Source: a bacterium
Lineage (GTDB): Bacteria > Zhuqueibacterota > Zhuqueibacteria > Zhuqueibacterales > Geothermadaptataceae
Direction: 5' to 3'
Length of the DNA stretch: 48,251 nucleotides
NCBI GenBank assembly: GCA_024275575.1
Contig: JAJRYV010000014.1
Span: 1-48,251, forward strand
Below, piece by piece: positions 1-48,251 of this stretch. Below the pieces are notes generated by a model. It searched no databases. It was not told the DNA's origin and saw nothing but the letters and a program-made list of their open reading frames with translations. The position numbers and the translations under genes are program-made. The stretch's first letter is position 1, and the number at the start of each line of letters is the position of its first letter.

Positions 1-2
1 CA

Positions 3-2036
3 GCCATCAAACAAGTTCAGGAATTGCAGGATTTGCAGGATGCCGATCCGGTCATCAAGCAGTTGATGGATTACTCGCAAGTTTTGGAAGGACTGGCCCG
101 CCATGCTTCCACCCATGCAGCCGGTGTGGTTATTACGCCCAAAGCACTGACTAATTATGCGCCGCTATACAAAGCCCCGGGTTCCGACGACATCACCACC
201 CAATTCGATATGAAATGTCTGGAATCCACCGGTGTCCTCAAGATGGATTTTCTTGGTCTGCGCACGCTCACGGTCATTCAGCATACGCTCAACGCCCTGA
301 AAGAGCGGGGTATCGAAATCGATATTGATAATATTCCTCTCGATGACAAGGATACTTATCGAATTTTTGGGGATGGCCAAACGACAGCAATTTTTCAGTT
401 TGAAAGCAATGGTATGCGCGAATATCTGCGGAAATTAAAGCCACAAACGATTCCTGATATCGTTGCGATGAACGCCCTGTATCGCCCCGGCCCTATGGAT
501 TTTATCGATGATTTTATCGACCGCAAAAACGGCCGCAAGAAGATTGAATATCAGCACCCAAAACTTGAACCCATCCTAAAAGAAACATACGGCATCATCG
601 TCTATCAGGAACAGGTGATGAAAATCGCCAGTGAGCTCGCCGGTTTTAGTCTGGCAAAAGCGGATTTATTACGCCGTGCTATGGGCAAGAAAAAAGCTGA
701 TCTCATGGCGAAAATGGGGCAAGAATTAATTGCCGGAGCACAACAAAACGGCATTTCGAAAAAGGTGGCGCAGGATATTTTTACCACGATGGAGCAATTC
801 GCAAAATATGGTTTTAATAAAAGCCACGCTGTCTGTTACTCCTATGTCGCTTACCAGACAGCTTATCTAAAAAGTCATTATCCTGCAGAATTTATGGCTG
901 CAACCATGACCTCGGAAATGGGGAACAGCGACCGCATTGTCTTCTTTATTAATGAATGCCGGAATATGGGAATCGATGTGCTGCCGCCCGACATTAACGT
1001 GAGTGGGGCAATATTTTCTGTCGTCGACGGTAAAATACGCTTTGGTTTGGGCGCAATTAAAAATGTCGGCCGAGGGGCTATCGAATCGATCATCACCGCA
1101 CGCAATACCAATGGGCCGTTCAAAACTATTTTTGAGTTCACACAGCGTATCGACTTGCGTGCTGCAAACAAAAAAGTATTGGAAAGTCTGGTCAAATCAG
1201 GCGCCGCCGATTCGTTGGAGGGCAATCGCAACCAGCTCTTTGAGGCTATTGAAAATGCTACGGCTTACGCCGGCAGCCTCGCCAAAGATAGAGCGAAAAA
1301 CCAGGTTAGCCTGTTTGAAAGCAACGAAATGCAGGAAGCGATCGCGCCGACATTGCAGAATTTACCGGATTGGGAAGCTGCTGAAAAACTGGCTCAGGAA
1401 AAAGAGCTGCTCGGTTTTTATATTTCCGGTCATCCGCTCGACCCGTATCGCATTGAAATACAGACGTTCAGTACGATGATGATTAATGAGATCGAAGAAT
1501 CCCGGAAAGATGGCGTGCTCGTTTCAATTTGTGGTATGCTGACCGGTGATAAACTCATCTATGATCGTCGAAACCGCCCGATGTCATTTCTCACACTTGA
1601 AAACTTCAGCGGATCAATCGAATGCCTGGCCTTTGCCGATGCCTATGCTCAATATCGGGACCTGATCAGGCCGGAAAATGTACTCGTCGTACAAGGGAAA
1701 ATTTCAGCGAGAGAAGAAGAGCAACCGAAAATCATCGTCGACAAAATCCTCGAATTGCAGGATGCCTGGCAGGAAATGGCGCGCGGTTTTTATATCAATT
1801 TTCCAATTGATCAATTACGCAGTGAATTCTGCACGAAATTAAACCAGCTTTTCCGCGCCAATCCCGGGAAATGCAGACTCTATTTTCAACTGCAGCTCAA
1901 TGGTGAGAAGAAACAAATGTATCGTTCAAAAAAATTCAGCATCCGGCCAAATCAAGAGCTTCTGAGCAGGGTAGAGGCACTCGTCGGCAATGAAAATGTG
2001 TGGGTTGATGCAGCCCTGGATTTTCAGAGAAAATAA
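3..2036 (+). CDS. dnaE: DNA polymerase III alpha subunit, C-terminal part (5' truncated by window)
   Basis: This is the catalytic subunit of the replicative DNA polymerase III. The reading frame is open from the first bases, so the true start lies outside the window; the TTG at 24 is internal. Visible hallmarks are RHASTHAAGVVI, KMDFLGLRTL (its Asp corresponds to the third catalytic aspartate of the palm), MNALYRPGPM, YGIIVYQEQVM, LRRAMGKKK and FNKSHAVCYSYVAY, followed by the helix-hairpin-helix region, LLGFYISGHPLDPY and an OB-fold from about residue 490 of the visible part. The PHP domain and the first two catalytic aspartates are upstream and not visible. The Yip1-family gene follows after 12 bases and may be cotranscribed. 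Identification is secure; it is the DnaE type rather than PolC, as no exonuclease insertion is seen in the visible part. Confidence 0.97.
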   Translation, partial: AIKQVQELQDLQDADPVIKQLMDYSQVLEGLARHASTHAAGVVITPKALTNYAPLYKAPGSDDITTQFDMKCLESTGVLKMDFLGLRTLTVIQHTLNALKERGIEIDIDNIPLDDKDTYRIFGDGQTTAIFQFESNGMREYLRKLKPQTIPDIVAMNALYRPGPMDFIDDFIDRKNGRKKIEYQHPKLEPILKETYGIIVYQEQVMKIASELAGFSLAKADLLRRAMGKKKADLMAKMGQELIAGAQQNGISKKVAQDIFTTMEQFAKYGFNKSHAVCYSYVAYQTAYLKSHYPAEFMAATMTSEMGNSDRIVFFINECRNMGIDVLPPDINVSGAIFSVVDGKIRFGLGAIKNVGRGAIESIITARNTNGPFKTIFEFTQRIDLRAANKKVLESLVKSGAADSLEGNRNQLFEAIENATAYAGSLAKDRAKNQVSLFESNEMQEAIAPTLQNLPDWEAAEKLAQEKELLGFYISGHPLDPYRIEIQTFSTMMINEIEESRKDGVLVSICGMLTGDKLIYDRRNRPMSFLTLENFSGSIECLAFADAYAQYRDLIRPENVLVVQGKISAREEEQPKIIVDKILELQDAWQEMARGFYINFPIDQLRSEFCTKLNQLFRANPGKCRLYFQLQLNGEKKQMYRSKKFSIRPNQELLSRVEALVGNENVWVDAALDFQRK

Positions 2037-2048
2037 AACTGGAGAACT

Positions 2049-2642
2049 ATGGACCTCAATTATATCATCAACCATGCGATGGGCATCCTGACGGATACGC
2101 AGGCCACCTGGCAGTTAATTTATCGGGATAAAGCGGGTATAGCTCAAATCTATACAAAATACCTCATGCCCATTTTGTTGATCCCTATCATCGGTAAATT
2201 TATCGGTTTTTCGTTGATCGGGTACACGCTGCCATATACCAATAGCATCATCCGTACGGAAATTCCTAACGGATTGCGTGAAATGGCGCTGTCGTATCTA
2301 TTTATTCTTGGATTTCTATATCTGTTCACTCTCATTCTCATTCAAATTATGAAAAAATTTGAAATAAACGCAGAACGTGTTCAGGTATTCAAATTGCTCA
2401 GTTTCAGTGCAACACCCATTTGCCTCGCCGGCGTTCTTTTTGTCTTTCCGGGGTTCAGTCAGCTGGTCATATTTGGTGCGGCATACGCAATTTATATCTT
2501 CTATCAGGGAGTGATTGAATTTGTTGAGGAAGCAGGCAATCAAGCTATTACCATGACTGTGGTGGCGAGTGGTGTTGTTGTTTTATTCTGGATTAGCCTT
2601 GAAATTATGCTAAACGCTTTCATTCGCTCAACTCCCATCTGA
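2049..2642 (+). CDS. Yip1-family integral membrane protein
   Basis: This 197-residue protein has about five hydrophobic segments: near residues 40-60, 80-105, 117-135, 137-155 and 167-190. The spacing of the segments, with a Pro-rich start to a helix (ATPICLAGVLFVFPG) followed by an aromatic helix ending in Gly, fits the Yip1 domain, which is found in many bacterial membrane proteins of unknown role. GGAG stands about 6 bases before the ATG. It follows dnaE by 12 bases and its 3' end overlaps the convergent small gene on the other strand by 15 bases. The family call comes from pattern recognition without a search; the biochemical function is unknown. Confidence 0.75.
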   Translation: MDLNYIINHAMGILTDTQATWQLIYRDKAGIAQIYTKYLMPILLIPIIGKFIGFSLIGYTLPYTNSIIRTEIPNGLREMALSYLFILGFLYLFTLILIQIMKKFEINAERVQVFKLLSFSATPICLAGVLFVFPGFSQLVIFGAAYAIYIFYQGVIEFVEEAGNQAITMTVVASGVVVLFWISLEIMLNAFIRSTPI

Positions 2643-2831
2643 AGAAATCATTATTCCATTATCAGGGTGGATGTTGCGGTATTTCAGGTGCACCACCTCC
2701 GGAAGAAACAACGACAGAAAGCCAAGCAACTGTTGATCTTCCCATTTATTCTCCACGAATAGCTCACAGTCTTTTTCGACGATTTGCGAGCAAACGATGG
2801 GTTCGATTAAAATTTTCAGTTGATCATCCAT
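2628..2831 (-). CDS. small hypothetical protein (67 aa)
   Basis: I do not recognise this protein. It is 67 residues, acidic, with no signal peptide or membrane segment, and has a central hydrophobic stretch (LLGFLSLFLPEVV). The start is supported by AAAGGTGG about 5 bases before the ATG. It lies 26 bases downstream of the secreted-protein gene on the same strand, so the two may form a small operon. Its last 15 bases overlap the end of the Yip1-family gene tail to tail. Against it being real are its small size and lack of a recognised family; for it are the ribosome binding site and the tight packing. Confidence 0.5.
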   Translation of the reverse strand: MDDQLKILIEPIVCSQIVEKDCELFVENKWEDQQLLGFLSLFLPEVVHLKYRNIHPDNGIMISSDGS

Positions 2832-2857
2832 GCATCCACCTTTGTTAGTTAAAAAAT

Positions 2858-3439
2858 TTATTCAGCCAGCATCCCTGCTACTGACGGGCCGGGAGTTATT
2901 CCTTCCCGGATGACTTCCACAATCCATTTCCCTGCGTCGTTTTTTAATGCAGTTACGGTAACATAGGTATTTCGCCAAACATTGACATCGGATTTTTGCA
3001 ATTTTAATCCTATTCGAATGGTGAATTCATCCAAATGGAAAAATTGCCCCGCAACCTGCACGCCGGTATTTCCGGTTTTTTTAATTTTCCCACTGAAAGT
3101 TTTATAATTCCCGGACCCGACCAAATCCAGCAGTTTGATTTTATCGACAATTCTCAATTTACCTATTTTGTAATAAGAAATATCGACCAGGCTGTTGATG
3201 GTAATTTTTCTCAAGGAAAGTCTGTGATGTGCCTGGCTATATATTTTTGATTTCGAACGGATATAAAAACTTCTCCCGTCCACTTTTAACATATTGCCGG
3301 AAAACCCATCGACTTTCCCGGTAAATTGTAACGTTTCCACCATCGACTGAGCACTTAATTCAACCCCAGCTTGCATTAACATTAGATATAAGACTATTAA
3401 TGCAATTTTTTTCGCGCGCACAAAAAAAATCGCTAACAT
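2858..3439 (-). CDS. hypothetical secreted protein with two similar beta-type units
   Basis: The ATG at 3439 is preceded by AGAGGA at good spacing, so it is preferred over an in-frame ATG at 3505. The 193-residue product begins with a basic patch and a hydrophobic run ending near ELSAQ, a typical signal peptide, so export is expected. The mature part looks like two related units of about 65-70 residues, each starting with FTGKV/FSGKI, then a V-G-x-F-Y/F element, and ending in a basic strand. This recalls small beta-barrel domains of the DUF5666 type, but I cannot confirm a family. No cysteines or catalytic motif are evident. It is probably cotranscribed with the 67-residue gene downstream. 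Confidence 0.65.
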   Translation of the reverse strand: MLAIFFVRAKKIALIVLYLMLMQAGVELSAQSMVETLQFTGKVDGFSGNMLKVDGRSFYIRSKSKIYSQAHHRLSLRKITINSLVDISYYKIGKLRIVDKIKLLDLVGSGNYKTFSGKIKKTGNTGVQVAGQFFHLDEFTIRIGLKLQKSDVNVWRNTYVTVTALKNDAGKWIVEVIREGITPGPSVAGMLAE

Positions 3440-3763
3440 GATGAGTTCCTCTACTTTCTCCCTGCGTAACTGTTTATTTATCGGCTGATTTCGTTCAAAG
3501 AACATGCCAGTATTTTAAATTTTACAAAACGACAATGCCCCAGACAGTACAGACTGAATTTAATTTAACAACTGACAATACTTTTTCAGATAAATACAAT
3601 ATCACCGCAATACAGTCACCATAATGTAATTGAAAAAGGGGGTTCTATTTACATAATAGTAATTGCGGGAAATGATTGAACAGTATTTATAATCATTTTT
3701 CACTTCAAGTAAACGCACATAATTTCGGGCGCCTGTTTTTGTGCTTTAACTCTTAAAAAAATC
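3440..3763. other. intergenic region without a recognised gene
   Basis: This AT-rich stretch separates the divergent secreted-protein gene and the tRNA-Val/thrS unit. I see no open frame with a ribosome binding site and no RNA gene. The promoter for the rightward unit begins at 3764. No convincing promoter for the leftward gene could be picked out. Confidence 0.5.
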
Positions 3764-3792
3764 TTGACTTTCAATAGACTTCATAGTATATT
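3764..3792 (+). promoter_or_regulatory. candidate sigma-70 promoter for tRNA-Val and the thrS operon
   Basis: The -35 element TTGACT (3764-3769) and -10 element TATATT (3787-3792) are separated by 17 bases. The predicted start, near 3799, lies about 50 bases before tRNA-Val. A very similar pair (TTGCAA, 17 bases, TATATT) precedes rimP, which supports both. Confidence 0.6.
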
Positions 3793-3849
3793 TAGCGATC
3801 TTATTTTGCAAGTGAACATCACGTTTTATACTTGTTTTATAAGGGATTA

Positions 3850-3923
3850 GGGCGGTTAGCTCAGTTGGTTAGAGTGCTTGCTTGACATGCAAGAGGTCGC
3901 TGGTTCAAATCCAGTACCGCCCA
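3850..3923 (+). tRNA. tRNA-Val (anticodon GAC)
   Basis: The 74-base cloverleaf has acceptor arms GGGCGGT/ACCGCCC with discriminator A, anticodon stem CTTGC/GCAAG around the loop TTGACAT, and T-arm GCTGG-TTCAAAT-CCAGT. The CCA end is not encoded in full. No terminator separates it from thrS, so the two are probably cotranscribed. Confidence 0.96.
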
Positions 3924-3976
3924 CAACTTAACTCAATGAGAATATTTTAATTATAACATAATTTAGCTTTTTTCTC

Positions 3977-5884
3977 GTGAATATAAATATTACCTTCCCC
4001 GATGGTAAAACCCATTCTTATCCTATTGGTATTTCCTCCGGTGAAATCGCAAAACAAATCAGCCCGGCCCTTTTTAAAAAGTCTGTTGCCGCTCGCTTTA
4101 ATGATGCTTTAGTCGATTTGAATGCACAACTTCAACAAGACGGGGTACTGGAAATCATCACAGTGGATACAGATTCGGGGATTAAGATACTCTGGCACAG
4201 CACTGCGCACATCATGGCGCACGCGATAAAAAATTTGTATCCTGAAGCCCAGTTCGGCGTTGGCCCGGCGATTGAAGATGGTTTCTATTATGATATTGAT
4301 ATCGACAGCAAGCTCAACCAGGATGCACTGGAAAATATTGAAAAAGAAATGCAGAGAATAATTAGCAGCAACACCTCATTCAGCAGGAAGGAACTGTCGA
4401 AAGATGAGGCGATCCGGTTTTTTAGAGAAAATACTGATCGATACAAGCTCGAGCTGCTTGCTGATCTGGAAGATGACCGGCCATCTCTTTACCGTGAAGG
4501 TGAATTTACGGATCTTTGTCTCGGGCCGCATATCCCATCGAGCAAATTGATCAAAGCATTTAAATTGCTAAGCATCGCCGGCGCTTATTGGCGCGGCAAT
4601 GAAAAAAATAAAATGCTGCAACGAATCTATGGCATTTCTTTTCCCCGGAAGAGTTTGCTCGATGATCATCTTTTTTATCTTGAAGAAGCGAAAAAACGCG
4701 ATCACCGAAAACTGGGCAAGGAACTGGAATTATTCAGTTTTCACCCGGAAGGCCCGGGGTTTGTCTTCTGGCACCCAAAGGGAATGAAACTATATCGGGA
4801 GATCGAGAATTATCTCATTGAAAAACTCGATGCTTACGGTTACGGTGAAGTGAAAACACCAATAATTCTTAATGATGCCTTGTGGAAAAAGAGTGGTCAT
4901 TGGGATAACTATAAAGAAAACATGTATTTTGTCGATATAGATGAGACTAACTATGCTATTAAACCGATGAATTGCCCCGGTTCCTGTCTTATCTATAACA
5001 GTACATTGCACAGTTACCGCGATCTGCCATTGAGACTGGCGGAGTTCGGCAACGTACATCGTCATGAACGTTCCGGTGTCTTGAACGGACTTTTTCGTGT
5101 TCGGCAGTTTACCCAGGATGACGCGCATATTTATTGTACTGCTGAGCAGATACAGGACGAAGTCATCGCCTGTATTCGTTTTGTTGAAGAAGTTTATCGA
5201 GATTTTCATTTTACCGACTACCACATCGAGTTGTCGACACGCCCGGAGAAATCCATTGGCAGCGATGAAATCTGGGAAAAAGCCGAGAATGCGTTGCAAG
5301 CCGCATTAAATGCGTGTGAAATTGAATACATCCTGAACCAGGGAGACGGCGCTTTCTATGGCCCGAAGATCGATTTCCATGTGCGTGACAGCCTGAAGCG
5401 CTCGTGGCAACTCGGTACGATTCAACTCGATTTCTCGATGCCGGAAAAATTTGATCTTGAATATGTTGGCAGCGATGGTGAGCGGCACCGACCGGTCATG
5501 ATTCACCGTGCGATATTTGGTTCTATTGAGCGCTTTATCGGCCAATTGATCGAACACCATGGTGGCCGGTTGCCAATTTGGCTGGCGCCGGTACAGATCA
5601 TCGTATTACCGTTGTCGGACGAGCAGGAGAACTTCGCAAAAGATGTGCTGGCCGAATTGCGCGAAAACGGTATTCGAGCTGAACTGGACCCCCGCAGTGA
5701 AAAAATCGGTTATAAAATTCGCGAAGCTGAGCTGCGAAAGATTCCTTACATGCTCATCGCCGGGAAAAAAGAAGTTGAGAATAATCAAATTTCTGTGCGC
5801 ACCAATGCTGAAGGTGATCTGGGACAAATGCAGATTTCACAATTAATGGTAAAACTGAATTCCGAAATTCAACGAAAAGCGTAA
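3977..5884 (+). CDS. thrS: threonyl-tRNA synthetase
   Basis: This cytoplasmic enzyme charges tRNA-Thr. The 635-residue protein is full length: a TGS domain (1-60), an editing domain with HSTAH and HIMAH (His74 and His78) and the cysteine of DLCLGPHIPSS near 180, then the class II core. The core shows the zinc ligands in MNCPGSCL, DDAHIY and MIHRAIFGS, motif 2 (NVHRHERSG) and motif 3 (GSIERFIGQLIEHHGG), followed by the anticodon-binding domain. The start is the GTG at 3977, where TGS homology begins. No Shine-Dalgarno sequence is visible, only a T-rich stretch, which may mean translational control. infC begins 40 bases after the stop in the classic thrS-infC-rpmI-rplT-pheST order. Confidence 0.98.
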   Translation: MNINITFPDGKTHSYPIGISSGEIAKQISPALFKKSVAARFNDALVDLNAQLQQDGVLEIITVDTDSGIKILWHSTAHIMAHAIKNLYPEAQFGVGPAIEDGFYYDIDIDSKLNQDALENIEKEMQRIISSNTSFSRKELSKDEAIRFFRENTDRYKLELLADLEDDRPSLYREGEFTDLCLGPHIPSSKLIKAFKLLSIAGAYWRGNEKNKMLQRIYGISFPRKSLLDDHLFYLEEAKKRDHRKLGKELELFSFHPEGPGFVFWHPKGMKLYREIENYLIEKLDAYGYGEVKTPIILNDALWKKSGHWDNYKENMYFVDIDETNYAIKPMNCPGSCLIYNSTLHSYRDLPLRLAEFGNVHRHERSGVLNGLFRVRQFTQDDAHIYCTAEQIQDEVIACIRFVEEVYRDFHFTDYHIELSTRPEKSIGSDEIWEKAENALQAALNACEIEYILNQGDGAFYGPKIDFHVRDSLKRSWQLGTIQLDFSMPEKFDLEYVGSDGERHRPVMIHRAIFGSIERFIGQLIEHHGGRLPIWLAPVQIIVLPLSDEQENFAKDVLAELRENGIRAELDPRSEKIGYKIREAELRKIPYMLIAGKKEVENNQISVRTNAEGDLGQMQISQLMVKLNSEIQRKA

Positions 5885-5912
5885 TAGAAAGAAGGTATCG
5901 TAATATAAAAAC

Positions 5913-5926
5913 AGGAGTTTACAATT
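5913..5926 (+). promoter_or_regulatory. infC ribosome binding site and ATT start codon
   Basis: AGGAG at 5913-5917 stands 6 bases before ATT (5924-5926). This placement decides the start of infC and marks a likely IF-3 discrimination site. Confidence 0.85.
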
Positions 5927-6439
5927 AGCAAAAGAAAACCTGAAACACGTTATAACCAGAGTATCCGCGCAGAAAATGTTCGTTTGATCAGTGAAAGCGG
6001 AGAACAAGTTGGCATTGTACCCACTAAAAAAGCCATTGACATGGCGCGGGATGCCGGGTTAGATGTTGTGGAAGTCGCTGCTAATGCGAATCCTCCAGTT
6101 TGTCGTATCATGGATTTCGGGAAATACAAGTACGAACTGAGCAAGAAAGAGAAGCAAGCGAAGAAAAAACAGACGATTATTACAGTCAAAGAGATACGAT
6201 TGCGACCTAAAATAGAGGCGCATGATTATGAATTCAAAATGAAAAATGCCCGTAAATTTCTTGAAGCAGGCAACAAAGTTAAAGCGACCGTGATGTTCCG
6301 CGGACGTGAAATGATGCACAAGGAATTTGGCCGGAAAGTTCTCGAAAGGATGATTGAAGACCTTTCCGATATTTCAAAAATTGCCAGCAGCCCGACAATG
6401 GAAGGCCGGTTCATGACGATGTATTTAGTTAAAAAATAG
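5924..6439 (+). CDS. infC: translation initiation factor IF-3, starting at ATT
   Basis: IF-3 binds the 30S subunit and checks initiator tRNA and start codon. AGGAG (5913-5917) is followed after 6 bases by ATT at 5924, and the frame from there encodes the expected N terminus ([20 protein letters not shown]). There is no in-frame ATG, GTG or TTG between the stop at 5906 and the TTG at 5984, and that TTG would remove conserved residues. The 171-residue product has the N-domain ([16 protein letters not shown]), the DFGKYKYE linker region and the C-domain ending [12 protein letters not shown] non-canonical ATT start is the basis of IF-3 autoregulation in enterobacteria, and the same logic probably applies here. 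rpmI follows after 14 bases. Confidence 0.95.
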
Positions 6440-6453
6440 AAAGTGGAGTATTT

Positions 6454-6654
6454 ATGCCAAAAATGAAAAGTAACCGCGGCGCGGCAAAACGATTCCGCAT
6501 GACTGCTTCGGGATTGATTAAACGCAGCAAAGCTAACAAAAGTCATATTTTGACCAAGAAAAAACCAAAAAGAAAAAGAAATTTGCGCCAGGGAACACTC
6601 ATCAGTGAGGGTGACCACAAACGAATGAAAAAACTGATCATACCTTCACTTTAG
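6454..6654 (+). CDS. rpmI: 50S ribosomal protein bL35
   Basis: This is a 66-residue, very basic protein of the large ribosomal subunit. It begins [15 protein letters not shown] and contains [14 protein letters not shown] and [10 protein letters not shown], the standard bL35 signature. A GTGGAG ribosome binding site precedes the ATG. It sits between infC and rplT, the conserved IF3-L35-L20 unit whose expression is usually coupled through L20 feedback. The stop codon is TAG, which is useful evidence that TAG is a normal stop here. Confidence 0.98.
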
Positions 6655-6670
6655 AAAATCGGGAGTTATC

Positions 6671-7018
6671 ATGCCAAGAAGTAAAAATGCTGTCCCATCA
6701 CAACGGCGGCGGCGGAAAATATTAAACCAGGCAAAAGGATTCTTTGGCAAGCGAAACAGTGCATTGCGTACCGCCAAAGAAGCTGTCGATCGTGCGATGC
6801 TATACGCCTATCGTGACCGTAGAAATAAAAAACGGCAAATCCGCCGTCTGTGGATTACACGCATCAATGCTGCTGCCAGGCTCACGGGTACGACTTATTC
6901 TGTTTTGATGAACGGATTGAAAAAACATAATATCGAGTTAAACCGGAAAATTCTCGCCGAACTTGCAGTTAAAGACCAAAGTGCTTTCAAAAAACTTGTT
7001 GAATTAGCAAAATCATAA
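6671..7018 (+). CDS. rplT: 50S ribosomal protein bL20
   Basis: This 115-residue basic large-subunit protein binds 23S rRNA early in assembly. The start [18 protein letters not shown], the central [21 protein letters not shown] and the C-terminal [18 protein letters not shown] block are diagnostic. GGGAG precedes the ATG at 6671. In other bacteria L20 represses its own operon by binding the rpmI leader; nothing in the 16-base gap to rpmI shows this directly. pheS begins 18 bases after the stop. Confidence 0.98.
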
Positions 7019-7036
7019 AAGAGGTTGCGAACTCGC

Positions 7037-8038
7037 GTGATATCAGAAATCATTCAAGAATTGGATCATATCAAGGCGAATTTCGAGACCGATAGCAAGG
7101 GCGTTGATAACGATAAAGATTTAGAAAATTTGCGCATCAAATACATGGGTAGGAAAGGATCAGTCACTGATGCTTTCAAGTATATGGGAAAACTACCCAA
7201 TGAGCAAAAGCCGATCCTGGGACAAAAATTAAATGTTTTGAAAACTGAAATCCAGGATCGGCTTGCGTGTATTAAGCAGGAGCTGGAAGGGCAAACTCGG
7301 CAGAAAATCAATATCGATGTCACACTTCCCGGTCAATTTTTTTTCCTTGGAAAAATTCATCCAATCATGCAAATCCTTGATGAAATCAAGGCATTTTTTA
7401 TGGGATTGGGTTTTACAGTCGAGCTTGGGCAGGAAGCAGAAAATGATTTTTATAATTTTGAAGCCCTGAACATTCCACCTGACCATCCCAGCAGGGATAT
7501 GCAGGATACATTTTACCTGCCAAACGACTTGTTGTTGCGCACCCACACATCCCCGGTACAGATCCGAACTATGGAAAAACAACAGCCCCCAATTCGTATG
7601 CTGGCGCCGGGGCGCTGTTTCCGCAAAGATACGCCCGATGCAACCCATTCACCGATGTTCCACCAGGTTGAAGGGCTGGTCGTTGATCGCAATACATCTT
7701 TTGCGGAATTAAAAGGAATCCTGCTTGCATTCTCGCGGAAAATATTTGGCCCGGAGACAAAAATTCGTTTCCGACCAAGCTTTTTTCCGTTCACCGAACC
7801 ATCCGCTGAAGTTGACATCTGGTGGGAAGATGAAAAACAGGGCCGTGGTAAATGGCTTGAAATTCTCGGCTGCGGCATGGTCGATCCAGCCGTTTTTGAA
7901 GCGGTTAATTACGATCCTGAAGTCTACAGTGGATATGCCTTCGGCATGGGGATTGAACGTATCGCTATGCTGAAATATAAAATTAGCGATATCCGCACCT
8001 TTTACAATAACGATATTCGCTTTCTCAACCAATTTTAG
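7037..8038 (+). CDS. pheS: phenylalanyl-tRNA synthetase alpha subunit
   Basis: This is the catalytic class II subunit of the PheS2PheT2 enzyme. The N-terminal coiled-coil (ENLRIKYMGRKGSVTD) is followed by the core motifs RTHTSPVQIR, GRCFRKDTPDATHSPMFHQ and GCGMVDPAVFE, and motif 3 YAFGMGIERIAML. The GTG at 7037 is preferred because AAAAGAGG ends directly against the alternative TTG at 7025, leaving no spacer there; the spacer to the GTG is about 12 bases, which is longish, so the start is less sure than the identity. The product is 333 residues, a usual length. pheT follows after 12 bases. Confidence 0.96.
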   Translation: MISEIIQELDHIKANFETDSKGVDNDKDLENLRIKYMGRKGSVTDAFKYMGKLPNEQKPILGQKLNVLKTEIQDRLACIKQELEGQTRQKINIDVTLPGQFFFLGKIHPIMQILDEIKAFFMGLGFTVELGQEAENDFYNFEALNIPPDHPSRDMQDTFYLPNDLLLRTHTSPVQIRTMEKQQPPIRMLAPGRCFRKDTPDATHSPMFHQVEGLVVDRNTSFAELKGILLAFSRKIFGPETKIRFRPSFFPFTEPSAEVDIWWEDEKQGRGKWLEILGCGMVDPAVFEAVNYDPEVYSGYAFGMGIERIAMLKYKISDIRTFYNNDIRFLNQF

Positions 8039-8050
8039 AAATATACTACC

Positions 8051-10432
8051 GTGAAAATAACACGAAACTGGATCAATGAGTTGTCGGGCCTCGACCTGAC
8101 TGACGAACAAATCAACGAAAAGCTGACGATGCTTGGGCTGGAAGTCGAGGAGATCATTCCGACAGTTCCGGACTTGACGGGTGTTGTTATCGGAAAAGTT
8201 TTGCACATTGAAAAAGTTGCAGACAGCGATCATTTAATCTGCTGCCAGGTTGATCTGGGCAGCGAACAAGTGCAAATTATTTGTGGTGCTCCAAACGTTG
8301 CCGCCGGCCAGAAAGTTCCCGTCGCCACGGTCGGAACCATTTTGCCGGGCGGATTTAAGATCGGTAAAGCTAAGCTGCGCGGGATCGAATCCAAAGGCAT
8401 GATTTGTTCGGAGAAAGAACTGAACATTTCCACTGCAGCCGACGGCATCATGGTTTTGCCCGAATCAGCAGAAACCGGCCGGCCTTTTCATGATTTATTA
8501 AACACACCTGACAGTATTTTTGATGTTTTCATCACGCCCAATCGGCCGGATTGTCTTGGCGCTGTTGGTATAGCCCGCGAACTTTGCATCAGCGAGAATA
8601 TATTTTTCAAAACACCGCTGGCAGAGATCCCGGCTGGGGTTCAGGCGACAGAAATGCCACTCGCCATTGAAATTGAAAATACAAAAGCATGCCCGCGGTA
8701 TAGCGGTATCGTTATTCGCGACGTGACCATCGGGCCATCACCACAGTGGCTTGCAGACCGCTTGGAAAATCTTGGCCTGCGCAGCATATCAAACATTGTC
8801 GATATTACAAATTTTGTTATGCTGGAAAGTGGTCAGCCTATTCACGCCTTTGATTATGATAAAATTACAGGTGGGAAAATCATCGTACGAAATGCTCGTG
8901 CAGATGAAAAATTTATAACACTCGATGATCAGGAACGCAAGCTGATCGAAGATGATTTGCTCATTTGTGATGCCGAACGGGCTGTTGCCATCGCCGGTAT
9001 CATGGGCGGGCTCGATTCTGAAGTCACTCGCCAAACAAAAAACATCTTGTTGGAGGTCGCTTATTTTAACCCGGCCACCATTCGCAGCACTTCCAGCCGC
9101 CTCGATCTTTCAACCGATGCTTCAAAAAGGTTTGAACGTGGGGTTGATCCCAACAATACGGCCAAAGTCAGTCGACGCGCAATTGAGCTGATTTTGCAAT
9201 TGGCAGGCGGACAAATCAACTCGCCGTTTATCGATGTTTATCCCGAACCAATTCAAGCGGTGACCATTAAACTCCGCAACACACAGATTCAAAGAATCAT
9301 CGGTAAACAAATCGACCTGCAGCAATCACAACAATTCCTCGAACTGTTGGAATGTCAAGTCTCGCGGGACGGGGAAAACCTAATCGTAAAACCACCGACC
9401 TTCCGGCCTGATCTGGTGCGTGAAATAGATCTCATTGAAGAGATCGCCCGGCTTTATGGTTACAATGCCATCGATGACAAGCTGGAAAATACCATCAATG
9501 TACTCGACCGAAGAAATAGTTATGCTGATTTTATCGATCAAATCAAAAAAATATTGAATTCGCTGGGCGTCTCCGAGGCGATAACCGTGAGCATGGCAGC
9601 TCCAAAACAATGCCATCCGTTTCTGGAAAGCGCCTCTGTTTCAGCCCCAATTATCAATCCGTTGAGTGAAGAAACGGCTGTTCTGCGCCCCACGATCGCT
9701 TCGACACTTTTGAGCAGCATCGCTTATAATTTAAATAGAAAAAACAGTGACGTCCGTCTGTTTGAAATTGGCAGCACCTTCAGGCAATCGGAGAAATACA
9801 TCGATGAAAAGGTTTGCATTGGCGGACTCTTGACCGGTAGCGTCCAGCCAAAATCATGGCTGAACCAGTCCCCTGACCCACTATCGATTTTTTCCATTAA
9901 AGGTTTATTACAACAACTTCTCGGTGAATTGCAAATATCTGGTTTGAAATATTCCGCAGATTCACCAGCATATTACGCCTATGGCGTAACTGTTAAACAT
10001 AAAAAAGAAACCGTTGGGCATTTTGGTCTGCTGGCTTCAAAGATTTTGCAAGTGTTCGATATCAGCGCTGAAGTATTTGCATTTGAATTGGATTTAAAAT
10101 ACCTATTTTCTCTCTTTAACCGGAAGAAAATTTTCACTGAAATTTCCAAATTCCCGGCAATCGATCGCGATATTGCACTGTTGGTCGATACAAAAGTCAC
10201 TGCCGGCGAGATATTGACCACAATCAAAAATAGCGCTGGAAAATTATTGAAAAATGTCCTACTTTTCGACGTTTATTCCGGAGATAAAATCGATCATAAT
10301 AAAAAGAGCTTGGCTTATTCCCTGATCTTTCAATCACCGGTGCGTACCCTGGAAGAAAGCGAGGTCTCTCAGGCAATGGAAAAAATCCTGAGCATACTTC
10401 AAAAACGATTTGGTGCACAATTACGAGACTGA
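8051..10432 (+). CDS. pheT: phenylalanyl-tRNA synthetase beta subunit
   Basis: This 793-residue subunit binds and edits tRNA-Phe. Domains run in the expected order: an N-terminal segment (MKITRNWINE), the EMAP-like tRNA-binding domain (about 40-150, with ICGAPNVAAGQKVPVA), the B3/4 editing domain, B5 (near 400-475, with VKPPTFRPDLVREIDLIEE), the catalytic-like core (ETAVLRPTIASTLL) and a C-terminal ferredoxin-fold anticodon-binding domain (700-793, EISKFPAIDRDIALLVD). The start is GTG at 8051. The next gene begins 25 bases after the stop, so pheT appears to be joined to the ZapB-like/zapA pair. Confidence 0.98.
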   Translation: MKITRNWINELSGLDLTDEQINEKLTMLGLEVEEIIPTVPDLTGVVIGKVLHIEKVADSDHLICCQVDLGSEQVQIICGAPNVAAGQKVPVATVGTILPGGFKIGKAKLRGIESKGMICSEKELNISTAADGIMVLPESAETGRPFHDLLNTPDSIFDVFITPNRPDCLGAVGIARELCISENIFFKTPLAEIPAGVQATEMPLAIEIENTKACPRYSGIVIRDVTIGPSPQWLADRLENLGLRSISNIVDITNFVMLESGQPIHAFDYDKITGGKIIVRNARADEKFITLDDQERKLIEDDLLICDAERAVAIAGIMGGLDSEVTRQTKNILLEVAYFNPATIRSTSSRLDLSTDASKRFERGVDPNNTAKVSRRAIELILQLAGGQINSPFIDVYPEPIQAVTIKLRNTQIQRIIGKQIDLQQSQQFLELLECQVSRDGENLIVKPPTFRPDLVREIDLIEEIARLYGYNAIDDKLENTINVLDRRNSYADFIDQIKKILNSLGVSEAITVSMAAPKQCHPFLESASVSAPIINPLSEETAVLRPTIASTLLSSIAYNLNRKNSDVRLFEIGSTFRQSEKYIDEKVCIGGLLTGSVQPKSWLNQSPDPLSIFSIKGLLQQLLGELQISGLKYSADSPAYYAYGVTVKHKKETVGHFGLLASKILQVFDISAEVFAFELDLKYLFSLFNRKKIFTEISKFPAIDRDIALLVDTKVTAGEILTTIKNSAGKLLKNVLLFDVYSGDKIDHNKKSLAYSLIFQSPVRTLEESEVSQAMEKILSILQKRFGAQLRD

Positions 10433-10457
10433 TCGTAGTGTAGCGGAGAATTTACAA

Positions 10458-10712
10458 ATGGATTTTAAACAGTTTAATTTACTTGAAAATAAAATCTTAC
10501 AGGCCCTGGAGAACATCAAGACACTGAAGGCCGAAAATGCACAACTTCGCGCCCAGATCAGTCAGTTGCAGCAAAACGGTTCAAACGAGAAGCCGGAAAT
10601 TTTGACGTCACAGAATGATTCACCGGCAGCGCTTACCGATCGTGAGCTTTACATTAGTAAAAAAATCTCCGAAATGCTAAAAAAAATTGAAGCGCTGGAA
10701 ACGCAGATTTAG
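10458..10712 (+). CDS. ZapB-like coiled-coil protein
   Basis: The ATG at 10458, with GGAG about 9 bases upstream, is preferred to the frame-open ATG at 10410 inside pheT. The 84-residue product has an N-terminal amphipathic helix (FNLLENKILQALENIKTL) continuing into a heptad-like coiled coil (LKAENAQLRAQISQLQ), a short polar linker and a second helix. Its size, coiled coil and position directly before zapA suggest a ZapB-type Z-ring partner, as seen in many genomes. Coiled coils carry little family signal, so the function is inference from context. It stops 18 bases before zapA. Confidence 0.7.
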   Translation: MDFKQFNLLENKILQALENIKTLKAENAQLRAQISQLQQNGSNEKPEILTSQNDSPAALTDRELYISKKISEMLKKIEALETQI

Positions 10713-10730
10713 AAGCATTGGGCATATTTG

Positions 10731-11030
10731 ATGACAGAACGGCAGGCAAATAATATCATCGTACAAATTTTCGGAACCGAATATTCGATAAAAGGAGAGA
10801 GCGACGTCGAGTATATGCAAGCTATCGCCAACTATATCGATCAAAAAATGCGCGATGTGCAAAAAAACACTTCGATTAAATCAGCGTTAAAGGTGTCGAT
10901 TCTGGCAGCGTTAAATATCGTCGACGAATTGTTCCGCGAGCGCGAAAAATACGAGCAGGTTATAAGTGAACTCGAGCAAAGGATTCAAAAATTAGCTGAA
11001 TTAGTGAATACATTTGAACAAAATGATTGA
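10731..11030 (+). CDS. zapA: cell division protein ZapA
   Basis: ZapA crosslinks FtsZ filaments at the division site. The 99-residue product shows the family pattern: a beta-rich N-terminal head (IIVQIFGTEYSIKGESD), then AIANYIDQKMRDV, LKVSILAALNIVDELF and a C-terminal coiled coil. The ATG at 10731 directly follows an in-frame TTG at 10728; the ATG is preferred, though no strong ribosome binding site is visible, so translation may be coupled to the preceding gene. A terminator-like hairpin follows at 11052. Confidence 0.92.
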   Translation: MTERQANNIIVQIFGTEYSIKGESDVEYMQAIANYIDQKMRDVQKNTSIKSALKVSILAALNIVDELFREREKYEQVISELEQRIQKLAELVNTFEQND

Positions 11031-11051
11031 ATATAAATTGATAAATAGATT

Positions 11052-11090
11052 TTCCCCGCCGGTTCGAAAGCCTTAGGGGAATTTTATTTT
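11052..11090 (+). terminator. terminator-like stem-loop between zapA and rny
   Basis: TTCCCC (11052-11057) pairs with GGGGAA (11076-11081). Inside is a second small stem, GGTT-CGAA-AGCC. The outer stem is followed by TTTTATTTT. Only 9 bases separate this from the rny start, so it is either a terminator for zapA or an attenuator in the rny leader. Confidence 0.6.
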
Positions 11091-11099
11091 GGAGGCAAG

Positions 11100-12662
11100 A
11101 TGAATCTCTTTGTAGGTCTGTTAATTCTTCTTTTGCCAATTGGAATTTACATAGGATGGATTTTACGAGAGAAGTTAGGGCATGACAAGATTGCAAAAGC
11201 CGAACAATATTGTGATGATTTGCTTTTAGATACAAAACAAGAAGCAGAAAATTTAAAAAAAGAGAAAATCCTCGAAGCAGAAGAAGAGATTTTTCAACAG
11301 CGGAAGAAACTCGAAAATCTGGAAAAACAAAAGCTAAAACACTACAAACAGCTCGAACTAAAACTCAGTGAACGGGAAATAAATCTCGACAGAAAAGTCG
11401 ACATTCTCACAAAAAAAGACAAAGAACTAAAAAAACTCGACCAGCATTGCAGAATCAGAGAAAAAAACCTGCTTGCCAAAGAAAATGAGCTTGACAAACT
11501 CATGGCCGAGCAAAATACCCGTTTGGAAATGATCTCCGGTTTGACCAATGAAGAAGCACAAAAAATTCAAATGGAAAACATCATGGAATCGGTGCGCCAG
11601 GAAGCAGCCGCCATGATAAAAGACATTAAAGATAAAGCACGGTTAACAGCCAATCAGAAGGCCAAAGAAATCGTTATTCAGGCAATTCAGCGATCTGCAA
11701 TATCCCATGTCGTTGAGACGACTGTCAGCGTGGTGAAATTGCCCAGTGATGATATGAAAGGCCGGATAATCGGCAGAGAAGGGCGCAATATTCGCACTTT
11801 TGAAACCGCAACCGGAATCGAGGTGCTCATCGATGACACCCCGGAAGTCGTCATGCTTTCCGGTTTTGATCCCATCCGTCGGGAAATTGCAAAAGTTGCT
11901 CTGGAAAAACTGATATTCGACGGGCGAATTCACCCTGGCCGCATCGAAGAAGTTATTGAAAAATCACGGGAGGAGTTTGAAGAAGCGTTCATCGATGAAG
12001 GCCATCAGGCGATGGCTGATGCGGAAGTTCATGGCTTAAGCCATGAACAGTTAAAACTTCTTGGCAAACTGAAGTATTTCGCCTACCAGGGTTCCAATGT
12101 ACTGCAGCATTCCCTCGAAGTGGCCATTCTCGCCGGATTGATGGCTGCCGAACTTGAACTGGATGTTTTCTCGGCGAGAAAAGCCGGGTTGCTGCACGAA
12201 TTGGGAATGGCCATGGAAAACTACTCGATCGGCACCATCGCTGATATCTCTGCCGACCTGGCGAAAAAACATAACGAATCTCAGGAAATTCAAAACGCCA
12301 TTCTCTTTGCCAATACACTCGATGCTGAAGAAGCGAATTCACCATTGAGCATCATCGTTTCTGCAGCCAATGAAATCAGCAATGCCCGCCTGGGCGCTAA
12401 AAAAGAGATGCTGCAAAACTACTTTAAGCGATTGTCAAGTCTGGAAGATATTGCCAACTCTTTTATGGGCGTGTCCAATTCTTATGCCATTCAGGCAGGG
12501 CGGGAAATTCGTATAATGGTCGAATGTTCAGAAATCGACGACGCTCATGCGGAACAGTTAGCTTCAACCATTTCGACAAAGATTCAAAACTCGCTGACCT
12601 ATCCGGGACAAATTAAAGTTACTGTCATTCGCGAATACCGCTCGGTTGATTATGCAAAATAA
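11100..12662 (+). CDS. rny: RNase Y-family protein with degenerate HD active site
   Basis: The 520-residue protein has RNase Y architecture: an N-terminal membrane helix (about 3-20), a long charged coiled coil to about 190, a well-conserved KH domain (GRIIGREGRNIR near 222-232, then DDTPEVVMLSGFDPIRRE) and an HD-type domain. The catalytic positions are not conserved. The His of LQHSLEVA (337) and the first His of the HD pair (366) remain, but the pair reads HE instead of HD, the usual GK is GM, the His of the EGSH motif is Ile380, the HH pair is Ala-Asn (404-405) and the late Asp is Glu425. Family homologs cleave mRNA at the membrane; this copy may bind RNA without cutting. GGAGG precedes the ATG. 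ymdB overlaps its end by 11 bases, the usual rny-ymdB pairing. Confidence 0.9.
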   Translation: MNLFVGLLILLLPIGIYIGWILREKLGHDKIAKAEQYCDDLLLDTKQEAENLKKEKILEAEEEIFQQRKKLENLEKQKLKHYKQLELKLSEREINLDRKVDILTKKDKELKKLDQHCRIREKNLLAKENELDKLMAEQNTRLEMISGLTNEEAQKIQMENIMESVRQEAAAMIKDIKDKARLTANQKAKEIVIQAIQRSAISHVVETTVSVVKLPSDDMKGRIIGREGRNIRTFETATGIEVLIDDTPEVVMLSGFDPIRREIAKVALEKLIFDGRIHPGRIEEVIEKSREEFEEAFIDEGHQAMADAEVHGLSHEQLKLLGKLKYFAYQGSNVLQHSLEVAILAGLMAAELELDVFSARKAGLLHELGMAMENYSIGTIADISADLAKKHNESQEIQNAILFANTLDAEEANSPLSIIVSAANEISNARLGAKKEMLQNYFKRLSSLEDIANSFMGVSNSYAIQAGREIRIMVECSEIDDAHAEQLASTISTKIQNSLTYPGQIKVTVIREYRSVDYAK

Positions 12663-13449
12663 TATTTTAAAGGTACTTTTTGTCGCCGATGTTGTCGGAA
12701 AGCCGGGATATGATATTCTCACGGAAATTTTACCGGGGTTCATCGATAAATATAAGATCGATTTTGTCATCGCCAACGGGGAAAACACCAACAACGGCAA
12801 AGGCATAACAGATAAGCAGGCAGAACGATTTTTCAAGCTTGGTGTTGATGTGATAACAGGGGGGAACCACACCTGGGAAAACTGGAAGCTCAAGGAACTC
12901 TTGCAAAATTATGACAAAATTTTGCGACCGGCGAATTACCCGGAAGGTAATTTGGGCTCTGGAGTGGTAATAGTTGAAGCTGGAGAAAAATCGAAAATCG
13001 CCATTATAAATCTGCAGGGACGCACTTTTATGTATCCCATCGATTGTCCATTCCGGGCCGCAGATAAAATTATTGATGAGGTTAAAAAAGAAACCTCGAT
13101 TATATTGGTTGATTTTCACGCAGAAGCCACCGCTGAAAAAATAGCGATGGGATGGTATCTTGATGGCCGTGTGAGTGCAATTATTGGTACTCACACACAT
13201 GTGCAGACTGCAGATGAGCGCATTCTGCCGAAAGGTTCTGCATTCATTACCGATGCCGGCATGACCGGTCCGCATGATTCAGTTATCGGAATGGATGTCG
13301 GGATAGCCTTGCACAGATTTATAAAACAAACCCCGCGCAAGTTCGAACTGGCCACCGAAAACAGTCGTTTTAATGCAGTCCTGATCGATATTGACACCAA
13401 AAGCGGGCAAAGTCAATCCATTCAACGGATTTCATTACCTGCAGGATAA
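12652..13449 (+). CDS. ymdB: YmdB-family metallophosphoesterase
   Basis: This family (TIGR00282) hydrolyses 2',3'-cyclic nucleotides in Bacillus and is usually next to rny. The 265-residue product shows the dinuclear metal motifs in order: FVADVVGKPG, ANGENTNNGKG, TGGNHTWEN, VDFHAEATAEKIA, GTHTHVQTADERIL and TDAGMTGPHDSVIG. The ATG at 12652 lies inside the end of rny, so translation is likely coupled; an in-frame TTG at 12646 is possible but less likely. All metal ligands appear intact, in contrast to the neighbouring RNase Y. folD starts 3 bases after the stop. Confidence 0.95.
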   Translation: MQNNILKVLFVADVVGKPGYDILTEILPGFIDKYKIDFVIANGENTNNGKGITDKQAERFFKLGVDVITGGNHTWENWKLKELLQNYDKILRPANYPEGNLGSGVVIVEAGEKSKIAIINLQGRTFMYPIDCPFRAADKIIDEVKKETSIILVDFHAEATAEKIAMGWYLDGRVSAIIGTHTHVQTADERILPKGSAFITDAGMTGPHDSVIGMDVGIALHRFIKQTPRKFELATENSRFNAVLIDIDTKSGQSQSIQRISLPAG

Positions 13450-13452
13450 AGA

Positions 13453-14325
13453 ATGGCTGCAAAAATAATCGATGGACGCAAAATTGCGGATAAAATTTAC
13501 GATGAATTATATGGGCGAATCGAATTCCTGAAGATAAAAGGGATTCTGCCCAAACTGACAGTTGTGCTTATAGGGGATGATCCGGCATCGGCTGTTTATG
13601 TTCGCATGAAAGCGAAAGCCTGCGAAAAACTGGGCATCGAATCGGAAACGCTTACTTATCCTGCAGACATTACACAAGATGAGATCATCGCAATTTGTGA
13701 TAGATTGAACGCCGATAACAGAGTACATGGCATTCTTGTACAAATGCCTTTGCCTATACACCTTGATGAAAATGCTGTAATCGAGCGTATTTTACCCGAA
13801 AAAGATGTAGATGGATTTCATCCGGTCAATAAGGGGAAACTGCAATCTGGGCTCGATACATTTTTACCTTGTACACCTTTTGGTGTACAAAAAATGCTTC
13901 AGTACAGTCAAATAGAAACCAGTGGAAAAAATGTCGTCATTGTAGGAAGAAGTCAAATTGTCGGCATGCCTTTGGCTTTAATGCTGGCACAAAAAACCGA
14001 GGGTGCCAACGCAACGGTCACTGTTTGTCATTCACGCACAAAGAATATTGATTTTTACACAAAAAATGCAGATATTATAGTTGCTGCTCTTGGTCAGCCT
14101 GAGTTCATCACAGCAAAGATGGTTTCAAATCATGTCATAGTCATCGATGTTGGCGTCAACAGGGTCGATGCACCGGGAACCGAGAAGGGCTACAAACTCG
14201 TTGGCGACGTAAAATTTGATGAGGTCGCTGAAAAAGTCCGGGCCATCACTCCAGTACCCGGCGGTGTTGGCCCGATGACTATAGCGATGCTCATGTATAA
14301 TACGGTTAAAGCTGCAAAATCATGA
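13453..14325 (+). CDS. folD: bifunctional methylenetetrahydrofolate dehydrogenase/cyclohydrolase
   Basis: FolD interconverts methylene-, methenyl- and formyl-tetrahydrofolate with NADP in the cytoplasm. The 290-residue protein has the family signatures: an N-terminal substrate domain with YVRMKAKACEKLGI (catalytic Lys and Tyr region) and VQMPLPIHLDE, PEKDVDGFHPVN, the NADP-binding GRSQIVGMPLALML, and the end PVPGGVGPMTIAMLMYNT. The ribosome binding site AGGA lies in the end of ymdB. It is the last protein gene of the run that starts at thrS and is followed by tRNA-Arg after 15 bases. Confidence 0.98.
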   Translation: MAAKIIDGRKIADKIYDELYGRIEFLKIKGILPKLTVVLIGDDPASAVYVRMKAKACEKLGIESETLTYPADITQDEIIAICDRLNADNRVHGILVQMPLPIHLDENAVIERILPEKDVDGFHPVNKGKLQSGLDTFLPCTPFGVQKMLQYSQIETSGKNVVIVGRSQIVGMPLALMLAQKTEGANATVTVCHSRTKNIDFYTKNADIIVAALGQPEFITAKMVSNHVIVIDVGVNRVDAPGTEKGYKLVGDVKFDEVAEKVRAITPVPGGVGPMTIAMLMYNTVKAAKS

Positions 14326-14340
14326 ATTAAACCAAAAAAT

Positions 14341-14414
<74 letters not shown>

Positions 14415-14416
14415 CG

Positions 14417-14446
14417 AAAAAAGCCCTCAAGCGAGGGCTTTTCTAT
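14417..14446 (+). terminator. intrinsic terminator after tRNA-Arg
   Basis: AAAAGCCCTC and GAGGGCTTTT form a 10-base-pair stem with an AAGC loop, followed by a T-rich run. It closes the folD/tRNA-Arg transcript. Confidence 0.9.
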
Positions 14447-14611
14447 TTCTTCATCATAAAATTAGTATCCGCAGCGGTATATAAATCATGGTATCTTTCT
14501 TTCTAACTGCTAAGAAAATACTTTACATCTTTAAATACTTTAAATAATTGAATTAAAAACTGTGTTCATTCCAGAATTCCAGTCGAGAGAATAAATCAGG
14601 GAAGATTGATT

Positions 14612-16006
14612 TTGGCAAAAGCAAAAAAACTGGTCAGCGCGGTATTGGATATGGATAGTGCTGTCGAATTTTCTGGTGCGGCAAAAGCCAATTTGCAGGC
14701 ATCCAGTAATCCCGAGCAAATTCATGCTTATTTAAACGAGAAATACAAAAGTGAAAAAGCCGGCGAGCTTACGATTGAAATCGCGAACCGTCAAGCTCAG
14801 TTTAAATGGATATTGCCGGTTGTCGTCGATGAAGCTGAAAAACTGCATAAAGAAGCACTGAAGCTTGCAAAATCCAGAGATTTTTCCAGCGCCATCACAT
14901 TATGGATTAAAGCCATTTCGCTAAATGCGATCGATCCGGATTATTATTTCAATACCGGAATAGCCTTTTTTGAAAAAAAAGAATACCGCGAAGCGATAGA
15001 AAACCTTGAATATGCTTTCCAATTATGCCCGATTTATTATAAGGCCCGCCTGATTTTGGGTACGGTTTATCTCAAAATGCGCAAGTTTGAAAAAGCAGAA
15101 AACCACCTGCGTGAAAGTATATCTTTTAATCATACTAATACATTAGCTTTATTAAACTTAGCAACAGCTACAAGCGTTTTAAAAAAATATGCTGACGGCA
15201 TTGCCATATTTAATAAAATAGCAGAACTTAACCCCAAAGAAGTACGTGCTTTTTTTGGTCTCGCAAAAATATACAGCCTGCAAAACAATATTCATCAAGC
15301 CAATATATGCTATCAGAAAGTATTGAAAATTGATCCGAAAGGGCCGTTGGCGCCACATGCAAAACGCCTGATAATCCCGGAGAATACTGCGACAAAAGAA
15401 CTCAAGACGAACAGCGCGATCAATGTTTCTGATTATGCCAATCTCGATGAGATGTTTTCTGAAGCATACAGCGCCTATTTATTCAGTGATTACAAGTTAT
15501 CGGCGAATCTCTATAAAAAATATGTGAGTTCGAAGCCGGATGATGAACAGGCCTGGTATTCACTAGGGGAAGCGAGTTTACGTTGTGGATTTGTTGAGAC
15601 TGCATTAAATGCATTTCAGAAAGCATCTCAGCTAAATCCTGCGAAAGGCTTGTACAATAAGCAAGTTGCGCTCTGCCTTGATTATCTGGACCGCCATGTG
15701 GAATGCCTCGAAAGGATTGAAAAGGCCTGCAATCAGGGCAAAGCGGACAGTATGGCTTTAACTTTGTATGGCAAAGCATTGATTGATAACAATAAAGCAG
15801 AAGAAGCTGTTGAACAACTCAACAAAGCTTTGAAACGTAATAAACAGAATATCGCTGCAGAATTTCATCTTGCGCAGGCCTATTCATTGCTGGGAAAAAC
15901 GGATGAGGCTGCAGAGCATTTATATTGGATTTTAAACAGCAAAATAAAAACGCCGTTAAAAGCAAAAGCTGAACGGCTTTTATCCAGCATTAAAAATAAA
16001 ACATAA
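14612..16006 (+). CDS. tetratricopeptide repeat protein
   Basis: The product (about 464 residues) lacks a signal peptide. After an N-terminal region of about 85 residues it carries many 34-residue TPR units, for example LHKEALKLAKSRDFSSAITL, YYFNTGIAFFEKKEYREAIE, ARLILGTVYLKMRKFEKAEN, LALLNLATATSVLKKYADG, AFFGLAKIYSLQNNIHQAN and, after a spacer at about 265-285, a second array to the C terminus. TPR arrays bind other proteins; the partner is unknown. AGGGA stands 9 bases before the TTG at 14612; the TTG at 14606 is too close to it. The gene ends just before a bidirectional terminator and is probably monocistronic. Confidence 0.9.
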   Translation: MAKAKKLVSAVLDMDSAVEFSGAAKANLQASSNPEQIHAYLNEKYKSEKAGELTIEIANRQAQFKWILPVVVDEAEKLHKEALKLAKSRDFSSAITLWIKAISLNAIDPDYYFNTGIAFFEKKEYREAIENLEYAFQLCPIYYKARLILGTVYLKMRKFEKAENHLRESISFNHTNTLALLNLATATSVLKKYADGIAIFNKIAELNPKEVRAFFGLAKIYSLQNNIHQANICYQKVLKIDPKGPLAPHAKRLIIPENTATKELKTNSAINVSDYANLDEMFSEAYSAYLFSDYKLSANLYKKYVSSKPDDEQAWYSLGEASLRCGFVETALNAFQKASQLNPAKGLYNKQVALCLDYLDRHVECLERIEKACNQGKADSMALTLYGKALIDNNKAEEAVEQLNKALKRNKQNIAAEFHLAQAYSLLGKTDEAAEHLYWILNSKIKTPLKAKAERLLSSIKNKT

Positions 16007-16038
16007 TACATGTTATGTAAACCCGATGAAGTCATTAT

Positions 16039-16067
16039 AAAAAAGCAACTCCAGGAGTTGCTTTTTT
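16039..16067. terminator. bidirectional intrinsic terminator
   Basis: AAAAAAGCAACTCC and GGAGTTGCTTTTTT are perfect complements around a central A, with T-runs on both strands. It ends the TPR gene on the + strand and tRNA-Pro(CGG) on the - strand. Confidence 0.9.
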
Positions 16068-16075
16068 CGGTTAAG

Positions 16076-16150
16076 TCGGGGCGCCCGGATTTGAACCGGG
16101 GACCTCATGCTCCCGAAGCATGCGCGCTAACCGAGCTGCGCTACGCCCCG
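16076..16150 (-). tRNA. tRNA-Pro (anticodon CGG)
   Basis: The 75-base cloverleaf on the - strand has acceptor arms CGGGGCG/CGCCCCG with discriminator A, anticodon stem CATGC/GCATG around the loop TTCGGGA, and T-arm CCCGG-TTCAAAT-CCGGG. It lies 6 bases downstream of the VTT-domain gene and is probably processed from its transcript. Confidence 0.96.
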
Positions 16151-16156
16151 TTATTT

Positions 16157-16813
16157 TCACAGAAACAATTTAATGATAATGAAGCCGCCAATCAAGAAAA
16201 AAGTAAATATAACCGCAAGTAAATTAAAATATTTATCGATGAGCTTTTTTATCGGTTCCCCAAATTTCCACAACAGCCCTGCAACCAGCAGAAATCTTGC
16301 CCCCCGGCTTACGATGGAAGCCACAACGAACATAATAAAATTGATATTAAAGGCGCCGGCAGAGACTGTGAATACTTTATATGGGATCGGCGTAAAGCCT
16401 GCTGTGAAAACGATCCAAAAATTCCAGGTTTCGTATAAATCCCTTATCCTGAGAAACAAGACTTCAGTAAATCCGGGAATATGATTGAAAAACAACAGGG
16501 CAAATGTTGAGAACTCCCCTTCCCCTGTCCACCAGACAAAATATCCGATTACATAACCTGTCATCGCGCCAAGGACAGAACTCACTGCACTGATTCCTGC
16601 AAAATAAAAGGCACGACTGCGTGCGCCCAAGACTAAAGCGATTAACAAGATATCCGGCGGTATTGGAAAAAAAGATGACTCCGCGAAAGCGATTAGGGCA
16701 AGCGCGACTGCACCGTATTTTGAATCGGCCCAGCTCAAGACCCAGTCATAACTTCGGCGAACTATATTTTTTTTTGCTAATGGGCTTTTTAAAATCTGCT
16801 CGGTGGGCTGCAA
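16157..16813 (-). CDS. VTT/DedA-type (YqaA family) membrane protein
   Basis: This 218-residue protein has about five hydrophobic segments. Features of the VTT (DedA/SNARE-associated) fold include the re-entrant SSFFPIPPDILLIALVLG segment, GAMTGYVIGYFVWW, and FTAGFTPIPYKVFTVSAGAF followed by ASIVSRGARFLLVAGL. DedA-type proteins are implicated in lipid (undecaprenyl phosphate or phospholipid) flipping; the YqaA branch is less well studied. The TTG start at 16813 is supported by AGGAG 6 bases upstream. It sits 16 bases after a glycosyltransferase gene on the same strand, which fits a role in envelope lipid or glycan metabolism. Confidence 0.88.
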   Translation of the reverse strand: MQPTEQILKSPLAKKNIVRRSYDWVLSWADSKYGAVALALIAFAESSFFPIPPDILLIALVLGARSRAFYFAGISAVSSVLGAMTGYVIGYFVWWTGEGEFSTFALLFFNHIPGFTEVLFLRIRDLYETWNFWIVFTAGFTPIPYKVFTVSAGAFNINFIMFVVASIVSRGARFLLVAGLLWKFGEPIKKLIDKYFNLLAVIFTFFLIGGFIIIKLFL

Positions 16814-16829
16814 ATAAAACTCCTGTAGT

Positions 16830-17507
16830 TTAATATTTTAAAAAAGCTTTAATAAAAGCAATCGTATCACGAAATCCTTTGATATTGCTTATTTCACCGC
16901 CATAAATTGTCGGGATGTCCACATGATGAAATCTGCAGCCGGCGCGGGCGGATTTAAGCAGAATTTCTGTTTCAAACGCATAATTGAGGCTGCTAAATGG
17001 GCGGCATTTTTGAATAAGCCCTGCTTCAATTAATCGGTAGCCGCATTGCGAATCGTAAACTTTGCTGCCAACTTTTAACGAGAGCAAAATCGAAGTTATA
17101 AAATTGCTAACGATACGCGCTAATGGCATTTGTTGCAGACCAAAAGCACGTTTGCCAATGATAAAATCACCTCTCCCCTGCTCAAAAGCTGCAATAAATT
17201 GTGGGATTTTTTCCGGTAGATGCTGCAGATCAGAATCGATAAAAATCACTGCGGCATAATTGTGATTTTGTGAAAAAACATTTTGTAGTCCACGTTTTAG
17301 TGCTGTGCCCTTGCCGCTATTTTTCCTGCTTTTTGTGAGAAAAATATCTGTACGGTGCACCAATACTTCAGCCGTTTTGTCGGTCGAACCATCGTCAACC
17401 ACAAAAATGTGACAATTATAACCGACTTTCTGAATTCGTTCGAGCAGCTCTGTGATGGTTTCTTGTGAATTGTAAGCAGGAATTAAAACAGCGTAAGAAT
17501 TATTCAA
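16830..17507 (-). CDS. family 2 glycosyltransferase (DPM1/polyprenyl-phosphate type)
   Basis: This 225-residue GT-A fold enzyme begins YAVLIPAYNSQETI and has VVDDGSTDKT (nucleotide-binding), KNSGKGTALKRGL, FIDSDLQHLPEKI (the DxD metal site) and CGYRLIEAG. The pattern is close to dolichol/undecaprenyl-phosphate sugar transferases, but no C-terminal membrane segments are present. The acceptor and sugar cannot be told from the sequence. The start appears to be TTG at 17507, with no strong ribosome binding site. It lies between the tRNA-Pro(GGG) terminator and the VTT-domain gene, and is probably cotranscribed with the latter. Confidence 0.93.
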   Translation of the reverse strand: MNNSYAVLIPAYNSQETITELLERIQKVGYNCHIFVVDDGSTDKTAEVLVHRTDIFLTKSRKNSGKGTALKRGLQNVFSQNHNYAAVIFIDSDLQHLPEKIPQFIAAFEQGRGDFIIGKRAFGLQQMPLARIVSNFITSILLSLKVGSKVYDSQCGYRLIEAGLIQKCRPFSSLNYAFETEILLKSARAGCRFHHVDIPTIYGGEISNIKGFRDTIAFIKAFLKY

Positions 17508-17548
17508 TATTTCATCATTTCCGTTTATTTTAAAAGAAGAAAGTATAA

Positions 17549-17584
17549 TAAAAAAGGCTGCAATTCTGGGGAATTACAGCCTTT
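17549..17584 (-). terminator. intrinsic terminator after tRNA-Pro(GGG)
   Basis: AAAGGCTG/CAGCCTTT plus AATTC/GAATT form a long stem with one mismatch and a 4-base loop, followed on the - strand by TTTTTTATT. It ends the MerR/tRNA-Pro transcript. Confidence 0.85.
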
Positions 17585-17593
17585 AAGATTAAA

Positions 17594-17668
<75 letters not shown>

Positions 17669-17728
17669 ATTTGAGAGTTGCACTTTACAGAAAAAAAAGG
17701 ACTTTTGCAACAGAATATTCTGTCCGTA

Positions 17729-18097
17729 TTATTTTTTGTCATGATTATTGTGAATATATTCCTGCAACTCAATAAGCTGCCTTTTGATCTCCATGAGTGT
17801 ATCTTCCCGGCGCATATCTTCGAAGGATAAGTTGAGTTGAGTATCTGCTGCCTTTAGGGCTTTGAGTTTGTTTTTTGCCCCTTCGATAGTATATTTTTCC
17901 TGGTAGAGCAATTTTTTCAATTGAAAAATGGTTTTGATTTCTTCAAGCGTATAAATACGGTTGCCTGCTCGATTTTTCCCCGGTTTGAGCTCTTTAAATT
18001 CAGATTCCCAGTAGCGCAGCACGTATTTTTTCAATGAAGTGATTTCGCTAACTTCACTAATCGAATAGTAGAGTTTTTTAATTTTCTGTGGCTGCAT
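17729..18097 (-). CDS. MerR-family transcriptional regulator
   Basis: The 122-residue product starts with the MerR winged-helix pattern YYSISEVSEITSLKKYVLRY, WESEF and GNRIYTLEEIKTIFQLKKLL, followed by a C-terminal coiled coil for dimerisation. There is no cysteine cluster for metal sensing and no ligand domain, so it belongs to the short MerR-like group near RacA/HTH_17-type regulators; the target is unknown. The ATG at 18097 overlaps the end of the deacetylase gene by 20 bases, indicating cotranscription. tRNA-Pro(GGG) lies 60 bases downstream. Confidence 0.92.
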   Translation of the reverse strand: MQPQKIKKLYYSISEVSEITSLKKYVLRYWESEFKELKPGKNRAGNRIYTLEEIKTIFQLKKLLYQEKYTIEGAKNKLKALKAADTQLNLSFEDMRREDTLMEIKRQLIELQEYIHNNHDKK

Positions 18098-18881
18098 TCA
18101 CCCAACATGTTTTAACATGATTAAAAACAATGGAACCGTAGGAAAATTTACTAATAATTTGTTGTATTTGAAAATAAAAATCGGAACCTGCACAGGTTTG
18201 TTCAATTTTTCGGGCAAACAAAAAAATATTGTCAAAAAGATAAATGCCTATGCGCGGCAGATTCATCAAATCATGAGGCTGCTGTCTCGGCATCCCCAGG
18301 CTTACAGCAATTTTAAACCCGCATTTTTTGGCCATTTCACAGATGGTTTTATTACATTTTCCGTAGGGATAGGAGAGCGAAGAAACCGGTACTCCCAAAT
18401 TGTTTTCCAAATCAACTTTACTCTGCTGTAAATTTTCAAATACAGTAGGGTGTGGAATCGTCGGTAAAAATGCATGGCATTTGGTGTGAGACCCAACCTC
18501 CCACCCCTCCGAGACCAATTGTCGGAGTAATCGATAATCGGCATGCTGCAGTTTACGGTTTAAAAACTGGTAATCCCAACTGTTGGATTTACCGACAAAA
18601 TCACTGATCGCAAAGCAACAGCCCCGGAAACCAAATTCAGCCATAATTTCCGCTGCATCCTCAAGGCAAACATAAGCGTCATCGAAGGTAATAACAACTT
18701 TGTTCGCAGGTATTTTTATTGCTCCATACAGATATTGCCAATATTCCTGTAAAGTCGAGGTTGAAAAACCATTCCGATACAGCCAGTTCATCTGTTTCCT
18801 AAACTGGGAAATCGTCGTGCGCGTAATCCCAGGTTCAAATTTATTGGAAACGGTGTGATATGCAAGTATGGGAACGGCCAT
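18078..18881 (-). CDS. polysaccharide deacetylase (NodB domain)
   Basis: This 267-residue carbohydrate esterase family 4 protein starts PILAYHTVS, then carries KVVITFDDAY (motif 1, catalytic Asp and metal Asp near 66-68), WEVGSHTKCH (motif 2, two metal His near 133-138) and LSYPYGK (motif 3). These enzymes remove acetyl groups from N-acetylated glycans such as peptidoglycan or exopolysaccharide. No clear signal peptide is seen, so location is uncertain. The ATG is 7 bases after the ald stop. The catalytic residues appear intact; the substrate is unknown. Confidence 0.92.
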   Translation of the reverse strand: MAVPILAYHTVSNKFEPGITRTTISQFRKQMNWLYRNGFSTSTLQEYWQYLYGAIKIPANKVVITFDDAYVCLEDAAEIMAEFGFRGCCFAISDFVGKSNSWDYQFLNRKLQHADYRLLRQLVSEGWEVGSHTKCHAFLPTIPHPTVFENLQQSKVDLENNLGVPVSSLSYPYGKCNKTICEMAKKCGFKIAVSLGMPRQQPHDLMNLPRIGIYLFDNIFLFARKIEQTCAGSDFYFQIQQIISKFSYGSIVFNHVKTCWVNAATEN

Positions 18882-18888
18882 TTTGGTT

Positions 18889-20004
18889 TTATGAAAGAAC
18901 CTCGTTCAGATCATGGTATGGCAGATCGAAAGCCTCTGCGACGCCTTTATAGGTCACTTTTCCGGCGACCATGTTCACACCTTTGATCAGTTCCGTATTT
19001 TTCTCCAAACAGCCGGGAAAGCCATGATTGGCGATGTCAACAGCATAGCGCAGCGTTGCATTGGTCAATGCGATAGTGGAAGTTTTGGGTACTGCACCCG
19101 GCATATTGGCGACACCATAATGGATGACGCCATCAATTTCGTATGTTGGATTATCGTGCGTCGTCGCGTGTATTGTTTCCACACAGCCACCCTGATCGAC
19201 CGCAACATCAACGATGACCGAACCTTTTTTCATTGTAGATAACATGTTTTGCTTTACCAGGTGTGGCGCTTTGGCGCCGTGGATCAAAACAGCGCCGACA
19301 ACGAGATCAGCATTTTGAATTGCCGTGCGAATAGACCCGGGATTGGACATAATGGTTTGCACGTTTTTCGGCATCACGTCATCGAGATAGCGCAGCCGCT
19401 GTAAATTGATATCGAGCAGAAAAACCTGAGCGCCCATACCGGCAGCCATTTTTGCAGCATTAACACCGACAATTCCGCCGCCAAGAATAGCGACATTTGC
19501 AGGTTCTGTTCCCGGAACACCGCCGAGAAGTACACCCATACCGCCATGAATTTTTTCCAGGCAGCGTGCACCTTCCTGTATCGACATTCTGCCGGCCACT
19601 TCACTCATGGGAATCAGGAGAGGCAATGATCCGTCGGGTGCTTCAACTGTTTCGTAGGCGATGGCAACAGCTTTTGATTTAAGAATGCCATCGGTAAGTT
19701 CACGCGAGGCCGCAAAATGAAAATATGTAAACACGATATGATCTTCACGAATCAGCCCGTATTCCTGCGGCAGCGGTTCTTTAACTTTGACGATCATTTT
19801 CGCTTTGGCAAAAACTTCTTCCGGTGTATCAAGAATCGTTGCGCCAGCGGTAATATAATCATCATCGGTAAATCCGCTTCCAAGTCCTGCATTTTTTTCG
19901 ATATAAACCTGGTGACTGTTTTGTGTTAATAATTCGACTCCAGCAGGAACTAATGCAACTCTGTTTTCCAGGGTTTTGATCTCTTTTGGCACACCAATGA
20001 TCAT
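18889..20004 (-). CDS. ald: alanine dehydrogenase
   Basis: Ald catalyses NAD-dependent interconversion of alanine and pyruvate plus ammonia. The 371-residue product is the standard length when started at the ATG at 20004, which has GGAGG 5 bases upstream; an earlier ATG at 20016 would overlap that site. Motifs are MIIGVPKEIKTLENRVAL, AKMIVKVKEP, FTYFHFAAS, IPMSEVAGRMS, the Rossmann glycine run AILGGGIVGVNAAKMAAGMG and PGAVPKTSTIALTNAT. It is between the M16 peptidase (25 bases) and the deacetylase (7 bases), so it reads as part of the long leftward operon. Confidence 0.97.
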   Translation of the reverse strand: MIIGVPKEIKTLENRVALVPAGVELLTQNSHQVYIEKNAGLGSGFTDDDYITAGATILDTPEEVFAKAKMIVKVKEPLPQEYGLIREDHIVFTYFHFAASRELTDGILKSKAVAIAYETVEAPDGSLPLLIPMSEVAGRMSIQEGARCLEKIHGGMGVLLGGVPGTEPANVAILGGGIVGVNAAKMAAGMGAQVFLLDINLQRLRYLDDVMPKNVQTIMSNPGSIRTAIQNADLVVGAVLIHGAKAPHLVKQNMLSTMKKGSVIVDVAVDQGGCVETIHATTHDNPTYEIDGVIHYGVANMPGAVPKTSTIALTNATLRYAVDIANHGFPGCLEKNTELIKGVNMVAGKVTYKGVAEAFDLPYHDLNEVLS

Positions 20005-20029
20005 CCCAACCTCCATGCGTTGAAAATAA

Positions 20030-21271
20030 TTATTTTTCCGGTAACAAAATAGATTGTACTAACCGTTCGTCGGCAAACAGCTCTTTAGCCCTGAGCTGTA
20101 TATCATGAACGGTCACATTATTAATCCCCTGTGAAATATCATCAAGTGATACATTGTTTTTCAGATATATTTCCATTTTCGCCAAACGATTCATGCGGTT
20201 TGATGTGCTCTCAAGGGAGAGCAATAAATTGCCTTTTAACTGCGATTTTGTTCTGTCCAATTCTTCTTCTAATATGGGCTTTTCTTTCAGATTATCAAGT
20301 TCTTTAATGATCAACTCTAAACTTTTCGCTACTTTTCCCTGCTCAGTCCCGTTATAAATACAGAACACACCGGAATCCATGAAAAACTCCAGATATGAAT
20401 AAATATTATAACACAGCCCGTGCTTTTCACGCACTGATTGAAACAGGCGGGATGACATTCCCCCGCCAAGCAGTGTGTTCAAAACCAGAAGCGGATATTT
20501 CATTTTACTACGGTAAGAAAAAGTTGTTGAGCCGAGACAAATATGTGCCTGCAAGGAATCTTCGCAGTATTTTTGTGTTTTCTGGTGTGAATCCAGTGGT
20601 TTCGCCATACCGGGTGATGGCGCTTTAACAATTGCATTAAATGATGTCTCAATCAATTCGCACACCTGCCGGTGGTCGAGATTACCGGCGGCAGCAATCA
20701 CGATATGATTACCGGTGTAGTGTTTTTGCATAAAATCGAGCACCATGGCCCGATCAAAGCTGTGCACAGTGTCTGCCGTGCCGAGTGTTGGAAAGCCGAG
20801 TGGATGCGGTTTATATAAATCAGCAAAAAAATAATCATGAATTCGCTCTTCCGGTACATCATCAGCAGAATGAATTTCTTCAATGACGACTTCCTGCTCT
20901 TTTTTGATATCATTGCTGTCAAAGATGGAGTTCTGTAAAATATCGGCGAGAACGGTTATTACCAGAGGCAAATTCTCGTCGAGGATATGCGCGTAGTAGC
21001 AAGTGAGGTCTTTGCTGGTAAATGCATTGAGATGTCCCCCGACGTTTTCAATGCATTCAGCAATTTGAAAGGCGGTTCGGTTCGTTGTCCCCTTAAAAAG
21101 CATGTGCTCGATGAAATGTGCAACTCCACGATTATGCTCAGTTTCGTTGCGACTTCCCACTTCGAGCCATACGCCAAACGAAACCGAACGCACATGAGGA
21201 ATTTTCTCGGTGACAATTCGAATTCCGTTTGACAGGATCGATTTTTTAATAGAGCTCTGCTTCTGTTCCAC
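20030..21271 (-). CDS. M16-family zinc peptidase (processing-peptidase-like)
   Basis: This 413-residue protein has the inverted zinc motif HFIEH (His52, Glu55, His56) followed by MLFKGT, and the downstream glutamate segment EVVIEEIHSADDVPEE. The C-terminal half carries the inactive paired domain with LLGGGMSSRLFQSVREK and GLCYNIYSY. It resembles Bacillus YmxG/MlpA and mitochondrial processing peptidase beta, and is commonly placed directly after pnp as here. The start is GTG at 21271, 28 bases after the pnp stop. No signal peptide is seen. The physiological substrate is not established. Confidence 0.95.
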   Translation of the reverse strand: MEQKQSSIKKSILSNGIRIVTEKIPHVRSVSFGVWLEVGSRNETEHNRGVAHFIEHMLFKGTTNRTAFQIAECIENVGGHLNAFTSKDLTCYYAHILDENLPLVITVLADILQNSIFDSNDIKKEQEVVIEEIHSADDVPEERIHDYFFADLYKPHPLGFPTLGTADTVHSFDRAMVLDFMQKHYTGNHIVIAAAGNLDHRQVCELIETSFNAIVKAPSPGMAKPLDSHQKTQKYCEDSLQAHICLGSTTFSYRSKMKYPLLVLNTLLGGGMSSRLFQSVREKHGLCYNIYSYLEFFMDSGVFCIYNGTEQGKVAKSLELIIKELDNLKEKPILEEELDRTKSQLKGNLLLSLESTSNRMNRLAKMEIYLKNNVSLDDISQGINNVTVHDIQLRAKELFADERLVQSILLPEK

Positions 21272-21299
21272 ACTTATTCTTGGTAATAATCACCATTGA

Positions 21300-23381
21300 T
21301 TACGATTCGGGCTGAAGCAAAGCCTTGCGGCTCAAGTTCATTTTGCCGGAATCATCGACACGCATGAGTTTCACTTCAATTTCCTGGCCAACCGAGAGAA
21401 TGTCTTCTACTTTATTTACTCGCTGGGTATCGATTTCTGAAATGTGAAGCAATCCTTCCTTGCCGGGTAAAATCTCAACAAAAGCGCCGAAATTGGTAAT
21501 TTTCTTCACCTTGCCTTTGTAGATTGTTCCTGCTTCCGGGGTTGCAGTCAGGCCTTCAATTATGGCAACAGCCATTTTCGCAGCTTGAGGCTCAGTAGAT
21601 GCGATTTTTACAGTGCCATCATCTTCAATATCGATTTTGGCGCCGGTGCGGTCGACAATGTCGCGAATAACTTTACCACCCGGCCCGATTACACTGCCAA
21701 TCTGATCCGGTTTGATATTTATCGTCACGATACGCGGTGCATATTTCGACATCGTTTCCCGGGATTCAGGCAACGATGTGTTCATCACCTCGAGGATGGC
21801 AAAGCGTGCTATTTTCGCTTTTTCCAGGGCAACTTCCATGATTTCACGCGAAATGCCCCGAACTTTGATATCCATCTGGAATGCGGTGATTCCGTCTTTT
21901 GTCCCCGCCACTTTGAAATCCATATCACCAAGATGATCTTCATCACCGAGAATGTCAGTCAGGATTTTATAATCATCTTCATCTTTGATCAAACCCATTG
22001 CAATGCCTGCGACTGGTGCTTTTACCGGCACGCCGGCATCCATTAGAGCCAGAGAACCTGCGCACACGGATGCCATGGAAGAAGAACCATTAGACTCCAG
22101 CACTTCCGACACGATTCGGATTGTATAAGGGAAAAGACCTTCCGAAGGAATGATCGGTTTTAATGCCCGTTCAGCAAGATTGCCGTGACCGATTTCCCTG
22201 CGGCTAACGCCACGCAACGGTCTGGCCTCACCAACACAAAATGGCGGAAAATTATAATGTAACATGTAGGATTTAAAAAACTCTCCCTCAAGCGCATCGA
22301 CACGCTGTTCATCTACTTTCGTGCCCAGAGTGACGATTCCGAGCGCTTGTGTCTGCCCACGGGTAAACAAGCTGGAGCCATGCGTTCTGGGGAGAATACC
22401 TGTTTTGCATTCAATGCTTCGAATATCATCCATATCCCGGCCGTCAAGACGGCGGGATTCTTTGAGAATCATCGCACGCGTATGTTCTTTTTGGATATCG
22501 TGAATAATAGCACTAATCGTGCTTTCCGATTCAGGGAAATCTTCTTCGAGACTGGCGATGTATTCTGTTTTAAATTCATTAAACGCCTTTTTACGTTCTT
22601 CTTTACCGGTGATTTTTAGGTGTTCAATGATTTTTTCTGTGGCTTCCGAGCGAACACGTTCGACAAGCTCGGCATTCATCGGTTCAGCTTCAAATTCTCT
22701 TTTTTGTTTGCCGGCCAGCTCAACGAGTTCTTCGATGGTTTTGACGATCTCCTTGGTGACATTGTGGCCGAACTCCAGAGCTGCGAGCATATCCGACTCG
22801 GAGACTTCCAAAGCTTCACCTTCGACCATCATGATCGAATCAGCACTTGCTCCGATAATCAAATCGATATCACTTTCTTCGCGCTGGTCATACGATGGAT
22901 TGGCGATAAATTCACCATCGACACGGCCAACACGCAAACCTGCGATGGGGCCGGCCCAGGGGATATCGGAAATTGCCAGTGCTGCCGAGGCCGCACACAG
23001 GCCCAAAACGTCGGCATCATATTCGTTATCAACCGAGAGCACCTGAATGAATATCTGAACCTCATTCATATAGCCATCCGGAAACAATGGGCGCAGGGAT
23101 CGATCAGTGATGCGCGCGCTGAGCACTTCTTTCTCACTGGGACGGGCTTCTCGTTTAATATAACCACCGGGGATTTTACCGGCAGCATAAGTTTTCTCGC
23201 GATACTCAACAGTGAGCGGGAAAAAACCTAAATTTGAGGCATTCTCCGAGCCTACAGCGGTGACCAGCAGGCTGGTATCTCCCATTTTTAACAGAATTGA
23301 ACCATGTGCCTGTTTCGCTAATTCGCCCGTTTCAAAAATGATAGTCTGATCATTGATTGTTATTTCTTTACTTATAGTCAT
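21300..23381 (-). CDS. pnp: polyribonucleotide nucleotidyltransferase (PNPase)
   Basis: PNPase degrades RNA phosphorolytically from the 3' end. The 693-residue protein has two RNase PH-like domains separated by the all-helical region, including KIPGGYIKREARPSEKE, SLRPLFPDGY, RTHGSSLFTRGQTQ, RREIGHGNLAERAL and SSSMASVCAGSLALMDAGV. A KH domain (IGSVIGPGGKVIRDI) and an S1 domain (GKVKKITNFGAFVEILPGKE) follow near the C terminus. It follows rpsO by 64 bases, the classical arrangement. AAGGAG precedes the ATG and partly overlaps a perfect 8-base-pair hairpin, a possible site of feedback control. Confidence 0.98.
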   Translation of the reverse strand: MTISKEITINDQTIIFETGELAKQAHGSILLKMGDTSLLVTAVGSENASNLGFFPLTVEYREKTYAAGKIPGGYIKREARPSEKEVLSARITDRSLRPLFPDGYMNEVQIFIQVLSVDNEYDADVLGLCAASAALAISDIPWAGPIAGLRVGRVDGEFIANPSYDQREESDIDLIIGASADSIMMVEGEALEVSESDMLAALEFGHNVTKEIVKTIEELVELAGKQKREFEAEPMNAELVERVRSEATEKIIEHLKITGKEERKKAFNEFKTEYIASLEEDFPESESTISAIIHDIQKEHTRAMILKESRRLDGRDMDDIRSIECKTGILPRTHGSSLFTRGQTQALGIVTLGTKVDEQRVDALEGEFFKSYMLHYNFPPFCVGEARPLRGVSRREIGHGNLAERALKPIIPSEGLFPYTIRIVSEVLESNGSSSMASVCAGSLALMDAGVPVKAPVAGIAMGLIKDEDDYKILTDILGDEDHLGDMDFKVAGTKDGITAFQMDIKVRGISREIMEVALEKAKIARFAILEVMNTSLPESRETMSKYAPRIVTINIKPDQIGSVIGPGGKVIRDIVDRTGAKIDIEDDGTVKIASTEPQAAKMAVAIIEGLTATPEAGTIYKGKVKKITNFGAFVEILPGKEGLLHISEIDTQRVNKVEDILSVGQEIEVKLMRVDDSGKMNLSRKALLQPES

Positions 23382-23395
23382 TCTACTGACACTCC

Positions 23396-23414
23396 TTAAA
23401 GGAAAATCCTTTAA
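23396..23414 (-). promoter_or_regulatory. pnp leader hairpin next to the ribosome binding site
   Basis: TTAAAGGA and TCCTTTAA pair perfectly around a 3-base loop. On the - strand the last bases of the stem merge into AAGGAG, the pnp Shine-Dalgarno sequence. This resembles the kind of leader structure through which pnp is autoregulated in other bacteria, but here that is inference. Confidence 0.45.
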
Positions 23415-23445
23415 ATCGCCACATCCTGGAAAACAACACTGTGTT

Positions 23446-23715
23446 TTAGCGACGAATATTTAGTTTTTTGATGATAGCTCTGTAGCGTTCAATATCTGTT
23501 TTGATGAGGTAATTTAACAGACGGCGACGTTTTCCGACCATTTTCAACAAACCCAGGCGTGAGTGGTGGTCTTTTTTATTCTTTTGAAAATGATCTTTCA
23601 AATCAGTGATTCGTCGCGTGAGCATTGCAATTTGTACTTCTGCACTACCGGAATCATGTGAATCTTTGCCGAATCCGTCGATGATTTCTTGATTGATTTC
23701 TTTGCTAAGAGGCAT
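23446..23715 (-). CDS. rpsO: 30S ribosomal protein uS15
   Basis: This 89-residue protein binds the central domain of 16S rRNA. It has the standard blocks [27 protein letters not shown]-type sequence ([15 protein letters not shown]), [20 protein letters not shown] and [12 protein letters not shown]. The ATG is preceded by GGAG. It lies between ribF (32 bases) and pnp (64 bases). No strong terminator separates it from pnp, so both are probably in one transcript. Confidence 0.98.
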
Positions 23716-23747
23716 GTGAATTCTCCGCTTTCTTAGAATCCTTTAGT

Positions 23748-24692
23748 TTATACAGTATATTGTGATTTTAAAAAAAATAATGCTTCTACTTTATCTGCTT
23801 GCAATTGGTTGGCCAATGCATCTGCAGTGGCAAATTTAATCTCATCACGTATTTTTTTTAAAAAAAATACGCGAATATTTTTGCCGTAAATATTTTTTTC
23901 AAAGTCAAAGAGATTGATCTCCAGACTCTTCTGGCTATTTAAAAATGTCGGCCGCACACCGAGATTGGCCATGCCGTAATAATCCGTGCTATCGATATCG
24001 ATTTTCACAGCATAAACACCATTGTGCGGTAAAATTTTGTTCGAATTGCCGATATCGAGATTTGCGGTTGGAAAACCCAGCTCCCGCCCCCTTTTGTCGC
24101 CGACGATAACTTTGCCGGAAAGATTATAAGCATATCCCAAAAACGCATTGGCGGCAGCAATTTCCCCACCGCTAATATACCTGCGGATCACCGATGAACT
24201 GATTTTCTGTCCATTGAACGTGAAACGATCGAGATGTTCAACCCGGATTCCTTCGTCTCGAAATGCAGTAGACAAAGTGTTCGCATTACCGGCACGGGCA
24301 TTTCCAAAGCCATGGTCGTAACCAACGATAACGGCTTTCAAACCAATTTTCTTTTTCAGATAGATATCGATAAACTGGGTTGAAGAAAGCCCGGCAAATT
24401 CATCGTCAAACTGAATGACGTAAATATGTCGTATCCCGGCTTTACCGAGCAAAGCAATCTTTTCATCCAGTGTTGTCAGTGTTTTAATGGGATTACGGCG
24501 TCCATTATTGACAATCAGTTGCGGATGAGGTTCAAAGGTAACCACTGTTGGAATGCCGGCAAGTTTTTTAGAAAGAGCGATAACCTGTTCGAGCAAATAG
24601 CCATGCCCGAGGTGAACGCCATCAAATGTACCGATTGTCAGAATGTTGTTAGAATTGGGCTGAAAAGTATCAATTCTGTGGTAAACATTCAT
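23748..24692 (-). CDS. ribF: bifunctional riboflavin kinase/FAD synthetase
   Basis: RibF converts riboflavin to FMN and FAD. The 314-residue protein has the N-terminal nucleotidyltransferase domain (GTFDGVHLGHGYLLEQV, VTFEPHPQ, VGYDHGFGNARAG, ISSSVIRRYISGGEI) and the C-terminal kinase domain (GKVIVGDKRGRELGFPTANL, GVYAVKI, GMANLGVRPTF). Its start overlaps the end of truB by 23 bases, so translation is probably coupled. No FMN riboswitch is visible upstream, as expected for an internal operon gene. Confidence 0.97.
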   Translation of the reverse strand: MNVYHRIDTFQPNSNNILTIGTFDGVHLGHGYLLEQVIALSKKLAGIPTVVTFEPHPQLIVNNGRRNPIKTLTTLDEKIALLGKAGIRHIYVIQFDDEFAGLSSTQFIDIYLKKKIGLKAVIVGYDHGFGNARAGNANTLSTAFRDEGIRVEHLDRFTFNGQKISSSVIRRYISGGEIAAANAFLGYAYNLSGKVIVGDKRGRELGFPTANLDIGNSNKILPHNGVYAVKIDIDSTDYYGMANLGVRPTFLNSQKSLEINLFDFEKNIYGKNIRVFFLKKIRDEIKFATADALANQLQADKVEALFFLKSQYTV

Positions 24693-25380
24693 TTGATGGT
24701 TTATTTTCCTTTAATTCAGATAGAAAATCTTCTATTTTCATCGCCGAATCGACGTGATAATCTCCGATTCGCGTTCGACGCAATTCTGAAAGGTATGCGC
24801 CGCATTGCAAATCCCTGCCGATATCCCTGGCTAAAGCGCGAACATAAGTGCCTTTGGAACAGCCGATTTTCAAGACACACTCATCCTTCGTCAATTCGAG
24901 GATTTCCAGCATATGGATTGAAACGCGACGGGCTTCACGGGAAATCGTTTTACCGGCGCGCGCCAGTTTGTAAAGCCTTTTCCCCCCGACTTTCAACGCT
25001 GAAAACATGGGTGGAATTTGTTCGATTTCGCCGCGATAGTTTTGCAGCACGCTTTCCAGATCATCACGGGAAAAATCAAACGATTCGACTTGTTTGATGA
25101 CTTTGCCCGTCACATCATGGCTGTCGGTTTCAACGCCGAATTTGAAACGGCTGATATATTCTTTGGGTAAACCCACGAGCGACTCAACACGCTTTGTTGC
25201 TTTTGCAAAGCAGATCAGCAACAATCCGGTAGCAAAAGGATCGAGCGTGCCGGCATGGCCGACCTTGCGTATTTTTGTTGCATAGCGCAACTTGTTGACA
25301 ACATCGAAGGATGTCCAGTCTGCCGGTTTATCAATTGGCACGATTTGACCAAGTTCGAGTTTCTGGTGACTGATTTCCAT
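24670..25380 (-). CDS. truB: tRNA pseudouridine(55) synthase
   Basis: TruB makes pseudouridine 55 in the T-loop of tRNAs. The 236-residue protein is of the short type without a clear C-terminal PUA domain. It shows VPIDKPADWTSFDVVNKLR, VGHAGTLDPFATGLLL with the catalytic Asp47, the KEYISRFKFGVETDSHDVTG segment, and YVRALARDIGRDL. It lies 10 bases downstream of rbfA and overlaps ribF by 23 bases. The sequence around Asp47 is intact, so it should be active. Confidence 0.97.
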   Translation of the reverse strand: MEISHQKLELGQIVPIDKPADWTSFDVVNKLRYATKIRKVGHAGTLDPFATGLLLICFAKATKRVESLVGLPKEYISRFKFGVETDSHDVTGKVIKQVESFDFSRDDLESVLQNYRGEIEQIPPMFSALKVGGKRLYKLARAGKTISREARRVSIHMLEILELTKDECVLKIGCSKGTYVRALARDIGRDLQCGAYLSELRRTRIGDYHVDSAMKIEDFLSELKENKPSNECLPQN

Positions 25381-25390
25381 AAATTATCGT

Positions 25391-25726
25391 TTATTTGATG
25401 GAATTGAGTAATGCATTGATTCTATCGGCCTGATCCAGTGTGTCGTCGTAAATAAACTTGAGTTCGGGCATGAACTGCAGTTTTGTTTGCTGACTGATGG
25501 CGTTTTTAAAAAAACCCGTCGCATCGGTCAAGCTCTGCAGTACTTCGCTTTTAAGTTTTTCATCACCACGAATTCCGACGTATATTTTGGCGCTGCGAAT
25601 ATTCTCAGTCACTTTGACTCGCTGTACCGTGACGCGGTCTGCATAAGCATATTTCCACTGAAAAGTTATCGCCTCCGAAATAATCTGACGCAGAAGCTGC
25701 GATACGCGATCAGCTCTTTTTTTCAT
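25391..25726 (-). CDS. rbfA: 30S ribosome-binding factor A
   Basis: RbfA binds maturing 30S subunits and helps process the 5' end of 16S rRNA, and is important for growth in the cold. The 111-residue protein starts with a basic helix (KKRADRVSQLLRQIISEAI) and has the KH-like RVKVTENIRSAKIYVGIRG and the C-terminal LQFMPELKFIYDDTLDQADRI pattern with the conserved kinked helix. It lies 4 bases after the DUF503 gene and 10 bases before truB, in the standard order infB-ylxP-rbfA-truB. Confidence 0.96.
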   Translation of the reverse strand: MKKRADRVSQLLRQIISEAITFQWKYAYADRVTVQRVKVTENIRSAKIYVGIRGDEKLKSEVLQSLTDATGFFKNAISQQTKLQFMPELKFIYDDTLDQADRINALLNSIK

Positions 25727-25730
25727 TTAT

Positions 25731-26012
25731 CTATCCAAACTCGAGTAATTGCTTTATAATTTCTACACGCTCATCGCTCGAAATCAGGTTGATGACTTTT
25801 GTAAAGACCTGCTCCAAATGACGCCTGTCGTTCGAAACGATGGCCACACCCAAAAAACCCATCTGGTAGTTTTCATGCTCTGTAATTTCAGCAATCGAAA
25901 CGTTGAATTTCTGCCTGATTCTCTCTTTCAGGCTGCAAACGACCGATCTTTTGTCTTTTAGAGAATGACAATCAAAAATTAAAAATTGTATTTGACAAAT
26001 AGCAACTTGCAT
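25731..26012 (-). CDS. ylxP: DUF503 protein (YlxP-like)
   Basis: This 93-residue protein of the DUF503 family is commonly found between infB and rbfA. It begins [25 protein letters not shown], continues with LKERIRQKFNVSIAEI, and carries GFLGVAIVSNDRRHLEQVF, a compact ferredoxin-like fold. The ATG at 26012 overlaps the TGA of infB by one base (TGATG), a translational-coupling arrangement; an upstream TTG is not needed. Function is unproven; its constant place in the operon suggests ribosome assembly. Confidence 0.92.
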   Translation of the reverse strand: MQVAICQIQFLIFDCHSLKDKRSVVCSLKERIRQKFNVSIAEITEHENYQMGFLGVAIVSNDRRHLEQVFTKVINLISSDERVEIIKQLLEFG

Positions 26013-28654
26013 CAAGCGAGTGTGCGTTTAACTTCGACGTAGTTAATGGCTTCAATAATATCATTTATGTGGATATCATCATATCCTTCAATACCAATAC
26101 CGCACTCGAATCCTGTCGCTACTTCTTTTACGTCATCTTTAAATCGTCTCAAAGACCCGATTTTGCCTTCGTAAACCAAACGATTATCGCGATAGAGGCG
26201 CACCGGATCGTTGCGATGTATTTTTCCCGAAGTGACGTAACAACCGGCGATAGTGCCGATTTTTGGAACTTTAAAGGTCTCACGTACTTCAATCGTGCCA
26301 CTGGTTTCTTCCCGAATCTCCGGCGCAAGCATACCTTCGAGGGCTGCTTTCACATCATTTACGGCGTCATAAATAACCTGATAAATGCGGATATCGATTT
26401 CTTCTTTCGTCGCCAGGTCTCTTGCCTGTAAGTCCACTCTTACATGAAATCCGATAATAATCGCGCTTGAAGCCACCGCAAGATTCACATCGGTTTCTGA
26501 TATACCACCGACTGCTTTGTGGATGATATTAACTGCGACTTCGTTTGTGGCGAGTTTCATCAGGCTGTCGGTGATCGCTTCAACTGACCCGTCGACATCT
26601 GCCTTGACGATAATATTAAGTTCGCGTACACGGCCTTCCTGTATCTGTTTGGATATCTGATCCAGAGTCAGATGTTTAACCTGTCTGATTTCCTGCTCGC
26701 GCCGCAGTTGTTGCCGTTTCATGCTGATTTCACGCGCTTCCTTTTCAGTTTTCATAACGACCAAACGATCGCCGGACTGCGGTGTTGCAGAAAAGCCGAT
26801 GACCCGAATAGGTGTTGAAGGTGGCGCTTCTTTAACTCGTTTTCCGCGCTCATCCAAAAGTGCGCGCACTCGCCCGTAGGTTAATCCTGCGACAAAAACA
26901 TCTCCTGTCCGTAGTGTCCCGGTCTGAATCAAAACGGTAGCGATAGGCCCCTTGCCTTTATCAAGCTCTGCTTCGACGACTAAACCGCGCGATAGCCGGT
27001 TCGGGTTTGCTTTCAGCTCGAGCATTTCAGATTCGAGCAAAATACCATCGAGAAGTTTATCGATACCCTCCCCTGTTTTAGCAGATATCTCAGTATCCTG
27101 ATAGCTCCCACCCCAACTTTCTACAAGCACATTATGCGTCGAAAGTTGTTGTTTGACATGATCAGGATTTGCATTCGCTTTATCAATTTTATTAATCGCA
27201 ATGATGATTGGCACACCTGCTGCTTTTGCATGATTTAAAGCTTCAAGTGTTTGCTCCTGCACGCCGTCATCTGCTGAAACGATGAGAATGACGATATCAG
27301 TCGCCTGCGCGCCACGAGCGCGCATCGCGGTAAATGCCTCATGTCCGGGGGTGTCGAGAAATGTTATATGCTTATTCTCTTTGACGGTCACTTCGTAAGC
27401 GCCGATATGCTGTGTTATGCCTCCGGCCTCACCTGCGATGACATTGCTCTCTCGAATAAAATCCAATAAAGAAGTTTTCCCGTGGTCGACATGCCCCATA
27501 ATCGTCACAACCGGAGGCCGGGGTTGCAAGTCTTTATCGTCATCGGGATCAGAATCTTCCTCTTCAACAAGCGAGGCGAATTCCTTTTCCTGTTCAACAT
27601 CAAAACCAAACTCATCCGCCAACATGATAATGGTATCCATATCGAGGCGCTGATTGATCGAAATCATCATGCCCAGTTCGAGGCATTTTTTGATAATCGA
27701 TGCTGCATCGATTTCCATTAATTTTGCCAGATCAGCAGCCGAAATGAATTCGGAGACTTTTATTGTTGCAGTTGCCGAATCATCGCTTTCATCTTCATCT
27801 GCCGTTTTTAACTTTTTATGTTTCCGTCGACCCTTGCTTTCATCCATCGCGGCCAGTGTTTGTTTGATGGAAGCTGAAATTTCTTCATCGCTGATTTGTC
27901 GTTTTTTCTTACGCCGCTTTTTCTTCGATTTTTTGCCCGCCCCATCGCCTGCTGTTTGTTGAGGAGTTTTAGCGGTTTTATCAGATTTTGCTGATTCCTC
28001 TTTATTTTTCTTCGCCGACGCAGCTGTTTTTTCTTTGCTTACGGGTTTGTTTTTATCTTTGGCTGCAACCGCTCCAGTGTCCTTTTTTACTTCGCTAATT
28101 TTCGTTGCCACCTTATCGGTTTTGCCGGCATGTTTCGCATCGCTGCTTGATTCCGGTCGGCTTGTGGCAGTTTCTCCCTCAGCTTCAACCACATCTCTCG
28201 TGGTAATATCCATATCCTTTGCCGGCTCAGCAGGTTTTTCGGTTTTCTTAAACCCATCTTCCTTTATCAACTCAAGGGCTTCTGCTTTTGCCGAGTCAAC
28301 CGCGATTTTAAGCACTTCTTCTTTTGACGGGACTTTCCGCTTAACTTTCTTAACGACGACTTCACGAGCAAATTTCAATCGTTGGTCCAGTTCTTCCTGC
28401 GCCCGTTCCTTCTTTTTCTGCTCGATAGCTTTTTTTTCTTTTAACTTTTTGCGAAAATCATATTCAGTATCGCCAGAGGTATCCCGCGTCGCTTTGCCCA
28501 GGTATTTCTTCGAAACCAGCTCGTACATTTCTTCCGTGACCAGGCTCATATGGTTTTTCACTGCAAAGTCCTGCTTTGTCAAAAAACCAAGTAAGGTTTC
28601 ATTGGATACGTTGCACTCTTTCGCGACTTGAAATATTCTTCGTTTTGCAGCCAA
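26012..28654 (-). CDS. infB: translation initiation factor IF-2
   Basis: IF-2 is the GTPase that brings initiator tRNA to the 30S subunit and promotes subunit joining. The 880-residue protein has an IF2N-type N terminus ([20 protein letters not shown]), a long charged Lys/Glu/Ala linker (about 70-290), a second IF2N-like segment, then the G domain ([12 protein letters not shown] near 387, [16 protein letters not shown]), domain II and a C-terminal fMet-tRNA-binding domain. The start is TTG at 28654 with GGGTGAG about 6 bases upstream. It sits 23 bases after nusA and overlaps the DUF503 gene by one base. Confidence 0.98.
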
Positions 28655-28677
28655 GTTAAACTCACCCTGTTTAATAA

Positions 28678-29811
28678 TTATTCTTCAATTTGTTCGAAAA
28701 TTTTCTCTACGGTTTTCTTGCCGATCCCGTCGATATTCATCAAACCGTCTCGCCCCTGCTCGATAATATCATGAACTGAAAAGATTTGTGCAGCATGCAA
28801 CTTTTCGATGATCGATGGTCGGATGCCTTCTAAATCATCAAGGCTGACTTCTTTTTCTTTTTCGGTCTGTATCATAGCCGTATATTCGGATTCTTTGAGA
28901 ATCTCGACATTATAGCTGGTCAAACGGCTTGTCAGTCTGCGGTTTAAACCACCTTTGCCGATCGATATGGAAACTTGTTCATCGGAGATAACGGCAACGG
29001 CAGATTTATTCTCTTCATCGATGATCACTTTTAGAGGTTTTGCCGGACTCAGCGCCCGTGAAATATAAGTCGAAGGATCATTGCTATATGGAATGATGTC
29101 AATTTTCTCGTTGTTCAATTCTTTGCTGATCGCCTGAATACGTATGCCTTTCATGCCCACGCAGGCACCTACCGGGTCGATACGTTTGTCATTGGAAAAC
29201 ACGGCTATCTTAGAGCGTTCTCCCGGTTGCCGGGCAACGTTTTTTATTTCGATAATACCGTCATATATTTCCGGCACTTCGAGTTCAAAAAGACGAATTA
29301 AAAATTTTGGATCGGCACGGGATACGATCACTTCCGGCCCACGGGCACTTTTCCGCACCTCTTTGACCAAAACCCGCACGCTTTCTCCGCGGTGGTATCG
29401 TTCGCTATCGATTTGTTCACTCCGAGGTAAAAGAGCCTCCGTCCGGTCGATCAGCAAAAAGATATCACTGCGATTGATTTGCCGAACATCACCTAAAATA
29501 ATTTCACCAATACGATTATTAAATTCGCTGTAAATTATCTCTTTTTCAACGTCTTTAATGCGCTGGTTTAAATTCTGTTTTGCGCTTGTAATGAGCCGCC
29601 GGCCAAACATGGTTGGATTCAATATTTCGATAAAATCGTCACCCACTTCAAGGGATGATTCGACTTTTCTGGCCGATTCGAGATCAATTTCATGAACAGG
29701 GTCGACAACCTCTTCAACGATAACCTTGTTTTGATAGATCTCAATTTCACCCTTATCCAAATTGACAAAAATCTCAAAATTATCAGCTGAGCCGTATTTT
29801 TTCGTTATCAT
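28678..29811 (-). CDS. nusA: transcription termination/antitermination factor NusA (main open part)
   Basis: NusA binds RNA polymerase and nascent RNA. The open part encodes 377 residues: most of the N-terminal domain, S1 (RGESVRVLVKEVRKSARGPEV), KH1 and KH2 (VGACVGMKGIRIQAISKEL; DEQVSISIGKGGLNRRL) and one C-terminal helix-hairpin-helix unit (LMNIDGIGKKTVEKIFEQ). About 33 expected residues are missing at the start: they are encoded in frame from the ATG at 29910, but a TAG at 29836-29838 interrupts them. A full copy would be 28678-29910, 410 residues plus the stop. If not an error, synthesis depends on readthrough or restart at the ATG at 29811. It is between rimP and infB, the standard place. 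Confidence 0.93.
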   Translation of the reverse strand: MITKKYGSADNFEIFVNLDKGEIEIYQNKVIVEEVVDPVHEIDLESARKVESSLEVGDDFIEILNPTMFGRRLITSAKQNLNQRIKDVEKEIIYSEFNNRIGEIILGDVRQINRSDIFLLIDRTEALLPRSEQIDSERYHRGESVRVLVKEVRKSARGPEVIVSRADPKFLIRLFELEVPEIYDGIIEIKNVARQPGERSKIAVFSNDKRIDPVGACVGMKGIRIQAISKELNNEKIDIIPYSNDPSTYISRALSPAKPLKVIIDEENKSAVAVISDEQVSISIGKGGLNRRLTSRLTSYNVEILKESEYTAMIQTEKEKEVSLDDLEGIRPSIIEKLHAAQIFSVHDIIEQGRDGLMNIDGIGKKTVEKIFEQIEE

Positions 29812-29835
29812 CGAGATGACGATGCCTTCGATGAT

Positions 29836-29910
29836 CTAGCTCAATTGATCCTTCTCGATATTTTTTTCTTTGACAATCTGGCTAAAAGCGTTGGCTATTT
29901 CAGTATTCAT
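29836..29910 (-). pseudogene. nusA: 5' end of nusA, closed by an in-frame TAG
   Basis: From the ATG at 29910 (with GGAGG at 29927-29923, a long 12-base spacer) the frame reads MNTEIANAFSQIVKEKNIEK then DQLS and TAG, and continues IIEGIVISM into the main nusA frame with no shift. This is a typical NusA N terminus. Aligned by eye with E. coli NusA, the TAG replaces a glutamate, so one G-to-T change (GAG to TAG) explains it. Confidence 0.85.
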
Positions 29911-29966
29911 TTTGAACTTTTTCCTCCAAACGAAGGTCGACTACTCATTTTTTGTGAATCTGTTAA

Positions 29967-30422
29967 TTATTTCCATTTTATTTGAATTAAAGCGCTGTCA
30001 ATTTGATCATACGGAATTTCAAACAATGAATGATCATATTCGATAACGACCTGTTCACTTTCTGCATGACTGATTTCGCCAGAGATTTCCCTGTCTTCCT
30101 CATCATATCGATAGGCAATTTTCACCAGACGTCCAACGTTACGCGCAAAATCACGGGCAGTTTTTAAAGGCCTGTCCAGCCCCGGCGAGGAAACATCGAT
30201 ACGGTATGGCGTTTTGATGATGTCTTCCGCTTCGATGAGATGATTGAGCTCACGGCTGATAGCGGCACATTTTTCAATCGCAATCCCTCCGGCTTCATCC
30301 ACAAACACACGGATCACCGGATTTCTCGAACTACCTTTAATTTCCAGGTCGACAAACTCCGTGTTTTTATTCTCAATAGACTGCTTGAATTTTGCAGCTA
30401 ACTCTTCTTTTAATCTTTCCAT
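29967..30422 (-). CDS. rimP: ribosome maturation factor RimP
   Basis: RimP acts in 30S subunit maturation. The 151-residue protein shows the family pattern: an N-terminal helix (ERLKEELAAKFKQSIENK), VDLEIKGSSRNPVIRVFVDE, GGIAIEKCAAISRELNHLIE, YRIDVSSPGLDRPLKTARDF and a C-terminal Sm-like barrel ending QIDSALIQIKWK. It is the first gene of the rimP-nusA-infB operon and ends 56 bases before the nusA start. A terminator-like stem-loop stands 15 bases upstream of its ATG, with a good promoter just ahead of that, so leader control is possible. Confidence 0.96.
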   Translation of the reverse strand: MERLKEELAAKFKQSIENKNTEFVDLEIKGSSRNPVIRVFVDEAGGIAIEKCAAISRELNHLIEAEDIIKTPYRIDVSSPGLDRPLKTARDFARNVGRLVKIAYRYDEEDREISGEISHAESEQVVIEYDHSLFEIPYDQIDSALIQIKWK

Positions 30423-30437
30423 ATTTTCTTTCGGGCA

Positions 30438-30466
30438 ATAAAAAAGTGGGCCTTAGGGGCCCACTT
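30438..30466 (-). terminator. terminator-like stem-loop in front of rimP
   Basis: AAGTGGGCC (30444-30452) pairs with GGCCCACTT (30458-30466), followed on the - strand by TTTTTTATT. It may end the upstream TPR gene, or be a 5' stem-loop of the rimP transcript, since the predicted start lies right at its edge. Confidence 0.7.
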
Positions 30467-30473
30467 AACGTAA

Positions 30474-30502
30474 AATATAATAAACAATTAATTTAATTGC
30501 AA
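30474..30502 (-). promoter_or_regulatory. candidate promoter of the rimP-nusA-infB operon
   Basis: The -35 element TTGCAA (30502-30497) and -10 element TATATT (30479-30474) are spaced by 17 bases, reading leftward. The predicted start, about 30466, is at the base of the stem-loop. Confidence 0.5.
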
Positions 30503-30532
30503 GTTTTTTTGTTCAGCCCCCAGCTTTTATTG

Positions 30533-31219
30533 TTATTCAATTTTTTCGGCTAAAATTCGTTTCGCTTCAGGCAAAACCGGACTTTTTTCATAATCGTTAA
30601 TAATCTCTTCAAGACAGGTTTTGGCTTTGGCTGTTTCACCCGCTAAAATATAACATCTTGCTGCATCAAGAAGGAAAAGCGGCGCGTTATACCCGTCGTG
30701 AAACCTGGCAGCACCTTTTTCATAAATCCCTGCAGCTTTTAGATATTCACCCCGCTCATCAAAACTCGCAGCGACGCCTCGGGTCGCAGCAACAGAAAGC
30801 AGATCGTCATCATCATAATCATCGAGATAAATTTGAAAGTATTGTTCCTGGTTTGCATAGTCTTTTTTTGCTCGGTATGCTTTGCCGAGATAAATCACGC
30901 CGACACCGGCACTTTTTGTGCCGTCAAAATTCTGTGTGAGCGCTGTCAGAATATCGATAGCTTCATCATAATTTTGCGTTTCATAGGCCATTTTCCCCCG
31001 GGAAAACTCAATAGCGGCGTTCTGCTCAGACGCTACTTTATCCTGAGCAATCCAATAACCAATTAAAACGACGGCTATGACGGCAATGACCGCATAGAGA
31101 ATCTCTCTCTGATAACGGATGGCGAGATCATAGAATTCGAATATTTTTGTAATAAACTGATCTTCTTTCAACTGGCGTTTAGTCACTCTTGGACCGAATC
31201 CTTTTTTTGCTTTTAACAT
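30533..31219 (-). CDS. membrane-anchored TPR protein (YfgM-like)
   Basis: The 228-residue protein has a basic N terminus, one transmembrane helix at about residues 41-58 (ILYAVIAVIAVVLIGYWIA) and a periplasmic TPR region with units at AIEFSRGKMAYETQNYDEAI, VIYLGKAYRAKKDYAN and LFLLDAARCYILAGETAKAK. This layout matches YfgM-like ancillary proteins of the Sec translocon and similar TPR anchors; the exact role is unknown. A TTGACA-containing promoter and a palindrome lie upstream. It precedes the rimP operon on the same strand, with a stem-loop between. Confidence 0.85.
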   Translation of the reverse strand: MLKAKKGFGPRVTKRQLKEDQFITKIFEFYDLAIRYQREILYAVIAVIAVVLIGYWIAQDKVASEQNAAIEFSRGKMAYETQNYDEAIDILTALTQNFDGTKSAGVGVIYLGKAYRAKKDYANQEQYFQIYLDDYDDDDLLSVAATRGVAASFDERGEYLKAAGIYEKGAARFHDGYNAPLFLLDAARCYILAGETAKAKTCLEEIINDYEKSPVLPEAKRILAEKIE

Positions 31220-31300
31220 CCCGACCTCATCATTATACTGAACTAAAATATTGTTAATCTTTTTCGATCAAAAATACGAACGACAAATATCATAAATCGT

Positions 31301-31318
31301 ATACTTGAAAACAAGTAT
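31301..31318. repeat. perfect 7-bp palindrome at a predicted transcription start
   Basis: ATACTTG and CAAGTAT flank a 4-base AAAA spacer. The element overlaps the predicted transcription start of the TPR gene on the - strand, where an operator would be expected. Confidence 0.5.
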
Positions 31319-31321
31319 TAT

Positions 31322-31349
31322 TTTATAATCTGTTGGATTATTTTGTCAA
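31322..31349 (-). promoter_or_regulatory. candidate promoter of the membrane TPR gene
   Basis: A perfect -35 element TTGACA (31349-31344) is followed, reading leftward, after 16 bases by TATAAA (31327-31322). An overlapping TAAAAT at 18 bases is an alternative -10. Confidence 0.5.
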
Positions 31350-31627
31350 AAAACACCTGTTCAGGCAATTATTGAAAATGTTAGTGAAGACTGTTATCAG
31401 TTGCCGCTTAAAACGGTTCGGGAAAATATGGATTATCATCTTTTGCAATACCAGGATGATGTCCTATTTTTTTTCCGAAAAAAAAGCAATAGAAACAGAT
31501 AGTTAGATCGATATAAAATAATGACAATTAATTTTGCTATGAGACAAAATCAATCACTAAAGAAGTTAGCTGATCGAAAATCGTGCAATAATCAGGGCTT
31601 TTGTACGCGCAGCAATCGTTGATAGAT

Positions 31628-31770
31628 TGTGGATAACCGATATTTCAACTTAATCACGCAGAGCATGCTTTTTTCTAAAAATTCGAAGCAGTTCATCGGT
31701 AATTGAATTAAAATCAACCAGCAAAAAGGAAATATTGAGGCCGAGGCGACTGTGGATAAGTCGTGGATAA
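31628..31770 (+). promoter_or_regulatory. cluster of DnaA-box-like sites
   Basis: TGTGGATAA, the reverse complement of the DnaA box TTATCCACA, occurs exactly at 31628-31636 and 31751-31759. A one-mismatch copy, CGTGGATAA, lies at 31762-31770, 2 bases after the second. All three have the same orientation. No replication gene is nearby to support an origin. Confidence 0.5.
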
Positions 31771-31841
31771 CGAAATAAATAGATGAATTACAAACAAAAG
31801 CATTTAAGGATAACAGGTCGGGGTTTTCGGACAGACGCTTA

Positions 31842-31881
31842 TTCGTGAACAGCTCCGTTCTCCGAAGGCGCTGTTCACGAA
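31842..31881 (-). repeat. 12-bp perfect inverted repeat after the DUF3570 gene
   Basis: TTCGTGAACAGC (31842-31853) and GCTGTTCACGAA (31870-31881) can form a 12-base-pair stem with a 16-base loop. It starts 2 bases beyond the DUF3570 stop codon. There is no T-run, so it may be an RNA-stabilising 3' stem or a factor-dependent terminator. Confidence 0.65.
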
Positions 31882-31883
31882 GT

Positions 31884-33029
31884 TTAAAAGCGGTATCGGA
31901 CGCCAAAATTCAGGTTGTAAGCGTAAAGTGTTTTTAGTCGGCTATGCCAGTCGGGGGAATCGGTTTCGCGGCGGTACCAGTTTAAAGTAAACTGGTATTT
32001 CAGACTCTCAATTGCGGGAATCCAGTTTTTATAGGAAAAATGAGGAAAAGACAGTTTAACTTGCGCATCGACGGCGAAGGCACCATTGAGCTTGGGGTCG
32101 ACGGTCATATATTTTTCCGGGCGCGCATAAGATTCCTGGAAAAACCACGCTTTCGACTGGCTGTGCACCCGCAATCCGAGGCCGAGAATGCTTTCATCTG
32201 CTATATATGTTTGAAAAAGTGTCGAGATTGTGTGCCCTTTTATCCGCCAGTCATCCCAATAATAGCGATATCCGAGTTGCATTGATGATTTTTGCAGCAA
32301 GTGATAATTCAAACGTATCGCTGCTGCGCGACGAATCCGGGAATTCGGATGAACCGGCTCCATATAGACGACGTCGGTGGCAGTCGGCACCGTCACAACC
32401 TGATAATTATCAGAAAGATGGCCGGTTGTCTCGGTATAGGAGTAAATAGTTTGTACGACCATTTTCGGAGAGATATTCTGTGTGGCCTGTAATGAAACGG
32501 TGTTCACATCAAGATCACGTTTCCAGTTGCGTGTCTGGGGGAAAACTTTATCGATGCTGCGCAGATAGCCGATCTGAATAGTGGTGTTTTTTTGTGCCAG
32601 CGGCTGAATATAATTGCCGGCGATGGTCGTTGAAGTATAATCATGCTCCGTACTATAAAGCAAGTTTAAAAGAACGGTACTGGAGCCGATATTATGCGTT
32701 ATGCCGCTGCCGAATTGAAAGCGAAGTTCGTCAGGCGTATTGTCGCTGCCCCCCTTTGTCCGGTTCGTTGCCGAGGTCACGCCATCAACATCGAAACGGC
32801 TTTTTATCGAGGCGGCGCTGACAGCATCGACGAGAACGCGTCCTTTGAGCGTTGTCTCTTCTGAAATTTGCCGTGTGAGTGAAAAGTTGGGGTAAACGAC
32901 ATAGACACCGAAATTATCGACATAACTACTCAAATTGAACTGCAATTCGTTCGGAGTTCCACTTTGGGCAAAAGCCGCAGAGCAGGTGAACATTAATACG
33001 AAAGCAATGAATTTAAATCGATCAACCAC
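31884..33029 (-). CDS. DUF3570 outer-membrane beta-barrel-like protein
   Basis: The GTG at 33029 is chosen because GGAGG lies 8 bases upstream and the encoded N terminus (VDRFKFIAFVLMFTCSAAFA, after the initiator) is a clean signal peptide; the longer frame to 33113 would add a polar non-signal stretch. The 381-residue product then shows alternating polar/hydrophobic strands with many aromatic residues and ends in Phe (NFGVRYRF), typical of an outer-membrane barrel. It matches my recollection of DUF3570. Start and DUF4266 stop overlap by 8 bases, so translation is coupled. Its role is unknown; neighbours suggest redox or metal-linked envelope function. Confidence 0.82.
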   Translation of the reverse strand: MVDRFKFIAFVLMFTCSAAFAQSGTPNELQFNLSSYVDNFGVYVVYPNFSLTRQISEETTLKGRVLVDAVSAASIKSRFDVDGVTSATNRTKGGSDNTPDELRFQFGSGITHNIGSSTVLLNLLYSTEHDYTSTTIAGNYIQPLAQKNTTIQIGYLRSIDKVFPQTRNWKRDLDVNTVSLQATQNISPKMVVQTIYSYTETTGHLSDNYQVVTVPTATDVVYMEPVHPNSRIRRAAAIRLNYHLLQKSSMQLGYRYYWDDWRIKGHTISTLFQTYIADESILGLGLRVHSQSKAWFFQESYARPEKYMTVDPKLNGAFAVDAQVKLSFPHFSYKNWIPAIESLKYQFTLNWYRRETDSPDWHSRLKTLYAYNLNFGVRYRF

Positions 33030-33231
33030 AGCCACAACCTCCGCTTTGTGCTCCGGTTGCTCCGGTTGCTCCCTCACGGTGTTCGATAAAATGTTGTTGA
33101 ATTCCCTCATCAATTGGATTTTCGTTAAAAATCATAATCGGATCGGCCAGGGACTCGCGCTGCCAGGGTTGAACTGTGGCGCATCCGGAAAACGATAAAA
33201 GCAAAAATACAATAGCAAATATTTTGAACAT
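33022..33231 (-). CDS. DUF4266 small lipoprotein
   Basis: This 69-residue precursor has a lipoprotein signal (FLLLSFSGC, lipid-bearing Cys17). The mature segment ATVQPWQRESLADPIM is the family hallmark as I recall it. The C-terminal tail is rich in Gly/Ala/Thr and ends SGGCGCG, a compact Cys-Gly-Cys element that could bind metal or be modified. The stop overlaps the DUF3570 start and the gene is 13 bases after the TlpA-like gene, so the three are one transcript. DUF4266 and DUF3570 genes are often adjacent; the function is not established. Confidence 0.85.
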   Translation of the reverse strand: MFKIFAIVFLLLSFSGCATVQPWQRESLADPIMIFNENPIDEGIQQHFIEHREGATGATGAQSGGCGCG

Positions 33232-33244
33232 GGTTGGCCTTCAT

Positions 33245-33742
33245 TTACTTTTTGATTAATTTTTCTATTTCAGCGATAAATAAGCTCGTATCCTTTTCGC
33301 GAAAACCTTTATGACGGTAGCGAATAACACCTTCCGGATCGATAAATATCGTCGTCGGCATGGCTTCCGGTTTATATAGCTTGGGCAAGGCTTTTTCCTT
33401 GTCGAAAATGATTGGGAACGGCACATTTTTTCCGATCTTTTTAATGAATTTTAAAACATTTTTTCTGTCATTATCAATATTGACGGCGATAATGGCAAGA
33501 TTCTTATCCTTGTATTTTTCCTGCATTTCAATCAGGAACGGCATCTCTTTAAGGCAGGGTGCGCACCAGCTTGCCCAGAAATCCAGAATAACGGCTTTGC
33601 CTTTATAACTTTGCAAATCAAGTTTTTCACCGTTCAGGGTTGTCGCCACAAATCCCGGCGCTTTTTCTCCAACTTTTTGCCCCATGACAGATGAACCCGC
33701 CATCCACAGTAAAACCGCTAAGGTGATAAAGAATTTATTCAT
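33245..33742 (-). CDS. TlpA/ResA-like periplasmic thioredoxin
   Basis: The 165-residue protein has a signal peptide (1-21, MNKFFITLAVLLWMAGSSVM) and a thioredoxin fold of the TlpA type: GEKAPGFVATTLNGEKLDLQ, VILDFWASWCAPCLKEMPF with redox pair Cys60/Cys63, and the cis-proline segment KPEAMPTTIFIDPEG. It probably reduces or isomerises disulfides in the periplasm, for example during cytochrome c or metal-site maturation. It follows the cytochrome gene by 65 bases and precedes the DUF4266 gene by 13 bases. The partner is inferred from neighbours only. Confidence 0.95.
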   Translation of the reverse strand: MNKFFITLAVLLWMAGSSVMGQKVGEKAPGFVATTLNGEKLDLQSYKGKAVILDFWASWCAPCLKEMPFLIEMQEKYKDKNLAIIAVNIDNDRKNVLKFIKKIGKNVPFPIIFDKEKALPKLYKPEAMPTTIFIDPEGVIRYRHKGFREKDTSLFIAEIEKLIKK

Positions 33743-33807
33743 TTCAACCTCATATATTTTTCGTTTACCTTGTTGCGATATTGTTTGTGATGAGCTGACG
33801 GAACGCC

Positions 33808-34101
33808 CTAATCGTCGTCCTCATCTTCCCACTTTTCACCGTGACACTGATAACAGGAAGGTGTGCGTACAAGCCCACGATCTGTTGTAGCAACATCGCC
33901 CCGTAGATCAGGCCCGTGGCATTCGGCATCGCTGCATTTCCCCTCTGTAAACGGGTCTTCGAGCCCGCCCTTGTGCATCGCATTGCCTTGTTTGTTTTTG
34001 TGATCAGATGGAGGGCCGATTTTTTTCGTACTCATAAACGGTGGATCGCATGACAGCAAAACCATTGCACTCAATAGCATAAAAATCATGGCATATTTCA
34101 C
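33808..34101 (-). CDS. c-type cytochrome lipoprotein with two haem motifs, one atypical
   Basis: The 97-residue precursor has a lipoprotein signal with Cys18 (SAMVLLSC). Two haem-attachment motifs are visible: CSDAECH (Cys56, Cys61, His62), an unusual C-x4-CH, and a canonical CYQCH (Cys83, Cys86, His87). Each is followed by G or GP, as in small sequences of the form CHG-x-DLRG. The C terminus is acidic (EDEDDD). It would be an electron carrier tethered to the envelope. It is the first gene of the four-gene set ending in DUF3570, and a gap of 119 bases separates it from the MFS gene. Confidence 0.85.
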   Translation of the reverse strand: MKYAMIFMLLSAMVLLSCDPPFMSTKKIGPPSDHKNKQGNAMHKGGLEDPFTEGKCSDAECHGPDLRGDVATTDRGLVRTPSCYQCHGEKWEDEDDD

Positions 34102-34220
34102 AATTCAAACCCTTTTTCGAAGAAAAAAAGTTATATCAATAAAATAAATTAATTATCGGCAGGTTGATAACGCAAAATAAATTAGAAACTACAAACATTG
34201 CCGGATTGTTCCGGATTTTT

Positions 34221-35483
34221 TTATTTCCGGGAATGATTGATAAATAAAAAGAGCAAACCGCTGAGAACGCCCAGCGTGCCGACGAGACCATAAGCACCAC
34301 CCGTTGGAGCCGCTCGTAACCAATCGACGCCAAAGCCTAAAAGCGGTGCGAGAACAACCGGCGCCAGCCGTTTTGCCTGGCTCTCGATCGACAACACTGT
34401 AGCACCGGATTCCTCTTTGGAACACGAATCAAAACGGCTGATCAAAAAAGGGCGCCACAGGTTTTGCAGCATAAAAAACAGAACAAAGGCAACGGTGACA
34501 ATTGACAACAACTCATAAATTCCTGCAACTGTTATAACGAGTGAGATGAGTACAAAAAGTTGCCAGCATTTTCTCGCTGCGGTAAATTCATCACCGAGAA
34601 TGCTGATGATCTTCTGTGCATTTCTGCTGACGATTGCTGAAAAAATATAAAGAACGGTGTAGGTAGGCACGACAAACAGTACCGACTTTTGTGCTTCAGA
34701 CCAGTTTTCGCTGAAAATATATTTTGTTAGAAAAACGACGGCCATCCCCTGTAAAATGGGCTGCAAATAATCCTTCATCGTGTTAAAAACACCTTCAAAC
34801 CCCATTGATTCAAAGAGAAGATGCCGCAGCGCTTTTGATTTAAAAGAAGAACGAATCGTGTTCCAGGTATGTAAAAAGAGCTGCTTGACAGAAAGATTGC
34901 GATTTGTTTCACCATCAAGTTCTGCCGGGTAGCTCGCCAGGTTCAGGATGCTGACTATATAAGGAATGCAGGAAAAATAGAAAATCGAAGTGTATTCTTT
35001 GAAAAGAAATACAAAAATCCCGGAGATGATCGCCGAAACAGCGGAGCCGATTTTACTCCAGGATCGCGTCAATCCATAATATGTCAGACGCTGATCTTCC
35101 TTTCCCTGCAAACGGAGCCAGGAAAAGATCATCGCTTTGTGAGTGCCGGTGCGAAAGGCATCACCGATGGCATAGAAAAACATGGCGATAAAAAATGAAA
35201 TGTACTGATCGCTGATTGCGAAGAGCAGAAAACTGATGATATAGGCCACGAATGAGAGCAGCATGGAACGGCGACGGCCGTACATATCGGCAATACTGCC
35301 GGAAGGAATTTCGGCAACATTGATCATCATTTCGCGGAATGCGAAAAGTGTGCCGATTTGAAAAAAAGTCAGGTCTTTTTCGAGAAGGGCGAGAATGAAA
35401 AAAGGCTCAAAATAGCGCTGATTTTTAAGAAAACCATAAGCACAGAAACGTGTCAGCATCGGAATCTGTATATTCAGTTTCAA
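34221..35483 (-). CDS. MFS transporter
   Basis: This 420-residue protein has about 12 hydrophobic segments and the MFS loop 2-3 motif, here GSIADMYGRRRSMLLSF. The segments after about residue 210 form a second half. The substrate is not predictable; similarity is to drug/sugar-type permeases with motif A. The start looks like TTG at 35483 without a strong ribosome binding site; an ATG at 35459 is an alternative. It is divergent from hutI and upstream of the cytochrome gene on the same strand, but no evidence links it to that cluster. Confidence 0.88.
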   Translation of the reverse strand: MKLNIQIPMLTRFCAYGFLKNQRYFEPFFILALLEKDLTFFQIGTLFAFREMMINVAEIPSGSIADMYGRRRSMLLSFVAYIISFLLFAISDQYISFFIAMFFYAIGDAFRTGTHKAMIFSWLRLQGKEDQRLTYYGLTRSWSKIGSAVSAIISGIFVFLFKEYTSIFYFSCIPYIVSILNLASYPAELDGETNRNLSVKQLFLHTWNTIRSSFKSKALRHLLFESMGFEGVFNTMKDYLQPILQGMAVVFLTKYIFSENWSEAQKSVLFVVPTYTVLYIFSAIVSRNAQKIISILGDEFTAARKCWQLFVLISLVITVAGIYELLSIVTVAFVLFFMLQNLWRPFLISRFDSCSKEESGATVLSIESQAKRLAPVVLAPLLGFGVDWLRAAPTGGAYGLVGTLGVLSGLLFLFINHSRK

Positions 35484-35600
35484 CTCGAAAACTCATCAAT
35501 TTAATTTGATAATGACGTTGAATTTTTAAGAATAAAGCATTACGCTTGTCAGTACTATAAATTAATGTACTTCGATTTGAACATAAATAAAAGGCAAAAC

Positions 35601-36845
35601 ATGAAAAGAGCGACGGCAAAACTCATCGGGCCTTTCGCTGAAATGCTAAGCATGCTAAACGTCCCGGCAAAAGGGGCAGTCAAAGACGATCTGCTCGAGA
35701 TCAAACACGACTGCGGTATCGTTGTGCTGGAAGGAATAATTCGCGCTATTGGTGATTTTACCGCACTTTGCAAAAACTTTAACCTCTCGGAAATTGAAGA
35801 AATCTCATCCCCTCAAGTTTGTCTGCCGGGATTTATTGATGTGCATACGCATATGTGCTGGGCCGGATCGCGTGCTCGTGATTATTCGCTTCGAACCGCT
35901 GGTGTACCCTATCTCGAAATTGCCAAGTCAGGCGGCGGAATTATGGATACGGTGAGAAAAACACGGCAAGCATCTGAAACTGAATTACTGAAAAACCTGC
36001 TGCAACGCTGCACACGCCAGCTCAAAGACGGTGTGACGACCTGCGAAGTCAAAAGTGGTTACGGTCTCACTGTTCAGGATGAGCTGAAAATGCTGCGCAC
36101 GATCGATGCCGCGTCGAAACGGCATGCGATTGATCTCGTGCCGACATGCCTCGCTGCACACATGCCGCCGCCGGAATTCAAAAATACACCCGAAGTCTAT
36201 CTGCAACTCATTCTGGATGAAATTTTGCCTGTTGTACAGAAAGAAAACCTCGCTCGTCGCATCGATATTTTTATCGAAGAAAGCGCATTTTCTTTGCAAC
36301 AGGCAGAACCTTTTTTACAGGTAGCGCAGGAAAGGGGCTTTTCACTCGCCGTGCATGTCGATCAATTCAGCCCTGGCGGCAGTTTGCTTGCTTGCAAACT
36401 GAATGCTTCTAGCGCCGATCATCTCGAAGCCGGCGGTGAGCGTGAAATTAAAGCGTTAGCAAATTCAAACACAGTTGCCGTCATTTTGCCCGGTTGCTCG
36501 CTGGGGCTCGGCATCAACTTCGCTCCTGCCCGAAAATTGCTGGATGGTGGCGCCGGACTTGCCATCTCAACAGACTGGAATCCCGGCTCGGCGCCCATGG
36601 GCGATTTGCTCATGCAAGCTGCCGTGCTTGGCGCTGCTGAAAAACTCTCATCGGCCGAAACCTTTGCCGGTATCACCTGCCGGGCGGCGGCGGCGCTGGG
36701 AATGCACGATCGCGGCGTTTTAGCCGCCGGCATGCTGGCCGATTTCCAGGCATTCCCTTGCCATGATTTTCGCGAAATTCTTTATCACCAGGGGAAGCTG
36801 AAAGCAGATAAAGTATGGAAAAGGGGTGTGCGAATCGCCCCTTAA
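35601..36845 (+). CDS. hutI: imidazolonepropionase
   Basis: HutI opens the ring of imidazolonepropionate to formiminoglutamate, the third step of histidine degradation. The ATG at 35601 (with AAAAGGC upstream) is preferred over a frame-open ATG at 35565. The 414-residue product has the amidohydrolase metal motif FIDVHTHMCWAGSRARDY (His82, His84), AKSGGGIMDTVRKTR, VKSGYGLT, AAHMPPPEF, HVDQFSPGGS, SADHLEAGG and STDWNPGSAPM, all as in the family. The other hut genes (hutH, hutU) are not in the window, so the gene stands alone. Confidence 0.95.
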   Translation: MKRATAKLIGPFAEMLSMLNVPAKGAVKDDLLEIKHDCGIVVLEGIIRAIGDFTALCKNFNLSEIEEISSPQVCLPGFIDVHTHMCWAGSRARDYSLRTAGVPYLEIAKSGGGIMDTVRKTRQASETELLKNLLQRCTRQLKDGVTTCEVKSGYGLTVQDELKMLRTIDAASKRHAIDLVPTCLAAHMPPPEFKNTPEVYLQLILDEILPVVQKENLARRIDIFIEESAFSLQQAEPFLQVAQERGFSLAVHVDQFSPGGSLLACKLNASSADHLEAGGEREIKALANSNTVAVILPGCSLGLGINFAPARKLLDGGAGLAISTDWNPGSAPMGDLLMQAAVLGAAEKLSSAETFAGITCRAAAALGMHDRGVLAAGMLADFQAFPCHDFREILYHQGKLKADKVWKRGVRIAP

Positions 36846-37137
36846 ATACGATCAATTCGTGCAACTGGTATAAATAAATTTGCAGTTTCTTTCTTTTTCG
36901 ATCAAACATCCCTGCTCGATCTATATCAATCGCCTGAGGGTCCTGTATCCGAGAAAATCCGTTCAACCCGCTAAATCCGTGTCCAGAGCTTTTCAAAAAC
37001 AGGACACAGATTGCACGGATCAGGCAGATGGGCACGGATTTAATAAATGGGCCACCTGATTGAATACAAACCAGTGTATCCAATTGCCATCAATTTATAA
37101 GATAGAACAGGCTAAATAAAAATGCAAAACCGCAACG
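36846..37137. other. intergenic region with a decayed repeat
   Basis: No gene is supported here; the open frame on the - strand at 36673-37083 is mostly antisense to hutI. The segment 36950-37045 contains several copies of an ATCCGTG/CACGGAT-type word in both orientations (see the repeat entry). Confidence 0.6.
36950..37045. repeat. degenerate ATCCGTG-type intergenic repeat
   Basis: AAATCCGTGTCC (36973-36984), GGACACAGATTGCACGGAT (37002-37020) and GGCACGGATTT (37031-37041) share the same core in opposite orientations. The stretch reads like a worn dispersed intergenic repeat; whether it is repeated in the genome cannot be told from this window. Confidence 0.45.
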
Positions 37138-37166
37138 TTGACATTTTTCAAATTTTTCTTTATTTT
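37138..37166 (+). promoter_or_regulatory. candidate promoter of the MrfA-like helicase gene
   Basis: TTGACA (37138-37143) and TATTTT (37161-37166) are spaced by 17 bases; the predicted start is about 40 bases before the helicase ATG at 37213. Confidence 0.5.
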
Positions 37167-37212
37167 GGTGAATAAATATCCACTTCTGTTTTTATTTTAA
37201 GCGATCATATTT

Positions 37213-39489
37213 ATGAATCTGCCACAAACACTTGAACAACTGCGCAATGATCACAATTTCATGCACAATGTCACTGCCTGGAAGTGCCGGCACGCGATCG
37301 ATGCACGATATGAGAATTTCCCCGCAAGCATCGACCTGCGGCTCGTTCAGAGCCTGCAAAAAAACGGTATTAAAAAACTTTACACGCATCAGGCGCAGGC
37401 CATCGCTAAAGTACTGACCGGGGAAAACGTCGTCGTGGTGACGCCGACGGCTTCCGGCAAAACGATGTGTTACAATATCCCGGTTATCAATTCTTTATTA
37501 CACAACCCGGAAGCACGCGCCATTTATCTTTTCCCGACAAAAGCATTATCGCAGGATCAGATGCATGAAATCCATGGGATTGTGACCGACATGCAAGTCG
37601 ATTTGAAGGTTTACACTTTTGACGGCGACACGCCGCAATCGGCGCGCAAAGCCATTCGTTCGGCCGGCCATATCGTGGTTTCAAATCCCGACATGTTGCA
37701 TCAGGGCATATTGCCGCACCACACTTTGTGGATCAAACTATTTGAGAATCTACAATACATCGTGCTCGATGAAATCCATCACTACCGCGGTGTTTTCGGC
37801 AGTCATCTCGCCAATGTTATCCGCCGGCTACGCCGCATTTGTGAGTTTTATGGCAGCAACCCACAATTCATCTGCAGCAGCGCAACCATTGCCAACCCGA
37901 AAGAACACGCTGAAAAAATCATCGAAGCACCGGTTACGCTCATCGATGACAATGGTGCACCGCGTGGTGAAAAGCATTTTATCCTCTATAACCCACCGAT
38001 TGTCAATGCCGAGCTCGGCATCCGTGCCAGTTCAGTGAAAGAAAGCCGAAAAATAGCGCGCTATTTTCTTGCCGCAAATATCCAGACGATCATCTTCGCC
38101 CGCTCGCGCATCCGGGTGGAAATTCTGACAAAATATCTGCAGGAAATGATGCGCAACTTCAACAATCTCAAAAATCGTATCAAAGGTTACCGCGGTGGCT
38201 ATCTGCCCAATGAACGCCGGGCGATCGAAAAAGGACTGCGCAGCGGTGAAATTCTCTGCGTTGTCAGCACCAACGCGCTGGAGCTCGGTATCGATATCGG
38301 CGAATTGCATGCATGCATCATGAGCGGCTATGCGGGAACCATCGCCAGCTCATGGCAGCAAGCCGGGCGCGCCGGACGCAAAACAGAGACCAGTGTGGCC
38401 GTACTCGTCGCCTCCAGCCTACCGATGGATCAATATATCATTTCAAACCCTGATTTCTTCTTTGGCCGCGCCGTTGAAGAAGCGATCATCGACCCCAATA
38501 ATTTACTCATCATGATGAGCCATATCAAATGTGCTGCTTTTGAGCTGCCTTTCCGTGATGATGAAAAATTCGGCCATGGTGACTATGCCATCGATGCGAC
38601 GCGGGACATGCTGGAATTTCTCGAAGAAAACGAGGTTTTGCACCACGCCGGGGGCAAGTTTCACTGGATGGCGGAAACCTACCCTGCAGAAGCGGTTTCC
38701 CTGCGCAGCGCGGAAAATGAAAACGTGGTCATCATCGACCGCACAGGGGAAGAACGCGTACTCGGCGAAATCGACTACGTCACCGCGCCTCTGTATGTGC
38801 ATCAGGATGCCATCTATATGCATGGTACGGAAACCTACCATGTCGATCGCTTTGACCGGGATCGCAAAAAAGCCTATGTACACGCCGTCGATTCGGATTA
38901 TTACACCGATTCTCAAGTCAAATCCGATCTCAAAGTGCTCGATATTTTACAGCATGAGCACTTTAAAAACGGTGGCAAAGCCGTGGGTGAAGTCGCCGTG
39001 ACCAGTGTGCCGACGATGTATAAAAAAATCCGCTTTCGTACCCACGAGAATGTCGGCTGGGGGCCCATTGAAGTGCCGGAGATCGAGTTGCAAACAACAG
39101 CTTTCTGGCTGGAATTTTCCTCCGGAATTCGGGAAAAACTGGCTCTCTCACAGGAAGAACTCGGTGATGGTTTGAAAGGCCTGGCCAATATTTTAAGCCA
39201 TGTGGCGCCGGTTTTCGTCATGGCTGATCCCAGTGATTTCATCGCTTTGCCGAAAGTGCGCAGCCCTTTTACTGAATTGTCGACGATTTACATTTACGAA
39301 CGCTATCCCGGTGGCGTTGGGCTGTCGCAGAAGCTGTTTAATTCACTCGGGCAATTGCTCGAAACCGCACGCGTGCTAATCAGTCAATGCGGTTGCGTGA
39401 ATGGCTGTCCGAGCTGCGTCGGGCCGGTTCTCGAAATCGGCGATAAAGGCAAAAAAACAGCGTTGCGGCTTTTAGAACTGGCAAAATAG
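37213..39489 (+). CDS. MrfA-like DEAD/DEAH-box helicase with C-terminal DUF1998
   Basis: This 758-residue superfamily 2 helicase has motif I TPTASGKT (about 76-83), LFPTKALSQDQ (Ia), SNPDMLHQGI, DEIH (about 186-189, followed by HYRGVFGSHL), SSATIANP, and the second RecA domain with STNALELGIDIGELHACIM and WQQAGRAGRK. The C-terminal part carries a cysteine cluster (QCGCVNGCPSC, about 725-735) typical of the DUF1998 zinc domain. This arrangement matches Bacillus MrfA/YprA, a 3'-5' helicase in repair of mitomycin-type DNA damage. The ATG at 37213 is 47 bases after the predicted promoter; the next gene starts 32 bases after the stop. Confidence 0.93.
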   Translation: MNLPQTLEQLRNDHNFMHNVTAWKCRHAIDARYENFPASIDLRLVQSLQKNGIKKLYTHQAQAIAKVLTGENVVVVTPTASGKTMCYNIPVINSLLHNPEARAIYLFPTKALSQDQMHEIHGIVTDMQVDLKVYTFDGDTPQSARKAIRSAGHIVVSNPDMLHQGILPHHTLWIKLFENLQYIVLDEIHHYRGVFGSHLANVIRRLRRICEFYGSNPQFICSSATIANPKEHAEKIIEAPVTLIDDNGAPRGEKHFILYNPPIVNAELGIRASSVKESRKIARYFLAANIQTIIFARSRIRVEILTKYLQEMMRNFNNLKNRIKGYRGGYLPNERRAIEKGLRSGEILCVVSTNALELGIDIGELHACIMSGYAGTIASSWQQAGRAGRKTETSVAVLVASSLPMDQYIISNPDFFFGRAVEEAIIDPNNLLIMMSHIKCAAFELPFRDDEKFGHGDYAIDATRDMLEFLEENEVLHHAGGKFHWMAETYPAEAVSLRSAENENVVIIDRTGEERVLGEIDYVTAPLYVHQDAIYMHGTETYHVDRFDRDRKKAYVHAVDSDYYTDSQVKSDLKVLDILQHEHFKNGGKAVGEVAVTSVPTMYKKIRFRTHENVGWGPIEVPEIELQTTAFWLEFSSGIREKLALSQEELGDGLKGLANILSHVAPVFVMADPSDFIALPKVRSPFTELSTIYIYERYPGGVGLSQKLFNSLGQLLETARVLISQCGCVNGCPSCVGPVLEIGDKGKKTALRLLELAK

Positions 39490-39521
39490 AGTTTGTCTCA
39501 CATTCACTTTAAGGACGGAAA

Positions 39522-40709
39522 ATGAAAATCAATCGCTCGGGTATGGTTTTATCTCTTCTTTTGCTGACGATCATCTTTAATGTACAATCTGCTGCAAGAG
39601 CGCAGAAGATTCGTCTCGCATCGTTCAACATCAAAGAGATGTCGAGCGAAAAACTGCAAGATGTTGACGAGAACGGTGTTGGGCGGAATGCCCAGTTGCG
39701 CGCGGCAGCGGAAATCATCCGGCGCATCGATGCTGATATTCTCGTATTAAATGAAATTGACCACGATTACAGCGTAAGTGACGCACAAAACAAATATACC
39801 GTCAATTGCGAACGTTTCCTGCAAGCCTATTTAGCGCAAGCAGATTATCAATTTATTTTTGCCGCACCCTGCAATACCGGCCATTTGTCCGGGTTCGATT
39901 TTAATAATGACGGGCTCGTTGCAACAGAGAAAAATCGCGGCACGCGGGAACATGGCGATGATTGTTACGGCTGGGGAACCTATCCCGGACAGTATTCGAT
40001 GGCAGTGCTGTCGAAATATCCCATCAGACAACAGGCTGTTCGGACTTTTCAGAAATTTCTGTGGCAGGATTTACCGGGGCACCACATGCCGCCGGGTTAC
40101 TATTCGGCAGAAGAACAGGCGATTTTCCGTCTTTCCAGCAAGTCCCACTGGGATGTTCCGGTACAAATCGGAGAACAGACATTACATTTATTGCTGTCTC
40201 ATCCGACTCCCCCGGTGTTTGATGGTCCTGAAGATAAAAACGGCCGCAGGAATTTTGATGAGATTAAATTCTGGAAACTGTATCTCGACAATTCTCCGGC
40301 GATTTACGATGATTCCGGCGTAAAAGGCGGCTTCAAAAAGGACGAGGCTTTTGCGATTATGGGAGATTTAAATGCAGCGCTGCAATCGAATTCACGATAT
40401 GACGGGCAGATAGCGATCATGCAACTTTTGCAACACTGGCGGGTGCAGGACAGTGGCCCGGCGATGACTTCCGATGGGGCGAAAGACGGCATCATACCCG
40501 GTGCACCAGATTATTTCGAGCAGGCAACGACTGAGTTCAGAAAAGGCAGGAAACGACGCATCGATTATATTTTGCCGTCTCGGAAATTGCATATCATCAA
40601 AGGCGGGGTTTACTGGCCTGCTCCCGAAAAAGAACCACAGCTCAATTCAATGGCGCTCAAAGCTTCTGATCATCGGGCGGTATGGTTGGACATAACATGG
40701 GCAATGTGA
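39522..40709 (+). CDS. secreted endonuclease/exonuclease/phosphatase-family protein
   Basis: This 395-residue protein has a signal peptide (about 1-28, ending SAARAQ) and an EEP (DNase I-like) fold: ASFNIKEMS near the start, the acidic ADILVLNEIDHDY, the metal site IMGDLNAAL and the terminal SDHRAVWLD catalytic His-Asp. The nucleic-acid, phosphodiester or phospholipid substrate cannot be told from the sequence. GGA-rich sequence precedes the ATG. It follows the helicase gene by 32 bases, so the two could be cotranscribed, and meets the convergent nucleotidyltransferase-like gene only 6 bases after its stop. Confidence 0.88.
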   Translation: MKINRSGMVLSLLLLTIIFNVQSAARAQKIRLASFNIKEMSSEKLQDVDENGVGRNAQLRAAAEIIRRIDADILVLNEIDHDYSVSDAQNKYTVNCERFLQAYLAQADYQFIFAAPCNTGHLSGFDFNNDGLVATEKNRGTREHGDDCYGWGTYPGQYSMAVLSKYPIRQQAVRTFQKFLWQDLPGHHMPPGYYSAEEQAIFRLSSKSHWDVPVQIGEQTLHLLLSHPTPPVFDGPEDKNGRRNFDEIKFWKLYLDNSPAIYDDSGVKGGFKKDEAFAIMGDLNAALQSNSRYDGQIAIMQLLQHWRVQDSGPAMTSDGAKDGIIPGAPDYFEQATTEFRKGRKRRIDYILPSRKLHIIKGGVYWPAPEKEPQLNSMALKASDHRAVWLDITWAM

Positions 40710-40715
40710 TCATTT

Positions 40716-41429
40716 TTAACCTTTGGGAATTATCTCATCCACACGGCATAACGCATCGAAAGCATCCTTGAATATTGCCGCTTTCTCATCGATTGCCACA
40801 CATTTGGCCAGTTGATTGCTGATAAATTTTGCCCGGGGAAAAGAAAAATGATTTTGCACAAAAACAGTCTCAAAAAAATGATTTACACCAATTTCAGCAT
40901 CGAGGATGAGCGCGCAGGCATCTTCGAAATCGTACTTGCTTTCTATTTTTCCCCGTCCGAGAAATAATTTAAAAAACAGCAGTTGCGCCGGGTCGATATG
41001 AGCAAAACCTGGCGCCTGCCGGCGAGAATAAAAATGGGACAGGTTTTCATAGGTAAGTTCGCAAGAGATGGTTCCACCTTCGATCGGGCGTTGCATTCGC
41101 AAATCAGCTAACAAATCGATTTCAATTTCACCCATCCCGGTTTTGCCGACACGGCCGGTAAATTCGCTGTTTTTTTCATTCGCAAACCGAATGCCCAGGA
41201 CCTTCTGCCAACCGCAAAGATCAGCAGCGGGAATGATGTAATCGATATCGCCGGAAAGTTTTTCACATCCCGGGCGGAAGTTATGTGGTTTACAGCAAAG
41301 GACCACCGCCATGCCGGCAAAAATGAGTGGGGTGTTCAAATCGCCGGCAGCAGCGATTTCTAAAATCGTTTGATGAACCAAAAAAACAGCATCAAGCTGT
41401 GAATTTATTGCCGAATTTGCTGCATTCAT
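40716..41429 (-). CDS. nucleotidyltransferase-like protein
   Basis: The 237-residue protein has no signal peptide. The stretch LIFAGMAVVLCCKPHNFRPG followed by GDIDYIIP has the G-x-A ... D-x-D pattern of pol-beta-type nucleotidyltransferases (as in AbiEii or MNT), and GEIEIDLLADL gives the third acidic residue. The C-terminal helical half (FFKLFLGRGKIESKYDFEDA) fits that fold. No antitoxin-like partner or adjacent toxin gene is seen, so I do not call a toxin-antitoxin pair. Its start ATG is at 41429. It is convergent with the preceding gene and divergent from the LOG-family gene. Function unknown. Confidence 0.65.
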   Translation of the reverse strand: MNAANSAINSQLDAVFLVHQTILEIAAAGDLNTPLIFAGMAVVLCCKPHNFRPGCEKLSGDIDYIIPAADLCGWQKVLGIRFANEKNSEFTGRVGKTGMGEIEIDLLADLRMQRPIEGGTISCELTYENLSHFYSRRQAPGFAHIDPAQLLFFKLFLGRGKIESKYDFEDACALILDAEIGVNHFFETVFVQNHFSFPRAKFISNQLAKCVAIDEKAAIFKDAFDALCRVDEIIPKG

Positions 41430-41641
41430 ATTTTTATTCTCTGATTACAAATACCCGCTGAATAATTCCCATATACGGGATTTTAGGTTTTAATTCAATG
41501 ATTTTATTCTTACTATTACATATACCTGATCGGGTAAAAAGTTGAAATCATTCAGGGTTTAAAGCTGTTTCATTTCAAAGCACACATTCGAAACAAATCA
41601 GGAAACAAGTGGGGGTGCCTGACCATCCGCTGTACGCTGGT

Positions 41642-41669
41642 TTGAGAAAATAAATCGCATGAATATAAA
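41642..41669 (+). promoter_or_regulatory. candidate promoter of the LOG-family gene
   Basis: TTGAGA (41642-41647) and TATAAA (41664-41669) are spaced by 16 bases, about 40 bases before the TTG start at 41711. Confidence 0.4.
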
Positions 41670-41710
41670 AAACAACCGCTCAGGAGCTTAATTCCAGGAA
41701 AGGAATCGTT

Positions 41711-42478
41711 TTGGACAAAAACAGCAGCGATAATCTGGAAAAACTAATAAATTCGCCGTCATACAAACTCGCATATGAAGATACGGATTTTCTCAGAAAA
41801 GAAGACTTACGCCCATTGCGGCTGCAACTTGAATTGCTCAAACCTGAAATGGTCATGGATGTACACAATATCAGCTCGACGGTCGTTGTTTTCGGTAGTG
41901 CACGTATTCGCCATGAAAACAGGGTGACGAATTCAGATATGTCGGAATCTAACAAACTCGGCCGTTATTATGATGAAGCGAGAAAATTCACCCGGCTTCT
42001 CGGCGAAAAACCCGTCACTGTCGATGGCGAGAAACTGATTGTCGTCACAGGTGGTGGCCCGGGTATCATGGAAGCAGCCAATCGCGGTGCATTTGAGGCT
42101 GATACACCATCGATCGGGCTCAATATCACTTTGGAACATGAACAGGAACCCAACCCCTATATTTCGCCGGAGCTCTGTTTTCAGTTCCAATATTTCGCCA
42201 TTCGAAAAATGCCCTTTTTATTACGGGCGAAAGTACTGGTAGCGTTCCCCGGCGGCTTCGGCACCTTCGACGAATTATTCGAGGCGCTGACACTGCTGCA
42301 AACAAAACGCATGCCGCCCATGCCCGTCTATCTTTTCGGCCGCGAATTCTGGTCCAAGGTTATCGATTTTAATGCCCTCGTCGATGCCGGGGTCATTTCA
42401 CAGAGCGACCTCGATTTATTCGTTTATGTGGAAACTGCAGAAGAACTCTGGCGGCAAATCCACGCGTATTACAAGTGA
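41711..42478 (+). CDS. LOG-family protein (TIGR00730-like)
   Basis: The LOG family contains nucleotide 5'-monophosphate phosphoribohydrolases and Rossmann proteins once called lysine decarboxylases. The 255-residue product has an N-terminal extension of about 55 residues, VVVFGSARI, then VVTGGGPGIMEAANRGA and VAFPGGFGTFDELFEAL, with the catalytic Arg/Glu of the family (RKMPFLLRAKVL). The TTG at 41711 has AGGAAAGG upstream. Proteins of this kind release cytokinin-like bases from nucleotides in other organisms; the substrate here is unknown. It stands alone, with 142 bases to the next gene. Confidence 0.92.
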   Translation: MDKNSSDNLEKLINSPSYKLAYEDTDFLRKEDLRPLRLQLELLKPEMVMDVHNISSTVVVFGSARIRHENRVTNSDMSESNKLGRYYDEARKFTRLLGEKPVTVDGEKLIVVTGGGPGIMEAANRGAFEADTPSIGLNITLEHEQEPNPYISPELCFQFQYFAIRKMPFLLRAKVLVAFPGGFGTFDELFEALTLLQTKRMPPMPVYLFGREFWSKVIDFNALVDAGVISQSDLDLFVYVETAEELWRQIHAYYK

Positions 42479-42620
42479 CTGTTTAGCCAGCCGCCAAACC
42501 CGTATTATCAAGGCTGAAAGTATATAAATTAATCCGCCTTAAATAAAATCGTAGGGTCTTGGGCATACAATTCATTGCTGATCGCTCAAACCCGGAAATG
42601 ATTTTTTCGCAGGAGATTTT

Positions 42621-43997
42621 ATGCGTACACATAGTGTCAAAAATTTCGTGCTTCCCCCTGTTTTGGCTGTTGCTTTTCTCATTTTAGGCATACTTATCAT
42701 GCCGAAAATCAATTTACAGTATACCGGCATTAGCCAGATCAGCCGGGCAGATGCACGCTCCATCGTCGATACTTTTATCGAAAAACGTAGGATCGATGTC
42801 TCGGATTTTTATCTTGATCAGTTTTTTATTCATGATAACACCGGCATCGATTTTCTCACCCGCACTTACGGTGCTGGAAAAACTATAGCTCTCGCCCAAA
42901 GCGAAGAGCTGCCCCTCGCCTACTGGCAATTCCGTTTCTATAAAAACGTGCCGCGTGACAATCAAATCGAACTTTATGACTTGCGCGTTTCTCCAACCGG
43001 CAAACTGATAAAATATCTGCATCATCTGCCGGATTCTGCTGCCGGCGCCAACTTGACCCATGAACAGGCGCGCAGGCTTGCCGAAGGATTAGCCGTGAAC
43101 TGGCCGGCGATTAACTTTGCCGACTTTGAACTGGAAAATGCCTCCAGCGTTGAAAAAACCAACCGTACCGACCACACCTTCAAATACCATCATAAAACAC
43201 AGAAATATAACGGCGGCACCTATTCTTTCGCTGTACAGATTTGCGGTGATGAAATTGCACAGGTCACCTCATTTTTTCAGGAGCCCGGCAATTTCACCAG
43301 TGCTTCCGGCCTTGTTGGCGGAGCGAATTTGCTTTTTAATTCAATCTCTGTCCTGGCTTACGTTTTTCTGCTTTTTCTTTCGATTATTGTTTTTCTGCAA
43401 AAATACCACGCCGGACTCGTCGGTGTGCGAAACGGTCTGCGCATCGGGGCGATTATTTACATCGCTTTCATCGTGCAGGCCATTTTCTCCTGGGATATTT
43501 TCGGACTGGGCACACAGTTTGGCGCCATCGGCCTGTTCCATAAAAAATTCGTCATTCTCGGTTTAACTCTGGCCACCTCGACACTTTTCATTTTCCTGCA
43601 TGTCGCCACTTCCTGGACTGCCGCGGATCACATCATCCGAACAGAAAAATTACCGCTGTTGCACGGTATGGACAGTATCATTAACAATCGCTGGATCACC
43701 AAAAACCTCGGCCGTGAAATTCCCATTGGCATCGCTGCGGGTATAACAGTTTTCGGCCTGATTCAGGTCGTTTCCTGGGTTCTGATCCAGCTCACCAACG
43801 CGGCGCCCCGCCTCAGTGCCCAGGGCGGCAGTTTTTTTTCTTACAAAATTTGTTTATCGGAGCGATGGCCTCAATCGCTTTTAATGTGGTTTTCACAGAA
43901 GTCGTCGCCCGAAAATTCCTCATTACTTATCTATTTCAAAAATACCGCAATGCTGTCCTGGCAATTGTTGTTGCAGCGGCCATCACTGCGGTTATGA
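42621..43997 (+). CDS. CPBP-SpoIIE phosphatase, 5' part (frameshifted)
   Basis: This is the first part of a gene split by a shift. It encodes an N-terminal anchor, a periplasmic domain of about 200 residues and several membrane helices (near 230-250, 270-290, 300-325 and 360-390). The last real codons are near GGSFF at 43822-43838; the 53 residues after the T8 run (from SYKICLSERW) are out-of-frame and should be ignored. Restoring the frame joins this part to the CPBP/SpoIIE frame beginning around 43840. ATG at 42621 with GGAG upstream. The combined gene would be about 814 residues. Confidence 0.8.
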   Translation: MRTHSVKNFVLPPVLAVAFLILGILIMPKINLQYTGISQISRADARSIVDTFIEKRRIDVSDFYLDQFFIHDNTGIDFLTRTYGAGKTIALAQSEELPLAYWQFRFYKNVPRDNQIELYDLRVSPTGKLIKYLHHLPDSAAGANLTHEQARRLAEGLAVNWPAINFADFELENASSVEKTNRTDHTFKYHHKTQKYNGGTYSFAVQICGDEIAQVTSFFQEPGNFTSASGLVGGANLLFNSISVLAYVFLLFLSIIVFLQKYHAGLVGVRNGLRIGAIIYIAFIVQAIFSWDIFGLGTQFGAIGLFHKKFVILGLTLATSTLFIFLHVATSWTAADHIIRTEKLPLLHGMDSIINNRWITKNLGREIPIGIAAGITVFGLIQVVSWVLIQLTNAAPRLSAQGGSFFSYKICLSERWPQSLLMWFSQKSSPENSSLLIYFKNTAMLSWQLLLQRPSLRL

Positions 43998-45064
43998 ACA
44001 TATTTTTCAGCAACAGTCATATTTTCTGGCCAAGTTACTGGTCGCTTCTACCCTATTTCTTCATCGCTTTGCTGCAGGGCTTCATTTTTTGGCGCTATGG
44101 CCTGATCGCTGCAGTCTGCTCAAATATCGTTATGCAAATCATGCCGGTGATGATTCCGTTATTCTCCAGTGCAGCATTTGAGTATCAGATGACAGCTTAC
44201 CTGTTTGGCGTTTTTATTTTAGGGATGCTTGTTCTCGGTTTTACAGGTTTGAAAAAGGGCAAATTCATCATTTTTGCCCGCAATGAAGAGCCGGCGCATA
44301 TTCGCCGTATCAAAGAGCAGACACGCATGCAAAAAGAGCTGGAGATCGCCAAAAAAGTCCAGCTCGGCTTGCTGCCGAAGGAAAAACCACAACGCAAAGG
44401 ATTCGATATCGCCGGAGTCAGTTATCCGGCGCTGGAAGTTGGCGGTGATTATTTTGATTTTATCGGTCTTGACAATGGCAATCTCGGTATTGCGATCGGC
44501 GATGTTTCTGGGAAAGGTGTGCCTGCAGCGATTTACATGACGCTGACGAAAGGCATTCTGCAATCACACGCTGAACACGACCTGTCGCCAAAACATGTTT
44601 TGAGCAAAGTCAACAGTCTGATGTACCGGACAATCGAAAAATCCTGGTATGTAAGCATGTTTTATGCCGTGCTTGAAGTTGAAACAAAAAAGCTGCGTTT
44701 TTCCCGGGCAGGCCATAACCCGGCCATCGTTTTTCATACTGACGGCAGCGAACCGCAAATGCTGCAACCAGCAGGCATCGGGCTTGGGTTGGAATACGGC
44801 GATATCTTCACACAAACTCTTGTCGAAAGCGAAATTCAGCTTACTCCCGGAACTACCCTCGTTTTTTATACCGACGGTTTTACAGAAGCTATGAATGCTG
44901 ATGGCGAAGAATTCGGTGAAGACCGGTTTCTTGAAATCCTGTCGACTTATAAAAATGGTTCAGCCGAAGGCTTATTGCAACATGCATTAACCGAAATCAA
45001 TAAATTCGTCGATGGGTTCCCCCAACATGATGATATGACGATGGTCGTTTTGAAGGTCCAGTAA
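43850..45064 (+). CDS. CPBP-SpoIIE phosphatase, 3' part (frameshifted)
   Basis: The frame continues as the C-terminal part of the same protein. Its first 140 residues are membrane helices with a worn CPBP (CAAX-protease-like) pattern: FTEVVARKFLITYLF in place of EExxxR, and no motif His in FFIALLQGFIFWRYG. A linker then leads to a SpoIIE-type PP2C domain: ELEIAKKVQLGLLP, VGGDYFDF (metal Asp), AIGDVSGKGVPAA, FSRAGHNPAIV and HDDMTMVVLKV. SpoIIE phosphatases dephosphorylate proteins such as anti-sigma antagonists. The start given is the first start-like codon (TTG 43850); synthesis probably depends on a frame restored upstream. Confidence 0.85.
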   Translation: MFIGAMASIAFNVVFTEVVARKFLITYLFQKYRNAVLAIVVAAAITAVMNIFFSNSHIFWPSYWSLLPYFFIALLQGFIFWRYGLIAAVCSNIVMQIMPVMIPLFSSAAFEYQMTAYLFGVFILGMLVLGFTGLKKGKFIIFARNEEPAHIRRIKEQTRMQKELEIAKKVQLGLLPKEKPQRKGFDIAGVSYPALEVGGDYFDFIGLDNGNLGIAIGDVSGKGVPAAIYMTLTKGILQSHAEHDLSPKHVLSKVNSLMYRTIEKSWYVSMFYAVLEVETKKLRFSRAGHNPAIVFHTDGSEPQMLQPAGIGLGLEYGDIFTQTLVESEIQLTPGTTLVFYTDGFTEAMNADGEEFGEDRFLEILSTYKNGSAEGLLQHALTEINKFVDGFPQHDDMTMVVLKVQ

Positions 45065-45192
45065 TAATTGGTGAATATTAAAAGTTTATAACTCATTTTA
45101 AACTCTGAAGCGAAACGCTGTTTTGCACTCGAATTTCCCGTCACAACAGCGCCTTGTGCTGTATAAAGCTAAACCACAAAGGAGAAGATACG

Positions 45193-46659
45193 ATGAAGGA
45201 CAAAAAGAAGAAGTTGACGACCAATGCAGGCGTTCCCGTGCCTGATAACCAGAATGTACAAACTGCCGGGCCGCGCGGCCCACAGTTATTGCAAGATGTT
45301 TGGTTTCTGGAAAAACTGGCCCACTTTGACCGTGAGGTTATCCCTGAAAGACGTATGCATGCCAAGGGTTCCGGGGCATATGGCACCTTTACTGTGACTC
45401 ACGACATTACCCGTTACACTAAAGCAAAGATTTTTTCTGAAATAGGCAAGAAGACCGAACTTTTTGTCCGCTTCTCAACCGTAGCGGGTGAGCGTGGCGC
45501 TGCGGATGCAGAACGTGATATTCGCGGCTTTGCTGTAAAATTCTATACGGAAGAGGGCAACTGGGACCTGGTTGGCAACAATACACCTGTTTTCTTTCTG
45601 CGCGACCCGCTCAAGTTCCCCGATCTAAATCATGCCGTAAAGCGGGATCCCAGAACAAACTTGCGCAGCGCCCTTAACAACTGGGACTTTTGGACTTCTT
45701 TACCTGAAGCGCTGCACCAGGTCACCATCACCATGAGTGACCGCGGCATTCCATTCTCATACCGTCATATGCACGGTTTCGGAAGCCATACTTTCAGCTT
45801 TATCAATGCCCAAAATGAACGGTTCTGGGTGAAGTTCCATTTTGTAACCCGGCAAGGAATCAAGAATCTCTCTGATGCTGAGGCTGAAGCCATTATCGGA
45901 AAGGATCGGGAAAGCCATCAACACGACCTTTATGAAAGCATAGAAAAAAAGGATTTTCCAAAGTGGACTCTTTTCATTCAGGTTATGACGGAGCAAGAAG
46001 CCAATAAATGCCCGTACAACCCGTTTGATCTGACAAAGGTATGGCTCAAAAAGGATTATCCATTCATTGAAGTCGGCAGCTTGGAACTGAATCGCAATCC
46101 GGAAAACTATTTTGCTGAGGTTGAGCAGTCCGCTTTTAATCCCGCCAATATTGTACCCGGTATTGGTTTTTCACCCGATAAAATGTTACAGGGACGTCTG
46201 TTCTCTTACGGAGATGCACAGCGTTATCGGCTGGGTGTGAATCATCACCTCATTCCGGTTAACGCACCGCGGTGCCCTGTTCATAGCTACCATCGGGATG
46301 GCGCCATGCGTGTTGACGGCAACCATGGCAGTACGATTGGCTATGAACCCAATAGCTACACCGAATGGCAACAACAGCCGGAATTTTCAGAGCCGTCTCT
46401 CAGTTTGCAGGGTACCGCCGATCGTTGGGATCATCGGGAAGATGACGATTACTACAGCCAGCCCGGCTTGCTTTTCCGCCTGATGGGTCCGGAACAGCAG
46501 GAAATCCTCTTCGCCAATACAGCCCGGGGCATGGGTGATATCCCGAATGAGATCAAAATTCGCCATATCGGCAACTGCATGAAAGCTGACCCGGATTACG
46601 GCAGAGGTATGGCCTCCGCCTTGGGCATTTCCCTTGAACAGGCAGGCCTGGGGAAATAG
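45193..46659 (+). CDS. katA: monofunctional haem catalase
   Basis: Catalase removes hydrogen peroxide. The ATG at 45193 has AGGAG about 10 bases upstream and gives 488 residues, the size of the small-subunit clade; a longer frame to 45154 is not needed. Key residues are visible: [13 protein letters not shown] with the distal His56, [12 protein letters not shown] with the catalytic Asn near 129, [19 protein letters not shown], and the proximal haem ligand Tyr339 in [11 protein letters not shown]. No signal peptide, so cytoplasmic. It stands alone, with 128 bases upstream in which I see no convincing PerR or OxyR box. Gene symbol by similarity only. Confidence 0.95.
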
Positions 46660-46677
46660 CACACCGGCATTTCCTTA

Positions 46678-48084
46678 TCATGAGTTCAAGGTTTCAGCAA
46701 TCTGAAGCAAATTCCTGGTAATTTCCTGTACGCCTGTATTGGCATCGACCCGGTGCAAAAGGCCGCTCCGGTGGTAGAACTCGATCAATGGCTCGGTTTG
46801 CTGATAAAAAGTATGCAGCCGTTTGCGCACCGTTTCCGGTGTGTCGTCTAACCGTTGATAGAGGTATTCACCGTTACACTCATTCTGCGGGCAGGTTTGG
46901 AAGGGATTGAAAAGATTGTGGAAAGGCGTTTGGCATTTTTTGCAACTGATGCGTCCCGCAATACGCGGGACCACCGCCTCATCATCGACTTCAAAATAAA
47001 GCACGCCGGAAATTTTTTTTCCCATTTCGGCCATCATCTCGGTGAGTGCCGTGGCCTGTACCAAGGTTCGCGGGAAACCATCGAGCACGATACCGTTCAG
47101 CGTATCATTCTTTTGCAGCCTGCTTTTCACCATCTGTTCCGTAATGTTGTTGGGCACGAGCTCTCCACGATCGATATAAAATTTCGCCAGTTTGCCCAAA
47201 TCGGTTTTCTGCCGGATATGCAGCCGAAACAAATCTCCGGTTGAGACTTGCACAATGTTCAGCGCTTCACAGAGCATTTTGGCCTGCGTACCCTTTCCAG
47301 AACCGGGCGCGCCGAGAAAAACAAGATTTAATCCGGTTTGTATTGTCGGGATTGCTTTATTCGCGACACTGCGCCCGCCTGTCTGGGCAGTGAGCAGTTT
47401 TTTCGCATCAGCAGAATCCGCAGTGACGAAGTGTGCAGCCATAATGTTGGCGATTTTATTTTCCATCGCTTGTGTCACAACATCGACAGGACGTTCGGCA
47501 TCGATGATGACGAGTTTGCCATGGGATTGAAAATACTCGATGAGCGGTGCGGTCTCACGATGGTAGATACTGAGGCGTGCCGCCGGGATATCACCGACAT
47601 CATCATCGCGACGAAAAAGCTCTCCCCCGCAGCCGGGTTGTGAGCAGATATTAAAATCGGTGAAATCGACGTGGTGAGGAAGCTGACACCGGCGGCAAAT
47701 GAGGCGGCCGGCCAACCGGCGCTGGATTTCATCATCTCTCACTTTCAGATAAATGACGGCGTCGAGCTGTCTGCCGGATTTGGTAAAATCTTTTTCCAAA
47801 AAATTTGCCTGATAACCGGTTCGTGGAAAACCGTCGAACAAAATACCCTGATCAGGATTCATTTTCAGCAGACATTCCTCGATTATTGCGTCGATAACTT
47901 CATCGGGCACAAACTCACCGGCGCGCATATATTTTTTTGCCAGCAAGCCAAGTGCACTACCGTTTTCCCGACTCTGACGCAGAAAATCACCTGTGGAAAC
48001 GTGCTGTAAGTTAAACTTTGGCGCCAAAACATGAGCATATGTCCCTTTGCCCGCGCCGGACGGACCGATCAATGCAATATTCAT
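46678..48084 (-). CDS. adk: tandem-fused adenylate kinase (two complete domains)
   Basis: Adenylate kinase converts AMP and ATP to two ADP. This 468-residue protein is two head-to-tail copies. Copy 1 (about 1-215) has the P-loop GPSGAGKGTY, STGDFLR, LFDGFPRTGYQ, RLAGRLICRR and a four-cysteine LID (CRRC ... CSQPGC). A Thr/Ala-rich linker (about 215-250) follows. Copy 2 (about 250-468) has GAPGSGKGTQ, STGDLFRLH, VLDGFPRTLVQ, RIAGRISCKK and its own zinc LID (CKKC ... CPQNEC). Both carry the arginines after the LID (DDTPETVRKRL in copy 2), so both look active. AGGGA precedes the ATG. It is about 80 bases from the window-end repeats. Confidence 0.93.
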   Translation of the reverse strand: MNIALIGPSGAGKGTYAHVLAPKFNLQHVSTGDFLRQSRENGSALGLLAKKYMRAGEFVPDEVIDAIIEECLLKMNPDQGILFDGFPRTGYQANFLEKDFTKSGRQLDAVIYLKVRDDEIQRRLAGRLICRRCQLPHHVDFTDFNICSQPGCGGELFRRDDDVGDIPAARLSIYHRETAPLIEYFQSHGKLVIIDAERPVDVVTQAMENKIANIMAAHFVTADSADAKKLLTAQTGGRSVANKAIPTIQTGLNLVFLGAPGSGKGTQAKMLCEALNIVQVSTGDLFRLHIRQKTDLGKLAKFYIDRGELVPNNITEQMVKSRLQKNDTLNGIVLDGFPRTLVQATALTEMMAEMGKKISGVLYFEVDDEAVVPRIAGRISCKKCQTPFHNLFNPFQTCPQNECNGEYLYQRLDDTPETVRKRLHTFYQQTEPLIEFYHRSGLLHRVDANTGVQEITRNLLQIAETLNS

Positions 48085-48200
48085 TTGTTTCCCTGCAATT
48101 TATAAAAGGGATTGGCTCTATTAAAGGAACAAGTTGATTTTTGGCTCCCAAATTAAACTGCCGAGTGCGTGGCTCCAGCTACCAGTCAAACATGCATACT

Positions 48201-48215
48201 GCAGGCAGAGCCTGC
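48201..48215. repeat. small palindrome with AGA loop
   Basis: GCAGGC and GCCTGC are perfect complements around AGA. It shares the central GGCAGAGCC with the palindrome at 48226-48246 only 10 bases away. Confidence 0.65.
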
Positions 48216-48225
48216 GCACAGGGCA

Positions 48226-48246
48226 TTACAAGGCAGAGCCTTGTAA
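48226..48246. repeat. 9-bp palindrome with AGA loop
   Basis: TTACAAGGC and GCCTTGTAA are perfect complements around AGA. Together with the preceding palindrome it forms a tandem array of GGCAGAGCC-centred hairpins running to the window edge. It looks like a dispersed intergenic repeat, but the rest is outside the window. Confidence 0.65.
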
Positions 48247-48251
48247 CGAGG

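Follow-up and report, generated by a model that had tools for sequence, protein, structure and literature searches.

The in-frame TAG at codon 25 of nusA in the window, by which we mean the whole analysed stretch of 48,251 nucleotides, is probably a sequence error at the level of the consensus, in a draft assembly that is not free of errors (we put the probability at roughly two in three), and the organism would be expected to make a normal full-length NusA. The observations behind this reading are that many conserved genes of the assembly, at least 14 besides nusA, are broken at once, that nusA is a single-copy gene otherwise under normal constraint, and that no machinery for reading UAA or UAG as sense was found in the assembly. 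The initial annotation had offered a DNA error or population variant on the one hand and readthrough or restart at a downstream ATG on the other; a DNA error or variant, rather than codon reassignment, is best supported by our results, while the restart is not supported. Throughout, G000 denotes the genome studied, G001 a same-genus relative genome, and L-numbers the sampled stretches. Going by its best named relatives, the organism falls near the KSB1/Calditrichota-type lineages. The relevant features of the window are as follows.

28678..29910, minus strand: nusA, 410 codons counting the TAG, followed by TAA; matches TIGR01953 and PDB NusA structures
29836..29838, minus strand: in-frame TAG at nusA codon 25, where both same-genus relatives and most of the class have Glu
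29809..29811, minus strand: internal ATG at nusA codon 34, the proposed restart, with a weak Shine-Dalgarno sequence
29911..29932, minus strand: nusA ribosome-binding region, GGAGGA at a spacing of 11, from Shine-Dalgarno scoring
29967..30422, minus strand: rimP, upstream of nusA, giving the operon context; an ORF syntenic with G001
26012..28654, minus strand: infB, downstream of nusA, with a TTG start and a fair Shine-Dalgarno sequence; an ORF in synteny with G001

As the initial annotation had described, nusA starts with the ATG at 29910, runs through 24 codons (MNTEIANAFSQIVKEKNIEKDQLS) to the TAG at 29838-29836, and then continues in the same frame. This frame stays open to a TAA ending at 28678. 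Since this frame runs on unbroken through 385 conserved codons past the TAG, the arrangement is beyond chance. The read-through protein scores 381.7 bits against TIGR01953, a whole-protein family profile (NusA_N, S1 and KH regions) with a cut-off of 253.4, and its NusA_N domain scores 102.9 bits in a match that contains '1 TAG'; PDB NusA chains, that of E. coli included, align to it from residue 1. The gene product is thus a NusA transcription factor by its family profile, with a reading frame that is interrupted at codon 25. The earlier by-eye alignment with E. coli NusA, which had placed a glutamate at the TAG, agrees with the residue at the aligned position of that protein, which we take to be Glu25. 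A comparison with related genomes and a search for a second nusA had also been proposed. Codon 25 is GAA in one same-genus relative (L003, 89% amino acid identity) and GAG in another (L004, 87% amino acid identity), and most of the class has Glu there; therefore, the stop is private to this genome. Searching the whole assembly (4.96 Mb in 144 contigs, 97.7% complete) for NusA_N returned one match, this locus, and hence no second nusA.

Reinitiation after nonsense codons in bacterial genes is known from laboratory mutants, and nusA resembles such cases in having an ATG 27 bases past the stop, at a codon that is Met in near relatives and Ala in most of the distant ones, with a weak GAAGG upstream. 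A readthrough or restart specific to nusA at this ATG (29811), as the initial annotation had suggested, would yield a shortened or low-abundance NusA. However, nusA differs from the laboratory cases in its weak internal ribosome site, with a Shine-Dalgarno energy of -3.8 kcal/mol (spacing 12) versus -9.3 kcal/mol at the true start, and in the constraint that still acts on its first 24 codons. Relative to G001, codons 1-24 carry 8 synonymous and 2 nonsynonymous codon changes, and codons 34-200 carry 77 and 16, respectively; since the synonymous excess matches that of the rest of the gene, codons 1-24 are still constrained as protein. Neither a usable downstream ribosome site nor relaxed constraint on the bypassed codons was therefore found. 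In a predicted model of the NusA N-terminal domain (mean pLDDT 84.5), residues 2-15 and 20-39 form helices, and codon 25 falls within the second of these; a restart at residue 34 would be predicted to delete the first helix together with 14 of the 20 residues of the second. Moreover, a restart leaves the mid-gene stops in 14 other genes without explanation. Because codons 1-24 are conserved and the ribosome site at the internal ATG is weak, a lasting, established restart is unlikely, and we regard nusA-specific readthrough or restart as a very improbable account of the TAG.

The nusA stop had initially been treated as an isolated event, a view that does not survive comparison with G001. G000 was sampled in 61 stretches (1.21 Mb, window included) and set against 66 largely syntenic stretches of G001 (1.22 Mb), which gave 536 sense genes with about 205,000 codons; raw stops located upstream of start codons, in antisense ORFs or at C-terminal ends were discarded. 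This left 15 internal stops in conserved frames, that is, nusA and 14 more in the same assembly, affecting about 2.8% of the sampled conserved genes (15/536) and scattered over 10 contigs. Thirteen are UAA, two are UAG, and there is no UGA among them.

29836..29838 of the window: nusA, codon 25
L151:2732: aminotransferase-like gene
L151:8530: trigger-factor-like gene, at the gene's end
L152:7522: penicillin-binding-protein-like gene
L154:1879: ruvA, codon 6
L163:11781: sigma-factor-like gene
L195:2467: conserved gene
L197:18012: pyrG (PDB match for the gene)
L199:948: SurA-like gene
L200:466: alaS-like gene
L200:7549: regulator-like gene
L240:15228: conserved gene
L242:9699: sugar transferase-like gene
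L244:6456: argG (PDB match for the gene)
L250:19293: conserved gene

Beyond nusA, the identities of argG and pyrG are backed by PDB matches and the other names are our reading of the sequence; this applies to the alaS-like piece, for which a PDB search returned no match. Five further relatives (G002-G006) have sense codons at those stop sites that were readable, and the matches in these genomes that show a stop in the nusA piece reflect leader sequence inside the query. The reverse comparison by the same method revealed no convincing internal stop in G001, the entries being leaders, antisense frames or ends.

Four frameshifts in conserved genes were found as well in the sampled stretches, one of them in the window.

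43832..43853 of the window, plus strand: frameshift joining two halves of one 829-aa G001 gene
L197:5818-5841: frameshift beside a 22-base fold-back inverted repeat
L250:12490-12508: frameshift in a conserved gene
L255:12321-12345: frameshift in a conserved gene

Alongside the stops, these four frameshifts show that the assembly carries at least two kinds of error or damage. The gene split in the window (42606-45061, plus strand) corresponds to a G001 protein with a membrane part and a SpoIIE-type phosphatase. At L197:5770-5890, the 22-base fold-back inverted repeat (GGGATGGCTTTTTAGAATTAT and its complement) adjoins the frameshifted gene and looks like an assembly or amplification artefact.

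If the TAG is a consensus-level error, nusA would be intact in the living cell, the TAG would arise at the level of the consensus, and the same type of event would have struck the other stop-bearing genes in the sample, with occasional frameshifts besides; the reads would, we infer, show glutamate at the stop sites. The pattern resembles consensus errors in metagenome-assembled genomes in that isolated stops and frameshifts occur in otherwise intact, conserved, single-copy genes and are absent from relatives, but differs from them in that the stops cluster at glutamate positions, with no missense excess to match. Alternatively, the nonsense variants could be real: broken alleles could be present or fixed in the sequenced population, as might happen in a mutator lineage. 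The bases are indeed present in the assembly, and many genes are affected. However, the genes hit include essential single-copy genes that are otherwise under normal constraint, and simultaneous real truncation is implausible, because alaS-, pyrG-, ruvA- and argG-like genes as well as nusA would all be hit in one viable cell. In addition, both MutY and MutM are present with open frames, on which ground we rejected a G-to-T mutator arising from loss of either; such a mutator should also have left a missense excess, which was not seen. Real variants are accordingly very improbable as the source of these stops.

The residues found in G001 at the 15 stop sites are Glu at 10, Asp at 2, and Ala, Ser and Gln at one each. 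If single-base nonsense errors were uniform, the codon usage here would put 18% of them at Glu, and the chance of seeing Glu at 10 of 15 sites is then about 5e-5. GAA to TAA and GAG to TAG are both G-to-T changes, glutamate is the main residue that a G-to-T change turns into a stop, and the Ser site could be a C-to-A change. General G-to-T errors or damage of the 8-oxoguanine type in the library, kept in a low-coverage consensus, would thus place stops at Glu codons, and we at first favoured a generic G-to-T/C-to-A error. We dropped it on the strength of a missense control, in which single-base codon differences in conserved context were counted in the forward and the reverse direction. Asp-to-Tyr changes number 3 forward and 5 reverse, Gly-to-Val changes 1 and 5, and Gly-to-Cys changes 6 and 5; a general G-to-T error would have added about 9 to the first class and about 7 to 11 to the second, at a rate estimated from a Glu-to-stop count of 10 that may include two set-aside positions (L201:9182 and L239:14469), the true rate then being slightly lower. 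Likewise, about 3 stops in total would have been expected at Tyr, Cys and Gly GGA codons, and the sample has none. Including multi-base codon changes raises the background and makes the outcome of the missense test depend on the baseline assumed, so that this version is less decisive. While the Glu-codon changes are G-to-T, as in 8-oxoguanine sequencing artefacts, the assembly shows no elevation of the remaining G-to-T classes. Since the matching missense excess is missing, a general G-to-T cause is disfavoured, and we consider it unlikely. An error confined to GAA/GAG, that is, to a G before A-purine, would fit the glutamate bias, but would be unusual, and we identified no known cause for it; for such a context error acting in any frame, very few visible changes are expected outside the Glu phase. 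Consensus-level error does not account for a preference for Glu (10 of the 15 sites) that comes with no broader G-to-T missense excess, and this preference is the sole observation that keeps alive the reading of these stops as glutamate codons.

According to that reading, UAA and UAG still end genes but are also translated in part as glutamate, whether by a suppressor tRNA or because reassignment is at an early, ambiguous stage, and nonsense changes survive only at positions that tolerate Glu. Besides Glu at 10 and Asp at 2 of the 15 sites in G001, it would accommodate the absence of UGA among the stops, the presence of essential genes among those affected, and the lack of a matching G-to-T missense excess. 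There is a eukaryotic precedent in the nuclear code of Blastocrithidia, where UAR is read as Glu by cognate tRNA-Glu(UUA) and tRNA-Glu(CUA), UAR codons are used often, and UAA is the sole terminator (PMC12153298). The two cases are alike in having in-frame UAA/UAG at Glu positions with UAA still terminating, but differ in that here no such tRNA was found in the assembly, all three stops terminate, and only about 0.1% of Glu sites are affected by an internal stop. Furthermore, the only new bacterial codes that a screen of 250,000 prokaryote genomes reported concern arginine codons (PMC8629427).

Several features of this genome also speak against decoding as glutamate. Rfam models found 41 tRNAs genome-wide, all 41 of which could be typed, and the anticodons UUA and CUA are absent from this set. 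When tRNA-Glu with its anticodon changed to UUA served as the query, only the two normal tRNA-Glu genes matched; both are identical in sequence to their G001 counterparts and have a normal anticodon stem of 5 bp. We therefore rejected an amber or ochre suppressor tRNA among the assembled tRNA genes. The two tRNA-Glu(UUC) genes are nearly identical and lie in one cluster (L158:10569-10943), an arrangement shared with G001. Some tRNA genes may have escaped assembly, because the list has neither tRNA-Ile(GAU) nor tRNA-Ala(UGC); genes for these two are often located in rRNA operons, which the assembly seems to be without. Two class-I release factors, typed to class only, are present with open frames. 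The terminators of 602 long ORFs are TAA in 52%, TAG in 14% and TGA in 34% of cases, so that UAA and UAG together end 66% of these ORFs and have been neither lost nor restricted as terminators. The initial argument that TAG serves as a normal stop thus holds genome-wide, although it leaves the glutamate bias unexplained. In the relatives that were readable, the L195 site is Ser and the L199 site is Asp; the pyrG stop lies at a variable position; and G001 shows none of these internal stops. To our knowledge, no bacterium reads UAR as glutamate. Partial decoding of UAA/UAG as glutamate is thus very unlikely on present evidence, and we give still slightly less credence to the specific proposal that this KSB1-like bacterium is in an early stage of acquiring a second, glutamate meaning for UAA/UAG with most genes still ended by them; under this dual meaning, the genome would hold a hundred or more such codons, nusA codon 25 among them, as extrapolated from our sample.

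Stop usage itself has moved toward TGA in G000 relative to G001 (162 versus 110 paired genes), with UAG-to-UGA differences outnumbering the reverse by 23 to 5. We gave this shift no weight, since G000 also has the higher GC content (47% versus 43%).

If the stops are sequence errors, about 3% of conserved genes look broken in this draft genome when they are not, and claims of gene loss, truncation or recoding based on it need read support, an ordinary but useful conclusion. If, instead, the sites were real and translated as glutamate, this would be the first bacterium found to read UAA/UAG as Glu and would offer a living intermediate of codon reassignment, which is an open question in the evolution of the genetic code.

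Elsewhere in the window, positions 46678-48084 (minus strand) encode a 468-aa protein with two adenylate kinase domains in tandem. Its G001 counterpart aligns over nearly the whole length with 60.7% identity; accordingly, judging from the sequence, this is a genuine tandem or fused adk.
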